Part shown: positions 1 through 64,000 of the stretch, piece after piece | How the letters are laid out: the number at the start of each line of letters is the position of its first letter | How positions within the stretch are numbered: position 1 is the first letter of the stretch | Origin: Flavisolibacter nicotianae | GTDB lineage: Bacteria > Bacteroidota > Bacteroidia > Chitinophagales > Chitinophagaceae | Length of the DNA stretch: 64,000 nucleotides | Reading direction: 5' to 3' | Assembly: GCF_003628535.1 (NCBI RefSeq) | Contig: NZ_RBCI01000007.1 | Span: 124,001 to 188,000 of the forward strand | Notes under the pieces: generated by a model | The model's database searches: none | The model's input: only the letters and a program-made list of their open reading frames with translations | Told to the model about the DNA's origin: nothing | Made by a program: the position numbers and the translations under genes

Positions 1-1
1 C

Positions 2-2293
2 AACAACGTTGCGACGCCTGATTATTCCAAGTTCACCAGCAACACCGACTGGATCGATGCTGTTACCAGAACGGGCCATTTCAGCAACACGGGCCTGAAT
101 ATTTCAACCAGTACGGACAAGAACAGGTTTGGACTGGGTCTTGGTTATATCTATGACGAAGGCATAATCAAGCATGAACAATTGAGCCGGATGCTGCTTT
201 CCCTGAACGACGAGGTGAAACTGAGCAATGCAGTGAAAATTGGTGTCATCTTTAATACTTCCAGGCAGCACAACCCCTACGACGCGACCTGGGTGCTGGA
301 TGCCGCACGGAAAATCCAGCCGCAGGTTTCGGCCGAAGCCAAACCCTTCCTGGTTAAAAACCCGTACGGTTCGGACAGCATAATGGCCAACTTGTATTCC
401 GGGCTGGCTCTCCAGGGTTCCGGCGTAGTGAACCCCCTGCTGGTTCTGGAAAACGAATGGGACAAGACGATCAGCTACGAAAACCGTTATGTCGGGAATG
501 TGTACACCGATATCATGTTCTTAAAGAACTTCAATTTCAGGCCAACCTGGTATGCTGATATCAGCACGGTTGAATACCGGAAGTACACGCCGCTTTATTA
601 TGCATACGCTCCATCCGACAACACAGCTTTTTTGCAAAACCAGCGGACAAGCGTTTATCAAAGCAACCAGACCTGGAAGAAATTCCAGCAGGACTATATT
701 CTGAATTATAAAAAACAATTTGGCGCTCACAACCTGGGTTTGACAGGTGGTTTTACAACCTATTTCTTTGGAACATCCCAGCTATACGGTACGTCGAGCC
801 AGCAAACTGGACCATCAGCTCTTCCGATTCCCAACAATCCTCGTTTGTGGTACCTGAATAATGGTTTCGGTATAATTGCTCAAAACGGTGCCGGTTCCAA
901 TCAGAGTGAATACACAACCGTTTCGTACCTGGCCCGTGGGCTTTACAATTATAAGAATAAGTACTATCTGAACGCATCTTTCCGTGACGATGCTTCTTCC
1001 CGGATTCCGGAGAAAAACCGCCACCAGCAGTTTTGGTCTGTGGGTGCGGCATGGGAGCTTAGCAAAGAAGATTTCATGCAAAGCCTCAGCGCCATCAATT
1101 TCCTGAAGTTGAAAGGATCAACCGGCGTGTTAGGCAATCAAAGTACATACGGACGCAGCGGTGACTATCCTTCGTATCCAGGCTTGCAGTCGGGTGGCAC
1201 AGTAGTACCATTCGGTATGATTCTCGCCAGTGGAGCGTTGCCTGAATACCGCGTAAATCCGGATCTACGCTGGGAAACTGTAAATGCATCAGAAGTTGGC
1301 TTTGAATTAAATGCCTTTAGAAATCGTTTGCATTTTGAAGCTAACTACTATACCAAGAAGACCAAAAATATGATGACTTACGTTAGCCTTGGTTCATTGG
1401 GGTTGGACAATCAATTGGAAAATGGTGGTGAAATTAAGAACTGGGGAGAGGAGTTGATGGCGACTTGGAATCAAAATATCAACCGTGACTTTCGTATTAC
1501 AGTTGGCGGCAATATTACGTTCATGAAAAATAAAGTGGTTAGTGTTGCCTCTTCACTGCCCGGAGGTATCATTATTGATGCGAGAGCCAATAATGGTAGT
1601 GCGGAAGCACGTACAATGCCTGGTTACCCGATTGGTTCTTTCTTTGGTTATGTGGTTGAAGGTATTTACCAAAGCCAGTTGGACATCCTGAAATCTCCCC
1701 CGGCAAGTTCACTTGGCTCCTACCGTCCCGGCGATTTTAAATTCAAGGATGTAAATGGAGACGGCGTGATCGACGCGAAGGACCGCACCATTATCGGCAA
1801 TCCTACGCCTGATTTTATCTACGGTGGCAATATCGGACTGACCTACAAGCGCCTAAACATCAGTGCTGATTTTGGTGGTGTCTACGGTAACGAAATCTTC
1901 CGGGTATGGGGCTCACTGGAATCACCGTTCCAACGTGTGAACTATGCCGCTTTTAAAGTCGACAGGTGGCATGGTCCAGGTACTTCCAACTGGGAGCCGA
2001 TCATCAGCCAGGGTGACCGTTTCAACTACAACGGTTCGACCTACAACATCGAAGATGGCAGCTATTTCCGAATCCGGAACCTGCAGGTTGGTTATGATTT
2101 CAACCCGGGCATGCTGTCGAAAGCAAGAATTAAGAATCTGCGGATCTATGGAAACGTGCAGAACCTGAAGACATGGAAACACAATTTTGGCTATACCGCA
2201 GAATATGGTGGCAGTGCAACCGCGTTTGGATTTGATGAAGCCGGTGGTGCTTTGCCAAGAGTGATCACGTTCGGTTTGAATGCGACGTTCTAA
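2..2293 (+). CDS. SusC/RagA-type TonB-dependent outer-membrane transporter, 5' truncated by window edge
   Basis: About 763 residues of a SusC-family TonB-dependent transporter are visible; the frame is open from base 2, so the signal peptide, carboxypeptidase-like domain and most of the plug lie to the left of the window. The start of the visible part (TDWIDAVTRTGHFSNTGLNI) is the typical SusC segment just after the plug. A long beta-barrel follows, with a calcium-like DVNGDGVIDAKDRT motif near the end and a terminal phenylalanine after the last strand, as expected for outer-membrane assembly. It would import oligosaccharides together with the SusD lipoprotein that starts 25 bp downstream. 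The substrate is not visible from this protein; the downstream GH144-like and GH3 enzymes suggest beta-glucan. SusC identity is near certain. Confidence 0.95.
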   Translation, partial: NNVATPDYSKFTSNTDWIDAVTRTGHFSNTGLNISTSTDKNRFGLGLGYIYDEGIIKHEQLSRMLLSLNDEVKLSNAVKIGVIFNTSRQHNPYDATWVLDAARKIQPQVSAEAKPFLVKNPYGSDSIMANLYSGLALQGSGVVNPLLVLENEWDKTISYENRYVGNVYTDIMFLKNFNFRPTWYADISTVEYRKYTPLYYAYAPSDNTAFLQNQRTSVYQSNQTWKKFQQDYILNYKKQFGAHNLGLTGGFTTYFFGTSQLYGTSSQQTGPSALPIPNNPRLWYLNNGFGIIAQNGAGSNQSEYTTVSYLARGLYNYKNKYYLNASFRDDASSRIPEKNRHQQFWSVGAAWELSKEDFMQSLSAINFLKLKGSTGVLGNQSTYGRSGDYPSYPGLQSGGTVVPFGMILASGALPEYRVNPDLRWETVNASEVGFELNAFRNRLHFEANYYTKKTKNMMTYVSLGSLGLDNQLENGGEIKNWGEELMATWNQNINRDFRITVGGNITFMKNKVVSVASSLPGGIIIDARANNGSAEARTMPGYPIGSFFGYVVEGIYQSQLDILKSPPASSLGSYRPGDFKFKDVNGDGVIDAKDRTIIGNPTPDFIYGGNIGLTYKRLNISADFGGVYGNEIFRVWGSLESPFQRVNYAAFKVDRWHGPGTSNWEPIISQGDRFNYNGSTYNIEDGSYFRIRNLQVGYDFNPGMLSKARIKNLRIYGNVQNLKTWKHNFGYTAEYGGSATAFGFDEAGGALPRVITFGLNATF

Positions 2294-2318
2294 TTCGTTA
2301 ACTACAGAAATTTCGGAA

Positions 2319-3872
2319 ATGAAAAAAAATACTAAGGTTTTACTCGGATTACTTCTCCTAACTGCAGCCAGTTTTTCAATTACCGGTTGCAAAAAATTCC
2401 TTGACAGAAAGCCTCTGTCTGCGACATTGACTGATTATGGTAGTGCTGTGGATGGTCAGGCGATTGGCATGTATTCAGTCTTTAATACCTATGCGGGATA
2501 CAACACATTGCCCTGGCTGGATTTCAACAGTATTCGCGATGACGATGCACAAAAGGGTAGCAGCGCGACAGATGGCGCCGAAATCAATGCCGAGTTTGAA
2601 ACGTTTCAATACACTAAGGATGATTGGGCAACAAACACCTACTGGAACGATCATTACTACCTGATCAATAAGGCGAACCAGTTATTGTTTACTGCGGATT
2701 CGCTGAAGTTAAACGACCCTGGATCGCTGAGAAATATTGGCGAAGCACATTTTTTCAGGGCCTATTCTTATTTCGAATTGGTTAAAGCATATGGAGAGGT
2801 ACCGAAAATTGATTTTTTTTATACAGAGGCATCAAAAGGCGTTCGACCAAAATCAACCGTTGCAGAAATTTATGCCTTAATCGACAAAGATCTGCAAGCC
2901 GCTGCCCAATATCTACCTCTCACTTGGTTCAATAGTACAACAGGCCAAAATCCGTTTCCCGGCCGTTTGACTAGTGGCGCTGCCAATACGCTTTGGGCAA
3001 AAACCTATTTATTCAGACAAAACTGGGCGATGGTATTGGGTTTATGCAACCAGGTCATTGCCTCCAACCAATATTCACTTGCACCAAAATTTACCGACGT
3101 TTGGCGCGAGGGTCCCAATGGTTTAGGCAAAAATGGACCAGAGTCCATTCTGGAAATGCAGGCCTATGTAGCACCAGGTACAGATTATGGTGTTGATTTT
3201 GGTACTTCGCAAAATGTAAGGACGGCTCCAGGTTTCTCCGACCAAACCTGGAACCTGGGATGGGGCTGGAATACGCCAACGGAAAAACTGCAAACCCAGT
3301 GGCCTTCCTCCGACCCAAGAAAGTCGGCTACGATCCTTTACTCCGGCCGGTTTGACGGCGGTCCTGACAGCGCCGGATTTGGTGGAACGTTGCCGCCCTA
3401 CGTACCGGGTTCCAAGCTCGAGCAGCCCTATTGGAACAAGAAAGTTTATTCCGATCCTGCTGTCCGCCAGTTGACGGGCCATCTGCACGATGCCCGCTGG
3501 ATCAATCACCGGATTTTGCGATATGCTGATGTTCTTTTGATGAAAGCGGAGGCGGCGAATGAACTGAACGATGGGGCGACGGCTGCTTCCACACTCGAAC
3601 TGGTGAGGGCAAGGGCTAGAGGTGGAAACAATACTATATTGCCTCCGGTTGTTTTCCAGGATCAGGCCCAGATGCGCAAAGCCATCAAAGATGAAAGACG
3701 CTGGGAGTTTGCCATGGAAGGCTACCGTTTCTACGACCTCGTAAGATGGGGCGATGCGCAAACTGAACTGGGACCACTGGGCTACAGCAACCGTGCCCGG
3801 TATTACCCAATCCCGCAAAAAGCAATTGACCTTTCCGGCGGTGTGCTGACGCAAAATCCGGAATGGCAATAA
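2319..3872 (+). CDS. SusD/RagB family glycan-binding surface lipoprotein
   Basis: This is a 517-residue SusD homologue, the lid that binds glycan over the SusC barrel. The start at 2319 (MKKNTKVLLGLLLL) is preferred over an in-frame ATG at 2280 that overlaps susC, because it gives a clean lipoprotein signal ending in the lipobox ITGC. An N-terminal TPR-like helical part (HFFRAYSYFELVKAYGEVP) and the C-terminal RagB/SusD signature (RILRYADVLLMKAEAANEL, then KDERRWEFAMEGYRFYDLVR) are both visible. It follows susC directly and is followed 23 bp later by a LamG lipoprotein, so the three form one transcription unit ending at the hairpin at 4772. The product would be surface exposed. Confidence 0.96.
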   Translation: MKKNTKVLLGLLLLTAASFSITGCKKFLDRKPLSATLTDYGSAVDGQAIGMYSVFNTYAGYNTLPWLDFNSIRDDDAQKGSSATDGAEINAEFETFQYTKDDWATNTYWNDHYYLINKANQLLFTADSLKLNDPGSLRNIGEAHFFRAYSYFELVKAYGEVPKIDFFYTEASKGVRPKSTVAEIYALIDKDLQAAAQYLPLTWFNSTTGQNPFPGRLTSGAANTLWAKTYLFRQNWAMVLGLCNQVIASNQYSLAPKFTDVWREGPNGLGKNGPESILEMQAYVAPGTDYGVDFGTSQNVRTAPGFSDQTWNLGWGWNTPTEKLQTQWPSSDPRKSATILYSGRFDGGPDSAGFGGTLPPYVPGSKLEQPYWNKKVYSDPAVRQLTGHLHDARWINHRILRYADVLLMKAEAANELNDGATAASTLELVRARARGGNNTILPPVVFQDQAQMRKAIKDERRWEFAMEGYRFYDLVRWGDAQTELGPLGYSNRARYYPIPQKAIDLSGGVLTQNPEWQ

Positions 3873-3895
3873 TCTCGACTTAAAAAACAAATAGT

Positions 3896-4741
3896 ATGAA
3901 AAGAAATAAAATTTCATTCAAAATACTGGCTGCAGTCATTGCGGTCGCAGGATTTGCATCCTGCCAGAAAATGGACAAACCTGCGTTGGGTGATTACCAA
4001 AAGGACAATCTTGTTACGCCAACAACGGCGCTCCGGTTTTTCGTCAGCTTTGATTCAACATCCGCTGAAGACCAGCAGATCAACAAACGGTTTAAAGACA
4101 GCGTTTCCGGTTATCCAAGTTTCTTTCCGGATGCATCTTTAAAATATGGTCCCGGCGTTCATGGCACCGCTTATATCGGCAACGGCAACAAGAGCCTGTC
4201 GTATGTAAACGCCAATGACTTTATGAAGTCGACTAGTTTTACGGTTGCATTTTGGGAAAAGCACAATGGCGTGACCGGCGGCGATGCCGAGTTCGTGATG
4301 AGTGTTCCTTCTACGCAGGGACACTGGAGCAATTCAGCCATGTTGCTGATTGTCGATAACAAAGGCGCCGGAACGACGTTGGATTCTGCCGTGATTAAAT
4401 TGATGGTTGCCGAAGTCGGAAACGGCGACCATTGGTTTGAACTAACAGGAAACAACCGGATGCCCAACATCCTGGACAATCAATGGCATCACCTGGCTTT
4501 TGCTTATGATGAAACGACGTCCAACATGAGCGTCTACAGAGATGGCGTTCTTTACAAAGTTTTATCGTGGGCAGGTCATGGTCCGATTAAGTTCGATTAC
4601 ACAAAAGTGTCGGGCTTTTATCTTGGTGGAAAAACAACCGACTGGGGGAAACCTTTCAATGGCGGGCTGGACCAGTTCAGGCTGTACAACAAGGCCCTGA
4701 GTGCTGCGGAAGTTGCCAACTTATACAACAGCAAGTTATAA
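3896..4741 (+). CDS. LamG-like (concanavalin A-like fold) surface lipoprotein
   Basis: This is a 281-residue lipoprotein with the lipobox FASC near residue 22. Residues of about 60-278 match the Laminin_G_3 / concanavalin A-like lectin fold: an SLSYVNANDF start, the SFTVAFW strand, QWHHLAFAYDETTSNMSVYR and the end GGLDQFRLYNKALSAAEVAN. These domains are common as surface glycan-binding proteins (the SusE/F position) in Bacteroidota loci. I see no catalytic residues of a GH16 type, so binding rather than hydrolysis is the better guess. It is the last gene before an 11-bp-stem hairpin. Confidence 0.85.
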   Translation: MKRNKISFKILAAVIAVAGFASCQKMDKPALGDYQKDNLVTPTTALRFFVSFDSTSAEDQQINKRFKDSVSGYPSFFPDASLKYGPGVHGTAYIGNGNKSLSYVNANDFMKSTSFTVAFWEKHNGVTGGDAEFVMSVPSTQGHWSNSAMLLIVDNKGAGTTLDSAVIKLMVAEVGNGDHWFELTGNNRMPNILDNQWHHLAFAYDETTSNMSVYRDGVLYKVLSWAGHGPIKFDYTKVSGFYLGGKTTDWGKPFNGGLDQFRLYNKALSAAEVANLYNSKL

Positions 4742-4771
4742 AAGCACGGTTCCGCTTTTTCTAATCAAATC

Positions 4772-4809
4772 ATAAAGGCTGAACACTCTGTGTCAGCCTT
4801 TATACTTTT
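4772..4809 (+). terminator. Hairpin with 11-bp perfect stem between the susCD unit and the cytochrome gene
   Basis: The arms 4772-4782 and 4793-4803 are perfectly complementary (ATAAAGGCTGA) with a 10-nt loop and a short T run after ACT. It sits only 9 bases before the GTG start of the next gene, so it may be a partial terminator or a processing/stabilising stem rather than a full stop. Confidence 0.7.
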
Positions 4810-4812
4810 CAT

Positions 4813-6060
4813 GTGAAAACAAAATGTTTATTTTCCCAGAAGAAATTGCCGGTTGCCATTACGTTCCTGATTGCCTCAGTTCTTTTACTGACTCAATGCG
4901 TGAACGATGGCAAAATGAAGAATGCCCAGCCGAAAGACGACGCTTACAAACAATTTGCAGGGTCGGGGACCTGTGCCGGTTGCCATAAAGACATTTATGA
5001 AAAACATCTCCGCACGGAACACCACCTGTCTACGTCGCCAGCTACGGCAACAACGATCCTGGGACGTTTTGGTGCCGGAAATAACAGTTTTGAATTTGAT
5101 CCTCTTACCAGCGTGGCAATGGAAAAAAGGGGAGACGATTTTTACCAGGTCGAGTATAGCGCCGGTAAAGAGGTGCGAAAAGAAAAATTCGACATTGTTG
5201 TAGGATCGGGACGGAAAGGACAAAGCTATCTTTCCTGGCGAAACAACAAGTTGGTACAACTTCCGATGACCTGGTTTACGGCGATGGATCAATGGTCGAA
5301 CAGTCCCGGCTACTCGCCGCGAAAGCCGATGTTCGACCGGCCGATAACGTCGCGGTGCCTGGAATGCCACAGCACCTTTGTTGAAAAGTTAAACGATACA
5401 TCACAACGACTCGAAAGTTTCGACCGCAACCGGATCATCCTCGGCATCGAATGCGAAAAATGCCATGGCCCTGCGGCCATGCATGTCGCCTATCACCAAA
5501 AGAACAACAGCAAAGAAGCAAAGTACATTGTCAATCCTGCCAAACTGCCCCGTGAGCGCCAACTGGACCTGTGTTTTCTGTGTCACGGCGGAGCGCTGTC
5601 CAAAACAAAACCCTCATTTCAATTCCAGGCCGGCGATACGCTTTCCAACTTTTTCTCGCTACAGGCGGCAATGATGAATGCCGACAATATCGACGTGCAC
5701 GGAAACCAGGCGGGATTGCTTTACCTGAGCAAGTGTTTCACCAGCAGTAATTTGACCTGTCTGAACTGCCACAATACGCATGAAAATGAAAAAGACAGGC
5801 TCCAAATTTTCTCGCAACGGTGTATGAACTGTCACAGCGAATCACATGGAAAAACCTGTAAGTTGACCGCAACGATCGGGGAATCGATCAGGCAAAACTG
5901 TATCGATTGCCACATGCCCAAACAACCTTCCCACGCAATCGCCGTTTATTTGCAGGGAAAAGATGCACCAACCGTGGCTTTTCTCCGTACCCACTACATC
6001 AAGGTTTACGCAGAAGAAACAAAAAAATTTTTAAATCAATCGAAAGCCAGTCACCAATAA
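4813..6060 (+). CDS. Multihaem (seven CXXCH) cytochrome c lipoprotein
   Basis: This is a 415-residue lipoprotein (signal to residue 28, lipobox LTQC). It has seven haem c motifs: CAGCH, CLECH, CEKCH, CFLCH, CLNCH, CMNCH and CIDCH. The arrangement resembles the cytochrome c554/DmsE-type multihaem family used for periplasmic or outer-membrane electron transfer. The start codon is GTG at 4813; it overlaps an out-of-frame ATGTGA at 4811. The gene is followed 13 bp later by the FG-GAP/ASPIC gene and appears to be part of the glycan locus, which is unusual. What it reduces or oxidises cannot be read from the sequence; no partner dehydrogenase is encoded in the window. Confidence 0.88.
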   Translation: MKTKCLFSQKKLPVAITFLIASVLLLTQCVNDGKMKNAQPKDDAYKQFAGSGTCAGCHKDIYEKHLRTEHHLSTSPATATTILGRFGAGNNSFEFDPLTSVAMEKRGDDFYQVEYSAGKEVRKEKFDIVVGSGRKGQSYLSWRNNKLVQLPMTWFTAMDQWSNSPGYSPRKPMFDRPITSRCLECHSTFVEKLNDTSQRLESFDRNRIILGIECEKCHGPAAMHVAYHQKNNSKEAKYIVNPAKLPRERQLDLCFLCHGGALSKTKPSFQFQAGDTLSNFFSLQAAMMNADNIDVHGNQAGLLYLSKCFTSSNLTCLNCHNTHENEKDRLQIFSQRCMNCHSESHGKTCKLTATIGESIRQNCIDCHMPKQPSHAIAVYLQGKDAPTVAFLRTHYIKVYAEETKKFLNQSKASHQ

Positions 6061-6073
6061 CGCACAGTGAAAC

Positions 6074-9000
6074 ATGAAAACCGCCAGGCCCATATTTTTG
6101 GAAACAAGATTTTTGATGATTTCCCTTCTTGTTTTTTCCCTTCTTTCCTGCAAGCAAAAACAAACGCTGTTTGAGAGTTTGCCTGCAGCAAAAACAGGAA
6201 TTTCGTTCACCAATACACCTGAAAAGAAAAAGTTATTCAGCATACTTTACTATCTCTATTATTACAACGGTGGAGGAGTGGCCACCGGCGATGTGAACAA
6301 CGACGGACTTCCCGATATCTATTTTACAGCGAACAGCAAAGGCCACAACAAGCTCTATTTAAACAAGGGCAATTTCCAGTTTGAGGACATTACGGCGAAA
6401 GCCGGCGTGGCCGGCACGTCCGACTGGTGCACGGGTGTGACGATGGCAGATGTGAACGGGGACGGGCTTTTGGACATTTACGTCAGTGCCGTTGCCAACA
6501 AATATGGACTCAAGGGCCGCAATGAACTGTTCATCAACAACGGCAACAACACCTTTTCGGAAAAAGCCGGGGAAATGGGTCTCGACTTTTCCGGTTTTAC
6601 CACGCAAACCGCTTTTTTTGATTACGACCACGATGGCGACCTCGATTGTTACATTTTGAATCAATCGCACCATCCCCACGCCAACATTGTCGATACGTCG
6701 AACCGCCGAAAGTACGATTCGTTGTCGGGTGACCGCTTTTACCGGAACGATCTAAAGACAACAGGAAAGTTTACCGATGTTTCCAAAGAGGCAGGAATTT
6801 ATCAAAGCAATCTTGGCTACGGTCTTGGCATTGCCGTGGGAGATTTGAACAACGATGGATGGGACGATCTTTATATTGGCAACGATTTCCACGAGAATGA
6901 CTACTACTATATCAACAATGGAAATGGAAGTTTTACCGAAAGCGGTGCCAACCATTTCCGCCACTATAGCCGGTTTAGCATGGGCAATGATATCGCGGAT
7001 TACAACAACGACGGGCAGTTGGATGTTGTGACGGTAGACATGCTGCCCGGTGATGAAAAAACAGTCAAAACTTATGGCAGTGATGAAAACCCGGAGATCT
7101 ACAAGCTGAAGCTGGAAATGAATGGCTACCAATACCAGTATTCACGAAACTGCCTGCAGCGAAACAACGGCGATGGAAGCAGTTTTAGCGATGTTGGATT
7201 GATCAGCGGCGTGGCGGCCACGGACTGGAGTTGGAGCCCGCTTTTTGCCGACTTCGACAACGATGGAAAAAAGGATTTGTTCATTTCCAGCGGGATCGTC
7301 AAACGGCCCGTTGACCTTGACTATATTCGTTTTGCTTCCGACCTGAAGATGAAGGGTATGGACCGGACGGACGCTTTCGATGACGAAGCCATCAAGGCCA
7401 TGCCGGACGGTGCGTCACACCCGTTTTTTTATAAAGGCGATGGTACCGGATTCCAGGACCTGAGTATAGCCTGGGGCACCGGTAACATGAAAGGTTATTA
7501 TAACGGCGCATCCTATGCCGACCTTGACAATGATGGAAAGCTTGACCTCGTGGTCAACTGCCTGAATTCGCCTGCTCTGGTTTTGAAAAACAATGCGCCT
7601 CCAAAAAACCAGCTTTCCCTCTCGTTCGTAGGAGACAGCACCAACCGGTTCGGCTTAGGAGCAAAAGCCTACCTTTTTTCGAAAAAAGGAATCCAGTACC
7701 AGCAAATGATGACCACAAGAGGATTTCAATCTTCCTCCGAACCACGGCTTCATTTTGGACTTGATTCGCTTGCCATAATCGATAGCCTGGTGATCGTTTG
7801 GCCCGACCAGAAATTCCAGGTCGTTAAGAATATTCCTTCAAACAAAGCCCTTTCTGTTTCACAGAAAAATGCAACCGGGAAATTCGACTACAAGCAGTTT
7901 TTCCCCGCTAAGCAAAATCAGTTTGATGACGTGACGGCAAAAATGGCACTTCCTTGGTCGCACAGGGAAAATGATTTTTTTGATTTTAATGTACAGTACC
8001 TGATTCCGCACCAGGAGAGTACGCGGGGACCAAAGGTGGCAATAGGTGATGTCAATGGAGATGGCCTTGAAGACATGTACCTCTGCGGGGCGAAAGGCCA
8101 GCCTGGAGCAATGATGGTCCGGCAGAAAAACGGAACCTTTCTCGCCTCCGACACGGCGCTTTTCAACCGGTTTATGGTGTGTGAAGATGTGGATGCAGTT
8201 TTCTTCGACGCCAACGGTGACGGTCACCAGGATTTGTGGGTGGTCAGCGGCGGCAACGAGATGCCCTCGAACGACATTGCCAGTGCCGACCGGCTTTTTC
8301 TGAACGACGGCAAGGGCCATTTTACCTTTTCACCAAAGGCCATTCCGCAGTTGTACGAAAACAAATCATGCGTCACCGTTGCCGATATCGATAAAGATGG
8401 CGACCAGGATGTATTTGTCGGATTTCTTTGTGATCCCCGCCGGTATGGCATCCCGCAGAGTTCTTACCTGTACCTGAATGATGGCAGCGGAAAGTTTTCG
8501 ATTGCCCCCAAAACTGTAATTGACTTATTGAATTTAGGTATGGTCACTTCTGCATCGTTCGCCGATCTGAACCGGGATGGCTGGCCTGACCTCGTTGCGG
8601 CAGGCGAGTGGATGCCCGTTACGGTTTATTTGAACAACAAGGGGACGTTTAAAAAAACAAGCCTTGCCAATTCGTCCGGCCTATGGCAAACCGTATATAC
8701 AACCGATGTAAACGGTGACGGCCAGCCGGATATCCTGGCGGGTAACTGGGGCCACAATACAAAACTGTGGGCGGGTAAAAACGGCCCTTGCAAACTGTAT
8801 GTGAAAGATTTTGACAACAACGGTTCGTACGACCAGGTGATGTGTTACACGATTGATGGAAAGCAGTACCCGTTTTTGGCCAAAGACGAATTGGAAAGAG
8901 CCCTGCCGGTATTGAAAAAAGCCTATCTCAATTACAGCGAAGTGGCCGGTAAAACGGTGGATTATATTTTCTACGATTTGTTCAAAGATTATACGGAGTC

Positions 9001-9376
9001 GACGGCAGAAGTATTGGGTTCATCGGCTTTCCTGAGCGACGGAAAAGGTAACTTTACACGTGTTGATTTGCCGGACGAACTTCAACTGGCGCCAATCATG
9101 AAGTTTACGTCTTTTCAGCAGGGAAACGAATCGATGTTTCTGGCTGTTGGAAACTTTTACGGAACAATACCCTACGAAGGCCGTTACGATGCGTTGCAGC
9201 CAACGGTTTTTTCCTTTGACAGGCAGAAAAAACAGTTTGTTTACCGGTCAAACCTCCCTGCTGAAAGCGGGGAAATGAGGGATGTCAAATGGCTGAAAGG
9301 TGCTGATGGAAAGAGCGTCCTGGTGCTGGCAAAGAACAACGGGCCACTTGACTTTTATTCACTCAGGCAACCGTAA
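6074..9376 (+). CDS. FG-GAP/VCBS repeat lipoprotein with ASPIC/UnbV domain
   Basis: This is a 1100-residue exported lipoprotein; an internal Met at 6116 (MISLLVFSLLSCKQK) gives the cleanest lipoprotein signal and may be the true start. It carries many calcium-binding beta-propeller repeats of the D-x-N-x-D-G-x-x-D type (GDVNNDGLPDIYF, ADVNGDGLLDIYV, GDLNNDGWDDLYI, ADFDNDGKKDLFI, TDVNGDGQPDILA). An ASPIC/UnbV segment lies around residues 520-590 (RFGLGAKAYLF through LVIVWPDQ). The family (CRTAC1-like) is common beside SusC/D pairs, probably as surface adhesion or scaffold proteins, but its role is unproven. It sits between the cytochrome gene and the three GH144-like genes in one direction with short gaps. 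Confidence 0.9.
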   Translation: MKTARPIFLETRFLMISLLVFSLLSCKQKQTLFESLPAAKTGISFTNTPEKKKLFSILYYLYYYNGGGVATGDVNNDGLPDIYFTANSKGHNKLYLNKGNFQFEDITAKAGVAGTSDWCTGVTMADVNGDGLLDIYVSAVANKYGLKGRNELFINNGNNTFSEKAGEMGLDFSGFTTQTAFFDYDHDGDLDCYILNQSHHPHANIVDTSNRRKYDSLSGDRFYRNDLKTTGKFTDVSKEAGIYQSNLGYGLGIAVGDLNNDGWDDLYIGNDFHENDYYYINNGNGSFTESGANHFRHYSRFSMGNDIADYNNDGQLDVVTVDMLPGDEKTVKTYGSDENPEIYKLKLEMNGYQYQYSRNCLQRNNGDGSSFSDVGLISGVAATDWSWSPLFADFDNDGKKDLFISSGIVKRPVDLDYIRFASDLKMKGMDRTDAFDDEAIKAMPDGASHPFFYKGDGTGFQDLSIAWGTGNMKGYYNGASYADLDNDGKLDLVVNCLNSPALVLKNNAPPKNQLSLSFVGDSTNRFGLGAKAYLFSKKGIQYQQMMTTRGFQSSSEPRLHFGLDSLAIIDSLVIVWPDQKFQVVKNIPSNKALSVSQKNATGKFDYKQFFPAKQNQFDDVTAKMALPWSHRENDFFDFNVQYLIPHQESTRGPKVAIGDVNGDGLEDMYLCGAKGQPGAMMVRQKNGTFLASDTALFNRFMVCEDVDAVFFDANGDGHQDLWVVSGGNEMPSNDIASADRLFLNDGKGHFTFSPKAIPQLYENKSCVTVADIDKDGDQDVFVGFLCDPRRYGIPQSSYLYLNDGSGKFSIAPKTVIDLLNLGMVTSASFADLNRDGWPDLVAAGEWMPVTVYLNNKGTFKKTSLANSSGLWQTVYTTDVNGDGQPDILAGNWGHNTKLWAGKNGPCKLYVKDFDNNGSYDQVMCYTIDGKQYPFLAKDELERALPVLKKAYLNYSEVAGKTVDYIFYDLFKDYTESTAEVLGSSAFLSDGKGNFTRVDLPDELQLAPIMKFTSFQQGNESMFLAVGNFYGTIPYEGRYDALQPTVFSFDRQKKQFVYRSNLPAESGEMRDVKWLKGADGKSVLVLAKNNGPLDFYSLRQP

Positions 9377-9401
9377 AACGGAATAAACTATAAATGATCC
9401 C

Positions 9402-11072
9402 ATGCGATTCTTTTTTCTTTTTTTCAGCGCAACGATCTTTTTACTCCTGGCAGGATGCAAAAAGGAGTCGGCCAGCCCGGAGCCGCCGCCACCGCCGCCA
9501 AATTTCACTCTCACCGGCTTTCAGTTAAACGGCAAGCCGGTTACAGCCACTCTTTACAATGTGCCGGTGACGCCTTCGGTGCAACTACGCTTCGACGGTA
9601 AAGTGGACCGTTCGTCGGTGACATCGTCGGCGATCAGCCTGACCGGTGGGAGTGGCGGCGTGAGTTTGACAACGTCTTATTCGAAAGGAGACAGTGTTCT
9701 TATTATCCAACCTGCGGCACCATTGGCGGCCATTACCAGGTACACTTTTTCTTTAGGTAACACCTTAAAAGCAACGACCGGGGTTGTGCTGACGTCCGGT
9801 ACCAGCTTTAGTTTTGTCACGACACTTGACTCTACGCGAAAATTCCCCCCGATCACCGATGATGAATTATTGACGCTGGTGCAAAAACAAACCTTTCGCT
9901 ACTTCTGGGACTTCGGGCACCCGGTAAGTGGCCTGGCAAGAGAACGGAACACCTCGGGTGATATTGTTACATCCGGAGGATCGGGTTTTGGAATCATGGC
10001 CATCGTTACGGCTATCCACCGCGGCTTTATAACCCGGGCGGAAGGGCTGAACCGGATGAAAACGATTGTCGGTTTTTTAAAGAACAAAGCCCAAACTTTC
10101 CACGGTGCCTATCCGCATTGGCTAAACGGTGCGACCGGCGATGTGGTTCCTTTCAGTAGTTTGGATAATGGAGCCGACCTGGTAGAAACCTCTTACCTGA
10201 TGCAAGGCCTGCTGACGGCAAGGCAGTTTTTCAACGATGCCGGCACCGATGAAACTTCTTTGCGGGCTGACATCAACACGATCTGGAAAGGCGTCGACTG
10301 GAACTGGTTTCGAAAAGGAGGGGAGGATGTTCTTTATTGGCACTGGAGCCCATCGAACAACTGGGCGATGAACATGCCGGTCAGAGGTTGGAACGAAGCG
10401 CTGATCACCTATGTGCTGGCAGCCTCTTCGCCAACATTTGGCGTTCCGAAAACTGTATATGACAATGGCTGGGCACTCAACGGCGGCATCAGGAATGGAA
10501 AAAGTTTTTACGGCATTACGCTTCCGCTTGGACCCGATTTTGGAGGGCCCCTGTTTTTTGCCCATTATTCTTTTTTGGGTATCAATCCAACTGATCTTTC
10601 CGATACATATGCGACTTCATATTTCCTGCAAAACAAGGCGCATTCACAGATCAACCACCAGTATGCAATCGAAAACCCAAAGGGATTTTACGGTTACGGC
10701 GATTCTACCTGGGGGCTGGCAGCCAGCGATATTCCAAATGGGTACACGGCTTCCTCACCCACCAATGATGTGGGGGTGATTTCACCAACAGCGGCCCTGT
10801 CTTCTTTTCCCTATACACCGACCGAATCGATGAAAGCATTGAAATTTTTCTATTACGTACTGGGCGATAAAATCTGGAAAGAGTATGGCTTTGTTGATGC
10901 GTTTTCTTTGAATGTTCCCTGGTTTGCCGATTCATTTCTGGCCATCGACCAGGGGCCGATCATCATCATGATTGAAAATTACCGCAGCGGTTTGCTCTGG
11001 GATTTGTTCATGAGCAGCCCCGAAGTAAAAACCGGATTGCGCAACCTGGGTTTTAGCAGCCCACATATTTAA
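9402..11072 (+). CDS. PF10091 'glycoamylase' (GH144-like) lipoprotein with N-terminal Ig-like domain
   Basis: This 556-residue lipoprotein (lipobox LAGC, then a PPPPPP linker) has an N-terminal Ig-like domain at about residues 35-140. A PF10091/GH144-type alpha/alpha-barrel follows at about 150-550. Family motifs visible: QKQTFRYFWDFGHPVSGLAR, GSGFGIMAIVTAI, YWHWSPSNNWAMNMPVRG, LAASSPTFGVP, GPLFFAHYSFLGINP, NPKGFYGYGDSTWGLAASD, GVISPTAALSSFPYTPTES and AIDQGPIIIMIENYRSGLLW. Characterised GH144 enzymes from Chitinophaga are endo-beta-1,2-glucanases, so this is predicted to cut beta-1,2-glucan at the cell surface or in the periplasm. It is the first of three tandem paralogues. The exact GH family needs profile comparison. 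Confidence 0.88.
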   Translation: MRFFFLFFSATIFLLLAGCKKESASPEPPPPPPNFTLTGFQLNGKPVTATLYNVPVTPSVQLRFDGKVDRSSVTSSAISLTGGSGGVSLTTSYSKGDSVLIIQPAAPLAAITRYTFSLGNTLKATTGVVLTSGTSFSFVTTLDSTRKFPPITDDELLTLVQKQTFRYFWDFGHPVSGLARERNTSGDIVTSGGSGFGIMAIVTAIHRGFITRAEGLNRMKTIVGFLKNKAQTFHGAYPHWLNGATGDVVPFSSLDNGADLVETSYLMQGLLTARQFFNDAGTDETSLRADINTIWKGVDWNWFRKGGEDVLYWHWSPSNNWAMNMPVRGWNEALITYVLAASSPTFGVPKTVYDNGWALNGGIRNGKSFYGITLPLGPDFGGPLFFAHYSFLGINPTDLSDTYATSYFLQNKAHSQINHQYAIENPKGFYGYGDSTWGLAASDIPNGYTASSPTNDVGVISPTAALSSFPYTPTESMKALKFFYYVLGDKIWKEYGFVDAFSLNVPWFADSFLAIDQGPIIIMIENYRSGLLWDLFMSSPEVKTGLRNLGFSSPHI

Positions 11073-11086
11073 AGATTGATTGACGA

Positions 11087-12433
11087 ATGAAAAAACGAAC
11101 ACTTTCACTGCTTGTTCTTGTGCTCTTACTGGGCTGTCGACCGGCCAAAAAGCTTGCACAAAATGTATCGCTTACCCCGGAAGACGAAGCAATGCTGACC
11201 GACGTACAGCACCGCACGTTCAATTATTTCTGGGACGGCGCCGAGCCAAACAGCGGAATGGCCAGGGAACGCTATCATGCGGACAATATTTACCCGGAAA
11301 ACGACAAAATGGTTGTGACAAGCGGGGGAAGTGGTTTTGGCATAATGGCTATTCTCGTCGGAATTGAACGTCGCTTTATCACCCGGACACAGGGACTGGA
11401 ACGAATGGAAAAAATTGTCCGCTTTCTCGAAACCGCGGACCGCTTTCATGGTGCCTGGCCGCATTGGTGGAATGGCGAAACGGGCAGGGTAAAACCTTTT
11501 GGCAGAAAAGACAATGGCGGCGACCTGGTGGAGACTTCGTTCCTGACCCAGGGATTGCTTTGCGTACGCCAGTATTTCAGCAACGGAAATGCAAGAGAAA
11601 AAGACCTTGCAGCCCGCATCGACAAGCTGTGGAAAGAAGTGGAGTTCGACTGGTACCGTAACGGGAAAAATGTTTTGTACTGGCACTGGAGCCCGACCTA
11701 TGCCTGGGAAATGAATTTCCCGGTGCACGGGTACAACGAATGCCTGATCATGTACATCCTTGCGGCCTCTTCGCCAACCCACAGCGTGCCGGCAGACGTG
11801 TATCATGAAGGCTGGGCCATGAATGGAAAAATCAAAGACACCCTGTCGGCTTTTGGACACAAATTGACCTTGTTTCACCAGGGCAAACCCCAATACGGCG
11901 GACCGCTCTTCTGGGCACATTATTCTTACCTCGGGCTGGACCCGAGAGGGCTAAAAGACCAATATGCCGATTACTGGGAAAACAACCGCAACCAGTCCCT
12001 TATCAACTACGACTGGTGTGTAAGCAATCCGAAGGGCTACAAAGGGTACGGCCCCGATAACTGGGGTCTGACGGCGAGTTATTCAGTTCGTGGTTATGCC
12101 GCGCATGCACCCGGCAAGGAAGACCTGGGAGTGATCTCTCCAACGGCGGCTCTTTCATCCATGCCCTACACGCCGGATGAATCACTCAAAGCGTTGCGTA
12201 ATTGGTATGGCAACCTGCGTGACAGTATCTACGGACCATTTGGTTTTTACGATGGCTTCAGTCAGCAATACAACTGGTATCCCAAACGATACCTGGCAAT
12301 CGACCAGGGTCCCGAAGTGGTAATGATGGAAAACTACCGCAGCGGCTTGTTGTGGCGATTGTTTATGAGCTGCCCGGAGGTGCAAAGCGGTTTAAAAAAA
12401 TTGGGCTTCCGAAGTCCCTGGCTGAAAAAATAG
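11087..12433 (+). CDS. PF10091 (GH144-like) lipoprotein, second tandem paralogue
   Basis: This is a 448-residue lipoprotein (LLGC near residue 16) without the Ig-like domain of its upstream neighbour. It shows the same barrel motifs: QHRTFNYFWDGAEPNSGMAR, GGSGFGIMAILVGI, YWHWSPTYAWEMNFPVHG, LAASSPTHSVP, GPLFWAHYSYLGLDP, NPKGYKGYGPDNWGLTAS, GVISPTAALSSMPYTPDES and AIDQGPEVVMMENYRSGLLW. It starts 14 bp after the previous stop and ends 15 bp before the next paralogue, so the three are almost certainly co-transcribed. Predicted endo-beta-1,2-glucanase or related activity, by family. Confidence 0.88.
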   Translation: MKKRTLSLLVLVLLLGCRPAKKLAQNVSLTPEDEAMLTDVQHRTFNYFWDGAEPNSGMARERYHADNIYPENDKMVVTSGGSGFGIMAILVGIERRFITRTQGLERMEKIVRFLETADRFHGAWPHWWNGETGRVKPFGRKDNGGDLVETSFLTQGLLCVRQYFSNGNAREKDLAARIDKLWKEVEFDWYRNGKNVLYWHWSPTYAWEMNFPVHGYNECLIMYILAASSPTHSVPADVYHEGWAMNGKIKDTLSAFGHKLTLFHQGKPQYGGPLFWAHYSYLGLDPRGLKDQYADYWENNRNQSLINYDWCVSNPKGYKGYGPDNWGLTASYSVRGYAAHAPGKEDLGVISPTAALSSMPYTPDESLKALRNWYGNLRDSIYGPFGFYDGFSQQYNWYPKRYLAIDQGPEVVMMENYRSGLLWRLFMSCPEVQSGLKKLGFRSPWLKK

Positions 12434-12448
12434 AATCACCAACCGATC

Positions 12449-13882
12449 ATGTGGATGAAAAGTACGATCGCCTTTTTCCTGGCCTGTTTGCTTCCAGCGG
12501 CTCTGTATGCACAGCACCCGAACGGGCGGTACGGCGATGGGCCGGACAGCATAGCGCCGGCTGGAATCGTAAAGGGGCTTTCGGATGAGCAGTTGCTGGA
12601 AACAGTGCAAAAACAGACATTCCGTTTCTTCTGGCATGGCGCCCACCCCGTAAGCGGGCTTGCGCTGGAACGAAGCAACACGGTACGGGCGGAACATTAT
12701 TGGGACTATATCAATGAAGCGTGGGACGAGCCCAATTTCAGCAAAACGCCTTTTGGCCCCGACGCCGGCGCTATTGGCGGAACAGGTTTTGGAATCATGG
12801 GTACCATTGTGGCCGTTGAACGGGGTTGGATTGGTCGCGATACTGCGGTTCGCCGTTTGATCAAGATCGCCGACTTCCTGGTCAATGCCGATTGCTTTCA
12901 CGGCATTTACCCGCATTTTATGAACGGCCGGACGGGCAAGACCATCAAGTTCGACCGGCTGGACGATGCGGCCGACCTGGTGGAAACATCGTACCTGTTG
13001 ATGGGATTTCTCTGCGCCAAAGAATATTTCAACCGCACCGTTCCGAGAGAAGTGTATTTGCGCAAACGCATCGGGCAAATGTGGAATGCAGCCAACTGGA
13101 ACTGGCATACCAACGGACAGAACAAGTTGTACTGGCACTGGAGCCCGAACAATGGCTTTGACATGAACTTCCCGATCTGGGGCTGGAACGAATGCCTGAT
13201 TACCTACATTATGGCGGCTTCTTCTCCGCGCCATTCCATTTCTAAAGCGGTTTACGACGGGTCATGGGTGGGCAGCGATGGGTTTAAAAATGGGAAAACC
13301 TATTACGGATTACGCCTGCCGCTTGGCAATTATGATAAAGGTGGCCCGCTCTTTTTTGTGCAATACACGTTTATGGGAATCGATCCGCGGCAATTAAAAG
13401 ATTCGCTGGGCAATGATTATTTTGAACAGGGGAAAAACCATACGCTGATCAACCGTGCCTACTGCATCGAAAATCCCAAAGGCTTTAAAGGCTATGGTGA
13501 AAACTGTTGGGGGCTGACGGCCGGTGATAGCTACAAAGGTTACGTGGCACATTGTCCTGAAGTGGACCTGGGGGTTATTCAACCAACTGCGGCAATTTCC
13601 TCCCTGCCGTATACACCGAAAGAAAGCATGGCTGCACTGCGTTATTTTTATTACAGCCTCGGTGACAGGATCTGGAGTAAATATGGATTTGTGGACGGCT
13701 TTAGTCTTCAGCACAACTGGTTTGCCAAAAGCCACCTGGCAATTGACCAGGGACCGATTGTCGTGATGACGGAAAACTACCGGACAGGTTTGTTGTGGAA
13801 ACTGTTCATGCGCATCCCGGAAATCCAAAATGGCCTGAGAAAGCTGGGCTTTTCGTCTCCTGTGATCAGTCAAAAGCCTTAA
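12449..13882 (+). CDS. PF10091 (GH144-like) secreted enzyme, third tandem paralogue
   Basis: This is a 477-residue protein with a cleavable signal peptide (MKSTIAFFLACLLPAALYAQ) and no lipobox, unlike the two paralogues before it, so it is probably periplasmic rather than surface anchored. ATG at 12449 and 12455 are both possible starts. Barrel motifs: QKQTFRFFWHGAHPVSGLAL, GGTGFGIMGTIVAV, YWHWSPNNGFDMNFPIWG, MAASSPRHSIS, GPLFFVQYTFMGIDPRQL, NPKGFKGYGENCWGLTAGD, GVIQPTAAISSLPYTPKES and AIDQGPIVVMTENYRTGLLW. Different localisation of the paralogues suggests successive steps (surface, then periplasm) on the same polymer. Confidence 0.88.
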   Translation: MWMKSTIAFFLACLLPAALYAQHPNGRYGDGPDSIAPAGIVKGLSDEQLLETVQKQTFRFFWHGAHPVSGLALERSNTVRAEHYWDYINEAWDEPNFSKTPFGPDAGAIGGTGFGIMGTIVAVERGWIGRDTAVRRLIKIADFLVNADCFHGIYPHFMNGRTGKTIKFDRLDDAADLVETSYLLMGFLCAKEYFNRTVPREVYLRKRIGQMWNAANWNWHTNGQNKLYWHWSPNNGFDMNFPIWGWNECLITYIMAASSPRHSISKAVYDGSWVGSDGFKNGKTYYGLRLPLGNYDKGGPLFFVQYTFMGIDPRQLKDSLGNDYFEQGKNHTLINRAYCIENPKGFKGYGENCWGLTAGDSYKGYVAHCPEVDLGVIQPTAAISSLPYTPKESMAALRYFYYSLGDRIWSKYGFVDGFSLQHNWFAKSHLAIDQGPIVVMTENYRTGLLWKLFMRIPEIQNGLRKLGFSSPVISQKP

Positions 13883-14006
13883 GCCAGAACGCAAACCGCA
13901 AAGAGTTGGTAAACGAAAGGAAAAAGTAGAGCCTGCAAGGCGGGCAATCTTTTTTTCGGAAAGAGTTCGAGCCCCTCGTGCTTTACTATTAAATGATAAT
14001 GAACCG

Positions 14007-15797
14007 ATGAAAAAATGTGTTAGAAAGGTATTGTTCCCGCTTGCATTTTTGCTTTTTGTGGCGGTTGCAAACGGCCAGCAAAAAACCTATTGCAACCCTA
14101 TCAATATCGATTATGGGTACACGCCAATTCCCAACTTCAGTAATTGGGGGCGCCATCGTGCCACTGCCGACCCGGTGATTGTCAATTACAAGGGCGATTA
14201 TTACCTGTTTTCTACCAACCAGTGGGGTTATTGGTGGAGCCCGGACCTGCTGAACTGGAATTTCGTTTCAAAAAAATTCCTTCGTCCCTGGAATGAAGTG
14301 CTCGACGGCCGCAAGGTATATGATGAATTGTGTGCACCCGCTGTAGGCATTATGGGTGATACGATGCTTGTTTTTGGTTCGACCTATACCAAGAACTTCT
14401 CGATCTGGATGAGCACCAACCCAAAAGCAAACGAATGGAAACCTTTGGTTGATTCATTTGAGATCGGGGGATGGGACCCGGCCTTCTTTACCGACGACAA
14501 TGGAAAATTGTACATGTACAACGGCAGCAGCAACCGGTATCCATTGTATGGAATTGAGTTGAACCGGCAAACGGCAAAGCCGGTTGGCACACGCAAAGAA
14601 ATGTACTTTCTGGAAGACTGGCGTTACGGCTGGCAACGCTTTGGCGAGCACATGGACAATACCTTTCTCGATCCCTTTATGGAAGGCGCCTGGATGACAA
14701 AACACAACAACAAATATTACCTCCAGTACGGCGCACCGGGAACGGAATTCAGTGGCTATGCTGATGGAGTCGTTGTGGGCGAATCTCCTCTTGGTCCTTT
14801 TACGCCGCAATCCGACCCGCTTAGTATCAAATTGGGTGGCTTTGTGCGGGGCGCAGGACACGGCGCCACTTTCCAGGACAACGACAAGGCCTGGTGGCAT
14901 GTGGCAACAACCGTTATTTCGGTCAAGAATACGTTTGAGCGGAGAATAGGCATTTGGCCCGCAGGTTTTGATAAAGACGACGTGATGTGGTGCAATACCA
15001 GCTTCGGGGATTATCCGCATTATTTACCCGGGTCCGTCGGCAAATCGAAGCCCGCCGGCTATTCGCCTTCCCGCTATTTTACCGGCTGGATGCTGTTGAA
15101 CTACAACAAGGCGGTGCAGGTTTCCTCTACGCTGGGCGGCTACCTGCCCAATCTTGCCGTGGACGAATTGGCCAAAACCTACTGGAGTGCAAAGTCTGGA
15201 AATGCAGGTGAATGGATCCAATCCGATCTCGGTACCGTTTCAACCGTGAATGCCGTGCAGGTCAACTATGCCGACCAGGACGTGGCAGATGATCACCTCG
15301 GAAAGGTGAACGGGCAATACCATCAATATATTTTATGGTATTCCATCGATGGAAAAAAGTGGAATGTCCTCGTGGATAAACGTAAAAACCAGAAAGATGT
15401 TCCGCATGACTATGTGGAACTGGACAGGCCTGTGCAGGCCCGTTTTGTTCGTCTCGAAAATGTACACATGCCAACGGGCAAATTCGCTATCAGTGGTTTC
15501 CGGATTTTTGGCAATGGCAACGGCGCCAAACCGGCGGAGGTCCAGGATTTTGTAGTACTCCGCACAGAGAAAGACAAGAGAAGTGCGTTTCTGAAATGGC
15601 GCCCTTCAGACGACGCGTTTGCCTACAATATTTATTATGGCCCGGCACCGGATAAACTGTACACCTGCATCATGGTCCATTCCAATAACGAATACTGGAT
15701 GAAAAGCATGGATAGCCAGAAATCCTATTATTTCCAGATCGAAGCGGTCAACGAAAATGGTGTGTCGAAGCGGACGGCGGTAAAACAGGTAAATTGA
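14007..15797 (+). CDS. GH43-like five-bladed propeller glycosidase with discoidin and Fn3-like C-terminal domains
   Basis: This is a 596-residue secreted protein (signal peptide to about residue 23, ANGQ). The GH43-like beta-propeller covers about residues 40-350, with the expected catalytic set: base Asp in TADPVIV, pKa-modulating Asp in GGWDPAFF and acid Glu in FMEGAWM. Residues of about 365-505 form an F5/8 type C (discoidin) galactose-binding domain (YWSAKSGNAGEWIQSDLG, RFVRLENVHMPTGKFAISGF). The last ~85 residues look like fibronectin type III. The substrate is unclear because GH43 is broad; it sits between the GH144-like trio and the GH3 gene. A 124-bp gap upstream may contain a secondary promoter. 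Confidence 0.85.
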   Translation: MKKCVRKVLFPLAFLLFVAVANGQQKTYCNPINIDYGYTPIPNFSNWGRHRATADPVIVNYKGDYYLFSTNQWGYWWSPDLLNWNFVSKKFLRPWNEVLDGRKVYDELCAPAVGIMGDTMLVFGSTYTKNFSIWMSTNPKANEWKPLVDSFEIGGWDPAFFTDDNGKLYMYNGSSNRYPLYGIELNRQTAKPVGTRKEMYFLEDWRYGWQRFGEHMDNTFLDPFMEGAWMTKHNNKYYLQYGAPGTEFSGYADGVVVGESPLGPFTPQSDPLSIKLGGFVRGAGHGATFQDNDKAWWHVATTVISVKNTFERRIGIWPAGFDKDDVMWCNTSFGDYPHYLPGSVGKSKPAGYSPSRYFTGWMLLNYNKAVQVSSTLGGYLPNLAVDELAKTYWSAKSGNAGEWIQSDLGTVSTVNAVQVNYADQDVADDHLGKVNGQYHQYILWYSIDGKKWNVLVDKRKNQKDVPHDYVELDRPVQARFVRLENVHMPTGKFAISGFRIFGNGNGAKPAEVQDFVVLRTEKDKRSAFLKWRPSDDAFAYNIYYGPAPDKLYTCIMVHSNNEYWMKSMDSQKSYYFQIEAVNENGVSKRTAVKQVN

Positions 15798-15849
15798 ATC
15801 CGATAAATACAAAACAAGAACTGCATTCAATACACTAACATTCAAGATT

Positions 15850-18129
15850 ATGCTTAGAAAAATGATCGTCGGTGCAGCACTCTCGCTTTCACTTGCGGCC
15901 GGGGCGCAGCAAAACGACACAAAGATGAACAGCTTCATCACGAACCTGATGAAGAAAATGACGCTGGATGAAAAGATTGGTCAATTGAATTTACTGACAC
16001 CCGGCGGGGGAATCCTTACGGGCTCGGTTGTAAATCCCGATGTTGAGGCAAAAATTAAATCCGGCAAAGTCGGCGGACTATTTGGAATCATCGGTGTCGA
16101 CAAAATTAAACAGGCGCAGGAACTGGCGGCTACCCAAAGTCGCCTCAAAATTCCACTGCTTTTTGGTTCCGACATTATCCATGGCTACAAAACAACCTAT
16201 CCTATTCCGCTGGCTCTTTCCTGTAGCTGGGACATGAGTATGATAGAACAGGTGGCACGCCTGTCGGCGGTGGAAGCGTCGGCCGACGGTTTGTGCTGGA
16301 CGTTTTCGCCGATGGTCGACATTGCCCGTGACCCACGGTGGGGACGGGTTGCCGAAGGGGCAGGCGAGGACCCTTACCTCGGGAGCCAGATTGCCAAAGC
16401 CATGGTGAAGGGCTACCAGGGCAACGACCTGAAAGCCAACAATACCATCATGGCCTGCGTCAAACACTTTGCGCTGTATGGCGCGGCGGAAGGTGGACGC
16501 GATTACAACACGACCGATATGAGTCGCCTCCGGATGTACGAATATTACCTTCCGCCGTATAAGGCGGCGATCGACGCCGGTGTGGGAAGTGTGATGTCGT
16601 CGTTTAATGAAATCGACGGGATTCCGGCAACGGCAAACCGCTGGCTGATGACAGACCTTTTGCGGAAGCAGTGGGGTTTCAAGGGGTTTGTTGTCACCGA
16701 TTATACGGCTGTGAACGAAATGATCGACCATGGTCTTGGTAATTTGCAGACCGTTTCGGCCCTGGCCTTGAAGGCTGGTGTGGACATGGACATGGTGGGC
16801 GAAGGCTTTTTGAATACGCTGAAAAAGTCGCTCCAGGAAAAAAAGATTACACAAAGCGACATTGACATTGCGTGCCGCCGGATTTTGGAGGCCAAGTATA
16901 AGTTGGGATTGTTTGATGATCCCTACCGCTACATCAGCACCGACCGGGCGACAAAAGAGGTCCTCAGCACCGACAAACGTGAGGCAGCCCGCCGTTTTGC
17001 AGCCCATTCCATGGTTTTGCTGAAAAACAACAACGATATTCTTCCCCTGAAAAAATCGGGAACGATCGCTTTGGTTGGGCCACTGGCCAACAATAAAAGC
17101 AACATGCTTGGCACCTGGGCCGTCAGCGGCGATGCCCAGCTTTCTGTTCCTGTGATAGATGGCATTAAAAACATTGCCGGTAATGGTGTTCAGATTTTGT
17201 ATGCCAAAGGAGCCAATATCACCGACGACTCTGCGCTGGTAAAAATGGGAAATGTCTTCGGTGAAAAAATTTCCCTCGATTCCCGGAATCCTCAACAACT
17301 AATCGACGAGGCGGTTGAAGCTGCCCGGCGATCGGACGTAGTCGTAGCCATCCTGGGAGAAGCGTCGGAGTTTACAGGAGAGTCGGCCAGCCGTTCAGAT
17401 ATCAGCCTTCCGGAGAGCCAGCGCAACCTGCTTGATGCTTTAAGCAAAACGGGTAAACCGGTAGTTGTCGTGATGATGAGCGGCCGTCCACTTACGATTC
17501 AAAAGGAAACCGAGCAGGCCACGGCTTTCCTGCAGGCCTGGTTCGGTGGCCATGAAACCGGCAACGCCATCGCAGACGTGCTGTTCGGAAACTATAACCC
17601 ATCGGGGAAACTAAGCATGAGCTTTCCCAGGAATGTCGGGCAAATTCCTATTTATTACAATTATAAAAGAACAGGTCGTCCCCAGGCCGAAAATGCACCA
17701 ACGCAAAAATTCCGTTCAAATTACCTGGATGTGTCGAATAAACCATTGTTCCCCTTTGGTTACGGTTTGAGTTATACCACCTTTAGTTATAGCGGCATCC
17801 GTCTTAGCAACACATCGATGACACCCGGCCAAACCATCAAGGCTTCTGTAACCGTAACCAATACAGGCAATTACGACGGTGAGGAAGTTGTTCAATTGTA
17901 TATTTACGACCAGGTAGCTTCGGTAACTCAGCCGGTTAAAAAGCTGAAGGGCTTTCAAAAGATTTTCTTGCGGAAAGGAGAGAGCCGGGAAGTAAGTTTT
18001 CCTATTTCAATCGAAGAGTTGAAGTTTTTTAATTCAGAGTTGAAATGGGTTGCTGAACCGGGTGATTTCAAAATCTATATTGGAACAAATTCAGACAACG
18101 TAAAGGACGCATCTTTTACATTAAAATAA
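15850..18129 (+). CDS. Glycoside hydrolase family 3 beta-glucosidase (BglX-like)
   Basis: This is a 759-residue secreted enzyme (signal about residues 1-20, ending AAGAQQ). It has the GH3 N-terminal barrel with DPRWGRVAEGAGEDPYLGSQ, VKHFALYGAAEGGRDYNTTD and the nucleophile Asp in GFVVTDYTA. The GH3 C-terminal alpha/beta domain (VAILGEASEFTGESASRSDI) and a C-terminal Fn3-like domain (FGYGLSYTTFSYS to the end) follow. Length and domain order match BglX-type periplasmic beta-glucosidases. In known beta-1,2-glucan loci of Bacteroidota a GH3 enzyme hydrolyses the sophoro-oligosaccharides released by GH144; this gene could play that part. It is the last gene of the locus before a strong terminator. 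Confidence 0.93.
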   Translation: MLRKMIVGAALSLSLAAGAQQNDTKMNSFITNLMKKMTLDEKIGQLNLLTPGGGILTGSVVNPDVEAKIKSGKVGGLFGIIGVDKIKQAQELAATQSRLKIPLLFGSDIIHGYKTTYPIPLALSCSWDMSMIEQVARLSAVEASADGLCWTFSPMVDIARDPRWGRVAEGAGEDPYLGSQIAKAMVKGYQGNDLKANNTIMACVKHFALYGAAEGGRDYNTTDMSRLRMYEYYLPPYKAAIDAGVGSVMSSFNEIDGIPATANRWLMTDLLRKQWGFKGFVVTDYTAVNEMIDHGLGNLQTVSALALKAGVDMDMVGEGFLNTLKKSLQEKKITQSDIDIACRRILEAKYKLGLFDDPYRYISTDRATKEVLSTDKREAARRFAAHSMVLLKNNNDILPLKKSGTIALVGPLANNKSNMLGTWAVSGDAQLSVPVIDGIKNIAGNGVQILYAKGANITDDSALVKMGNVFGEKISLDSRNPQQLIDEAVEAARRSDVVVAILGEASEFTGESASRSDISLPESQRNLLDALSKTGKPVVVVMMSGRPLTIQKETEQATAFLQAWFGGHETGNAIADVLFGNYNPSGKLSMSFPRNVGQIPIYYNYKRTGRPQAENAPTQKFRSNYLDVSNKPLFPFGYGLSYTTFSYSGIRLSNTSMTPGQTIKASVTVTNTGNYDGEEVVQLYIYDQVASVTQPVKKLKGFQKIFLRKGESREVSFPISIEELKFFNSELKWVAEPGDFKIYIGTNSDNVKDASFTLK

Positions 18130-18159
18130 AATATCATAAGAATAGGAAACTGTAGCAAG

Positions 18160-18192
18160 CGCCTGCGTGAATTGATTTCACGCAGGCGTTTT
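18160..18192 (+). terminator. Rho-independent terminator after the GH3 gene
   Basis: A perfect 12-bp stem (18160-18171 with 18177-18188, CGCCTGCGTGAA) with a 5-nt loop is followed by TTTT. It closes the first glycan locus. Confidence 0.9.
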
Positions 18193-18642
18193 CAATTGTA
18201 AACGTCTTCCTATTTACCTGATACAGTTTATTACTAATTATCCCTAAAGTATTGATATTAAAATAATCATGTACATTATATAAAATATAAAATAGGATAG
18301 TTACACCATTGAGACTAGAGGAAAAATAAATTTAATTTTGACCGGAAGGTGTCGGTTTATAGGGCAAATGGTCTGCAATAAGGTAAGTTTTAACGTTGAT
18401 AAACATCAAAATTCTCAAAATTGTCGCAGTATAATACACATTATTTATAAATATATGTGATTTTATAACTCAATTCATTTATTTTAGCCCTATTATTCAA
18501 CGATTGCCTGCTGTCATGACGAGACGATGATCGATTTACGAAAAAGAGGATTACCTGAATTTTTCTAATTCGTAGAAATCATCGGAAGTAAAAATGGATT
18601 TTTCTCAATTCAAACGAAAATAACATAAAACAAAAAAAGATT
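18193..18642. other. AT-rich intergenic region upstream of glutamine synthetase
   Basis: This stretch of about 450 bases has no gene. It is AT-rich and contains one good Bacteroidota-type promoter (see 18309-18340), leaving a leader of about 300 nt before the glutamine synthetase start. I could not identify a known riboswitch or a clear operator in it. A long leader before a nitrogen-assimilation gene may hold RNA-level control, but I see no specific structure to support that. Confidence 0.5.
18309..18340 (+). promoter_or_regulatory. Bacteroidota-type promoter upstream of glutamine synthetase
   Basis: TAATTTTG at 18333-18340 matches the TAnnTTTG -7 element exactly; a TTG at 18309-18311 is a -33 candidate with 21-bp spacing. 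Predicted start is near 18347. Confidence 0.5.
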
Positions 18643-19674
18643 ATGTCAGTCGCAAAACTTGAGTACATCTGGCTCGACGGTTACAAGCCCATCCAGAGCC
18701 TCCGTAGCAAAACAAAAATTGAACACGATTTTTCAGGAAAACTGGAAGATTGCCCAATGTGGTGTTTTGACGGTTCTTCAACCGAGCAGGCACCTGGTGG
18801 CTCTTCCGACTGTCTGCTGAAACCCGTTTACATTGTGAAAGACCCACAGCGTAAAAATGGCTTCCTGGTGATGTGCGAAGTTTTAAATCCCGATGGCACA
18901 GCGCATATCAGCAATGGCCGTGCAACGATCGAGGATGATGACAATGATTTTTGGTTTGGCTTTGAGCAGGAATATTTCCTGTGGAATCCGGATACAGAGA
19001 AGCCGATCGGCTTTCCGGAAGGTGGCTACCCCGCTCCACAAGGTCCTTATTACTGTTCCGTAGGCGCCCGCAATGCGCATGGTCGCCATATTGTTGAGGA
19101 ACATCTTGATGTATGCCTTGAAGCCGGTCTGAACGTTGAAGGTATTAATGCCGAAGTGGCTGCCGGACAGTGGGAGTTTCAGATTTTTGCCAAAGGCGCC
19201 AAAGCTGCCGGCGACCAGATCTGGATTGCCCGCTATCTTTTGGAACGTATCGGCGAAAAATACAATATTGCAATCAACTGGCATTGCAAGCCGTTGGGTA
19301 ACTTGGATTGGAACGGAAGTGGCATGCACGCCAATTTCTCCAACACCGTTTTAAGAACCTGCGGAAGCCGCGAAATATATGAGCAAATTTGCGAAGCTTT
19401 CCGTCCAGTTGTAAAGGAACACATCGAAGTTTATGGTGCCGACAACCATCTCCGTCTGACCGGCAAGCACGAAACTGCTGCCATCCACGAGTTCAAATAT
19501 GGTGTATCGGACAGAGGCGCTTCAATCCGCATTCCGATCGGTACAGTCGAAAGAGGCTGGAAAGGCTGGCTGGAAGACCGTCGCCCTAACAGTGCTGCGG
19601 ATCCTTACAAGGTGGCTGCCCGTATCATCAAAACGGTTAAAACAGCCAAGGTAGAAGAAGCTGTAGTTGCCTAA
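18643..19674 (+). CDS. Glutamine synthetase, GSII (eukaryote-like) type
   Basis: This is a 343-residue cytoplasmic enzyme making glutamine from glutamate and ammonia with ATP. The length, about 100 residues shorter than GSI, and motifs are those of GSII: MWCFDGSSTEQAPGGSSDC in the beta-grasp part, GFEQEYFLW (metal-binding glutamates), NAEVAAGQWEFQI, the ATP-site signature KPLGNLDWNGSGMHANFS and SDRGASIRIP. Start at 18643 is the only sensible Met. It is monocistronic, with a long AT-rich leader and its own terminator. GSII enzymes are frequent in Chitinophagaceae and relatives alongside GSI/GSIII. Confidence 0.96.
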   Translation: MSVAKLEYIWLDGYKPIQSLRSKTKIEHDFSGKLEDCPMWCFDGSSTEQAPGGSSDCLLKPVYIVKDPQRKNGFLVMCEVLNPDGTAHISNGRATIEDDDNDFWFGFEQEYFLWNPDTEKPIGFPEGGYPAPQGPYYCSVGARNAHGRHIVEEHLDVCLEAGLNVEGINAEVAAGQWEFQIFAKGAKAAGDQIWIARYLLERIGEKYNIAINWHCKPLGNLDWNGSGMHANFSNTVLRTCGSREIYEQICEAFRPVVKEHIEVYGADNHLRLTGKHETAAIHEFKYGVSDRGASIRIPIGTVERGWKGWLEDRRPNSAADPYKVAARIIKTVKTAKVEEAVVA

Positions 19675-19698
19675 TACAAGTTTTCACGATTTAATACC

Positions 19699-19736
19699 CG
19701 GAACAGAGCTGCCCATTGCGGCTCTGTTCCGTTTTT
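19699..19736 (+). terminator. Rho-independent terminator after glutamine synthetase
   Basis: An 11-bp perfect stem (19699-19709 with 19721-19731, CGGAACAGAGC), 11-nt loop and T5 tail. Confidence 0.92.
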
Positions 19737-19812
19737 ACGAAGCCCAGCTTTGCAGGCGGTTTTGTCGCATAAGAAATATCCGGTTTGCCGGAATTCGGAA
19801 AAAAATGAACAA

Positions 19813-20199
19813 TTAATAGGAAAGTTCGACCTGGTAAACATCGGACTTGTTTCGCTGGATACGTCCAGAAAAAAATCCGCCTGGCTCCCTGATGTCTTCC
19901 ACCAACCGGAAAGTGGAACATGTTCGGCTCAAGCCTTCAAACAGGAGGGTAAAATGGAAAAACTCATTTTCGGGAATAAACCAGGTCCAATTGGGAGCAA
20001 CCGAAATATTAAATGCTTTGATCAGCAGAACTTTGTTTCCTCCTTCTTCCAAAAGATAAGTCGTGTCCCAGATCCTGGCCAAAGTGGGGAAAGGCGCATA
20101 GATCTTGCAATGAACAACCGTTGTGCGTTTTTCTTCTGTTTGCAGAAACGCAAATAACTCGCTGTCGATTTCGACTTTGGGCTTGCTGATGGTGGTCAT
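19813..20199 (-). CDS. Conserved-looking protein of unknown function, 128 residues
   Basis: Not recognised. A 128-residue soluble protein without signal peptide or membrane segment, mixed alpha/beta composition. It begins MTTISKPKVEID and contains FLQTEEKRTTVVHCKIYA, TTYLLEEGGNKVLLIKAFNI and WTWFIPENEFFHFTLLFEGL. Composition and frame look coding on the minus strand; the plus-strand alternatives are short and lack protein character. It stands alone, tail-to-tail with glutamine synthetase and divergent from the gene at 20459. Confidence 0.65.
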   Translation of the reverse strand: MTTISKPKVEIDSELFAFLQTEEKRTTVVHCKIYAPFPTLARIWDTTYLLEEGGNKVLLIKAFNISVAPNWTWFIPENEFFHFTLLFEGLSRTCSTFRLVEDIREPGGFFSGRIQRNKSDVYQVELSY

Positions 20200-20458
20200 T
20201 TAAAAAAAATCTGCATTTCAATTTACTCTTTTTCCTGCATTTTCGCCAGCAACCATCACTGGAAAATACACACATGTGACAGGGTTTTCGATTTAAAAAC
20301 ACTTTCTGCTATATTGTGTATCGGCTATCCAGTTCCTTTTGCCGGGCATAAAATTAGTAAGTGAGGAAATAGCGATAAGTCCGGTAGAATGCCCTGTCAT
20401 GTCACCTGTTAGAAAGATTTTCCGGCGCATCTACGGTTTACCCTTAAGCGTGCCTGTC

Positions 20459-21982
20459 ATGTATCGAAGACAAATAAATGCGATCCGTTTTTTTTGGTCT
20501 GCTTTGCCGTTGGTTGTCTTGAACGGTAGTTTAACGGCCCAATCTGTTTTGCCGATCCGTGTATCAACGCATGATTCGGTAGCGGTTGCTGCAAGCCAGA
20601 CCTACAGCCAGCCTTCGCTAATTCGCAGGCTTTTTATGGGCAGCAATTACAGGAAAGAATGGGAAACTCCCGTTGCACTGCCCATTTTCGATATGGCTAG
20701 CCTTGGCCTGACCGTAAAAGAACTTGGTGGCGGAAAGCAAACAAAATCGTTGCGGCTTTTGGACCGGGACAGTGTTGAATGGGCCTTGCGGACAGTTGAC
20801 AAAGATGTGCGGCCAGCCATCCCGAAAATTATCCGGAACGGCTTTACCGTTTCAATCGTACAGGACATGGTGTCGGCGGCGCACCCGTTTGCCCCGCTAA
20901 CCATTCCGCCGCTTGCAACTGCCACAGGCGTGCAAGCCGGTCAGCCATCTTTTTACTTCGTGCCAGATGATACGGCACTTGGACCCCCCTACAGGGAACT
21001 TTTTGCAGGAAAGGTTTGCCTCCTGGAAAAACGCGACCTTCTCCAGGGCGTCGAATTACGCAATACGGAAAAGATGCTCCAACAGCTTTTTGAAGACCAT
21101 CACAGTCAGCTTGACCAGGCAGCCTACCTGAATGCCCGCCTGCTCGACATGCAGATTGCAGACTGGGACAGGCACTACGATCAATGGAAATGGGCGGCGT
21201 TTGACAGCAGCGGGAAAACCACCTACGTGGCGATTCCCAAAGACCGGGACCAGGCTTATTTTTCTTCGAACGGATGGCTGTTGAAACTGATTCGCCTGTT
21301 TACCATGAAATATACCATTGGTTTAACGGAAGAAACATCCAACATTGTGAATCTTAACGGTGTTGCCTGGAGTCTTGACCGCCTGTTATTAAACGAGTTG
21401 CCAAAATCGGAATGGGTTCGGATCGCCAACACCTTTCAACAGAACTTGACCGATGACCTGATCAGGGAAGCCGTGAAGCGTATGCCCGCCCAGGAATACG
21501 CTATTCATGGGGAGGCCATTACCAACAAATTACTCCTCCGCAAAAAAACACTGCCCGAGGACGTCCTGCGCTATTACCGTTTTCTCGCAAAGGAAGTGAC
21601 GGTTTACGGCACAGACAAGGCAGAACGGTTTGAATTGACCGGGAACAGCGACAGTGTGACCGTGACCGTCCGTGGCAAACAGAAAGAAGATAAAATCTAC
21701 TACCAGCGCACGTTCTACACTTCGGAAACGAAGAAGATTACGCTTCTTGGCCTGGATGGAGACGATTTGTTTGTAGCCGCGAAGGATTTACACAATCCCA
21801 TTCGCTTCGAAGTGAATGGCGGTTCCGGTTCGAATAAATACGAGTGGAGCGATTTTATAAAAGTCAAGGCGAAAGACTCGGATATGGATTCCCGCGTCTA
21901 CCTGAAAAAGCTGCGCAAACCTCTACGCATCAGGGAGGAAGAAAAAAACGACGACGAACACAAGGATAAGAGTAAAAAATAA
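20459..21982 (+). CDS. Exported protein of unknown function with DWDRH / PKDRDQ motifs
   Basis: This is a 507-residue protein from ATG 20459, chosen over an in-frame ATG at 20339 because it begins a signal peptide (MYRRQINAIRFFWSALPLVV, ending LTAQ). It reads RRLFMGSNYRKEWETPVALP near the N terminus and contains a striking core, ADWDRHYDQWKW followed by YVAIPKDRDQAYF. From memory, similar segments occur inside larger Bacteroidota metallophosphoesterase/outer-membrane fusion proteins; here neither a phosphoesterase nor a beta-barrel is present. The D-D-D spacing is reminiscent of secreted CotH/Fam20-like kinase folds, but this is speculation. The C terminus is highly charged (EEKNDDEHKDKSKK). 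Confidence 0.75.
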   Translation: MYRRQINAIRFFWSALPLVVLNGSLTAQSVLPIRVSTHDSVAVAASQTYSQPSLIRRLFMGSNYRKEWETPVALPIFDMASLGLTVKELGGGKQTKSLRLLDRDSVEWALRTVDKDVRPAIPKIIRNGFTVSIVQDMVSAAHPFAPLTIPPLATATGVQAGQPSFYFVPDDTALGPPYRELFAGKVCLLEKRDLLQGVELRNTEKMLQQLFEDHHSQLDQAAYLNARLLDMQIADWDRHYDQWKWAAFDSSGKTTYVAIPKDRDQAYFSSNGWLLKLIRLFTMKYTIGLTEETSNIVNLNGVAWSLDRLLLNELPKSEWVRIANTFQQNLTDDLIREAVKRMPAQEYAIHGEAITNKLLLRKKTLPEDVLRYYRFLAKEVTVYGTDKAERFELTGNSDSVTVTVRGKQKEDKIYYQRTFYTSETKKITLLGLDGDDLFVAAKDLHNPIRFEVNGGSGSNKYEWSDFIKVKAKDSDMDSRVYLKKLRKPLRIREEEKNDDEHKDKSKK

Positions 21983-22122
21983 ACATCCTGGAACCTTCTC
22001 CATTCCTGCCTGCGACCACGAATTCTCAACCGATTCAGAATCAGCTATACATTTCAATGGCAGTATAGACCCAAATTGTTTCCAGAAAAACTAACTTGCT
22101 GTGGAAATAAAAACAGAAAGCC

Positions 22123-22299
22123 ATGCAAAAACTATTTGTCTTCTTGTTCATAGCCAGTGCCGTCGGAATCAGCTGTACAAACAGCACGACGACAACGGAA
22201 ACAAAACATGATTCAACAGTCGTAACGAAAGACACCGGCACACATTCGGAAACCAACGGAAACGCTGTAACGCCGCCCGCAAGTAACGGACAATATTAA
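22123..22299 (+). CDS. Small Thr-rich lipoprotein, 58 residues
   Basis: A short gene: ATG at 22123 (MQKLFVFLFIASAVGISC) gives a signal peptide ending in the lipobox GISC at residue 18. A low-complexity Thr/Ser/Asn tail follows (NSTTTTETKHDSTVVTK). Small lipoproteins of this shape are common and usually unannotated in Bacteroidota. No function can be assigned. Confidence 0.65.
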   Translation: MQKLFVFLFIASAVGISCTNSTTTTETKHDSTVVTKDTGTHSETNGNAVTPPASNGQY

Positions 22300-22377
22300 A
22301 TAAAGTCGCATAGTGATCTGGCCGTTTACCAATAGCAAAAGGCGAAGGTTTTCTGAATCTGGGGAATTTGAATGGCG

Positions 22378-23145
22378 CTATTTCCGGATAAAAATCTGCT
22401 GCAGAAGGGCGTGAAGATCGGGATGTTGTTCGCTGAAGATTTCCGGTTGTTCAAAAAAATACTCCGACACAACGGCAAAGCATTCAACCGGGCTGGTGGC
22501 GGCATACAAATCAATATCAGACTGGCCGCGGCGAACGTTTTCCATTTCCTGCTCGAGAAGTTGCTTCCATTGCGGTACAAATTTTCGCTGCAGCAAAATT
22601 TCAGGCACCCCATCCAGTGAGCCGTCCATCTTGTCGATCAGGTGAACGAACTCGTGCAGGGCCATATTCCGGTTATTCTTGCGGTTGATAAATCCCTGGC
22701 GCAATTCCCATTTGGACAGGATCATGATATTTTCCAGGCTGCCTGTTCCTACCATCCCGGATACCAGCCTTTCGTTCCCCTGTTGTTCGTAATCCGTATT
22801 GAAGTTGCCGGGATACAAAAGGATTTCCCGCAGGTTGATGTACTCCCAGTCCGGTATATAAAAAACCGGCATGACCGCGGCTGCGCCAATCAGGATTCGG
22901 TCCAGGTCTTCGACTTCCGCATTGGCGCCGGTGATTTTTACCGCTGACAAAAACCGTTTCATCTTATCCAGGAAAATCGCTCGTCCATCTTCATCAAGAC
23001 CAGCATAAAAGATAACATAATCTGCCAGAATCTCCTCTGTGTTTTCCGGCAATACCAAGGCTTCCGGCCGCCTGGATTGGAAAACCAGCCGGATGATCAG
23101 CACAATGAGAAAAAGAACAAAAAGGATCTGAAGCACGGTGATCAT
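22378..23145 (-). CDS. mtfA: MtfA-like zinc peptidase (M90 family)
   Basis: This is a 255-residue protein from the Met at 23145; a longer start at 23178 adds 11 unlikely residues. An N-terminal membrane segment (ITVLQILFVLFLIVLIIRLV) is followed by a peptidase domain with HEFVHLID (HExxH zinc motif) and the downstream glutamate region (SPVECFAVVSEYFFEQPEIF) typical of MtfA/M90. In E. coli MtfA controls the Mlc repressor and cleaves peptides; a corresponding partner is not visible here, and the membrane anchor differs from the soluble E. coli protein. Convergent with the small lipoprotein gene. Confidence 0.85.
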   Translation of the reverse strand: MITVLQILFVLFLIVLIIRLVFQSRRPEALVLPENTEEILADYVIFYAGLDEDGRAIFLDKMKRFLSAVKITGANAEVEDLDRILIGAAAVMPVFYIPDWEYINLREILLYPGNFNTDYEQQGNERLVSGMVGTGSLENIMILSKWELRQGFINRKNNRNMALHEFVHLIDKMDGSLDGVPEILLQRKFVPQWKQLLEQEMENVRRGQSDIDLYAATSPVECFAVVSEYFFEQPEIFSEQHPDLHALLQQIFIRK

Positions 23146-23254
23146 ACGGGTTGAAGATAAACCAGGCCGTTCAAACAAATTAAAGGATTAACTGAATGGG
23201 TTCCCTCGAAAAAGAAAACTTCACAACAGGCATGGCATTGGCCGCGATAAAACA

Positions 23255-23974
23255 CTAATTAAGGTTAAGGCCAAAGCTGACACCAAACCAGGGTTTACCC
23301 TGATTCACCCAGTACTTCCGGTTGGGATCGAGCAAGTGATCGGCGCCAACCGCCAGGCCAATGCTGATAGTTTCTACACCGACCAGGAGGTTTAGTCCGG
23401 CAAAAGCAACCGTACCGTCGTACTGGATCGAAATGTTATTGTTGGTCACATATTCGTCGATCCTGCTGGTACCAATGCCGCCAATGGCGCCGAAGCTATA
23501 TCCAAAATGGGTAATTCTTCTTTTAAACAACCGCAACGGTGTTTGGGAATAGGAGAGACGATACAGATCGGAACGGAAGCCGGCATAAAGAGCGCCGTTA
23601 AACGTGGCATTCAACTGCCTGGGAAAACGGGCTACAGCTGGGCGGTATTTGAACGGGATCGTAAGGACGTCGATGTCAAACGTTGCTTTTCGAAAGAAAT
23701 AGTCCTCAAACTGAAGCGGTTTTTGATTGGGTGGAAAGGCGATTTTTAGCGAGGAGGTGGTATCCACAAATTGTTTTTGCAGGCTCTTTGCAGTATACAC
23801 TTTCACCGAGTCGTCTTGGGGCACCACGTAGACTTTCTTCTTTTTTTTATGAAAAATACGGCTTTGGTAATAGCCTTCTGAAAATCCATATTTGGGAGAA
23901 TCTTTCAATACGTTGCAACTTGTGGTGGTAAATACAAAACCAAAGCACAATGCAACAAATAAGCGTGGAGTCAT
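23255..23974 (-). CDS. Lipoprotein of unknown function, probably beta-rich outer-membrane associated
   Basis: Not recognised. 239 residues with a lipoprotein signal (FTTTSC near residue 20). After a Lys-rich stretch (RIFHKKKKKVYVV) the second half has alternating hydrophobic beta-strands rich in Gly and Tyr (ALYAGFRSDLYRLSYSQ, FGYSFGAIGGIGTSRIDEYV, GLNLLVGVETISIGLAVGAD, WFGVSFGLNLN), suggesting a small beta-barrel or beta-sandwich. It is divergent from the non-coding region at 24 kb that holds three hairpins. Function unknown. Confidence 0.65.
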   Translation of the reverse strand: MTPRLFVALCFGFVFTTTSCNVLKDSPKYGFSEGYYQSRIFHKKKKKVYVVPQDDSVKVYTAKSLQKQFVDTTSSLKIAFPPNQKPLQFEDYFFRKATFDIDVLTIPFKYRPAVARFPRQLNATFNGALYAGFRSDLYRLSYSQTPLRLFKRRITHFGYSFGAIGGIGTSRIDEYVTNNNISIQYDGTVAFAGLNLLVGVETISIGLAVGADHLLDPNRKYWVNQGKPWFGVSFGLNLN

Positions 23975-24083
23975 TTACCGAATTGGGGTTATTTGTCACC
24001 TAAAATATTTTTTCTAAGGCTAAATTTCCGGGTACGATTCTTGCTAACTTATAAGCAGTTTTCATAGGGTACGGATTAAAAAC

Positions 24084-24117
24084 GGGCTGAGGTTTCTACC
24101 TTAGCCCTATTTTTTGT
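24084..24117 (+). terminator. Terminator-like hairpin with no protein gene in front of it
   Basis: A 10-bp stem with one G-U pair (24084-24093 with 24098-24107, GGGCTGAGGT), TTCT loop and a TATTTTTT tail. It could end a short untranslated transcript starting after 23980. Confidence 0.65.
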
Positions 24118-24343
24118 TATTTACGTGGGTTCTTTCGACACGAATTCAAATTTTCTCATTGCCCAAAAACGAAATTCTCCACTGAATTTACCGCTAATCG
24201 GCGCATGACGTTTGAAAATGCAGAACTTTTACCGATCAGTCAATTGAACGACCACGCAAAAACGTGACCGGACAAAATTTTCGATCATTCACTAGGACTT
24301 CAATAGAGGGTACTCCGAAACGAAAGCAGTCTGTTGCCCGAGC

Positions 24344-24357
24344 GTGATTTTAGTCAC
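24344..24357. promoter_or_regulatory. CRP-type operator GTGA-N6-TCAC, site 1 (in front of putative sRNA A)
   Basis: A perfect palindrome of the CRP class (GTGATTTTAGTCAC) lies in non-coding DNA before a roughly 200-nt segment ending in a terminator. A TTTG follows at 24360-24363 and ATCTTG at 24381-24386, which are weak promoter candidates. Confidence 0.65.
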
Positions 24358-24394
24358 GCTTTGTAAAGAAAATTAATATCATCTTGCACACAGG

Positions 24395-24587
24395 TTGCAG
24401 ATGGCAGTGAAAACCGGGTGCAATCGACATGTTCGACAAAAGAGGAGCCGGGATAGAAAGATTGGGAATGCAGTTTTCGATGAACGAAGGCACCGGTCGT
24501 GATGAGTGAATAAATCATACGACAAACTCGCTTACATACAAGCAGTTAGTTTTGGTTGCGCCCCTTGTTTCTACAGGGGGCTTCTTT
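24395..24587 (+). ncRNA. Putative small RNA A, CRP-site controlled
   Basis: No credible protein frame exists here. The segment follows operator site 1 (24344-24357) and ends in a terminator with a 9-bp stem (24560-24568 with 24573-24581), TTCT loop and T-rich tail. It contains ACGAAGGCACCG at 24484-24495, which recurs with one change in the next segment (24700-24711). The 5' end is a guess from the operator position. An alternative is a tiny peptide (ATG at 24480, 9 codons), which I consider less likely. Confidence 0.4.
24560..24587 (+). terminator. Terminator of putative small RNA A
   Basis: GCCCCTTGT / ACAGGGGGC stem (9 bp, one G-U), TTCT loop, then TTCTTTG. Confidence 0.65.
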
Positions 24588-24589
24588 GT

Positions 24590-24603
24590 GTGACAGTTGT
24601 CAC
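24590..24603. promoter_or_regulatory. CRP-type operator GTGA-N6-TCAC, site 2 (in front of putative sRNA B)
   Basis: Perfect palindrome GTGACAGTTGTCAC, directly after the terminator of sRNA A and upstream of a second terminator-bounded non-coding segment. Confidence 0.65.
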
Positions 24604-24669
24604 GGTTACGCCGGTTAACCTTTTATATTTTTTAATGAACAGCATGTAGTATATCGCCAATATAATTGA

Positions 24670-24804
24670 CTGGCGTTGGATTTAAAGAGCAGGACGTTGA
24701 CGAAAGCACCGAGAAGAATTTGAATTACCAGGATTGGATAATATACTGATGCGTGGTTTGGTTTAATGACGGCAGGCCCTCGATCGAGAGCCTGCTTTTA
24801 TTTT
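24670..24804 (+). ncRNA. Putative small RNA B, CRP-site controlled
   Basis: The segment between operator site 2 and the hairpin at 24772 has no credible protein frame. TATAATTG at 24661-24668 is one base away from the TAnnTTTG promoter element, suggesting a start near 24675. It shares the ACGAAAGCACCG motif (24700-24711) with sRNA A, and both have TTTGGTT shortly before the terminator. The boundaries are inferred; no known RNA family was recognised. Confidence 0.4.
24772..24804 (+). terminator. Terminator of putative small RNA B
   Basis: GCAGGCCCTC / GAGAGCCTGC stem (10 positions, one mismatch), GATC loop, then TTTTATTTT. Confidence 0.8.
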
Positions 24805-24946
24805 GGGTAAAATGATTTTTATAGGTGGGACCTTCCTGCTGGCTTAAACATTTTTATGTTATGTATGCACTGCTCCTGACGGAATTCTGTACGAATGAGC
24901 GAGTTCATTCCCCTTTTGGAGAAATCTTTCATGCGGCAGGCAAAAA

Positions 24947-25480
24947 CTAATGCGGCAGTTTCTCTCTCAAATAGCCGTAAACCCAGGTGCCGGCAATTGC
25001 ACTGGCAAGTACAACAGCAACCACGAAAAAGCCGGCGCCGATCTGCGCAAAAAGAGGACCGGGACAGGCGCCGGTCATGGCCCAGCCAAATCCGAAGATC
25101 AATCCACCGATAATCTGTCCTTTATTGAATTTTTTGGGATGAAACCGGACTGGCTCACCATCGATGGTCTTGAGCTTGTAGCGCTTGATCAGCCAGACAG
25201 AAATCATGGCAACCGCGATAGCCGTACCGATAACCCCGTACATGTGAAAACTTTGCAGGCGGAACATCTCCTGGATGCGAAACCACGAAATGACTTCGGC
25301 TTTTGTAAAGGCAATTCCAAAAATGATCCCAACAAACGCATATTTCAGGTTATCGTACCATTTGTGTTGTACCGCTGATTCGTTTACGCAGATGGTATCC
25401 AGCGTTCTGACTTCGTAGTCGGTGTCGGGAAGTGACACTTCTTTTACCGGTGCAGATTGAAATTTATTTAAAACACCCAT
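24947..25480 (-). CDS. YeeE/YedE family transporter half (second subunit)
   Basis: This 177-residue integral membrane protein has about four to five hydrophobic segments and the conserved cysteine motif GWAMTGACPGPLFAQIGAG. It is the C-terminal half of a split YeeE/YedE (TsuA-like, DUF6691) transporter; the N-terminal half is the gene just upstream (9-bp gap). Full-length YeeE/TsuA takes up thiosulfate using conserved cysteines that line the path, so the pair is predicted to move thiosulfate or another sulfur compound across the inner membrane. A soluble N-terminal extension of about 45 residues precedes the first membrane segment. Transcribed leftwards, probably from the promoter at 26.1 kb. 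Confidence 0.88.
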   Translation of the reverse strand: MGVLNKFQSAPVKEVSLPDTDYEVRTLDTICVNESAVQHKWYDNLKYAFVGIIFGIAFTKAEVISWFRIQEMFRLQSFHMYGVIGTAIAVAMISVWLIKRYKLKTIDGEPVRFHPKKFNKGQIIGGLIFGFGWAMTGACPGPLFAQIGAGFFVVAVVLASAIAGTWVYGYLREKLPH

Positions 25481-25489
25481 GTTTTTGCT

Positions 25490-26053
25490 TTACAATTTTA
25501 AAATGAAGGGGAGAATAAGGTTGGCCATGATAAAACCGCCCACCATAAACGAAGCCGTTGCGATCATGGATGGAACCTGCAGGTTACTGATGCCCATGAT
25601 GGCATGACCGCTGGTACAGCCGCCGGCATATCGTGTACCAAAACCTACCAAAAAGCCACCCACCACCAGCATGACGAATCCCCTTAATGTAAACAGGGCC
25701 GGGAAACTGAAGATTTCACGGGGCAGGAGTTTATCGTGATCCTGGATACCATAGGTTTTCAGTTCCGACAGGAGGGCAGGAGAGACCTTTACCGGTTCTG
25801 GTGTTGATAAAAACTGGGTCGCGATGATAGCGCCGACGAGGATGCCACCCACGAAAAACAAATTCCAGGCTTCTTTTTTCCAATCGTATTGGAAAAACTT
25901 GATGTTGGCGGGAAAACAGGCGGCACAAGCATGACGAAGGTTGGCTGAAATGCCAAACGATTTGTTTCCCAGCAAGAGCAACGCCGGTACGGTGAGGCCG
26001 ATGAGTGCTCCGGCCACATACCAGGACCAGGGTTGTCGTAAGAGTTCAAGCAT
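25490..26053 (-). CDS. YeeE/YedE family transporter half (first subunit)
   Basis: This 187-residue membrane protein has the conserved motif [20 protein letters not shown], in which the cysteine is the sulfur-binding residue of the YeeE/YedE fold, and further Cys near residue 43-46 ([10 protein letters not shown]). Together with the next gene it forms a split thiosulfate-type transporter. The start codon is 58 bp from the centre of a perfect GTGA-N6-TCAC site (26105-26118), and TAGATTTC lies between them as a promoter -7 candidate. Confidence 0.88.
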
Positions 26054-26104
26054 TGTCTGTCGATTTTTTATGGGTAAAATTGAAATCTATTCTTTTCTTA
26101 TCAC

Positions 26105-26118
26105 GTGACCTAAATCAC
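26105..26118. promoter_or_regulatory. CRP-type operator GTGA-N6-TCAC, site 3 (yeeE pair)
   Basis: Perfect palindrome GTGACCTAAATCAC, centre about 58 bp before the start of the first YeeE half. This distance fits activation from near -41 with a short leader. Confidence 0.75.
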
Positions 26119-26143
26119 GCCAACGAGAGTAAACGTAATTTAT

Positions 26144-27832
26144 TTAGTGAAAAGTGTAATCCACACCGGTTACCTGGGTTAACAGGTTTTGTGGTGCATC
26201 GAGTACTATCGCATTTTTTTCCGGTAAAGGGGCCACTGGCGAATGAATGGAAAGATATTCCTTTACCACCTCGTGTAAATGATAGGGCGTGTTTTCCGGT
26301 TCGGCAACATTTACCAGCCGGCACAGCATATTCGGGGGATCACCCTCCCGTTCACAGGCACAAATCGTGTACAGTTGCTCGTCTGCGACCGGTTTGTCAT
26401 CAATGGTCATGGATTGAATGCGCCTTCGCCTTTCATCGAACGCCCTAAAGCGAACCTTCATCCCCTTGAACTTGACGATCCAGCCACCTAGCCGCTGGGA
26501 TGCTTCCTTTGCGAAAACATTGTTTAATTCGGTTTCAAGCCAGGCTTTCAATTGTCGCCCTGAGATTTTACCTGTTCGAACACGGGAATCAACGGGCAGC
26601 ATGTCGTACAAAAAAGCCTCTGTGATCGGGATGTTCCCGGTGCTGTCTTTTTTGCTGCGCGGCGGGCAAAAGCGAAATCCATTTGAAAGAACAATATCTG
26701 TCCCCACCTTCCATTTCAATGCATCGATAATCAAGGTATCAATCGAGTTTTCCACGACAAAATAGCGGTACAACGGCACTTTGCTATAGCCAATTACGTT
26801 ATCCATCGATTGCCGGAACGGTTGCTCGGCTTCTTTAATGATCCGAACGAGTTCCTCGTCGGGCTGGAATTTCGACGGATCCACTTCGAGCAAAGAATAT
26901 TGTTCGTTGACAATCTTACCGTTTTCCACAAGCAAGTCGAGGCGCCCAACAAAAGAGCCGAACGCACCGGGTTCCACCACTTTTGCATACGTGCATTGAA
27001 TGGGTTTGCGCACCCGTTCATGTGTGTCGCCACCAAAAATATAATCGACGCCCCTGCATTCTTCTCTGTTCGCAAGTGCAATTTGCTGCGATAATCCCAA
27101 ATGCGAAAGGATGATCACCAATTGACATTGCTCCTGCTCACGGAGGACATTGATATAATAAGGAAGGTTCTCTTCCGGCCGGGTATACACAATGCCTTTG
27201 CTGTACGCAGGTGACTGGCGGATAGGTACCAGCGGATCCGTGTAACCGATAAAACCAATTTTCACACCGGCAGCACTCCAGGTTGTATAGGGAGGAAAGA
27301 TCAGTTCTCCTTTTTGACCACCGCCAAGATCGTGGTACATATTGGCGCAGATCTTCGGCGCATCCAACCCACCTAATAGCTTCTGCATGCCTTTCTTATA
27401 ATACACAACTTCCCAGTTGCCCGGCAGGTAAAGATTGTAGTCCATTGCATTTAAAACCGGTTGAAGGGCTTTGCCGGTCGTTTCCACACTTAGCATACTG
27501 CCCTGGAACATGTCGCCGGTATCGATGATAAACGTAGCCGGATTTTGTTGGCGAACCTTCTTAAAATACGTTGCGATGTGCGCATAGCCGCCAGTCTGGC
27601 GGAAAGCCATTTTGTCGTTTTCCCAAAACAATTCATCGTGCGGGTGCAACTGGCAATGCACATCGGTTGTTTGCAGCAAGGTGAGAACCTGCTGGCCTTT
27701 CCCCGGTTTGAACCCTGGTTCTGCTGTTGCAGTAGGACTGTTTTCGACCGGCAACAAGGACGAAAGGGGGTTAATGGTCAAACTCAGACCCGCTAGTGTC
27801 GAAAATTGCAGGAAATTTCTTCTGGATTGCAT
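26144..27832 (-). CDS. Tat-exported SoxB-like metallophosphatase / 5'-nucleotidase family protein
   Basis: This is a 562-residue protein. The start at 27832 gives a twin-arginine signal (MQSRRNFLQFSTLAGLSLTI); an upstream in-frame Met at 27886 only adds non-signal residues. The metallophosphatase domain shows QTTDVHCQLHPH, FIIDTGDMFQGS, YLPGNWEVVYY, IILSHLGLSQQ and FGGDTHERV. A 5'-nucleotidase C-terminal domain follows (VVENSIDTLIIDALKWKVGTD, SNGFRF). The GNWE in place of the GNHE of true nucleotidases is the SoxB-like variant, and the setting among sulfur genes supports sulfate-thiol (thiosulfate) hydrolase-like chemistry rather than nucleotide hydrolysis. No other Sox genes are present in the window. 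Confidence 0.8.
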   Translation of the reverse strand: MQSRRNFLQFSTLAGLSLTINPLSSLLPVENSPTATAEPGFKPGKGQQVLTLLQTTDVHCQLHPHDELFWENDKMAFRQTGGYAHIATYFKKVRQQNPATFIIDTGDMFQGSMLSVETTGKALQPVLNAMDYNLYLPGNWEVVYYKKGMQKLLGGLDAPKICANMYHDLGGGQKGELIFPPYTTWSAAGVKIGFIGYTDPLVPIRQSPAYSKGIVYTRPEENLPYYINVLREQEQCQLVIILSHLGLSQQIALANREECRGVDYIFGGDTHERVRKPIQCTYAKVVEPGAFGSFVGRLDLLVENGKIVNEQYSLLEVDPSKFQPDEELVRIIKEAEQPFRQSMDNVIGYSKVPLYRYFVVENSIDTLIIDALKWKVGTDIVLSNGFRFCPPRSKKDSTGNIPITEAFLYDMLPVDSRVRTGKISGRQLKAWLETELNNVFAKEASQRLGGWIVKFKGMKVRFRAFDERRRRIQSMTIDDKPVADEQLYTICACEREGDPPNMLCRLVNVAEPENTPYHLHEVVKEYLSIHSPVAPLPEKNAIVLDAPQNLLTQVTGVDYTFH

Positions 27833-27882
27833 AAAAAATGGTTTGCAAAAATGTTGACTGCATTTACCCTGACTGGCAATTT

Positions 27883-27975
27883 TCAATAGGCCAACGCATC
27901 ATCGGCCACCCAGTTTATATACTGCTTGTACGGCTTGCCATACGATGACTGGATAAAATAGTTTGCTCCCGACAT
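27883..27975 (-). CDS. Possible 30-residue open frame between the MBL-rhodanese and SoxB-like genes
   Basis: A short frame begins at 27975, 8 bases after the stop of the MBL-rhodanese gene, and ends before the SoxB-like gene. It encodes a Tyr-rich peptide starting MSGANYFIQSSYGKPYKQYI and ending ADDALAY. It may be a genuine small protein or the tail of a decayed gene. No homologue is known to me. Confidence 0.3.
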   Translation of the reverse strand: MSGANYFIQSSYGKPYKQYINWVADDALAY

Positions 27976-27983
27976 TTTGCTTT

Positions 27984-29405
27984 TTATTTTTTTACCAATG
28001 TTGATGGACAGACGTATGCCGTGACTGGCACAGTACCTGTTTCCTTGATGGCTTTGAATCCGCCTTTCACGTCAACCAGGTTGTGATACCCCCTTGCCCG
28101 AAGGATGGAGTTAAAGATCATGGAACGGTATCCACCGGCACAGTGCACATAATACGTCTGGCCTTTATCCAGCGCCGGCAAATGATCGTTGATGTTGTCA
28201 AGCGGTGTGCTGGACGCACCTTCTACATGCTCGCTGGTAAATTCACCGGGCTTGCGGACATCGAGAACCTGTATCGTTCCTTTCTCCCTTTTATCTGCAA
28301 ATTCTTCTGCAGTAACGGATGGAATATGATCCACTTCTTTGCCTGCATTTTTCCATGCAGCAAATCCGCCTTCCAGGAACCCGATCGTATAGTCGTAACC
28401 GACTCGTGCCAACCGGGTAATGACTTCCTCTTCCCGCCCTTTGTCGGTTACCAGTAATATTTGTTGCCTGATATCCGGAATTAAAGCGCCAACCCAGGGA
28501 GCGAAACTTCCATCGATTCCAATATTGATCGAATTGGGAATAAAGCCACTGGCAAAGGTTTGCGGGTCTCTTGTGTCAAGAATAATGGCACCAGTTTCGT
28601 TGGCCGCCGTTTCAAATGCCGCAGGCGAAAGTGCATGATTTCCGCGCCGCATAACGTCTGTTATGCTTTCGTAACCCTGTTTGTTCAGCATTACGTTGAG
28701 GGGAAAATAAGCGGGAGGTACAGCCAACCCTGCGGTGACCTCTTTGACAAATTCTTCTTTGGTCATATTGGCCCGCAGGGCGTAGTTCGTTTGCTTCTGG
28801 TGACCAAGTGTATCGGACGTTTCTTTGCTCATGTTTTTGCCGCAAGCGCTTCCGGCGCCGTGGGCCGGGTAAACAATAATGTCATCGGCCAGGGGCATGA
28901 TCTTGTTTCGGAGCGAATCGTAAAGCGTACCGGCCAGTTCTTGCTGCGTCATGTGGGCTGCCTTTTGTGCAAGGTCTGGCCGGCCTACATCGCCGATAAA
29001 CAATGTGTCACCGGAAAACAGTGCCACGTCTTTTCCCGCCTCGTCTTTCAGCAGGTAACTGGAACTTTCCATTGTATGGCCGGGAGTGTGCAGAACTTTA
29101 AACCTGACTTTTCCAATTTGAAACTCCTCGCCATCTTTTGCAATGATTGCGTCAAAGGAAGGATTGGCGTTAGGGCCATAGACTATCGGCGCACCCGTTT
29201 GCTTTGAAAGATCGAGATGACCGGATACAAAATCAGCATGGAAGTGGGTCTCAAAAACATATTTGATTCTTGCCTTATTGTTTTTTGCTTTTTGTATGTA
29301 TGGATCTACTTCCCGCAACGGATCGATCACAACGGCTTCGCCTTCGCTCTCTATATAATAGGCTCCCTGTGCAAGACAGCCTGTATAAATCTGTTCTATC
29401 TTCAT
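27984..29405 (-). CDS. MBL-fold persulfide dioxygenase-like protein with two C-terminal rhodanese domains
   Basis: This 473-residue cytoplasmic protein has an ETHE1/glyoxalase II-type metallo-beta-lactamase domain (about residues 1-245). Its motifs are FETHFHADFVSGH, HTPGHTMESSSYLL and FSGDTLFIGDVGRPDL. Two rhodanese domains follow. The first (about 265-365) has TDKGREEE where the active cysteine loop should be, so it appears catalytically dead; the second (about 370-465) has the active loop VHCAGGYRS. Such fusions oxidise glutathione persulfide to sulfite and transfer the sulfane sulfur. The gene is preceded by its own GTGA-N6-TCAC site, centred about 61 bp before the start. Confidence 0.9.
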   Translation of the reverse strand: MKIEQIYTGCLAQGAYYIESEGEAVVIDPLREVDPYIQKAKNNKARIKYVFETHFHADFVSGHLDLSKQTGAPIVYGPNANPSFDAIIAKDGEEFQIGKVRFKVLHTPGHTMESSSYLLKDEAGKDVALFSGDTLFIGDVGRPDLAQKAAHMTQQELAGTLYDSLRNKIMPLADDIIVYPAHGAGSACGKNMSKETSDTLGHQKQTNYALRANMTKEEFVKEVTAGLAVPPAYFPLNVMLNKQGYESITDVMRRGNHALSPAAFETAANETGAIILDTRDPQTFASGFIPNSINIGIDGSFAPWVGALIPDIRQQILLVTDKGREEEVITRLARVGYDYTIGFLEGGFAAWKNAGKEVDHIPSVTAEEFADKREKGTIQVLDVRKPGEFTSEHVEGASSTPLDNINDHLPALDKGQTYYVHCAGGYRSMIFNSILRARGYHNLVDVKGGFKAIKETGTVPVTAYVCPSTLVKK

Positions 29406-29459
29406 TGTTGTGTATTGATGTTTGAAATATAAATTTCGCCCTGTCGGACGATATTGAAC

Positions 29460-29473
29460 GTGACTGCGATCAC
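29460..29473. promoter_or_regulatory. CRP-type operator GTGA-N6-TCAC, site 4 (MBL-rhodanese gene)
   Basis: Perfect palindrome GTGACTGCGATCAC in the 82-bp gap between the TauE/SafE stop and the MBL-rhodanese start. Centre about 61 bp before that start, with TATATTTC between as a -7 candidate. Confidence 0.75.
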
Positions 29474-29487
29474 AGTTATCACCAGGT

Positions 29488-30285
29488 TTATTTTAAGATC
29501 GTTTCCTTTAAAATAATATAAACACCCATCACCAGCACAAACCAACCAAATCCTTTCTTCAGCCTCTCGCCCTGGATCTTTTTGCCCAGAGCGCCGCCAA
29601 TGAAAATTCCCGTAATGGCAATGAGCGTTACTTTCAGTAAGAAGAACCAATCCATCGAAAAATGGCCCAGGTCGCCGGTAAAGCCAATGAGAGAATTCAA
29701 AGCGATGATCATCAGCGATGTGCCGATTGCCCGTTTCATGGGAAGTTTGAGCAGTAAAACGAGGGCCGGGATCAGCAAAAAACCGCCACCGGCACCAAGC
29801 AAACCGGTTACCAGTCCGATCGCTACGCCATAAACAACCAGCTTGTCAAACCGGATGCTGTTCTTGCTTTCTTCATCTTCGGCCTGCACATTTTTGTTGC
29901 GGATCATGCTGATGGAAGCAATCAGCATCAACAGGGCGAAAAGCACCATGGTCAGCAGGGATTCGGTGACAGGCACACCGCCAATCGTCACAATGGTTTT
30001 CGGGATTGCCGGCACGAGAAACTTACGGGTAAGAAAAACAGTCACGATAGAAGAAGCACCGAACAAAAGAGCTGCTTTCATATTCACCAAACCCCTTCGA
30101 AGGTTGTTAAAAGCACCAACCAGGCTGGTGGAACCGACAACAAAGAGAGAGTAGGACGTTGCAAGCAGCGGCTGGAGGCCAAACAAATAGACCATCACTG
30201 GAACGGTTAAGATAGACCCGCCGCCACCAATAAGGCCAAGTGAGATCCCGATAAGGAGAGATGCAATGTATCCGATAGTTTCCAT
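29488..30285 (-). CDS. TauE/SafE family permease (predicted sulfite/organosulfonate exporter)
   Basis: This is a 265-residue integral membrane protein with about eight hydrophobic segments in two repeats. Each repeat begins with a glycine-rich motif (GLIGGGGSILTVPVMVYLFG near the N terminus and LLGAGGGFLLIPALVLLL near residue 165), which is the TauE/SafE signature. Beside a persulfide dioxygenase-like enzyme it would export the sulfite produced. A GTGA-N6-TCAC site is centred about 57 bp before the start codon. Transcribed in the same direction as the regulator gene, which ends about 60 bp upstream of its start. Confidence 0.9.
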   Translation of the reverse strand: METIGYIASLLIGISLGLIGGGGSILTVPVMVYLFGLQPLLATSYSLFVVGSTSLVGAFNNLRRGLVNMKAALLFGASSIVTVFLTRKFLVPAIPKTIVTIGGVPVTESLLTMVLFALLMLIASISMIRNKNVQAEDEESKNSIRFDKLVVYGVAIGLVTGLLGAGGGFLLIPALVLLLKLPMKRAIGTSLMIIALNSLIGFTGDLGHFSMDWFFLLKVTLIAITGIFIGGALGKKIQGERLKKGFGWFVLVMGVYIILKETILK

Positions 30286-30335
30286 GTATGCTGCTTGTTT
30301 TCATGCAAAGCTGCGACAAACGAAATTCATCTTTC

Positions 30336-30349
30336 GTGATGTTGGTCAC
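30336..30349. promoter_or_regulatory. CRP-type operator GTGA-N6-TCAC, site 5 (tauE/safE gene)
   Basis: Perfect palindrome GTGATGTTGGTCAC overlapping the last codon of the Crp/Fnr gene. Centre about 57 bp before the permease start; CAGCTTTG lies between as a -7 candidate. Confidence 0.75.
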
Positions 30350-30993
30350 GACAGCGCTTTTTCCAAATTCAGCAATTCCACATGGTTGCCGTTCGTTTTT
30401 ACAAGGCCTCTTTCGGCCAGCTTTTTCATGAGGCGGGAAATGACTTCTCGGGATGAATTAAGATCCTGTGCAATTTCTGTGAACGACACATCAATGATGT
30501 TGGTATGAAAGGTCTCCTGGTGACGCTTCAGGTAAAAAACCAATCGTTCGTCCATGTTCCGGAAAGCAATATGGTCAATCGTTTGCAGCAATTCGTCAAA
30601 GCGTTCCCGATAAGAACCAACGGCAAACTGCGCCCAGCTTTTGTATTTACCCATCCACGCATCAACATATTGCACGGGAATACCCAGGACCGTAGACGGC
30701 ACAACGGCTTTTGCCATCAGACCGCTGGTTTCCTGGCCCAATGCGCAAACAAGCGAAATGGCGCATGCCTTGCCGGCATCCAGGTAGTACATAAAAAACT
30801 CATTACCCTGGTTGTCTTCCCGGTAAATCTTGATCAGCCCGTCCAGCACGAGCAAGGCCGAACGAATATTCTGGCCGGTCCGCATCAGGATTTCATCTTC
30901 TTTTAGCGATTTGATGTCGGCTACCCTGACAATCTCTTCGATCAGTTCTTTTTCCAGGCTGGGAAAATGTGACGAAAGTTCTTTTTCTGTCAT
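30346..30993 (-). CDS. Crp/Fnr family transcriptional regulator of the sulfur cluster
   Basis: This is a 215-residue regulator from Met 30993 (MTEKELSSHFPSLE), the usual length; upstream in-frame Mets extend to 31116 but add non-conserved residues. The cyclic-nucleotide-binding-type beta-roll is N-terminal (DEILMRTGQNIRSALLVLDG, YREDNQGNEFFMYYL) and the winged helix-turn-helix C-terminal (FTEIAQDLNSSREVISRLMK). The recognition helix SREVISR keeps the Arg, Glu and Arg (about residues 182, 183, 187) equivalent to R180, E181 and R185 of E. coli CRP that read GTGA. There is no FNR-type N-terminal cysteine cluster; Cys residues near the beta-roll (GKACAISLVCAL) could sense persulfide or redox state. 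It probably controls the five palindromes at 24.3-30.3 kb. Confidence 0.88.
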   Translation of the reverse strand: MTEKELSSHFPSLEKELIEEIVRVADIKSLKEDEILMRTGQNIRSALLVLDGLIKIYREDNQGNEFFMYYLDAGKACAISLVCALGQETSGLMAKAVVPSTVLGIPVQYVDAWMGKYKSWAQFAVGSYRERFDELLQTIDHIAFRNMDERLVFYLKRHQETFHTNIIDVSFTEIAQDLNSSREVISRLMKKLAERGLVKTNGNHVELLNLEKALS

Positions 30994-31152
30994 ATCGCAA
31001 AGGTAAGACTGCCATCGATGGGCCGGCTGTTGAAAGGCCGCATCACCGCCCGGCATTTGCTGCAAAAGTTCCCACATTTCCGCCGAATAAAAAAGTGTGA
31101 CCTGCCTTTGAATCAATGAAGATCGTGGTACAATCTTTTAAAATGTCGTTTT

Positions 31153-32784
31153 ATGCATAAGCTGGAAAAACATTCAACGCCGGAAGCAACGTCCTGGTGG
31201 CAAACCGGCATTTTCTATGAAGTCTATCTCCGGTCTTTCAAAGACAGCAGCGGCGACGGCATCGGTGATTTGCGCGGTGTCTTGCAACAACTTGACTACC
31301 TGGAATGGCTTGGCGTCACGGCTATCTGGCTGACACCGTTCTATCCATCGCCGATGAAAGATTTTGGTTACGATATTTCGGACTACACGGCGGTTCACCC
31401 GTTGTTTGGAACCATGGAAGATTTTGAGGAGTTGGTTGCTGCGGTGCATCAGCGAGGCATGAAGCTCGTTGTCGATTTTGTTCCCAATCACACCTCAGAC
31501 CAGCATCCCTGGTTCAAGGAATCCCGCAGTTCCATCGACAATCCCAAACGCGACTGGTATTATTGGAAGGACGCCAAAAGCGATGGCCGGCCACCAAATA
31601 ACTGGCTCGGTGTATTAGGCGGAAGCGCCTGGGAACGGGATGAACAAAGCGGCCAATATTACTATCATGCATTCTTAAAAGAACAACCCGACTTAAACCT
31701 CCGCAATCCCGACGTGCAGGAAGCCATACTCGACGTCATGCGTTTTTGGCTGAACAAAGGGGTGGACGGATTCCGGGTAGACGTGATGTGGCATCTGGCA
31801 AAAGACGAAAAATGGCGCGACAATCCCCGTAATCCCAACTTTAAATCGTCGATGCCCGACTGCGATCAACTACTCCAGGTTTTTTCATGCGACCAGCCGG
31901 AAGTGCATGCGATCGTACGTCGGTTTCGCGACCTGCTTGACGAATACGAAGACAAAGTGCTGATGGGGGAGTTGTACCTGTCGATGGACAAGACCATCCG
32001 GTATTATGGAGAGGAACAACGCGGCGCCCAGATGCCAGGAAATTTTCAACTGCTTTTTCTGCCCTGGAAAGCCGAAGATATTGGCATCGCGATCGACCAG
32101 TACGAAGCAGCACTTCCGGACAAGGCATGGCCAAACTGGAACATCGGAAACCACGACAGGCCCCGCCTGATCAGCCGGATCGGCGAAGCGCAAACGAAGG
32201 TAGCAGCGCTTTTACTGCTCACCCTTCGTGGTACGCCAACAATGTATTACGGTGACGAAATCGGCATGCAAAACGTTACCATTCCCAAAAACGAAATCCA
32301 GGATCCGCAAGGCTTACTGATGCCGGATAAGAACCTGAGCCGCGATCCGATCCGAACCCCTATGCAATGGGATGCGACAGAGAACAGCGGTTTTACTACG
32401 GGCAAGCCCTGGCTGCGGCTGGACGAAAATTTCAAAGAAAATAATGTGGAAACACAGAGGAATGATCCATCCTCACTGCTTCATTTTTACCGGCGGCTGA
32501 TTGCCCTACGCCAAAAAGAACCGTCACTTTATAGCGGTGATTATTACCCGGTCGTTACTAACGGAAAGCTGCTGGCTTTTATCAGAAAAGAACCTGGCAG
32601 CATCTCTTTCCTTGTCGTTTTGAATTTGACCGGCGACGCGGTTGTTTATGAGCCGAAAGAGGAGAGGCGAAAAGGGAAAATCATTCTTTCGATACAGGCG
32701 GAAAATGAAGGACAGCCTTTTGAATTTGGGTTTACGTTGGCAGGAAACGAAGGTGTTATCGTATCGCTGGAAGGATGCGAATAA
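31153..32784 (+). CDS. GH13 alpha-amylase-family enzyme (alpha-glucosidase / oligo-1,6-glucosidase type)
   Basis: This 543-residue cytoplasmic enzyme has no signal peptide. GH13 regions are intact: WLTPFYPSPMKDFGYDISDY, DFVPNHTSDQHPWF (region I), GFRVDVMWHLA with the nucleophile Asp (region II), MGELYLS with the acid Glu (region III) and IGNHDRPRLISR (region IV). The QPDLNLRNP stretch after the B domain is typical of the oligo-1,6-glucosidase/trehalose-related subfamilies. It would hydrolyse or rearrange short alpha-glucosides. It starts 160 bp away from, and divergent to, the Crp/Fnr gene. Confidence 0.9.
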   Translation: MHKLEKHSTPEATSWWQTGIFYEVYLRSFKDSSGDGIGDLRGVLQQLDYLEWLGVTAIWLTPFYPSPMKDFGYDISDYTAVHPLFGTMEDFEELVAAVHQRGMKLVVDFVPNHTSDQHPWFKESRSSIDNPKRDWYYWKDAKSDGRPPNNWLGVLGGSAWERDEQSGQYYYHAFLKEQPDLNLRNPDVQEAILDVMRFWLNKGVDGFRVDVMWHLAKDEKWRDNPRNPNFKSSMPDCDQLLQVFSCDQPEVHAIVRRFRDLLDEYEDKVLMGELYLSMDKTIRYYGEEQRGAQMPGNFQLLFLPWKAEDIGIAIDQYEAALPDKAWPNWNIGNHDRPRLISRIGEAQTKVAALLLLTLRGTPTMYYGDEIGMQNVTIPKNEIQDPQGLLMPDKNLSRDPIRTPMQWDATENSGFTTGKPWLRLDENFKENNVETQRNDPSSLLHFYRRLIALRQKEPSLYSGDYYPVVTNGKLLAFIRKEPGSISFLVVLNLTGDAVVYEPKEERRKGKIILSIQAENEGQPFEFGFTLAGNEGVIVSLEGCE

Positions 32785-32898
32785 CCTGATGAAAGAGAAT
32801 TTTACCCCGACTCACTATTGCTGTTAAATACCGACACCCCTTTGTCAGAAGTTGGATTGTCGTACGCCAATTGGCTTTCATCGCCTTCGTATTCGAAC

Positions 32899-32932
32899 AA
32901 AAAAAGCCGCAAAAGAATTACGGCTTTTTTTG
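32899..32932. terminator. Bidirectional terminator between GH13 and the duplicated lipoprotein gene
   Basis: AAAAAGCCG (32901-32909) pairs with CGGCTTTTT (32921-32929), flanked by an A run and a T run, so it can work for both convergent genes. Confidence 0.8.
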
Positions 32933-32951
32933 CATTACTCTTTTGTAAGCA

Positions 32952-33704
32952 CTAATACCGTTGCACAATGCGAAACACAAATCGCTCCGGTGTGGTAAGC
33001 ACTCCCGATGCTGCCCGTCTTTTCTTTAATTGATCTGACTTCCAGTAAGCATAGGCTTTTGCTGTATCGGTAAGCGCCGTAACCAATCGTACCTGGTTGC
33101 TATCGTCCGCGTCGTGGCCATATGCTCTGACAACGATTCCATTGTCTATCCGTTCCTGTTCTCCTTCCTTAAACGATTTTTCCCAGGCAGTCCAACCTTT
33201 GACCTTAAACGTTGTTTCGGACCGGAGGGTGGCGCCTATCCTGGCGGTATCCTGGAAGGTCATGGTTATAAACTGGACAGTGGGTGTGCCCATAACGCCA
33301 CCTTTCTGCATGGCTTGTTTCAGGCCGGAACTTTTGGCAAAGGCTTTTGCTTTCGCCATGTCGTCGGCTTTCAGGGCTACCAGAACCGTACTTGAATCAG
33401 TTGCACCACGACCGATCACATAATTGTGCAGGCCGCTGGACATTCTTGCAGAATCGTGTCCGTCATAAGCCATTTTCCAGGCTGTAAAATCTTTGACCTT
33501 GTGCCGAACAATCAACATGGCCTGCGGCGATGTAACGATCGTGCTTGTGGGAGTCGTTGTTGCCGGCGTGGTGCTCGTCTCTTTTCCGGCAGTGTCGCTG
33601 GTTGTTGCGGAAGAAGGCTTGTTTTGATCATTGCTGGTACAGGCAAGCAGGAAAAGCTGCGTTGCCGCCAATACAGCAAGCATGCGCATTGAAAAAAGCG
33701 TCAT
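32952..33704 (-). CDS. Lipoprotein with two tandem dimeric alpha/beta-barrel-like domains
   Basis: This is a 250-residue lipoprotein (lipobox LLAC near residue 22), then a Thr/Ser-rich linker. Two related units of about 90 residues follow. The first is MLIVRHKVKDFTAWKMAYDG to FITMTFQD and the second is TTFKVKGWTAWEKSFKEGE to FVFRIVQRY. Each has the pattern V-K-x-(F/W)-T-A-W-(K/E)-x-x-(Y/F) followed by an Asp-Asp strand and a K-A-(K/Y)-A helix. This resembles ABM/dimeric alpha-beta barrel domains fused as an internal duplication. No catalytic function can be named. It could bind a small hydrophobic ligand. Confidence 0.75.
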   Translation of the reverse strand: MTLFSMRMLAVLAATQLFLLACTSNDQNKPSSATTSDTAGKETSTTPATTTPTSTIVTSPQAMLIVRHKVKDFTAWKMAYDGHDSARMSSGLHNYVIGRGATDSSTVLVALKADDMAKAKAFAKSSGLKQAMQKGGVMGTPTVQFITMTFQDTARIGATLRSETTFKVKGWTAWEKSFKEGEQERIDNGIVVRAYGHDADDSNQVRLVTALTDTAKAYAYWKSDQLKKRRAASGVLTTPERFVFRIVQRY

Positions 33705-33883
33705 AATTGAAATGTTTTAAGAGTGAAGAATAAAGGGGCGGGCCGTAAACAAGGGGTAGCGTAATAAATATACTCAATTATCAGCCTGCTTCAATTTTTC
33801 TTTACTGATTTCGCTTGCGGAAATTTGTTCCACTTTCCGTCATAAACAAGACTTGCCGGATTGTACCCTGAAAATTGCCTGAA

Positions 33884-33917
33884 TTGGAAAAAAAATGAAT
33901 TCACGGCCCTAGCTTTG
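33884..33917 (+). promoter_or_regulatory. Promoter immediately before the esterase gene
   Basis: TAGCTTTG (33910-33917) matches the TAnnTTTG -7 element exactly, with TTG at 33884-33886 upstream. The predicted start is at about 33924, one base before the ATG, so the mRNA would be nearly leaderless. Confidence 0.45.
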
Positions 33918-33924
33918 AGTTCAT

Positions 33925-34770
33925 ATGAAAACAATCCTTAAAACTGTTTTGGTTAGCCTCCTGTTTTTTACGCAAGTGCATGTCCTCCACGCTGCTCGTA
34001 TCGACACGGTTGAAACCTATAGTCCGTCCATGAAAAAGAACATCAAAGCTGTGGTTGTCACACCGGACAATTATGCCAGGTTAACGGAATTACCGGTCGT
34101 GTATTTACTCCATGGATACAGTGGCAACTACAGTGATTGGGTCACAAAAGCCAAAGGGTTCGAAAATGCGGCTGATTTATACCAGTTGATTATTGTTTGT
34201 CCGGATGGCGCCTATGGTAGTTGGTACTGGGATAGTCCTGTCGACAACGCCTACAAGTATGAAACATATGTCACAAAAGAGCTGGTAGGCTGGATCGACA
34301 GCCATTACAAAACCGCCAGGGACCGGAAAAGCAGGGCCATTACTGGCCTTAGCATGGGTGGACATGGTGCACTTTATCTTGCCATCAAACACCAGGATGT
34401 CTTTGGTGCCGCCGGAAGCATGAGCGGGGGAGTCGACATCAGGCCCTTTCCGAACAACTGGGATATGGCGAAACGGTTAGGCAGCTATGCCGCACAACCG
34501 GAAAATTGGGAACGGAATACCGTGATCAACCTGCTCCACTTATTGACACCCAATTCACTGGCCCTCCTCATTGATTGCGGCACAGAGGACTTCTTCTTCC
34601 AGGTAAATAAAAACCTGCATGAACAACTGCTTTACCGCAACATTCCACACGATTTTATAACCCGTCCCGGGGCGCACAACTGGGCGTACTGGAGCAATTC
34701 CGTTCAGTACCAGCTCCTGTTTATGAATACATTCTTCAAAAACGGGAGAAAAAGCAGTGATAAAAATTGA
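33925..34770 (+). CDS. Secreted alpha/beta-hydrolase esterase (esterase D / CE1-like)
   Basis: This 281-residue protein has a signal peptide (ending VLHAA). Esterase fold with the oxyanion segment PVVYLLHGYSGNYSDW, nucleophile elbow GLSMGGHGALYL (Ser), acid in DCGTEDFF and catalytic His in TRPGAHNWAYW. This arrangement is the esterase D/feruloyl or acetyl-xylan esterase (CE1) type. It probably removes acyl groups from sugars or acts as a general carboxylesterase in the periplasm. Monocistronic. Confidence 0.87.
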   Translation: MKTILKTVLVSLLFFTQVHVLHAARIDTVETYSPSMKKNIKAVVVTPDNYARLTELPVVYLLHGYSGNYSDWVTKAKGFENAADLYQLIIVCPDGAYGSWYWDSPVDNAYKYETYVTKELVGWIDSHYKTARDRKSRAITGLSMGGHGALYLAIKHQDVFGAAGSMSGGVDIRPFPNNWDMAKRLGSYAAQPENWERNTVINLLHLLTPNSLALLIDCGTEDFFFQVNKNLHEQLLYRNIPHDFITRPGAHNWAYWSNSVQYQLLFMNTFFKNGRKSSDKN

Positions 34771-34809
34771 TTGCTCTTGCCGTGTAATTACACAAGGGCC
34801 AACGACCGT

Positions 34810-36264
34810 TTAATGAAAACGGTTGTTTTTTAAAATCCCGCCCGACGCTTCACTAATGGTACTGGCAAATACAAAGGCATTCGGATCGGACTGGTACACC
34901 AGGTTTTTCAATTTGCGCAACTCCAGGCGGGAGATCACCGTGAAGATAATATCGCAGTCGGCTGTGTTTGTAAGATTGCCGGGGAGGTAACCCCGTTCTC
35001 CTTTGTACACGGTAATGCTCCTCCGCAGCTCATTGACAAGGCGGCTTTTCAACATCTCGCTCTGTCCCGAAATGATGGTCACGCCGGTATAGGCTTCAAC
35101 GCCTTCAACGACATAGTTGATGGTTTTGGAAGCAACGATATAGGTTAGGATGGAGTAAAAGGCCGATTCCACGTTTTCGACAAGGGCAGCCATGCTGAAG
35201 ATGACGATATTGATGGCAAGGATAATTTCCGCAATTGTAAAATTGGTCAGGCGCAATGTGTACAGGGCAAGGACCTCCGTTCCGTCCAATACGGCCCCGG
35301 CCCGGATGGCCAGGCCGCTGCCCACACCAATAAAGAAGCCGCCAAAAAAAGCAATCAGTAAACGGTCATGCGTAATGCTTTGATTGGGCACGATCAGCAG
35401 GCAAAGTGCCAGCAAGCTGACACCAATCAACGCTTTGGCAGCGAATGATCGGCTGACGACAAAATAACCGGCGATAACAAATGGAAGATTTAAAACAAAC
35501 GTCGTCAGCGAAAGGTTGAAGCCAAAGGCCCTGTAGAGGATCAAAGCGATACCGGTAACGCCGCCGTCGAAAAAATGCTCCGGAACAAGAAAACTTTTCA
35601 GCCCGAATGCAGCGGCCAACACGCCCAGGACAATCAGTGCCACGTCTTTCAAAACGCGAATGCGTTTGCTGTGAATGTTTTCGGTTTTCCGCACGCCTGA
35701 TTTAAAAAGGAGCAGGTTATGCGATTTTTTTCCTGTGTACATTTTGGCGGCTGTATGGCTGTAATACTGGTGGGTTTCCAGGAACCTGATCTGCATCTTT
35801 TGCCATTCTTCCCAGGACTTTAGCTTTCCTGCCTGTTGTAACTCAATGAACAGGGATTCCGAGACGGTAAAGTAGTTGTCAGTTCCCAGGTAAGAAAGGT
35901 CCGCATCGCAGAGAATTTCTTCAAGTTTGTTGACTGGTTTCTGCGCAAAGCGTGTGGCTTGTATCAATTTGCAGATGTCTTCGATTTCTTCAGGCTTATA
36001 GCCAAACTGCGGCAGGATTTCCCGGGCAAGTTTACAGGAAAGATCCTCGTGATTGTCGTAGCCTTCCAGGAAGCCGGCGTCGTGAAAAAGGGCGGCTGTC
36101 CGGAGGATTTCAGTTTCATGTCCGGAAAGCTTTTCGGCCACTGCCAGTTGTTGCGCTACCCGGATTACTTCTTTTGTATGACGGGCATTGTGATAGCTAA
36201 GGTTCGCAGGCAGGTTTTTCTCCAGTTTGGACATGAGATAAGACTGCGCTTTGTCGTATTGCAT
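34810..36264 (-). CDS. Fusion of an HD phosphohydrolase domain to a YitT-type membrane protein
   Basis: This 484-residue protein has a predicted cytosolic N-terminal HD domain (about residues 20-165: YHNARHT, the HD pair in ALFHDAGF, CDADLSYLG). About five membrane segments follow (residues 210-385: DVALIVLGVLAAAFGLKSFL, FFDGGVTGIALILYRAFGF, GGFFIGVGSGLAIRAGAVLDG). It ends in a DUF2179 domain (ITVYKGERGYLPG, DPNAFVFASTISEASGG). The second and third parts are the usual YitT family, whose substrate is unknown. The HD part suggests hydrolysis of a nucleotide such as a cyclic dinucleotide or (p)ppGpp-like ligand that may control the membrane part. No sign of a frame break at the junction. Confidence 0.88.
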   Translation of the reverse strand: MQYDKAQSYLMSKLEKNLPANLSYHNARHTKEVIRVAQQLAVAEKLSGHETEILRTAALFHDAGFLEGYDNHEDLSCKLAREILPQFGYKPEEIEDICKLIQATRFAQKPVNKLEEILCDADLSYLGTDNYFTVSESLFIELQQAGKLKSWEEWQKMQIRFLETHQYYSHTAAKMYTGKKSHNLLLFKSGVRKTENIHSKRIRVLKDVALIVLGVLAAAFGLKSFLVPEHFFDGGVTGIALILYRAFGFNLSLTTFVLNLPFVIAGYFVVSRSFAAKALIGVSLLALCLLIVPNQSITHDRLLIAFFGGFFIGVGSGLAIRAGAVLDGTEVLALYTLRLTNFTIAEIILAINIVIFSMAALVENVESAFYSILTYIVASKTINYVVEGVEAYTGVTIISGQSEMLKSRLVNELRRSITVYKGERGYLPGNLTNTADCDIIFTVISRLELRKLKNLVYQSDPNAFVFASTISEASGGILKNNRFH

Positions 36265-36574
36265 GGGGCGTTGTATTTAGCTGGGGCTTTTGAAATTACC
36301 AAAAAAAACCATTTGTTAAATACCGCATGAACCATGTGTTGGAAAAATGTTGATGCGTAGAATTGACTTACATGCTAAAATGGTCAACGCGTTTCGATGA
36401 AAGGTTTCTACGGAAACCTTGCAGTTTACACAATCGCTACCGGGTTTGCATCCGGACAGTTTTTGTATCAAAATCGAACAGTGTTGATCGTTTCAATTTC
36501 AAAAATGCCTGACAAACAGCCCGGTAGCATCCCGGCATCTTCTTGGTACGATCTTGCATTCAAAACCGGCAGAC
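36265..36574. other. Gene-free gap upstream of the ABC permease
   Basis: About 310 bases between divergent genes. A 102-residue frame starting at 36397 runs into the permease gene in another frame and has no protein character. I see no clear operator; promoters for both neighbours must be here. Confidence 0.5.
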
Positions 36575-38959
36575 ATGATTCAACACCACCTCCGGATTGC
36601 CATCCGGAATCTGCAACGACACAAGGGTTCTTTTCTCATCAACCTGTTTGGCCTGTCTACCGGCCTCGCCTGTGTCATCTTTATTTTCTTGTGGGTGCAG
36701 GATGAAAGAAGCTTCGATAAATTTCACCGCAACGATCAACAACTTTTCCAGGTGATGGAAAGCAGTAAGGAAAACGGGAATATGATTATTCATGAGGAAA
36801 CCCAGGGTCCATTGGCCGCTGCCATGCTGAAGGATCTCCCGGAAGTGCAAATGGCTGTACCGGTTTTTTCCCTGCAAAAAGAAGGCATCTATCTCCAGCT
36901 CAGGAACGCCGACAAAGTGGTGCGGAACACCGGCCTGTTTGCAGGAAAAGATTTCTTCAAAGCCTTCACGTTTCCCTTGCTGCAGGGCAACAACACACAG
37001 GTACTCAACGATAAAAATGCGATTGTCATTTCCGAAGAACTTGCCAAAAGTCTGTTTGGTTCTCCCGAAAACGCCGTCGGCAAGACGATTGAGTGGGAGG
37101 TAATGGGGATAAAAAAGAATAGTGCAGTAACAGGTGTGTTTGCAAAATTGCCGGCCAACAGTTCGCTGCAATTCGATTTTGCCCTGGCATATGATCTTTT
37201 GATGGCCGATGTGGTTCCCAATTTTCAGAAATGGTGGAACGAAGGGCCGGAAACGTATCTTGTATTAAAGCCCGGAACCAATGTCCGGCATTTCAATGCG
37301 AAAGTCGCCCCCTACATCAACACCTATTTTAAAGGATCCATTTTTACGCTTTTTGTACGACCTTTTTCGAGTGCCTACCTGTATAACCACTACGAGAACG
37401 GGAAACTGGCTGGCGGACGAATCGACTATGTACGGCTGTTTTCGCTTGTGGCGCTTTTTATCCTCGTCATCGCCTGCATCAACTTTATGAACCTTTCAAC
37501 GGCACGGGCATCGCGGCGGTTGAAAGAGGTGGGTGTGAAAAAAGTCGTTGGCTCAACCCGGAAAGCGCTCATCGTCCAATTTTTGAGCGAAGCGGTTTTG
37601 ATTACCTTTCTTTCCTCGCTTATTGCCTGCTTCCTGGTTGCCGCTTTTCTGCCTTTGTTCAGGGAGGTAACGGGAAAAGAATTTGACATTCGGCTCTCTC
37701 CTGGACTCATTTCCCTGCTCCTGGGAGCAACGCTGGTAACCGGCCTTTTGGCCGGCAGCTATCCTGCCTTTTACCTGTCGCACTTCAGTCCCATTACGGT
37801 TTTAAAGGGGCAGATAAGGGGTTCATTCGGTGAATTGATGGCCCGCAAGGGATTGGTCGTTTTCCAGTTTGTCGTTTCCCTTGTCCTTATCATAGCGGTA
37901 TTGGTGATCCACCAGCAGGTCGATTATGTGCAATCAAAAAACCTGGGATACGACAAGGACAATGTCATTGCTTTTGACAAGGAAGGTGTGGCCGTTCAAA
38001 ACACCGATGCATTTCTTGCCGAATTGCGTAAACAGCCCGGTATCGTGAAAGCCTCCGCCATTCAACAGGGAATCGTTCAATCGGGTACTTCGGGCGGCTC
38101 TACCTACGGAATCGAATGGCCCGGCAAGACCGACAAAGACCTTATCGACTTTACGGTTAGGGCCGTGGATTATGACCTGCTGGAAACCCTGGGCATACAA
38201 ATGACGGAGGGCAGGAGCTTTTCACCTGCATATGGTGCGGAAGACACACGACTCATTTTCAATGAAGCGGCCATTAAGGTGATGGGGCTAAAAAATCCTG
38301 TTGGTACGAAGGTGAAAATGTGGGGAGAAGACAAAACCATCGTTGGCGTGGTAAAAGATTTTCATGTAACATCGCTGCACGAAGCCATTGCACCGATGGT
38401 ATTTTTCTATCGTCCTAAAAACACCTCCGCAATCATGGCGCGGATAGAGCGGGGTAAAGAAACCCAAACCCTGCGCAACCTTGCGGCGTTTTACAAAAGC
38501 TACAATCCCGGTTTTGTTTTTAACTACGCATTTGTGGACGATGCCTACCGTGCACAATATGTATCGGAGCAACGGGTCTCCGTTCTTTCCCGTTGCTTTG
38601 CCGTCCTTGCCATCCTTATTTGTTGCCTCGGCCTGTTTGGCCTTGCGGCTTTCAATGCAGAAGTTCGCACAAAAGAAATTGGTATCCGCAAAGTGTTGGG
38701 TGCATCGGTGCAAAATATCATGCTGATGCTGTCGAAGGATTTTGTACGCCTGGTTTTATTGGCCATTCTTATTGCCTTTCCGCTTGCGTGGTGGGCTATG
38801 AACAACTGGCTGCGGGGATATGCCTATCACATCACAATCAGTCCGTGGTTGTTTGCTATTGCCGGCATCGTCGTCATGCTGATTGCGGTGTTAACGCTTA
38901 GCTACCAGTCTTTGCGAACAGCTTTTCTGAACCCGGTAAAAAGCCTGCGATCCGAGTAG
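36575..38959 (+). CDS. MacB/FtsX-type ABC transporter permease, two fused halves
   Basis: This 794-residue protein starts at 36575 (MIQHHLRIAIRNLQRHKGSF). It has an N-terminal membrane helix, a periplasmic MacB-like core domain, and three helices with the FtsX motif NFMNLSTARASRRLKEVGVKK. A second helix plus periplasmic domain and a final FtsX bundle (NAEVRTKEIGIRKVLGASVQ) complete it. This is the common large Bacteroidota permease of the MacB type, probably exporting peptides or lipids or acting as a mechanotransducer. No ATPase gene is adjacent, so it is an orphan that must share an ATPase from elsewhere. Confidence 0.9.
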   Translation: MIQHHLRIAIRNLQRHKGSFLINLFGLSTGLACVIFIFLWVQDERSFDKFHRNDQQLFQVMESSKENGNMIIHEETQGPLAAAMLKDLPEVQMAVPVFSLQKEGIYLQLRNADKVVRNTGLFAGKDFFKAFTFPLLQGNNTQVLNDKNAIVISEELAKSLFGSPENAVGKTIEWEVMGIKKNSAVTGVFAKLPANSSLQFDFALAYDLLMADVVPNFQKWWNEGPETYLVLKPGTNVRHFNAKVAPYINTYFKGSIFTLFVRPFSSAYLYNHYENGKLAGGRIDYVRLFSLVALFILVIACINFMNLSTARASRRLKEVGVKKVVGSTRKALIVQFLSEAVLITFLSSLIACFLVAAFLPLFREVTGKEFDIRLSPGLISLLLGATLVTGLLAGSYPAFYLSHFSPITVLKGQIRGSFGELMARKGLVVFQFVVSLVLIIAVLVIHQQVDYVQSKNLGYDKDNVIAFDKEGVAVQNTDAFLAELRKQPGIVKASAIQQGIVQSGTSGGSTYGIEWPGKTDKDLIDFTVRAVDYDLLETLGIQMTEGRSFSPAYGAEDTRLIFNEAAIKVMGLKNPVGTKVKMWGEDKTIVGVVKDFHVTSLHEAIAPMVFFYRPKNTSAIMARIERGKETQTLRNLAAFYKSYNPGFVFNYAFVDDAYRAQYVSEQRVSVLSRCFAVLAILICCLGLFGLAAFNAEVRTKEIGIRKVLGASVQNIMLMLSKDFVRLVLLAILIAFPLAWWAMNNWLRGYAYHITISPWLFAIAGIVVMLIAVLTLSYQSLRTAFLNPVKSLRSE

Positions 38960-39200
38960 ACACTGGGACCCGGAAAGTTTTTGGAATTGCCGTAAACAAA
39001 AAATACCAAATCGGCGCAATAGGTGAATGCCGGCTTGGTTACTTCTTCCGGCATTACCGAATTTGCCTGAAAGAGGAAACAACCCTGCACCTTCAACTTG
39101 ATGAATGGGACCCTTTCTTTTGAATGAGTGGTTCTGATTTCCGGGTAACTCTTTTGCAGCTGGTCTTTGTATTCATTTACTAAATTTTGAAAACTTGGGA
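38902..39200 (-). pseudogene. Possible decayed gene fragment
   Basis: On the minus strand a frame of about 95 codons without a good start reads protein-like (VNEYKDQLQKSYPEIRT, then PEEVTKPAFTYCADLVFFVY). Its end overlaps the last 58 bp of the permease gene in antisense. I do not recognise it. It may be the remnant of a gene disrupted near the island boundary, or chance. Confidence 0.25.
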
Positions 39201-39392
39201 AACCACTTCATAGCAGTCATACAGTTGACGGCTAATTCTTACAGATAATGCAGCTTTTGTTTAGAGAGTTAGTAGGCAACAATGAGGGCGAATGTTCTTT
39301 CTCTGCGCTTTGGAATTGAAACACAATGAAGTTTAAAATATGTACAGGCAAATGTCGGTTGGAGATAATTGGCAAGAAGGCAGGCTAAAAAC

Positions 39393-39440
39393 AAAAAGAC
39401 CTCTAAAACACTTTTTAAAAGTATGATAGAGGTCTTTTTT
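39393..39440 (-). terminator. Terminator downstream of the tRNA-Val remnant
   Basis: AAAAAGACCTCT (39393-39404) pairs with AGAGGTCTTTTT (39428-39439). On the minus strand it lies just after the tRNA 3' end, as expected for the original tRNA transcription unit. Confidence 0.75.
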
Positions 39441-39443
39441 GTG

Positions 39444-39490
39444 TGGGAGCACACGGGTTCGAACCGCGGACCCTCTGCTTGTAAGGCAGA
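39444..39490 (-). tRNA. 3' part of a tRNA-Val(UAC) gene: integration-site remnant
   Basis: Read on the minus strand, this is the anticodon arm TCTGC-CTTACAA-GCAGA (anticodon TAC, valine), the variable loop, the T arm with GGTTCGAACC and the acceptor 3' strand TGCTCCCA. The D arm and the 5' acceptor strand are absent; AT-rich DNA follows instead. A tyrosine recombinase gene begins 140 bp away. This is the classic footprint of an element inserted in a tRNA gene, so this copy is an att half rather than a working tRNA. Confidence 0.85.
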
Positions 39491-39595
39491 AGGAATAATT
39501 TTATCGATGTTTATCGTTGTTTTGCAAATTGTTGTATATCAGAAGTATTTAGTTTTAATTCTTGTCGACGGTTTTTCTTTTTTCGCAATTTTACG

Positions 39596-39622
39596 TAGGT
39601 TTGTTTAAACCTAATTTAAACC
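39596..39622 (+). promoter_or_regulatory. Integrase promoter and TTTAAACC repeats
   Basis: TAGGTTTG at 39596-39603 matches TAnnTTTG exactly. It overlaps an inverted repeat (GGTTT, 39599-39603, and AAACC further on) and two TTTAAACC copies at 39604-39611 and 39615-39622, possible binding sites for autoregulation. Confidence 0.45.
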
Positions 39623-39630
39623 GCTGCTCT

Positions 39631-40851
39631 ATGCATACGTCTGTCAAAGTGGTCCTGTTTACCTCCAAAACATTGTCCAACGGCGAGCATCCCGTGTTGC
39701 TCCGCCTCATTAAAGATCGTAAGCCAAAGTATATTTCTGTTGGGTTTTCCTGTCCCAAACATCTGTGGGACGAAAAAGAAGAACTGCCCAAACGAAAGCA
39801 CCCACTGTACAAAGATTCGGTGCTGCTCATTCAAAAAAAGAAGCTGGAAGCCTCCAAACTGGTGTTGGAATTAGAGCAGGACGATAAAAACTTGTCGGCA
39901 CAAGAAATTAAAAGCAGGCTACAAAAATCCCGTAAACCTTCAGTTACCCTCTTTCGCTTTTTTGACAATGTCATCCAACGGCTGAAAGCCACCGGGCAGG
40001 TAAAAACAGCCAGTGTGTATAAGGATACCAAAAACAATGTGGAGCGCTTCACAAATGGTATGGACAAGCATTTTTCTGAAGTGAACACAGCATTTCTGAT
40101 TGCACTTGAAGAATACCTAAAAAAAGCAGGCAAGGGTGCCAACACCACCTACATTTACTTACGCACACTTCGGGCGCTGATCAATCGCGCCATTAAAGAA
40201 GAGGTGTGTCCCGCAAAATATTATGGCTTCAAGAACTTTTCCTTGGGCAAGTACAGTAAGATCAAAACGGCAAAACGGGCCATCACCAAAGACGACATTG
40301 AAAAAATTAAGGTGTTGGACCTTACCACCCATCCAGAACTTGTGGATGCAAAGCACATCTTTCTTTTCAGCTACTACTGCAGGGGCATGAACTTTACCGA
40401 CATTGCTTTTCTTAAATGGAGTGACATTCAAAACGGACGGCTCACTTACGTGCGGCAAAAAACAAAAGAACGTTTTTCATTGGGACTGCTTGAGCCTGCA
40501 CATGATATTCTCGCTCACTACAAAGAAAAGAACCAGGTGGAAAAGAGTGCTTACATCTTTCCCATTTTACGTGAAAGGCATAAGACACCCACTGCCATTT
40601 ACAATCGCAAAGTAAAGATGCTGCGCAAAATCAATCAAGACCTAAAAGCAATCGCTCTTTTTTGTGGCATTGATGCCGAGCTAACCACTTATGTGGCAAG
40701 ACACAGTTTTGCCACTATTTTAAAGCGACAAGGCGTGAACACCTCCCTCATCAGTGAAATGCTTGGTCATGACTCGGAGAAAACCACGCAGGTTTACCTC
40801 GACAGCTTTGAAAGCAAAATCTTGGATGAAATCAGCAAAGGTTTATTGTGA
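39631..40851 (+). CDS. Tyrosine recombinase (integrase) of a genomic island
   Basis: This is a 406-residue phage/CTn-type integrase. The start at 39631 (MHTSVKVVLFTSKTLSNGEH) is preferred because the region before it holds the promoter. It has the Arm-DNA/SAM-like N-terminal domain usual in Bacteroidota (KYISVGFSCPKHLWD), a core-binding domain, and a catalytic domain with the first Arg in YYCRGMNFTDIAFLKW, ARHSFATILKRQG, LGHDSEKTTQVYLDSF and the terminal Tyr. All catalytic residues appear present. It lies next to a tRNA-Val 3' fragment, so it most probably integrates in that tRNA. Confidence 0.93.
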   Translation: MHTSVKVVLFTSKTLSNGEHPVLLRLIKDRKPKYISVGFSCPKHLWDEKEELPKRKHPLYKDSVLLIQKKKLEASKLVLELEQDDKNLSAQEIKSRLQKSRKPSVTLFRFFDNVIQRLKATGQVKTASVYKDTKNNVERFTNGMDKHFSEVNTAFLIALEEYLKKAGKGANTTYIYLRTLRALINRAIKEEVCPAKYYGFKNFSLGKYSKIKTAKRAITKDDIEKIKVLDLTTHPELVDAKHIFLFSYYCRGMNFTDIAFLKWSDIQNGRLTYVRQKTKERFSLGLLEPAHDILAHYKEKNQVEKSAYIFPILRERHKTPTAIYNRKVKMLRKINQDLKAIALFCGIDAELTTYVARHSFATILKRQGVNTSLISEMLGHDSEKTTQVYLDSFESKILDEISKGLL

Positions 40852-40864
40852 AAATTCTGAACTA

Positions 40865-41788
40865 ATGACTATGAACACACAGAACTTTTATAGTGACAAA
40901 AACAATGATTATACAATCAACACAGGACACGTTTATTCCTGTTTACTAGACAATTGGCAGCAATTGGACAGGAGCTTTTTGCAAAAAGATATTGAAGAAG
41001 CTTTTGTGACTACCCTTGCTCAAAAGAAAGTTTTTCATACAGACAGCTTGCCTGTTGAAAATCGGGAAAAAGAAGTGCAGCGTCTGAGCGAACGATTTAA
41101 TGCTGAGTCGAAGTTTATTAAAGATTACAAGGACGCATTTCCCTTGGTTGGTTTTCACACCATTAACAACAACGGGCAGACAGAGTTCGTGGACTTTGAT
41201 GCAGCCTGTGTACTCGCACTTGAAGACCCGTTTTTCCCCCTGTTTTTTTCATTACAGCTGTTCTTTACCGACGTTTTGGAAACGCATGCCTTTTTGAATT
41301 ATCATTTTGTTTACACCTTTGGCGATGACAGTGAAGCCTTGAGTGAGTTCATATCAAATTGTGGAAAAAAGTATCCCCAATTATATACAGAGGTACGCAA
41401 AGATGAAATTGGAGAGTTTATCAGTTCGCTTACGAAACAAAAAGCGGAGGAGAGTACCGTGGAAGCCTTGCAGGAAAGCACTGTCGGAGATGGATTTACC
41501 AACAACAGAAAAATCCTGTTTTTGCATTATCTCTTTGAAACACTTGGTGCGAACAACAATTCATCCGTTTTGGAAAGAGCACGGGTCGTGCAGGGTATAA
41601 CTGGATTGCAGCTTTTGGCTAAGGACATTAAGAACACTGACATCTATAAACGCCTTAGCAACCCGTTAAAAGATCGAACCAAGGGCGGATTCCAGCAAGA
41701 TTTGATCTTTGTCCGCAACTTGTTCGAGAGGCTTGGTTTACATGATATCTCCTCAGTAGTCTCTAAGGATATACCCTTAAACGAGTAA
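40865..41788 (+). CDS. Island protein of unknown function downstream of the integrase
   Basis: Not recognised. 307 residues from ATG 40865 (a second Met is at 40871), soluble, no signal peptide, rich in Phe, Asn and charged residues. The N-terminal half includes DNWQQLDRSFLQKDIEEAFV and the C-terminal third NRKILFLHYLFETLGANNNS and IYKRLSNPLKDRTKGGFQQD. The C-terminal segment recurs, as far as I remember, in accessory proteins beside integrases of Bacteroidota elements. It begins 13 bp after the integrase stop and is probably co-transcribed. AT-rich codon use compared with the flanking chromosome. Confidence 0.75.
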   Translation: MTMNTQNFYSDKNNDYTINTGHVYSCLLDNWQQLDRSFLQKDIEEAFVTTLAQKKVFHTDSLPVENREKEVQRLSERFNAESKFIKDYKDAFPLVGFHTINNNGQTEFVDFDAACVLALEDPFFPLFFSLQLFFTDVLETHAFLNYHFVYTFGDDSEALSEFISNCGKKYPQLYTEVRKDEIGEFISSLTKQKAEESTVEALQESTVGDGFTNNRKILFLHYLFETLGANNNSSVLERARVVQGITGLQLLAKDIKNTDIYKRLSNPLKDRTKGGFQQDLIFVRNLFERLGLHDISSVVSKDIPLNE

Positions 41789-41805
41789 GGTCGGGTCCCC
41801 CGAAC

Positions 41806-41840
41806 TTTCCCCCCGAACGATCTTTTGCGCTCTACTTTTG
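41806..41840 (+). promoter_or_regulatory. Promoter of the excisionase-like gene
   Basis: TACTTTTG (41833-41840) matches TAnnTTTG, with CTTTC at 41805-41809 about where the -33 element would be. Predicted leader about 12 nt. Confidence 0.45.
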
Positions 41841-41858
41841 GTCCAATAACACGTAATC

Positions 41859-42203
41859 ATGGACCCTTTGATCATTATACCCAGAGAACAGCTAAGGCTC
41901 CTCCTTGAAGAAGCCGTTCGGGCCGTGCTCAATGAACAGGCCTGTAGGCCCGCCACTGCTAAAGCTGGCCCACTGACCATCAAGGAAGCGGCGGCCTATT
42001 TGAACACGTCTGTGGCGACACTGTACCGCTACACCTCCCAACGGCTTATCCCACACCATAAGCCTGGCAAAGTCCTTTATTTTATTCAGGACGAACTTGA
42101 TAACTGGCTGAAAGACCACCGGAAACTCACCCAGGCAGAAATCAGCACAGATGATAACGGTGTTCTATCGCTATTTAAAAGTAAGCGCATTCGAAACAAG
42201 TAA
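41859..42203 (+). CDS. Excisionase-like helix-turn-helix protein (MerR-type HTH_17)
   Basis: This 114-residue DNA-binding protein has the HTH_17 motif LTIKEAAAYLNTSVATLYRY followed by TSQRLIPHHKPGKVLYFIQD and an ELDNWL end, the standard layout of Xis/AlpA-type proteins in Bacteroidota mobile elements. Together with the integrase it would control excision of the island. It has its own predicted promoter at 41.8 kb. Confidence 0.85.
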   Translation: MDPLIIIPREQLRLLLEEAVRAVLNEQACRPATAKAGPLTIKEAAAYLNTSVATLYRYTSQRLIPHHKPGKVLYFIQDELDNWLKDHRKLTQAEISTDDNGVLSLFKSKRIRNK

Positions 42204-42248
42204 ATGAACAAACAACAATCATTTTTTTCATAACCAAATCTAATCCTC

Positions 42249-42659
42249 ATGAATTCTGAACTCACTTATTACGATGACCGGCATTGCGAAAATTGCGACA
42301 AACCCATTCCTGACCAGGAGCACAAGCTCCGAAACCATTGCCGAACCTATGTTGACGACAACGGTAATGTCGTTAGCTGCAAAGACGACAAAAACGCAGA
42401 CCGGCGAAGAATCACCGAAGAGCAGTACCGAAAGTATGTGGCCCTGCACAAGCAGCAGTTCCAAGCAATTGAAAAACTATTAAACACTTTTGAACATACT
42501 GTCACAATTGACCAGCTAAACCATGCCGGAGTGCAGTTGGATAAAAACGTCACTTACACAGAAGAAAACGGGCTGCTGACATTCTTTTTTCTTCACCACC
42601 GATTGGACCAGCAACCCAATGGAACCTTTACCATCAAACACGAAGAATATGTACTATAA
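42249..42659 (+). CDS. Island protein with N-terminal CxxC/HC zinc-ribbon-like motif
   Basis: Not recognised. 136 residues with DRHCENCDKPIPDQEHKLRN and then HCRTYVDDNGNVVSC, four cysteines that could bind one zinc. A helical middle (YRKYVALHKQQFQAIEKLL) follows. Likely a small accessory or regulatory protein. Its stop overlaps the start of the next small gene by 11 bp, indicating translational coupling. Confidence 0.65.
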   Translation: MNSELTYYDDRHCENCDKPIPDQEHKLRNHCRTYVDDNGNVVSCKDDKNADRRRITEEQYRKYVALHKQQFQAIEKLLNTFEHTVTIDQLNHAGVQLDKNVTYTEENGLLTFFFLHHRLDQQPNGTFTIKHEEYVL

Positions 42660-42846
42660 CAACCATCCTTATCTAAGCAAACTGCAAGGTCATGGCCTTG
42701 CCCTAAACAAATCCTTGCGTGCTCAGAAGCTGCAGCTGGTCAGCCTTGCCGTTTGCGGTACGGCGATAATTTATTTAGCCCTTCAACGGCAAAAGCAAAA
42801 AGCCTTTTTGACACAAATACAGTTAAAACAAACTCCTAAAGAATGA
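42649..42846 (+). CDS. Small single-span membrane protein
   Basis: 65 residues from ATG 42649, which overlaps the previous stop by 11 bp. One hydrophobic segment (LQLVSLAVCGTAIIYLALQ) is followed by a basic tail. No known family. The coupling and the terminator right after it argue for a real gene. Confidence 0.5.
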   Translation: MYYNNHPYLSKLQGHGLALNKSLRAQKLQLVSLAVCGTAIIYLALQRQKQKAFLTQIQLKQTPKE

Positions 42847-42874
42847 CGGCACTTGATAACTTAAGCTGACACGA

Positions 42875-42899
42875 GGCCTCCCAACAAGGGAGGCTTTTT
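42875..42899 (+). terminator. Rho-independent terminator of the excisionase-region genes
   Basis: GCCTCCC (42876-42882) and GGGAGGC (42888-42894) with an AACAA loop and T5 tail. Confidence 0.9.
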
Positions 42900-42902
42900 G
42901 CT

Positions 42903-43155
42903 TGTGTAAACGCCCTTTAACAGAATTTCCATTGCAATCATTGACTTTGATAGATAGTTGAACAAAAAAGGGCCAAAGTTTGATTTCTTGCCAATCTAAG
43001 CTCCGGCAACCAGTCGTTTTCATAGTATTTTTAAATGTCAAACCCACTTTAACAGTGGAGCCAAAGTTGCCCCGCAGCACAGCACCAGGGCAGCTGAAAA
43101 GTTGTGTTCTTCCTTCATCTTACGAAAGCTGCAAGATGTGTGTTAGGCGCATTGC
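42903..43155. other. Gene-free spacer
   Basis: About 250 bases with no supported gene. A minus-strand frame (42823-43080) crosses the terminator and is not believed. A GTTAGGC at 43142 resembles an integron core site but is isolated. Confidence 0.5.
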
Positions 43156-43326
43156 TCACCGCCTGCTCTGTTGCAGGATACGCTCCACTTCCAAATAGTT
43201 GGCCATGGTCTGACGGGCATTTTGCAGGCAGCGTTCAAACAGTTCTTTTTGCCCTCCTTTGCTGCGATCCGCTGCTCGTTGAATAATCTTTATTTTTCGT
43301 TGTAGTTCTTGCACGACAGTTTCCAT
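43156..43326 (-). CDS. Possible 56-residue helical protein
   Basis: From Met 43326 the frame encodes a charged, probably alpha-helical protein (METVVQELQRKIKIIQRAAD, later NARQTMANYLEVERIL). A longer version from 43419 adds 31 residues of poor quality. It is the only frame in the 42.9-44.5 kb gap with protein character. Function unknown. Confidence 0.35.
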   Translation of the reverse strand: METVVQELQRKIKIIQRAADRSKGGQKELFERCLQNARQTMANYLEVERILQQSRR

Positions 43327-43477
43327 GCAGGAAAAGTAAACAGCACACCTGACCCTATCAAGATGTGCTGGGTCAATGTCTGGAGAATCCCGGGCTATTC
43401 GCACCCGATGTAGGTTCACTCATTTGGTTGTTTTCCACAAAAAATCTTTCAATCCACAGTTATGGTCTTTTTGGTGC

Positions 43478-43499
43478 GCGTTCTATTTAAATGCAACGC
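43478..43499. repeat. Imperfect 22-bp palindrome, left boundary of a GC-richer segment
   Basis: The sequence has arms GCGTT / AACGC around a central ATTTAAAT and matches its own reverse complement at 18 of 22 positions. A close relative occurs at 44245-44266. Confidence 0.6.
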
Positions 43500-44244
43500 C
43501 CACCGTTTGATCCATGCTAATGGTAATGGGTTAATTTAACAGCCGCTGCTACATGTTGCGAGGAAAGGTTTGATACCCTTGCAAGGACCACCCATTGTGG
43601 CCGGTAGGTGGTTGGTGAGACACTGCAGCTAGTGATTCTGCGCAGTGGTAGGGAACAGTTCCTTTGCGCACATGATTTGTTTTGTACACAAAAGCTGTGC
43701 GCCTGCCAAAGTGGTCAATGGATGCGGCGCTCAATAGCCGGCGCAGCCGCGTATCTGACCGCGCCAGAGCAAACCGTGCAAATGGCAAAATGCAGTTGTT
43801 GAAAAGCGGTGGCGCAACCATGGCTGCAACCGGTGCAGCGGACAAGGAATGGTCTCGATTTTAGTCGCGACTATCCGCGCAGGACTGGGCAACCGCGTGT
43901 AAGCTCGAGAAATCACGAGATTGGACGCGCCGCAGTGCCGGTGCAGCCGCGTTGTTTTGTCTGCGGCGCTGAAAACACCCGGCGCTCATTCGGTTTGTCG
44001 GCACCGGCCCAGCACTGAAAGTCGGTCCGCTTTTAAAAGGCCACGCAGAAAACAGGTAAGGAGCAGTAGCTTCATTGGCATTGCGCCGTGCAGCCGCCGG
44101 AAAACACAGGTAATCCCGTGAAATGGCAGAAACCCACCGTAGCATGCCTGCGCACAGTATGGCAGGCTTTATTCCGCCTTGCGCACCGTTAGTACTGGTG
44201 CGTACCAGCTTGCGAACTGCCACTTGATGTCCTAGTTGTTTGCC
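43500..44244. other. GC-richer, gene-free, repeat-like segment of unknown nature
   Basis: About 745 bases with no convincing reading frame and visibly higher GC than the neighbouring island genes. Recurrent short words include GCAGCCGC (three copies: 43743, 43942, 44089 region), GCGGCGCT (43727 and 43961 regions) and GGTGCAGC. The segment lies between two related palindromes. It could be a non-autonomous mobile element, a large structured RNA gene, a transfer origin or decayed DNA; I cannot choose. Minus-strand frames of 98 and 120 codons exist but have a shadow-like composition. Confidence 0.45.
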
Positions 44245-44266
44245 GCGTTACATTTAAATGTAACAT
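44245..44266. repeat. Palindrome at the right boundary of the GC-richer segment
   Basis: Contains the perfect 18-bp palindrome GTTACATTTAAATGTAAC (44247-44264) and shares the GCGTT-N2-ATTTAAATG layout with the copy at 43478-43499. Confidence 0.6.
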
Positions 44267-44558
44267 GCAAGGAGGGTGGGTGAATGCCTGCAGAAATGCA
44301 ATTTTCATAAACAACCATCGTGGATTTCCGTGATTTCACCAGAAATAAACTCGATAATACTGAATTACATTTTTGGAAGACTTCACGGTGCATTTGGCGG
44401 TGAAGGCAAGCGCTTCTCGAGTTTACCCGGGATTTCTCGTAAATGCTCGCTATGCTGCCAAGCAATGTTGTTATTGCGGAAAGTTACCAGCACGAATATT
44501 TCCATGAAAAAGGCTGTTTCGACCTGCGCTAAATGGTACCTAAGTGAGTTGCCAAAAG

Positions 44559-45104
44559 TCATTTCAGAAAAGTTTTCAGCCAGAAGTTTCCGGAGAGGAT
44601 GCTGGCTTTTGTGAGTGCTTCTTTGTTGGAGAGGGCCAGGATATATTTTTCTGCTGCCATTGCATGCTGGTCAATGTTTGGATATTGAAAGTTTGCGGAC
44701 ACATCTGCTTTTAAAGCCCGCCACAAGTGATCCATCGCATTCAATTCCGGACACTGTTTGGGCAGGGTAATTAGGGTGATTTGCAGTTCTTGCGCCACCT
44801 GCAAACTTGTGGGCGTTTTATGGCATCCTGCCCCATCCAGAAGCATCCAGGTGGCCCTGGCTCTGTAGCGCTGCCGCAACAGGCGTAGAAACTGCTGAAA
44901 ACTCACTTGGCCCATGTTGCGGTACGGGGCCACGATGCGATGTTCTGTTCTCATATCAATTGCGCCAAAGAGCACCCGGCGGGCATTTTTTCCACTAATG
45001 GGCACCAGGGCCTGTTCTCCCTTCCGTGACCAACCTCGCCGCAACCCTGGAAAAAGCGGGATGATGGTTTCATCTTCAAAAAGAAGCATGGCTGAAGAAG
45101 GCAT
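44559..45104 (-). CDS. IS630 transposase, DDE catalytic part (orfB)
   Basis: 181 residues if read from its own Met, but more likely made by -1 frameshifting from the upstream frame. The DDE_3 domain shows the first Asp in LFEDETIIPLF, the second in WMLLDGAGCHKT and the Glu in LPKQCPELNAMDHLWRALKA. Together with orfA it would give a protein of about 355 residues, the normal IS630 length. Confidence 0.88.
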   Translation of the reverse strand: MPSSAMLLFEDETIIPLFPGLRRGWSRKGEQALVPISGKNARRVLFGAIDMRTEHRIVAPYRNMGQVSFQQFLRLLRQRYRARATWMLLDGAGCHKTPTSLQVAQELQITLITLPKQCPELNAMDHLWRALKADVSANFQYPNIDQHAMAAEKYILALSNKEALTKASILSGNFWLKTFLK

Positions 45105-45109
45105 TCCAC

Positions 45110-45631
45110 TTAGCTTTCGGACGATCGCCCCTTTTTTTGCGTCCTGTTGGGGTCTTTCTCCTCGTAGAAGTATTTCGGCCGTTTACATTCCAGCCCCATG
45201 GCTTTCATCCTTCGGTAAAGCGTGCGGGGAGTGATGGCGCAGCCATAACGCTTATTCAGGTGATCGGCCAGCGTAGCTACCGTCCAGGTGTTAACAAAGT
45301 AGCCAAGACGCATGGGGCTACGTTTAAGTTCCTTTGCGATCCTATTGTCTGTAAGCTGCATAGCCACACGAGGGCGGCCTGCCCTGGGTTTGTCAAATAA
45401 GGATTGAGGCTGGTGGTTGGTTAAATAGGTCTTTATCCAGTTGTACAGTACACGGATAGTTATGTCCCAGAGTTGCGCAACATCGCTTATCAACTGTCCT
45501 TCTACCACCATCTGGACAGCCCGTAGACGGATATAGGTCCTTTTGCCCTTCACCTGAGCGATCACCTTCTGTAGCCGGCCTTTGACGTAACGATCAAAGC
45601 CAAATTCCGTTGCCGACTTTTGTTTCCGCAT
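45110..45631 (-). CDS. IS630 transposase, helix-turn-helix part (orfA)
   Basis: 173 residues with tandem helix-turn-helix domains (LRAVQMVVEGQLISDVAQLW, VLYNWIKTYLTNHQPQSLFD, LADHLNKRYGCAITPRTLYR), the DNA-binding half of an IS630 transposase. The frame ends in an unusual tail after a run of lysines. The heptamer A_AAA_AAG (minus strand, 45137-45131) followed by GGGG lies just before the stop in the right phase to pass ribosomes into the DDE frame. Confidence 0.88.
   Translation of the reverse strand: MRKQKSATEFGFDRYVKGRLQKVIAQVKGKRTYIRLRAVQMVVEGQLISDVAQLWDITIRVLYNWIKTYLTNHQPQSLFDKPRAGRPRVAMQLTDNRIAKELKRSPMRLGYFVNTWTVATLADHLNKRYGCAITPRTLYRRMKAMGLECKRPKYFYEEKDPNRTQKKGRSSES
45131..45137 (-). 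promoter_or_regulatory. -1 ribosomal frameshift heptamer A_AAA_AAG of the IS630 transposase
   Basis: Within orfA the codons ...CAA-AAA-AAG-GGG give A_AAA_AAG in frame. A -1 slip continues as AAA-AAA-GGG-GCG and stays open into the DDE frame. Confidence 0.75.
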
Positions 45632-45684
45632 CTATTAAGTTACCATCCTACCCATTCTTGAAAAAACTTTTGGTCACTCACTTA

Positions 45685-45893
45685 GAAAGAGGTTGCGCAT
45701 AATAAAACTAGAAGCTGCCAATTTACTTCTCCAACTCCTGAAAAGGGTTCGGGAACACTGTCTATTTCTTTCGAATAAATTTGACCGACGCTTTGATACT
45801 GCTGGCACTGTTGAGGTTTTACTTGTTTTCATTGCCTTTTGATCTTCGATTCCAAAATTAGCCTTTCTTTTACGGGTAGGTCTTGAAGGGAAT
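45685..45893. other. Gene-free spacer between IS630 and repeat copy A
   Basis: About 210 bases with no supported gene. A minus-strand frame of 100 codons (45674-45976) runs across the IS end and the repeat and is not believed. Confidence 0.5.
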
Positions 45894-45974
45894 GTTTGTC
45901 CGATAATAGGCTTTAAAGTGTGGATTCTTCTCAGTAAATCCCATATTTGGTTCGACTTTTTACTGGTCGAGTCC
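45894..45974 (+). repeat. Imperfect ~80-bp direct repeat, copy A
   Basis: Shares GGCTTTAAAG, TAAAT-CCATAT, TGGTTCGACTTTTT and CTGGT-(2)-AGTCC with copy C at 53061-53141 in the same orientation (roughly 80% identical by eye), and less well with copy B at 52741-52803. It is followed within 10 bp by a terminator hairpin. Confidence 0.75.
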
Positions 45975-45980
45975 AAAGAC

Positions 45981-46011
45981 AGAAAAAGCCTTGATTTACA
46001 AGGCTTTTTCT
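45981..46011. terminator. Terminator-like hairpin after repeat copy A
   Basis: AGAAAAAGCCTTG and CAAGGCTTTTTCT arms around ATTTA; flanked by A and T runs, so usable in both directions, including for the minus-strand gene ending at 46065. Confidence 0.75.
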
Positions 46012-46064
46012 CATTAACTCAACAAAACGTTCGAATCTTTTTTTATCCAGAGTGCTATTCAGTA

Positions 46065-46640
46065 TCAATTGGGCCTGGAGATATTCAGACTTTCTCCAAC
46101 GTAGATTTCAGGGTTAACCACCAACTTTCCTATAAATGATGCAATGCTTTTACGGAATATAGATCTTCCTTTCTCTGGCTGGCCTTTGGGAGTAAGCTGG
46201 TAAACGATTTCATTGCCATTTGTAAACCAATCAGGTCTTAAAATAGTATAATCAAGACCAGATGATTCTATCACATCGGCTAATTTTCTATAAGGTTTTA
46301 AAACTGATCTCAATGGTGTTTCATAAATGCCTATTGAGCTAATGGCTATAATTCTTTCCACCCCTATTTCCTGCATTGCTTTCACAATGTTCTTTGCCAT
46401 TGCTTCGAGATTGCCGGCGAGATTAACGTAAACAATGTCCTGACCGTTGATAGCATCTTTGAGTTTCGGGTAATCCATAACATCGCCTTCAACAATTTTG
46501 GTATTTGAAAGATTGCGGTTGTTCAATCGGCTCTTGTTCCGCAAGAACAAGGTTAGCTGAGCATCTGTTTGATTTTGCAATTCTTCAGTCACGTATTTAG
46601 CCAGGCTTCCGCTTGCACCTATGATGATTATTTTCTTCAT
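46065..46640 (-). CDS. NAD(P)-binding NmrA-like / atypical short-chain dehydrogenase
   Basis: 191-residue Rossmann protein beginning MKKIIIIGASGSLAKYVTEE, with NTKIVEGDVMDYPKLKDAIN and ERIIAISSIGIYETPL. The fold is of the NmrA/atypical SDR group that senses or reduces via NAD(P)H. It lacks a clear YxxxK pair. It is the last gene of a leftward run of oxidoreductase genes, 22 bp after the SDR gene. Confidence 0.85.
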   Translation of the reverse strand: MKKIIIIGASGSLAKYVTEELQNQTDAQLTLFLRNKSRLNNRNLSNTKIVEGDVMDYPKLKDAINGQDIVYVNLAGNLEAMAKNIVKAMQEIGVERIIAISSIGIYETPLRSVLKPYRKLADVIESSGLDYTILRPDWFTNGNEIVYQLTPKGQPEKGRSIFRKSIASFIGKLVVNPEIYVGESLNISRPN

Positions 46641-46662
46641 TTTTTTGCCTCTTTCTTAATTG

Positions 46663-47409
46663 TTACAATTGCTGGCTTGTAGGACGAAATAGGATTTCAT
46701 TGATGTCTACGTCTTCCGGCTGGCTAATGGCAAAGGCAACAGCCCGTGCAAATGCACTTGCAGGAATAGCAAAATTCTCGTAAAAGTCTTTAATGTCTGC
46801 TGCAATATCCTGCTCACTGATGCTATTAGGCAATTCTGTTGCTACTGCACCTGGAGAAATGATTGTTGTCCGAATGTTATAAGGTTTTACTTCCTGGCGA
46901 AGTCCTTCCGAAATAACACGTACTGCATGTTTTGTGGCAGAGTATATCACTCCATTGGGGCGAACCTTATGGCCGGCAACGGATGAAACATTAATTACAT
47001 GCCCAAACTTTTGTTGTTTCATGTAAGGCAATGCTGCTGCAATACCATATAATACACCCTTAATATTTACATCAATCATTTGGTTCCATTCATCTATTTT
47101 CAAACGCTCTAAAGGTGAATGAGGCATTAAGCCGGCATTGTTAATGAGAACATCGATACGACCATAGGTGTTTACAGCTGCATCAACCAAAGTCTTTACC
47201 TGTTCCACTTGTATTACATCTGTTGCAACCGCAAGAGCTTTTCCACCATTTTTGTTTAGCTCATCTGCCAATGCTTGTATGCGTTCTACACGTCTGGCAC
47301 CCAGGACAACAATTGCTCCTTGTTCTGATAAATTTCTTGCTGCTGCTTCACCAAGCCCGCTGCTTGCTCCAGTAATCACGATTACTTTACCTTCAATATT
47401 GTTGCTCAT
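46663..47409 (-). CDS. Classical short-chain dehydrogenase/reductase
   Basis: 248 residues with the cofactor motif [27 protein letters not shown], active-site Ser in NVSSVAGHK and YSATKHAV (YxxxK). Close in layout to the YdfG/serine 3-dehydrogenase-like group of NADP enzymes. 13 bp from the aldo/keto reductase upstream, so probably co-transcribed. Confidence 0.92.
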
Positions 47410-47422
47410 AATTTATCTTTTA

Positions 47423-49227
<1,805 letters not shown>

Positions 49228-49239
49228 TAGATTATAGAT

Positions 49240-50226
<987 letters not shown>

Positions 50227-50261
50227 TTATCTTTTTGTGTTGTGAAATCATTGTTTATTGC

Positions 50262-51104
50262 TCAAGCAGTTGGTTGAAGCGGACCGTAGAAATAAGATGC
50301 CGTAGCGCCGCCATCTATTAAAAAGTCAGCACCGGTTATGAAAGCTCCTCTCTCCGATAGGAGCAATTCTGCAACGTTTGCTACTTCGTCGGCCGTACCC
50401 GGACGACCAGCGGGTGATTTGGCAAACATGTTTTTGTAGAAGTCTCCCCTCGGCCCGTAAATTTCATCAAGTGCCAAAGGCGTGATAATAATGCCAGGAG
50501 AAATTGAATTTATTCGGGCTCCTCTTTCGCCCCATTTCACCGCTTCGGCCATTACCCGCTTCACGTTGCAACGTTTTGCCATTTGGTAAGCATGTAGGGT
50601 GTCTTTGATGTTTTCAGGCTTCAGCATTTCCAGCCCCAGCAATTCTTCTGTTGGAGTAGTTGCCAGTAGCCGGTCTTCTTCCGCTGTAAGGGCCGGCATT
50701 CGATGCCCTGACTGGCTGGAGATGGCAATACCGGTTCCGCCCTGTTTAATTACTCTACCAAATTCTTCCAGCAATAAGGCAGTTCCATACAAATCAACCT
50801 TCAAAATTTGTTCAATCGGTGCCTGGCTGGGCGACACGCCTGCCGCATTTATAAACATGGAGATTTCGCCTTCATTTTGTGCCGCTTCAATGAGCCGAAG
50901 AACCGAGGTTTTGTCAGAAATATCCACTCTAACTGGCACAGCATCAAAACCTGCTTCTTTCAGTGTTTTGGTGATGGCTTCGGCGTTTTCAAGTCTCCAA
51001 TCGGCAACGAAAATCTTGTTTCCGTAACTCATTCTACGTACGATGGCCATTCCCAATTGACCGGCTCCGGTCAGCACAACAACATCCTTTTTAAGCGCAC
51101 TCAT
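50262..51104 (-). CDS. Short-chain dehydrogenase/reductase, second copy
   Basis: 280 residues. Rossmann motif VVLTGAGQLGMAIVRR, FINAAGVSPSQAPIE, AISSQSGHRMPAL and the YQMAKRCN (YxxxK) helix; C-terminal FITGADFLIDGGATASYF. Its glycine motif (GAGQLG) differs from classical TGxxxGxG. Probably reduces a carbonyl substrate. Confidence 0.9.
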   Translation of the reverse strand: MSALKKDVVVLTGAGQLGMAIVRRMSYGNKIFVADWRLENAEAITKTLKEAGFDAVPVRVDISDKTSVLRLIEAAQNEGEISMFINAAGVSPSQAPIEQILKVDLYGTALLLEEFGRVIKQGGTGIAISSQSGHRMPALTAEEDRLLATTPTEELLGLEMLKPENIKDTLHAYQMAKRCNVKRVMAEAVKWGERGARINSISPGIIITPLALDEIYGPRGDFYKNMFAKSPAGRPGTADEVANVAELLLSERGAFITGADFLIDGGATASYFYGPLQPTA

Positions 51105-51146
51105 AATTTTTCATTTTATTTTTCTGCTCTAGATTTTTCTTGATTA

Positions 51147-51518
51147 TTAAAAAACTGAAGCAACAGAGTTGAGAATAATCCATTGCCCGTCTCGTTTTTC
51201 CAATCGCATGACTTGCTGCAAACGCCAGGTGTTCCGGCTACCCCAAATTCGGGCATCCACTAAATTTTGCATCGTTGCGGTTGCTTTATTGCCATTGACT
51301 GTTACAGTATGGAACACTTCGCTTGCCGAGTAATATTTCATGCTCTCCTTGATGACTTCATTGAACCATTCTGCTTTCGGCTGCACATAGCCTGTCATGT
51401 GTGTAAGCGTATACTCCTTATCAAGAATGCGGTTCATGCCTGTAATATCTCTTTCAATCATTCCTTTCGCCAGCTGCCGGATGACCGATAGAATTTGTGT
51501 CTCGTCCTTATTTACCAT
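51147..51518 (-). CDS. NTF2-like / SnoaL-type small protein
   Basis: 123 residues, MVNKDETQILSVIRQLAKGM start, then DITGMNRILDKEYTLTHMTG and VTVNGNKATATMQNLVDARI. This is the cone-shaped NTF2-like fold (DUF4440/SnoaL), either an isomerase/hydratase-like enzyme or a ligand-binding protein. First gene of the leftward oxidoreductase run, facing the AraC gene. Confidence 0.85.
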   Translation of the reverse strand: MVNKDETQILSVIRQLAKGMIERDITGMNRILDKEYTLTHMTGYVQPKAEWFNEVIKESMKYYSASEVFHTVTVNGNKATATMQNLVDARIWGSRNTWRLQQVMRLEKRDGQWIILNSVASVF

Positions 51519-51808
51519 GTCACTCGTATTTTTCTGATTGTTTTGAGCGTAAGAAGCAAGGTTTTACATTGACAGGGCGATAGTCAGAATAGGTTTCATT
51601 TTTACTTTGTGTTCTTAGTCAGACATGGGAAGCAAACCGATCTTCGATTTTCCGCGCCCATTGTTTTTAAGAACACAAAGCTACCCAGGGCTATTTGGCT
51701 AGCCACTACCCTAATTACGGATTTACTTACCAGTTTTACTGATTTGAATGGCAAGGTTATAATCAAGGTAAGGGATTGTCTAATTTTGACGAATAAATAC
51801 AATAAGTA
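51519..51808. promoter_or_regulatory. Divergent control region between the oxidoreductase run and the AraC gene
   Basis: 290 bases. TAATTTTG at 51781-51788 matches TAnnTTTG and would start the araC-type mRNA near 51795 (leader about 14 nt). Promoter and AraC operators for the minus-strand run must lie left of it, but no clear repeat was found. Confidence 0.5.
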
Positions 51809-52708
51809 ATGGAAGAGATTGTAAAACTCGACAGTGTGACGGAATACAATAACATGCGTGGTGTTTCTACCCTGCACCCGCTGATTACGATTATTGACCT
51901 TTCCAAAGCAAAGCCGATGCCTGCCAAAACGTTCAATTTTGGGCTGTATGCGGTGTACCTGAAAGAACTGAAATGTGGCGAACTGAAGTATGGGCGGGCT
52001 CAATACGATTACCAGGAAGGCACATTGGTCTTTATTGCGCCTGGACAAGTGCTGGGTGTGCAGCCAAAGGTGACCACCTTTGAAGCCAAAGGGTGGGCCT
52101 TGCTGTTTCATCCTGATTTGATTAAAGGCAATTCATTGGGAAGGCATATCCACGAGTATTCATTCTTCTCTTACGATGTGAACGAAGCCTTGCATGTTTC
52201 CGAACAGGAACGGGAAGTAGTATTGGAGTGTTTTCGGAAGATAGCGTTTGAACTAAACCATTCCATTGACAAGCACAGCAAGAAGTTGATTGTTTCCAAC
52301 CTTGAATTGTTTTTAAACTACTGTGTTCGTTTTTACGACCGGCAGTTTATTACCCGTGACCATGCCAATGCTGGTGTGATTGAGAGCTTCGAAAGTTTAT
52401 TGAATGAATATTTCCGTTCTGATAAGCCGCAAGAAACCGGCATTCCTACGGTTGCATATTTTGCCGCCCAGCTTCACCTTTCCTCCAACTACTTCGGTGA
52501 CTTGGTGAAAAAAGAAACCGGCAAAACAGCACAGGAATACATTCATGCAAAGTTGGTTGACGTAGCAAAGGAAAAGATATTCAACCCAACCAAGTCAGTT
52601 AGTGAAGTGGCGTACGAACTGGGCTTTAAATATCCGCAACATTTCACTCGTTTCTTCAAACAGCAGTTTGGCAGTACACCGAATGAATATCGAGGTTCGC
52701 TGAATTAA
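51809..52708 (+). CDS. AraC/XylS family transcriptional regulator
   Basis: 299 residues with an N-terminal cupin-like ligand domain (about 20-150: YDYQEGTLVFIAPGQVLGVQ) and a C-terminal AraC double helix-turn-helix (about 200-297: TVAYFAAQLHLSSNYFGDLV, KTAQEYIHAKLVDVAKEKIF, SVSEVAYELGFKYPQHFTRF). It is divergent from the seven-gene oxidoreductase run and most probably activates it in response to a small carbonyl or redox-active compound. Confidence 0.93.
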   Translation: MEEIVKLDSVTEYNNMRGVSTLHPLITIIDLSKAKPMPAKTFNFGLYAVYLKELKCGELKYGRAQYDYQEGTLVFIAPGQVLGVQPKVTTFEAKGWALLFHPDLIKGNSLGRHIHEYSFFSYDVNEALHVSEQEREVVLECFRKIAFELNHSIDKHSKKLIVSNLELFLNYCVRFYDRQFITRDHANAGVIESFESLLNEYFRSDKPQETGIPTVAYFAAQLHLSSNYFGDLVKKETGKTAQEYIHAKLVDVAKEKIFNPTKSVSEVAYELGFKYPQHFTRFFKQQFGSTPNEYRGSLN

Positions 52709-52740
52709 TTTCTAGAGTATTCCCGTATTTGGAAAAAACC

Positions 52741-52803
52741 GCTTAAAGTGTAGATTATTTTAAATAACTCTCAAATCTGGTTCTACTCTTTGTCGGTTAA
52801 ATC
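52741..52803 (+). repeat. Diverged copy B of the island repeat
   Basis: GCTTAAAGTGTAGATT through TCAAATCTGGTTCTAC and GTCGGTTAAATCC aligns with copies A and C over about 63 bp with more changes and a 1-bp gap. Confidence 0.55.
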
Positions 52804-53060
52804 CACATAAGGAGGACTTATTTAAATATCAACCGGTTAAAATAGTTCTTCAATAAGTTCCAATAAATTCCTGTTTTTTTTCCAAAAAATTCTTTATTGC
52901 CTCTAAATCATTGATTATCAAGTTCGAAAATTGACCTGTTTTCCCGACTAGTTGATGGGTGCTTTGCGCCACAACTTTACTTGAACTTTACTTTTTAGAT
53001 AGCTATCTTTTAATCTTCACCAGATCAGTCTTTCTTCTAGGGATTGGCTGTGAAGATAAT

Positions 53061-53141
53061 TTTTACCCAATAATGGGCTTTAAAGAAACGATTCTGCTTA
53101 ATAAATTCCATATCTGGTTCGACTTTTTGCTGGTTAAGTCC
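53061..53141 (+). repeat. Imperfect ~80-bp direct repeat, copy C
   Basis: Same orientation as copy A at 45894-45974; begins TTTTACCCAATAATGGGCTT and ends TGGTTAAGTCC. Followed by a terminator hairpin like copy A. The pair encloses the oxidoreductase/AraC module. Confidence 0.75.
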
Positions 53142-53148
53142 GCCTGCT

Positions 53149-53184
53149 TGGACAACACCACATTTTTGGGGAGTTGTCCTTTTT
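53149..53184 (+). terminator. Hairpin after repeat copy C
   Basis: GGACAAC and GTTGTCC arms around an 18-nt spacer, then TTTTTTATTTT. Confidence 0.65.
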
Positions 53185-53340
53185 TATTTTCCCCAAACCC
53201 TTGTCAGCGGCTACCGGCAGACAGGCCATGCCGATCCGTGGTGTTCGACTTTTTGATTCTGAAATGGTGATCTTCTTCGGAAAGATAGAACACACTACCT
53301 CTCTTTTCAACTACGTACAGCTTCTCCTGTAAAAAAAAAT

Positions 53341-53781
53341 CGGTATACCTCAACCCGGACACCGTACAACCGTAAGCTGCCTATCCCGGCCGGATACAAC
53401 TGGCAAAGCCTTACGGCCATCCGGGATGCGGAGCTAAAAGGCCACTATTCCAGTATGCTGCGAATGCTGTGCAGGAGCAAAAGCATCCTGGGCCGGATTT
53501 TTACCAGGAGCCAGAACAAATTACAGGCCCCCGCCAACCGGCACAAACGGATAGACACGTATCATGCAAGGGACAAATCCGAAGGACGCTGGCGGAAGTT
53601 CAGTAAGGAAGAGATCATACCAAGAGACAGGACTTCGCTGGATATTACCTGGCTGAAGGACAAGAGCCTTGCTGACCTGGATAATTTACCCGACCCGGAT
53701 GTGCCGGCCGAAAAAATAGCAAAGAACCTGGAGCGTGCATTGGGCAGTTTCCAGGAGATCATTGCGCAGTTGAAAAAATGA
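53341..53781 (+). pseudogene. hsdM: Internally deleted type I restriction methyltransferase subunit (hsdM remnant)
   Basis: The frame reads IPAGYNWQSLTAIRDAELKG and SILGRIFTRSQNKLQAPAN, matching the N-terminal helical region of HsdM. It then jumps to GRWRKFSKEEIIPRDRTSLD and ITWLKDKSLADLDNLPDPDV, which is the HsdM C terminus. The whole S-adenosylmethionine-binding and NPPF catalytic domain in between is missing, and so is the true start. An ATG at 53455 could start a 108-residue relic. No hsdR or hsdS is near. This is a dead type I system relic at the right edge of the island. Confidence 0.75.
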
Positions 53782-53954
53782 CGAATGAACGTTGCCGGGG
53801 TCTCACCATAAAGGTAGGGCGCAAGGCTACCGGTGAAGACGCCAAGTGGACAGGATTAGCATGCATGCAAGAGTAGAGACCAGACGTGAGTGGAGGATGA
53901 TGAAAATCCAGCCTTCTCTTTTTTATTATCTTCAGTTCATATACATTTTTGTCT

Positions 53955-55895
53955 ATGGCCGTGCGTCAACTTGCAGCGATTCTGTTTGCCGACATTGCCG
54001 GCTACACTGCCATGATGCAGGAAGATGAGGCGCAGACGCTGCAACTGCGAAACAAATTTCAACAACGGCTGGAAGAAGAAGTATCCCTGCACAACGGCCG
54101 CCTGCTGGATTTCAGGGGTGATGGCGCCATGTGCAGTTTTTGGAGCACCATCGAGGCCGTAAGAGCGGCCCTTTCCCTGCAACTGGCAATGCTGTCCGAT
54201 CCCAGGGTGCCGCTGCGCATCGGCCTGCATGCCGGCGACGTGGTGGCGGACGGCAACACCGTTTACGGCGACGGTGTCAACCTGGCTTCCCGCCTCGAGA
54301 CCTTTGCCATTCCGGGCAGCATTCTCCTTTCCGGCAAAGTTTATGATGACATCAAAAACCAGAAGGACATCCAGGCCATCTCGCTTGGAAAATTCCTGCT
54401 CAAGAATGTAAAAGACGCCGTCGAGATATTCGCTGTCAGCAATCCGGGTGTGATCCTGCCGGATAAAAATTCGCTGGAAGGAAAGGGCGAAAAACTGCCG
54501 TCAAAAAAACGCCTGGAAAGATCGGTCATCGTGTTGCCCTTTGTCAACATGAGCAACGACCAGGAACAGGAGTACTTCAGCGACGGGCTCACGGAGGAAA
54601 TCATCTCCGGCTTGTCGCGGCTCAAAAACCTACGGGTGATTTCCCGGACCACTTCCATGCAATACAAGAACACCAACAAAGACAGCAAAACCATCGGCCG
54701 CGAAACCGGTGTGAGTTACATCCTGGAAGGAAGTGTCAGGAAGTTCAGCAACAACCTCCGGATTACGGCACAATTCATCGATGCCCGGGAGGATATTCAC
54801 CTGTGGGCCGAAAATTACCGCGGCACGATGGAAGACATTTTCAATATCCAGGAGCAGGTGTCGGAAAAAATTGTTGAAGCGTTGCGGATACAGCTTACAA
54901 GGGAAGAGCAGTTGGTGCTGGAAAAACGTTACACCGAAAACACGGCGGCTTATGAACTGTACCTGAAGGGACGTTCTTTCTGGAAAAAAAGAAACGAGGA
55001 AAGCCTGAACGCCGCAATTGTCCATTTTGAAAAGGCACTGGAAAAAGATCCCGGTTATGCATTGGCGTGGGCCGGTCTCGCTGATACCTACAGCCTTATT
55101 GGCGAGTACACCAACATTTCACGCCGGGTATTGTTTCCAAAACAGATGGCCGCCGTCAACAAGGCGCTGGATCTCGATAACCGTCTTGGCGAAGCCCATA
55201 TCTCCCTGGCGATCTCGCTGATGCTTAATGAGTGGGACTGGAAGGCTTCGCAGAAAGAATTCCAGCTTGGCTTGGAACTCAATCCAAACTATGCGACGGG
55301 ACATCATTGGTACGGCGAATGGCTGTTGTTTACCGGTGACTCGGAAGGCGCCTTTCGCGAAATAGGCATGGCGCTGGAACTGGAGCCGGCTTCCCCGGGA
55401 ATTGTAAAGGACAAAGGCATTTTTTATTATTACCTCGGCCGGTACGACCAGGCCCTACAAATGGGGATGATGGCACTGGAACTGGATGCCGGTTTTGTGC
55501 CTGCCTACCGCCTTTTATCGCTTGCCTATGCAGGCATGCAAATGTTTGACGAAGCCATTGCGCAAAATGAGCACTGGGGTGAACGCACCGGTAATGCTGT
55601 GAAAACGGCGATTGCGCTGGCCGAAATTTACGCGATGTCGGGCCGTCAAGAAGAAGCAAAACAAATCCTGGACGACGTAGAAGCGGGAAAGGCGTTAAGT
55701 GCAAACGACTGCCGGGGTATGGCACTGGTCTATGCAGCCTTAGAGGATTCAGAACAAGCGTTTCGGTGGCTGGAAGAAAGCTTTACCAATCACGAGGAGT
55801 CCCTGTGCAGTATCAGGATCGACAGCAAATGGGATTCCCTGCGGCCTGATCCGCGGTTCAATGCACTGCTGAGGAAAATCGGGCTGGAAAAATAA
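53955..55895 (+). CDS. Class III adenylate/guanylate cyclase with FlgO/TolB-like and TPR domains
   Basis: 646 residues from ATG 53955. The class III cyclase domain (about 1-170) has the metal aspartates in LFADIAGYTAMMQ and DFRGDGAMCSF, and GLHAGDVVADGNTVYGDGVN. It is followed by a CadC/TolB N-terminal-like domain (about 195-320: SVIVLPFVNMSNDQEQEYFS, YILEGSVRKFSNNLRITAQF) and TPR repeats to the end (YALAWAGLADTYSLIGEYTN, GHHWYGEWLLFTGDSEGAFR). No membrane segment. It would make a cyclic nucleotide, or regulate by protein contact. Whether cAMP binds the Crp/Fnr protein at 30.3 kb is unknown. Confidence 0.88.
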   Translation: MAVRQLAAILFADIAGYTAMMQEDEAQTLQLRNKFQQRLEEEVSLHNGRLLDFRGDGAMCSFWSTIEAVRAALSLQLAMLSDPRVPLRIGLHAGDVVADGNTVYGDGVNLASRLETFAIPGSILLSGKVYDDIKNQKDIQAISLGKFLLKNVKDAVEIFAVSNPGVILPDKNSLEGKGEKLPSKKRLERSVIVLPFVNMSNDQEQEYFSDGLTEEIISGLSRLKNLRVISRTTSMQYKNTNKDSKTIGRETGVSYILEGSVRKFSNNLRITAQFIDAREDIHLWAENYRGTMEDIFNIQEQVSEKIVEALRIQLTREEQLVLEKRYTENTAAYELYLKGRSFWKKRNEESLNAAIVHFEKALEKDPGYALAWAGLADTYSLIGEYTNISRRVLFPKQMAAVNKALDLDNRLGEAHISLAISLMLNEWDWKASQKEFQLGLELNPNYATGHHWYGEWLLFTGDSEGAFREIGMALELEPASPGIVKDKGIFYYYLGRYDQALQMGMMALELDAGFVPAYRLLSLAYAGMQMFDEAIAQNEHWGERTGNAVKTAIALAEIYAMSGRQEEAKQILDDVEAGKALSANDCRGMALVYAALEDSEQAFRWLEESFTNHEESLCSIRIDSKWDSLRPDPRFNALLRKIGLEK

Positions 55896-56285
55896 AAGCC
55901 GCAAAAACACCTGTCATTCGACAATTTAGTATGCATATGAACGGGTGGAATAAATGAAAGTCATTCCTGATGCGCAGGCGCAAAACGTGCAAATGCCGGC
56001 TTCTTTCAATCACCAATTCCGAACAGCATTTCTTTTTCAAACCGTCTTTTTTAGTATGTCTTCAGTACACCTGCAAACGATATCGGTAACGATTGCATAA
56101 AAAAAGCGCTTCAATCCTCATGTTATCCCTGAATATCTGTTTAGACTTGTTTGGGAAAGGTGGGGACAATCATCTTTATTCATATGAAAGTCCCTTGCCC
56201 GTGATGGAAATGGTTGCCATCCACTTTGTGGCGAGGCAGTAGGGGCAGGAACGATTTCTTAATTGCAGTATATGAATAGCTATAC
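55896..56285. other. Gene-free region before the second glycan locus
   Basis: About 390 bases with no supported gene. It should contain the promoter of the glycosidase run at 56286, but I see no exact TAnnTTTG element close to the start and no clear repeats. Confidence 0.5.
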
Positions 56286-59048
56286 ATGAAACGATTGACG
56301 CTATATCTCTTTTTCCTTCTGGTTTCCGTTTATGGCTTTACAACCGTGGAAGCACAGAAATCAACACAAAAACAAGTGACGCTTCTTGTCTCACGGCAGG
56401 CGCCGGCGAGAGTCTTATTTGGTGCGGACAGGTTAACGGCAGCCCTGAAAAAAGCCGGTTATCTGGTTAAAACGGAAACGGGTGACGAGTTGAAAAAGAA
56501 TAGTAAGCCCCTTCTTATTGTCGCTGTAAAGAACGATCCGCTGCTGGCAAGGGCGCAGTCACAATTTCAACCGGATACGGCAGGCAGGAGTGCAAAAGAA
56601 GGCTTTTTGATCTCAACAAAAAACAACGCGATACTGGTTGCCGGCAACGACGCCTCTGGTGCGCTGTACGGCTGTTTGGAACTGGCCGAAAGAGTGGAAG
56701 CGCAAAAAAAGCTGCCGGCAAACCTGACCTATTCCGATGCGCCGGAAATGGTGCTTCGCGGCGAATGCATCGGCCTGCAAAAGCCCGCCTACCTGCCCGG
56801 CCGGCATGTTTATGAATATCCCTACACGCCGGAAACCTTTCCCTGGTTTTACGATAAGGCCCTGTGGCTCCGGGTGCTGGATTCGATGGTGCAGAACCGC
56901 ATGAACTCCCTGTACCTCTGGAACGGTCATCCTTTTGCTTCGCTGGTGCGACTGAAAGAGTATCCTTACGCGGTGGAAGTGGACGACGCCACCTTCAAAA
57001 AAAACGAAGAGGTGTTCAGCTTCCTCACAAAAGAGGCGGACAAAAGAGGGATCTGGGTCATCCAGATGTTTTACAACATCATCGTCTCCAAACCCTTTGC
57101 GGAAAAGCACGGCATCGCCACGCAGGATCGCAACCGGCCCATCATTCCGCTGATCGCCGATTACACCCGCAAGTCCATTGCCGCTTTCGTGGAAAAATAC
57201 CCGAATGTCGGGCTGATGGTGGCGCTGGGCGAAGCCATGGAAGGCGTGGGGCAGGACGACATCGACTGGTTTACCAAAACCATCATTCCCGGTGTGAAAG
57301 ACGGGTTGAAGGCCATGGGAAAAACAGAAGAGCCGCCGATTGTTTTGCGGGCCCACGACACGGATGCACCCGGCGTGATGGAAGCGGCGCTGCCACTATA
57401 TAAAAATTTATACACCGAAGCAAAATACAACGGCGAAGCACTTACGACGTACACCCCCCGCGGTCCCTGGGCTGATTTGCACCGCAAACTGAGCAGCCTG
57501 GGTTCGGTGCAGATCGAGAACGTACACATCCTTGCCAACCTGGAACCCTTCCGGTATGGCTCACCCGATTTTATTCAAAAGTCCGTACAGGCCATGCATA
57601 CGGTACACCATGGCAACGGGCTGCATTTGTACCCGCAGGCGTCGTACTGGGATTGGCCCTACACGGCCGATAAAGCGCCGAAACGCTTGCTGCAAATTGA
57701 CCGGGATTGGATCTGGTACAAAGCCTGGAGCCGCTATGCCTGGAAAGCGAACCACAGCAGGGAAACGGAAACGGCTTACTGGGATAATCTACTTGCTCAA
57801 AAATTCGGCGCCACGCAAACGGCGGCAAAAAACATTCGCACCGCTTACGAAGAAGCCGGTGAAATTGCGCCCAAGCTCCTGCGCCGTTTTGGCATCACCG
57901 ACGGCAACCGCCAAACGCTGACGCTCGGCATGTTCATGACGCAATTGATCAATCCGTACCGCTACGGACTGTTTACACTGCTGTACAATTCGGAAGGACC
58001 GGAAGGAGAGATGCTGACTGATTATGCGGAGAAGGAATGGAAAGGTGAAAAGCATGTTGGTGAAACGCCTGTTCAAATCATCAATGAAGTAAAAGCCCAC
58101 GGGAAGAAAGCGGTGCAGGCCATCGAAAACGCTTCAGCAGGCGTAAAGGCCAACCAGGAAGAATTTGATCGCCTGCGCAATGATATGCACATCTACGAAG
58201 CACTGGCCAACAATTTCGCTGAAAAAGCGGAAGCAGCGCTGGCGGTTTTACGCTACAAGTATTCGAACGACATCAATGACCTCGAAAAAGGTAGGGCGCA
58301 CCTCGAAAAAAGCCTGCGGTCATTTGAAACGCTGGTGAGCCTGACAAAGAATTCTTACCTGTATGCCAACAGCATGCAAACGCAGCAACGGAAAATTCCG
58401 ATTGGCGGCAACGATGGCAGGAACAAAACATGGGAAGAGTTGCTGCCGTTTTACCAACAGGAACTGGCTAATCTTCTGCGGAACATTGACTCGCTGAAAT
58501 CTCCCGTGAAGACTGCCCGTGCGGTGGAAAAAATCCGGTTTCAACCGGCCGCTGTCACCCTGCTCACGCAACCAATTTCTACGTATGAAATAGCGACCGG
58601 CAAGGAATTGTTTGCCGATACGGCCACCTACATCAAGGATTTTGCGGAAGAACTGGCGAAGCTGCAAGGCCTGAAGCTTTCCACCACGCAACAGGTAAAG
58701 GAGGGCACCACGATTCGATTTTCCAATGCAAAACCGGTGAAGGTCCTCGTGGGTTATTTCAATTCGAAAGACAGTCGTTACCTGCAACCGCCGCAGCTGG
58801 AAACAGATGCCAGTGCCAACGATTACGGCCAGGCGGAAGCAAAGCTCCGCAACGCGGTGATCATCTCCGGCTTGCCACCTGTCAATGTTCATACTTATTC
58901 CTTCAAGGCGGGAGAAAATACCCTGCGGCTGGCAAAAGGAATGGCGCTGGTGCTGGGTTTTGTGGACGATGCGCAGCCCTTCCCGGTGCGGGATGCGGGA
59001 CTCATTTCGGGTGGCGTGAAAAAAGAACTCGATTGGTTATTTGAATGA
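56286..59048 (+). CDS. Large secreted glycosidase-like protein with GH20/GH67-type N-terminal domain
   Basis: 920 residues with signal peptide (MKRLTLYLFFLLVSVYGFTT, cleavage after VEAQ). Residues of about 30-150 form the zincin-like N-terminal domain typical of GH20/GH67-type enzymes (ILVAGNDASGALYGCLELAE). A TIM-barrel-like central part follows (MVQNRMNSLYLWNGHPFASL, WVIQMFYNIIVSKPFAEKHG, LMVALGEAMEGVGQDD, ANLEPFRYGS), then a helical C-terminal region. It resembles Bacteroidota proteins annotated as alpha-D-galacturonidase-like or GH115-like; the precise family is uncertain. Followed 6 bp later by the MGH1-like gene and then GH28, suggesting pectin breakdown. Confidence 0.75.
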   Translation: MKRLTLYLFFLLVSVYGFTTVEAQKSTQKQVTLLVSRQAPARVLFGADRLTAALKKAGYLVKTETGDELKKNSKPLLIVAVKNDPLLARAQSQFQPDTAGRSAKEGFLISTKNNAILVAGNDASGALYGCLELAERVEAQKKLPANLTYSDAPEMVLRGECIGLQKPAYLPGRHVYEYPYTPETFPWFYDKALWLRVLDSMVQNRMNSLYLWNGHPFASLVRLKEYPYAVEVDDATFKKNEEVFSFLTKEADKRGIWVIQMFYNIIVSKPFAEKHGIATQDRNRPIIPLIADYTRKSIAAFVEKYPNVGLMVALGEAMEGVGQDDIDWFTKTIIPGVKDGLKAMGKTEEPPIVLRAHDTDAPGVMEAALPLYKNLYTEAKYNGEALTTYTPRGPWADLHRKLSSLGSVQIENVHILANLEPFRYGSPDFIQKSVQAMHTVHHGNGLHLYPQASYWDWPYTADKAPKRLLQIDRDWIWYKAWSRYAWKANHSRETETAYWDNLLAQKFGATQTAAKNIRTAYEEAGEIAPKLLRRFGITDGNRQTLTLGMFMTQLINPYRYGLFTLLYNSEGPEGEMLTDYAEKEWKGEKHVGETPVQIINEVKAHGKKAVQAIENASAGVKANQEEFDRLRNDMHIYEALANNFAEKAEAALAVLRYKYSNDINDLEKGRAHLEKSLRSFETLVSLTKNSYLYANSMQTQQRKIPIGGNDGRNKTWEELLPFYQQELANLLRNIDSLKSPVKTARAVEKIRFQPAAVTLLTQPISTYEIATGKELFADTATYIKDFAEELAKLQGLKLSTTQQVKEGTTIRFSNAKPVKVLVGYFNSKDSRYLQPPQLETDASANDYGQAEAKLRNAVIISGLPPVNVHTYSFKAGENTLRLAKGMALVLGFVDDAQPFPVRDAGLISGGVKKELDWLFE

Positions 59049-59054
59049 TCAGAC

Positions 59055-60614
59055 ATGAAAAATGATTTGTTTTATAGAACGCTTTGTTTGCTGGTGGCGA
59101 TGCTCGCCGCCGCGACAGTTTGCTCTGCGCAGAACAAAGTCAATTCGCACCTAACGGATAAGCTCAGGCTGTATGTAAATTATTTTGATGCAATTGATTC
59201 GGAATACGCCGTTAATTATGTTCCCAACGACAAGGCCGTCGACTGGCTGTCGAAGAACATTCCACTCTTTGAATGCCCCGATACCACGCTGGAAAAAATT
59301 TACTATTACCGGTGGTGGGCGGTTCGCAAGCATTTAAAGCAAACTCCCGACGGGTTTGTGTTTACCGAATTCATCACACCCATGAAACATGCCGGGAAGC
59401 ACAACACCATCAGCAGCGCTCTGGGACATCACATCTACGAGCTTCGCTGGCTGCACGATCAGCAATACCTGGATGACTACATCAACTTCTGGCTGCATGT
59501 CGATCCGCAAACACCCAAGCCGCACCTGCACGCTTTCAGCAGCTGGCTGCAGAATGCCGTGTACAATCGCTATCTCGTCAACCTGGACAAAGATTTTTTG
59601 AAGAAGAACATCAGGGCGATGGATTCGGATTACAAAGCATGGGAGGCTGAAAAGTTGTTGCCTTCAGGTTTGTACTGGCAGTTCGATGTGCGGGATGCAA
59701 TGGAAGAATCGATCAGCGGTGGCCGCAAAGAACAAAACCGCCGGCCAACGATCAACAGCTACATGTACGGCAATGCCGTGGCGCTGTCTGCCATGGCAAA
59801 ACTGCTGCGCATCGACAGCCTGCAAAAAAAATATGCGGTAAAAGCGGAGACGCTCCGGAAACTGGTGCACGACAGCCTTTGGGACAACCGGGAACAGTTT
59901 TTCAAAGTGCTGCATCCAACCGGCCAGCTGGACGATGCCCGTGAAGAACTGGGATACATTCCTTGGTATTTTAACCTGCCTTACAAAAACGAAAAGTATG
60001 CGGCGCAGTGGAATGAATTGCTGGACAAAGCCGGTTTCCAGGCGCCCTGGGGCATTACCACGGCCGAACGGCGCCACCCGCTTTTCCGGACGCATGGCTC
60101 GGGTCATGGCTGCGAATGGGATGGGGCAGTTTGGCCCTATGCTACAGCGCAAACGCTGAAAGGATTGTCTCATTTGTTAACGAACTATCCGCACCACGCA
60201 AAGATGAACGCATCCGTTTTTTACAACGAGCTGCACAAATATGCCTGGTCGCACCAGAAAAGAGGGCTGCCTTACCTGGGTGAATACCAGGACGAAAAAA
60301 ACGGTGAGTGGCTGAAAGGCGACAACCCCCGCAGCAGTTATTACAATCATTCCACTTTTGCTGACCTGATCATAAACGATCTTATGGGACTAAAACCCCG
60401 GGAAGACAATGTGCTCGAACTTGAACCGCTGATTCCAAAAGGCAAGTGGGACTGGTTTTGCCTGGAGAACGTTTTTTATCACCACAAAATGCTGACGATA
60501 CGCTGGGATAAAAATGGCCGGAAGTACGGCAAGGGAAGCGGGCTGGCTGTCCTGGCAGATGGGAAGCTGTTGTACAGGGGAAAGGAGCTGAAGCCGGTAA
60601 AAATAAAAATGTAG
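59055..60614 (+). CDS. Secreted MGH1-like (alpha/alpha-barrel) glycoside hydrolase
   Basis: 519 residues with a signal peptide ending CSAQ. The alpha/alpha6-barrel of the GH63/MGH1-like clan shows YYYRWWAVRKHLK, LYWQFDVRDAMEESISGGRK, PTINSYMYGNAVALSAMAKL, HGCEWDGAVWPYATAQTLKG and SYYNHSTFADLIINDLMGLK. Acidic residues in FDVRDAMEES and the CEWDG motif are candidates for catalysis. Its substrate is unknown; its position between two pectin-type genes suggests a side-chain glycosidase. Confidence 0.8.
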   Translation: MKNDLFYRTLCLLVAMLAAATVCSAQNKVNSHLTDKLRLYVNYFDAIDSEYAVNYVPNDKAVDWLSKNIPLFECPDTTLEKIYYYRWWAVRKHLKQTPDGFVFTEFITPMKHAGKHNTISSALGHHIYELRWLHDQQYLDDYINFWLHVDPQTPKPHLHAFSSWLQNAVYNRYLVNLDKDFLKKNIRAMDSDYKAWEAEKLLPSGLYWQFDVRDAMEESISGGRKEQNRRPTINSYMYGNAVALSAMAKLLRIDSLQKKYAVKAETLRKLVHDSLWDNREQFFKVLHPTGQLDDAREELGYIPWYFNLPYKNEKYAAQWNELLDKAGFQAPWGITTAERRHPLFRTHGSGHGCEWDGAVWPYATAQTLKGLSHLLTNYPHHAKMNASVFYNELHKYAWSHQKRGLPYLGEYQDEKNGEWLKGDNPRSSYYNHSTFADLIINDLMGLKPREDNVLELEPLIPKGKWDWFCLENVFYHHKMLTIRWDKNGRKYGKGSGLAVLADGKLLYRGKELKPVKIKM

Positions 60615-60643
60615 CTGGCGCTTTTTTAAAGCAATCAAGAGTT

Positions 60644-62194
60644 ATGAAACGATCAGTCATCATCTTTTTTTTGTGCTTGTTCTTTCACTCCCTGGAGGCG
60701 CAGTCATGGTACAACGTGCTTTCCTACGGCGCCAAAAATGACAGCAGCAAACTGTCCACCACCGCCATTGCGGCCGCTATCAATGCCGCGGCAAAAAAAG
60801 GCGGCGGCACGGTTTATTTTCCCGCGGGAAAATATCTCACGGGCCCCATTCACCTGAAAAGCAACATCACCATTTATATCGACGCCGGTGCGGAACTGCA
60901 CTTCAGCGACAATTTTGATCACTACATGCCCTTTGTGGAAAGCCGGTTTGAAGGGGTGGATGTCAAAAGTTTTTCACCGCTTTTTTATGCGTACAAGGCC
61001 GAAAACATTTCCATCATTGGCCGTGGACTGATCAATGGCCACGGTAAAAAATGGTGGGATGTAGCGGAAGGCTACAAGGAAGACCAGCCTAAAACAAAAT
61101 GGCAGCTTGCCTTTGAAGCGGCCAACAAGGACATGATCCAGCCCGATGACCTGGGACAGATCAAAAAAGGATTTCTTCGGCCGCCCTTCATTCAACCGAT
61201 GTTTTGCAAAAACGTCCTGGTGCAGGGCATCACGATTGTCAACTCGCCGTTCTGGACCGTGAACCCCGAGTTCTGTGAAAATGTCACGGTGGAAGGCGTT
61301 ACCATCAACAACCCGCATTCGCCGAACACGGATGGGATCAACCCGGAAAGCTGCAAGTATGTGCACATTACCAACTGTCACATCAGCGTGGGCGATGATT
61401 GCATTACGATCAAGTCGGGCAAGGATCTTCCGGGTCGGACAAAGGCGGCGCCGGCCGAGAATTACACCATCACCAACTGCACGATGCTGTCGGGGCACGG
61501 CGGCGTGGTGATCGGCAGCGAAATGAGCGGCGATGTGAAAAAGATCACCATCTCCAACTGTGTGTTTGACGGCACCGACAGGGGGATCCGCATCAAAACG
61601 GCAAGGGGCCGAGGCGGTGTGGTGGAAGACATCCGAGTGAGCAATATCGTGATGAAAAACATCCGGCAACAGGCCATTGTGCTGGACATGCAATACGCCA
61701 AAACGGCACCGGAGCCCGTATCGGAGCGGACGCCTCGGTTTCGCAACATCCACCTGAGCGGCATCACGGCGAAGACGGCACAGGCCATTTACATCAACGG
61801 GCTGGCAGAAATGCCGGTGGAGGACATCAGCTTCAGCGATATCCAGTTTGAGGCACAAACCGGCGTTGTCATCAAGGAAGCAACGAACATCGAGTTTCAC
61901 AATGTGCGCATCACGACCAACGAAGGCGCTTCGCTGGCGGCAGAAAATGTAAGTGACCTGACCATCGATGGCGTGAAAACCCTGCAGCCGCTTGCCGGCA
62001 AGCCAACCATTGACCTGAACAATGTGCAGAACGTGTTTCTCTACAACTGCAACCCGGTAAAGGAAACTCCCGTGTTTTTGCAGGTGAGGGGAGAGCGGTC
62101 GAAGGGCATTGTGCTGAAAGGCAACAATTTTGCCGGTGCGGTAAAACCGGTGGTGCAGGAAGGCAGCGTGGCGGAAACCATCGCAGTGAATTAA
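60644..62194 (+). CDS. GH28 polygalacturonase-family enzyme
   Basis: 516 residues, signal peptide ending LEAQ. Right-handed beta-helix with the pectate-lyase-like start YNVLSYGAKNDSSKLSTTAI and the GH28 signature sites PNTDGINPES, VGDDCITIKSG, SGHGGVVIGSEMSG and RGIRIKTARGRGG. The Asp residues in NTDG and GDD are the catalytic set and are present. It hydrolyses polygalacturonan or rhamnogalacturonan oligomers, probably exo-acting in the periplasm like other Bacteroidota GH28 enzymes. Confidence 0.95.
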   Translation: MKRSVIIFFLCLFFHSLEAQSWYNVLSYGAKNDSSKLSTTAIAAAINAAAKKGGGTVYFPAGKYLTGPIHLKSNITIYIDAGAELHFSDNFDHYMPFVESRFEGVDVKSFSPLFYAYKAENISIIGRGLINGHGKKWWDVAEGYKEDQPKTKWQLAFEAANKDMIQPDDLGQIKKGFLRPPFIQPMFCKNVLVQGITIVNSPFWTVNPEFCENVTVEGVTINNPHSPNTDGINPESCKYVHITNCHISVGDDCITIKSGKDLPGRTKAAPAENYTITNCTMLSGHGGVVIGSEMSGDVKKITISNCVFDGTDRGIRIKTARGRGGVVEDIRVSNIVMKNIRQQAIVLDMQYAKTAPEPVSERTPRFRNIHLSGITAKTAQAIYINGLAEMPVEDISFSDIQFEAQTGVVIKEATNIEFHNVRITTNEGASLAAENVSDLTIDGVKTLQPLAGKPTIDLNNVQNVFLYNCNPVKETPVFLQVRGERSKGIVLKGNNFAGAVKPVVQEGSVAETIAVN

Positions 62195-62235
62195 TCAACA
62201 ACGTAGTTGTATGCAGCACAAATTGGAATACAGGA

Positions 62236-62294
62236 GAACCACAGGGACACAGAGTAACACGGTGTTCCTCCGTGTCCCTGTGTCTCCGTGGTTC
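62236..62294. repeat. Imperfect inverted repeat of the ACCACRGRGRCACAGRG type
   Basis: GAACCACAGGGACACAGAG on the left pairs with the CTCCGTGTCCCTGTG / CTCCGTGGTTC segment on the right, giving a roughly 27-bp imperfect stem with almost no loop. This is a dispersed REP-like sequence known from several environmental phyla; it lies between the GH28 and GH95 genes and may also end transcription. Confidence 0.8.
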
Positions 62295-62388
62295 AAAAAC
62301 CTGCTGCATAGACTTACCGAACGTCCAAGAGTGCGACGCAACGGCAGCCAAATAATAGTACTATCGCTTGGTACATAAAAATATTCAT

Positions 62389-64000
62389 GTGAAAAAAAGC
62401 AGTCTTTTCATTTTTTGTTTTCTTCTGGTGCTTGCCGCCCCGGCACAGGACCTGAAACTCTGGTACCGGCAGCCGGCAGCCAAATGGACCGATGCGCTGC
62501 CCATCGGCAACGGCCGGTTGGGCGCCATGCTTTTTGGTGGTATCGAAAACGACCGGCTGCAATTCAACGAGGAAACCCTGTGGACCGGCGAGCCAAGAGA
62601 CTACAACAGGAAAGGCGCCTATCAATATCTTTCACAGATCAGGCAACTGTTGTTCGACGGCAAACAGAAAGAAGCAGAGGCGCTGGCCGAAGCGCAATTC
62701 ATGGGTTTGAAAAGCAACGAAGGAAAAAGAAGCGATTGGGTAGCGGATATGCGATCACTGAAAGGCGTGAAGGGCGATCCTTCTTCGGCAGGTTATGATG
62801 ACGGCCAGTGGAAAGAAATGGTTGTGCCTTCTTTCGACGGCTGGGAGGCGGTGGGCTACGAAGGGCTGGATGGTGCTGTTTGGTTCCGCACCAGCTTTGA
62901 ATTGCCACCAGATTGGGAAGCCAAAAACCTCGTGCTGGACCTGAACCGTATTCGCGACGCTGATTTTACCTATGTGAACGGCAAGCTGGTTGGCCGTACC
63001 GAAAGCAACGAGCCACGCAAATACATTGTTCCGAAAGAAGCGCTGGTAAAGGGAAAAAATACCATTGCCATCCAGGTGCTAAATTTTTCCGACAAGGGCG
63101 GCATTGCCGGGTACAAAGACACCACGCGGCACATTGGCGTTTACCCGGAGGCTGAAGAAAAAAGCAAACTGTCGCTCAACAAGAAATGGAAGTTTTTCAT
63201 CCAGAACGACAACCCGCCGGCCGTGCCGCATTACCAGGCCGACTACCAACCCTTTGGTGACCTGTGGCTGCAATTTGCCAATGCGACGAGTGCAACGAAC
63301 TACAGGCGGGAACTGGATCTGAATACCGCCATTGCCCGAACCACCTATACACTTAAAGACGTTACGTATACAAGAGATTATTTTTCATCCCAGCCAGCGC
63401 AGGCGATCGTAGTTCACTTAACGGCAACAAAGCCCGGGAGCATCAGCTTTGCCGCAGCGTTGAGCAGTCCGCACAAAGCCTATGTCATCAAAAAGATCAA
63501 TGACAAAACACTCGGTCTTTCGGTGCGAGTTCGAAACGGCGCACTGGCCGGTGAAAGCCACCTGCAGGTACAAATCCAAAAGGGTTCGGTCAGTATCGAG
63601 GATGATAAGATCGTGGTGAAAGGTGCAGATGAAGCAACGCTTTATTTAACCGCTGCCACCAACTTCAAAAGCTACAATGATATTTCTGCCAATGCTGCTG
63701 AACGTTGCAATCGTGTCATGCAAAACCTGAAAGGAAAGACCTACAGCCAGGTTAGGACCGCCCATATTGCCGAATACCAACGTTATTTCAAAACCTTCTC
63801 GCTCCGTTTTGGAAACGACGCCAATGAAAAGCTGCCCACGGACGAACGCATTGAAAAATTTGCCACCTCCAACGACCCTTCCTTCGTGGCGCTCTACGCA
63901 CAGTATGGCCGCTACCTGCTGATCTCGAGTTCGCGGCCGGGCACACAGCCGGCCAATCTGCAGGGCATCTGGAACGACCTGTTATCCCCGCCCTGGGGCA
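62389..64000 (+). CDS. GH95 family (alpha-L-fucosidase / galactosidase type) enzyme with an inserted beta-domain, 3' truncated by window edge
   Basis: 537 codons visible. GTG start at 62389 (overlapping an out-of-frame ATGTGA) gives a signal peptide ending APAQ. The GH95 N-terminal domain starts LWYRQPAAKWTDALPIGNGR and LGAMLFGGIENDRLQFNEET. It is interrupted at about residues 125-275 by a galactose-binding-like sandwich (AVWFRTSFELPPDWEAKNLV, FTYVNGKLVGRTESN, NTIAIQVLNFSDKGGIAGYK). It resumes at YQPFGDLWLQF and reaches the catalytic-domain start (YGRYLLISSSRPGTQPANLQ, GIWNDLL) at the window end. It would remove terminal fucose or galactose from pectin side chains or xyloglucan. Confidence 0.9.
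   Translation, partial: MKKSSLFIFCFLLVLAAPAQDLKLWYRQPAAKWTDALPIGNGRLGAMLFGGIENDRLQFNEETLWTGEPRDYNRKGAYQYLSQIRQLLFDGKQKEAEALAEAQFMGLKSNEGKRSDWVADMRSLKGVKGDPSSAGYDDGQWKEMVVPSFDGWEAVGYEGLDGAVWFRTSFELPPDWEAKNLVLDLNRIRDADFTYVNGKLVGRTESNEPRKYIVPKEALVKGKNTIAIQVLNFSDKGGIAGYKDTTRHIGVYPEAEEKSKLSLNKKWKFFIQNDNPPAVPHYQADYQPFGDLWLQFANATSATNYRRELDLNTAIARTTYTLKDVTYTRDYFSSQPAQAIVVHLTATKPGSISFAAALSSPHKAYVIKKINDKTLGLSVRVRNGALAGESHLQVQIQKGSVSIEDDKIVVKGADEATLYLTAATNFKSYNDISANAAERCNRVMQNLKGKTYSQVRTAHIAEYQRYFKTFSLRFGNDANEKLPTDERIEKFATSNDPSFVALYAQYGRYLLISSSRPGTQPANLQGIWNDLLSPPWG

Follow-up and report, generated by a model that had tools for sequence, protein, structure and literature searches.

Genes and operators of the sulfur cluster

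The window, that is the whole 64-kb stretch of DNA analysed here, contains a cluster of sulfur genes encoded on the minus strand together with a Crp/Fnr-type regulator, termed REG (30346..30993, minus strand, ATG at 30993 and stop codon at 30346). REG is followed by a gene for a TauE/SafE-family sulfite/sulfur exporter (29488..30285; Pfam TauE, 143.5 bits) and by a gene for a persulfide dioxygenase-rhodanese (27984..29405), in which Pfam recognises an MBL fold and two rhodanese domains within a single chain. Sequence comparison of this protein with the PDB gave end-to-end matches to 3tp9 (3.2e-72) and 3r2u (7.4e-60), and its architecture is taken by us to be CstB-like. The next gene (26144..27886) encodes a SoxB-like protein of the metallophosphoesterase/5'-nucleotidase family according to Pfam, the likely start of which is the ATG at 27832, with an RR signal; its identity as SoxB was rejected, the score with TIGR04486 being 236.6 bits, under the cut-off of 550. 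The cluster ends with two YeeE/YedE half-proteins of the thiosulfate/sulfur transporter family, at 25490..26053 (Pfam Sulf_transp) and 24947..25480 (Sulf_transp and DUF6691). Their assignment to TsuA was also discarded (NF052577, 38.2 and 26.1 bits, respectively, against a cut-off of 400), and hcp is not among the seven cluster ORFs scanned with Pfam.

Five perfect GTGA-N6-TCAC palindromes had been described in this cluster, and all of them were found, at 24344, 24590, 26105, 29460 and 30336; the scan of the 64-kb window added a sixth one at 61535. Dinucleotide-shuffled versions of the window contained 0.81 such palindromes on average, and 3 at most, in 100 shuffles. The palindrome is present at 83 places in the genome, 78 of them outside the sulfur cluster, and from this outside density 0.085 sites would be expected in the 6.65 kb of the cluster (Poisson chance of at least five sites, about 3.5e-8). 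A stricter motif, GTGAYNNNNRTCAC, fits all five cluster palindromes.

In three cases the centre of the operator is 57-62 nt 5' of a start codon, namely that of tauE, of the MBL-rhodanese gene or of yeeE. The tauE operator, GTGATGTTGGTCAC (30336..30349), overlaps the REG stop codon and is followed on the minus strand, at offset 22, by the -7 box CAGCTTTG, an exact match to the pattern operator+22+YAnnTTTG. At the same offset, the operator of the MBL-rhodanese gene, GTGACTGCGATCAC (29460..29473), has the box GAAATTTA with two mismatches and that of the yeeE pair, GTGACCTAAATCAC (26105..26118), has CAATTTTA with one. The two remaining operators are located within 23975-24946, a stretch without any listed ORF of at least 80 aa, and their boxes at offset 22 are found on the plus strand: GTGACAGTTGTCAC (24590..24603) is followed by TATTTTTT (24626-24633, one mismatch), its minus strand having no box at this offset, and GTGATTTTAGTCAC (24344..24357) by CATCTTGC (24380-24387, two mismatches).

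This spacing is conserved in the relatives, where the Bacteroidota -7 box begins exactly 22 nt past the operator in 53 of 83 oriented rows, any other offset being used at most twice, and the same rows show no conserved -33 element. A box placed exactly 22 nt after the operator implies the geometry of a class II activator. Of 147 family genomes, 50 contain the exact combination of operator, spacing and box, with 95 listed places compared with 4 when the pattern is reversed, and GTGAYN4RTCAC was found 41 times in 80 named loci, compared with 2 for its reverse. Mechanical tagging of 83 operators from 63 loci placed 70 upstream of genes, 7 inside ORFs and 6 as orphans, some of the latter (L114, L116) lying plainly 5' of tauE or rhodanese genes.

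Gene-less operators and candidate small RNAs

The gene-less operators appear to precede two tandem small RNAs, which are candidates predicted from sequence features. The first would extend over 24392..24589 on the plus strand, with a terminator at 24560-24581, and the second over 24638..24804 on the same strand, ending in a hairpin with a T-rich tail (24772-24795; z -3.74); both starts are estimates from operator geometry. The 3' end of the first candidate is a conserved 62-nt module (24528..24589, plus strand), composed of AAGCAGTTAGTTTTGGTTGCG and a covarying terminator stem, which scores 74.9 bits with its RNA model in the window and has a match in 49 of 60 family genomes. Searches of the 4227 Rfam families at gathering and permissive thresholds returned only sub-threshold matches for it, so this is an RNA module conserved within one bacterial family and reported by no Rfam model. 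A weak second match to the model (24041..24115, plus strand; 22.4 bits, E 0.0015 for 64 kb) ends in a terminator-like hairpin at 24084-24107.

The original prediction counted small RNAs among the targets of the regulator. The terminators downstream on the plus strand and the -7-like boxes at the regular offset (weak at 24344) speak for this part of it, whereas two tandem gene-less operators with terminators were seen at none of the 63 loci of relatives and eight further places that were read, and the first transcript might encode a peptide of 33 aa (24401-24502). It is indeed possible, although we lean away from it, that these operators drive a short mRNA for that peptide, the 33-codon ORF starting about 9 nt past the estimated start of the first RNA, or that they are relics of lost genes, no regulatory RNA being made. 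The absence of the arrangement elsewhere agrees with this, as do the unremarkable folds of the complete transcripts (z -1.77 and -1.39) and the search for module targets around start codons, which gave 16 seven-mer matches against 32 for the reversed control in 180 ORFs from the window and own-genome loci, and thus no support for target enrichment. On the other side, such a short mRNA or relic leaves aside that each operator is followed on the plus strand by a -7-like box at the usual distance, with a strong terminal hairpin further on, and that the first transcript ends in a conserved module with a covarying stem. Candidate small RNAs controlled by REG would resemble FnrS of E. coli, an sRNA driven by FNR, itself a Crp/Fnr-family activator; nevertheless, signal, RNA and phylum are different, and the RNA in the window is predicted only.

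The regulator and its recognition helix

REG is a protein of 215 aa that belongs to the Crp/Fnr superfamily, as the Pfam domains cNMP_binding and HTH_Crp_2 were both detected over their cut-offs (PF00027, 30.9 bits against 27.5; PF13545, 38.7 against 27). Its AF2 model has a mean pLDDT of 83.9, with residues 80-86 below 50, and the top PDB match of this model in Foldseek is 3dv8 (E 2.4e-15). REG is neither a cAMP-CRP (NCBIfam CRP equivalog, 38.6 bits against a cut-off of 266) nor an FNR (Fnr subfamily, 29.8 against 228): FNR holds its Fe-S cluster by four cysteines, and REG has two, Cys77 and Cys83. These are presumably located in the loop where CRP carries the cassette that binds the cAMP phosphate. 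Cys77 is present in all 208 rows of the alignment and Cys83 in 180 of them; 13 proteins with an ARV helix lack both Cys83 and a strict site. The conservation of the cysteines suggests that REG may be a thiol-based persulfide sensor.

The recognition helix of REG is SSREVISRLMKK (SREVISR), just as had been stated from the sequence. The residue equivalent to position 181 of CRP is Glu or Val throughout the 208 rows, with one Ala, and in 207 other loci Glu is paired with GTGA half-sites and Val with GTAA: 127 loci are concordant, three are discordant (the Glu loci L409, L410 and L420, with a GTAA site), one Val locus (L385) has both kinds of site and 76 have no strict site (38 of 103 Glu loci and 37 of 103 Val loci). 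This set includes 60 loci added later, picked from listings for their spread over families, and some species are doubled because they come from two collections. After removal of identical regulator cores the pattern was unchanged, the 200 loci left comprising 62 Glu-GTGA, 62 Val-GTAA, three Glu-GTAA and one with both, besides 34 Glu and 37 Val loci without strict site and the single Ala. When all 256 half-sites were scanned, GTGA came first in 84 Glu loci (51, the runner-up having 2) and GTAA in 63 Val loci (56, the runner-up having 3). Moreover, 26 of the 38 Glu loci without strict site have a one-mismatch operator followed by the box, compared with 3 in the control.

One residue change thus appears to accompany one base-pair change in the palindrome. 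Three independent pairs of Glu/Val switches lie on supported branches (two to three across counts) and six on all branches; the operator follows the residue in a mean of 2.5 pairs and goes against it in none, numbers so small that no sign test can reach 0.05. Shared ancestry, with one or two old splits and no causal code, is an unlikely source of the concordance, although the low number of pairs on starred branches and the prevalence of Glu in Chitinophagaceae and of Val elsewhere would suit it. Against it, L137 and L143, two Glu/GTGA rows, sit among Val/GTAA rows, and further Glu/GTGA loci (L393-L395, L401, L404, L408, L417, L427) fall for the most part, judged by identity, outside the main clade of Glu proteins. 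Besides, a single base pair is altered while the geometry is kept, and the change of residue is the one expected from the contacts of CRP with the GTGA half-site through R180, E181 and R185, as given by Rodionov 2005 (PMC1274295), where a residue/operator correlation for such regulators has a precedent. A natural Glu/Val switch, if true, would repeat the engineered change of specificity at E181 of CRP, and these regulator-operator pairs would offer a natural series in which to study joint shifts of specificity in a transcription factor and its sites within a regulon that stays functional. The proposal that regulator and sites belong together is therefore sustained by conserved sites in orthologous loci, the fixed spacing of the box and the residue/operator concordance.

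Predicted regulon content and proposed mode of action

In the complete genome GTGAYNNNNRTCAC is found 27 times, against 8 for the reversed control. According to our own ORF calls, 16 of the 27 GTGAYN4RTCAC places are inside ORFs. Of the 11 intergenic ones, 9 are at sulfur or thiol genes, namely the sulfur cluster, two MBL-rhodanese genes outside it, an SQR-like gene and a thioredoxin pair. The genome-wide scan, which had been proposed as a refuting test, was consequently favourable. Each of the nine sites has its box at offset 22, in a plausible direction and with no more than two mismatches. The other two, at HPF and YceI genes, were rejected as members of the regulon, the box of the former being on the strand directed away from HPF and the latter having none at this offset. 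As operators are also found on contigs C35 and C69, the regulon is not self-contained, as had been thought, and the gene content suggests sulfur stress as its signal.

We consider it quite probable, from the sequence evidence, that REG is a dedicated class II activator of a reactive-sulfur regulon, with a recognition-helix code and two sRNAs. The task of this regulon would be the handling of sulfide, persulfide and thiosulfate. The REG dimer, probably activated via Cys77/Cys83 by persulfide-type sulfur, would sit on its operator, centred some 41.5 bp 5' of the transcription start, and would stand in for the absent -33 element, so that the main sigma factor could be recruited to the YAnnTTTG -7 box. 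In the cluster it would turn on tauE, the gene of the CstB-like enzyme, the two yeeE genes and the tandem small RNAs, the first of which shares its 3' module with an RNA spread through the family, and elsewhere the additional MBL-rhodanese genes, the SQR-like gene and the thioredoxin pair. Specificity would reside in the recognition helix, where Glu183 may contact the G:C pair that is third in GTGA, while Val in its place would direct a regulator to GTAA. The start-site positions predicted for this regulon could be checked by ordinary RNA-seq.

The same job is done in Staphylococcus by the CstR-cstAB/sqr operon, which includes a persulfide dioxygenase-rhodanese fusion, TauE and SQR. CstR is a CsoR-family repressor, whereas REG is of the Crp/Fnr type and has the geometry of an activator. 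To our knowledge, ArsR- and CsoR-type regulators that respond to sulfur through thiols act as repressors, and REG might likewise be released from DNA on modification by sulfur species, as CstR, BigR and SqrR are. This is decidedly improbable, since the operator keeps a single fixed distance 5' of the -7 box and does not overlap the box at variable positions; together with the lack of a conserved -33 element, this fits the requirement of an activator. Among the 14 cNMP_binding proteins of the genome, a pattern search found R-E-xxx-R only in REG and in L432 (contig C4; helix SRETLSR), and it is very improbable that such a paralog with CRP-like specificity binds the sites, the adjacency of REG being a coincidence. 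L432 does adjoin one GTGAYN4RTCAC site upstream of yceI, but no offset-22 box accompanies this site; moreover, operators are found beside REG-linked genes across many genomes, and their class agrees with the residue present in the REG ortholog of the same locus.

REG shares with E. coli CRP the fold, the domains, the residues R180/E181/R185, the GTGA-N6-TCAC operator and, by inference, the -41.5 position, as CRP has class II sites with a TGTGA half-site. It differs from CRP in the invariant Cys77 and the usual Cys83 of the effector loop, in the sulfur regulon, in the Bacteroidota -7 box and in the low equivalog score. A wider view, which is tentative, would be that a thiol-sensing Crp/Fnr activator controls sulfide detoxification throughout the phylum and that its operator code has changed between GTGA and GTAA on more than one occasion, each time through a single Glu/Val substitution. 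In the window's species the regulon would, on this view, also have taken in one member of an undescribed sRNA family of Chitinophagaceae, which exists in several copies, the others often being behind sigma-54-type promoters.

A literature search found no dedicated Crp/Fnr regulator of sulfide/persulfide described for Bacteroidota. The novelty of the principle is, nevertheless, lower than had been claimed, because HcpR is an earlier case of a CRP-motif regulon with sulfur genes. According to Rodionov 2004 (PMC545781) and 2005 (PMC1274295), HcpR is, like REG, a Crp/Fnr regulator predicted by comparative genomics; it has CRP-like TGTGA sites in Desulfovibrio, sulfur genes included, and a residue/operator correlation at positions 180 and 181 was reported. 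In the same sources HcpR controls hcp/frdX and nitrosative stress, and HcpR2, with the site GTAACnnnnGTTAC that equals the Val-type site of the REG relatives, has Pro, Ser or Gln at 181. REG, unlike HcpR, is found at a locus with tauE, MBL-rhodanese and yeeE genes, and the regulators of its group have Glu or Val at the 181 position, apart from the one Ala.

The sulfur regulon and its regulator

A pattern scan of the window found six GTGANNNNNNTCAC places, and five of them are the GTGA-N6-TCAC palindromes that the original prediction had located in the sulfur cluster (24344, 24590, 26105, 29460 and 30336), all of them present at these coordinates. The sixth palindrome, at 61535-61548, lies outside the cluster and mismatches GTGAYN4RTCAC. 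By itself the loose pattern is poorly selective, because 83 such places occur across the 70 contigs (6.09 Mb) of the genome, versus 44 for the reversed pattern; five within 6.65 kb are selective, 0.085 sites being expected there (chance ~3.5e-8). Pyrimidine and purine flank the half-sites in all five cluster palindromes, and the motif tightened to GTGAYNNNNRTCAC has 27 genomic places (reversed control, 8), 16 within called ORFs and 11 intergenic.

Equal frequency of the motif at unrelated genes had been named as the outcome that would speak against the regulon; sulfur or thiol genes adjoin 9 of the 11 intergenic places, and therefore this test favours it. Five of these nine are in the window cluster, and the others are found on contigs C35 and C69: upstream of a second MBL-rhodanese gene (C35:190699), upstream of an FAD oxidoreductase that is read as SQR-like, Pfam giving Pyr_redox_2 only (C35:192594), in the gap that separates an MFS gene from a third MBL-rhodanese gene (C69:11938), and upstream of a thioredoxin-like pair (C69:14632). 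Thus, the regulon is real and larger than first supposed, and not self-contained as it had been proposed. The remaining two intergenic places precede YceI (with a Crp paralog adjoining) and an HPF gene. A promoter box within 2 mismatches is present at all nine sulfur/thiol places; at the HPF place it sits on the strand directed away from HPF, and at the YceI place no box was found at offset 22.

The minus strand of the cluster encodes the Crp/Fnr-type regulator (REG, 30993-30346), TauE, an MBL protein with two rhodanese domains (end-to-end match to 3tp9 and 3r2u), a metallophosphoesterase that resembles SoxB but scores under its cut-off, and a pair of YeeE/YedE half-proteins. The assignment of the sites to REG was judged correct. 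Among the 14 cNMP_binding proteins of the genome, a sequence pattern search found R-E-xxx-R in only REG and L432, a second Crp-like protein whose helix is SRETLSR and which adjoins the GTGAYN4RTCAC site upstream of yceI (C4:72824, locus L017 of this genome). Flavisolibacter species and Cnuella takakiae, the latter with a regulator at 80%, are the nearest named relatives, which places the organism in the Chitinophagaceae. Cys77 is conserved in 208/208 rows and Cys83 in 180/208, both in a loop of low AF2 confidence (residues 80-86, pLDDT <50; mean of the model 83.9), the counterpart of the CRP cAMP cassette; a persulfide or polysulfide thiol switch at these residues would be the natural guess for the putative sensor.

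Promoter geometry, gene-less operators and an RNA module

In 53 of 83 site-gene rows oriented from operator to gene (66 related or own loci plus the window), the operator is followed at an offset of exactly 22 nt by a box that fits TAnnTTTG in at least 5/6 positions, every other offset accounting for at most 2; no conserved TTG occupies the customary -33 place in these rows. Given the Bacteroidota -7 consensus, transcription would begin about 41.5 bp downstream of the operator centre, which is class II activator geometry and suggests that REG is an activator. The combined pattern, operator+22+YAnnTTTG, is present in 50/147 family genomes, with 95 places among the matches listed versus 4 for the reversed control.

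Two operators have no gene. On the plus strand, those at 24344 and 24590 each have the offset-22 box, with 2 and 1 mismatches respectively, and are followed by strong hairpins with T tails (24560-24581 and 24772-24795), so RNAs of ~198 nt (24392-24589) and ~167 nt (24638-24804) are predicted as two plausible candidate sRNAs, the first with coding capacity for 33 aa. The tandem arrangement looks specific to F. nicotianae, since it was not found in any of the relatives' loci examined.

The last 62 nt of the first candidate (24528-24589) match a module found in many family genomes. In 21 aligned copies the AAGCAGTTAGTTTTGG core is invariant and 4 stem pairs show compensatory changes. The model built from them has 24 matches in the own genome and, at E 0.01 or better, matches in 49/60 family genomes (<1e-12 in 42, only weak ones in 7), some of which supplied training copies. 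The 20-nt core (at most 1 mismatch) occurs in 7/296 phylum genomes, all 7 Chitinophagaceae. For the module, no Rfam match exceeded threshold. A sigma-54-like TGGCA...TTTGC often stands upstream of other copies, 11/37 by strict pattern and more by eye.

This family-wide, multi-copy module consists of AAGCAGTTAGTTTTGGTTGCG and a covarying terminator, with copies in the window and at compared loci L155-L174 and L337-L366; own-genome copies include C1:495110, C35:220522, C69:133364 and C15:1003. Several copies combine a sigma-54-like promoter upstream with a second AAGCAGTCAATTTT repeat. A weak match to the RNA model (22.4 bits) at 24041-24115 (+), ~230 nt upstream of operator 24344, lacks its own GTGAYN4RTCAC operator.

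Regulator residue 183 and the operator base

The most interesting outcome is an operator code. Of 147 aligned regulators, 84 carry Glu and 63 carry Val at position 183, which corresponds by register to CRP E181. When all 256 possible half-sites were scanned with a box required at offset 22, GTGA was top at Glu loci (51; runner-up 2) and GTAA at Val loci (56; runner-up 3). Per locus, this first set gave 54 Glu-GTGA, 49 Val-GTAA and 44 without site, with zero crossings. Adding 60 loci drawn from further families and paralog groups gave, window apart, 62 Glu-GTGA, 65 Val-GTAA, 3 Glu-GTAA, 1 Val with both and 76 without strict site; 26/38 Glu loci without strict site carry a one-mismatch operator plus box (control, 3).

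On a regulator tree built without the helix columns, the first set needed 4 residue and 3 operator changes, and the larger set 8 and 5. The statistics of independent events are weak because pairs on supported branches number 2 and 3, respectively; wrong-direction pairs number 0.

The Glu/Val versus GTGA/GTAA change is the one that known CRP contacts predict. Rodionov et al. 2005 (PMC1274295) had earlier reported correlations of residue 180/181 with the operator, among them a change from Glu to Pro in HcpR2 that goes with GTAACnnnnGTTAC. What is new, as far as searches of the literature show, is the Val case in the setting of a sulfur regulon.

Among the named loci of 80 records, the same gene cluster occurs in Flavobacteriaceae and others with regulators ~40% identical, mostly without GTGA sites. 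At L409, L410 and L420 the regulator is of the Glu type and a GTAA operator lies close by; one of these loci also has a hybrid GTAA/TCAC site, and the three are either exceptions or intermediate states. At 13 loci (L390, L391, L396, L398, L400, L402, L403, L405, L407, L415 and others), where neither GTGA nor GTAA operators were found, related regulators have ARV in the helix; they keep Cys77, with Gly as residues 83 and 84, and probably form a separate regulator group.
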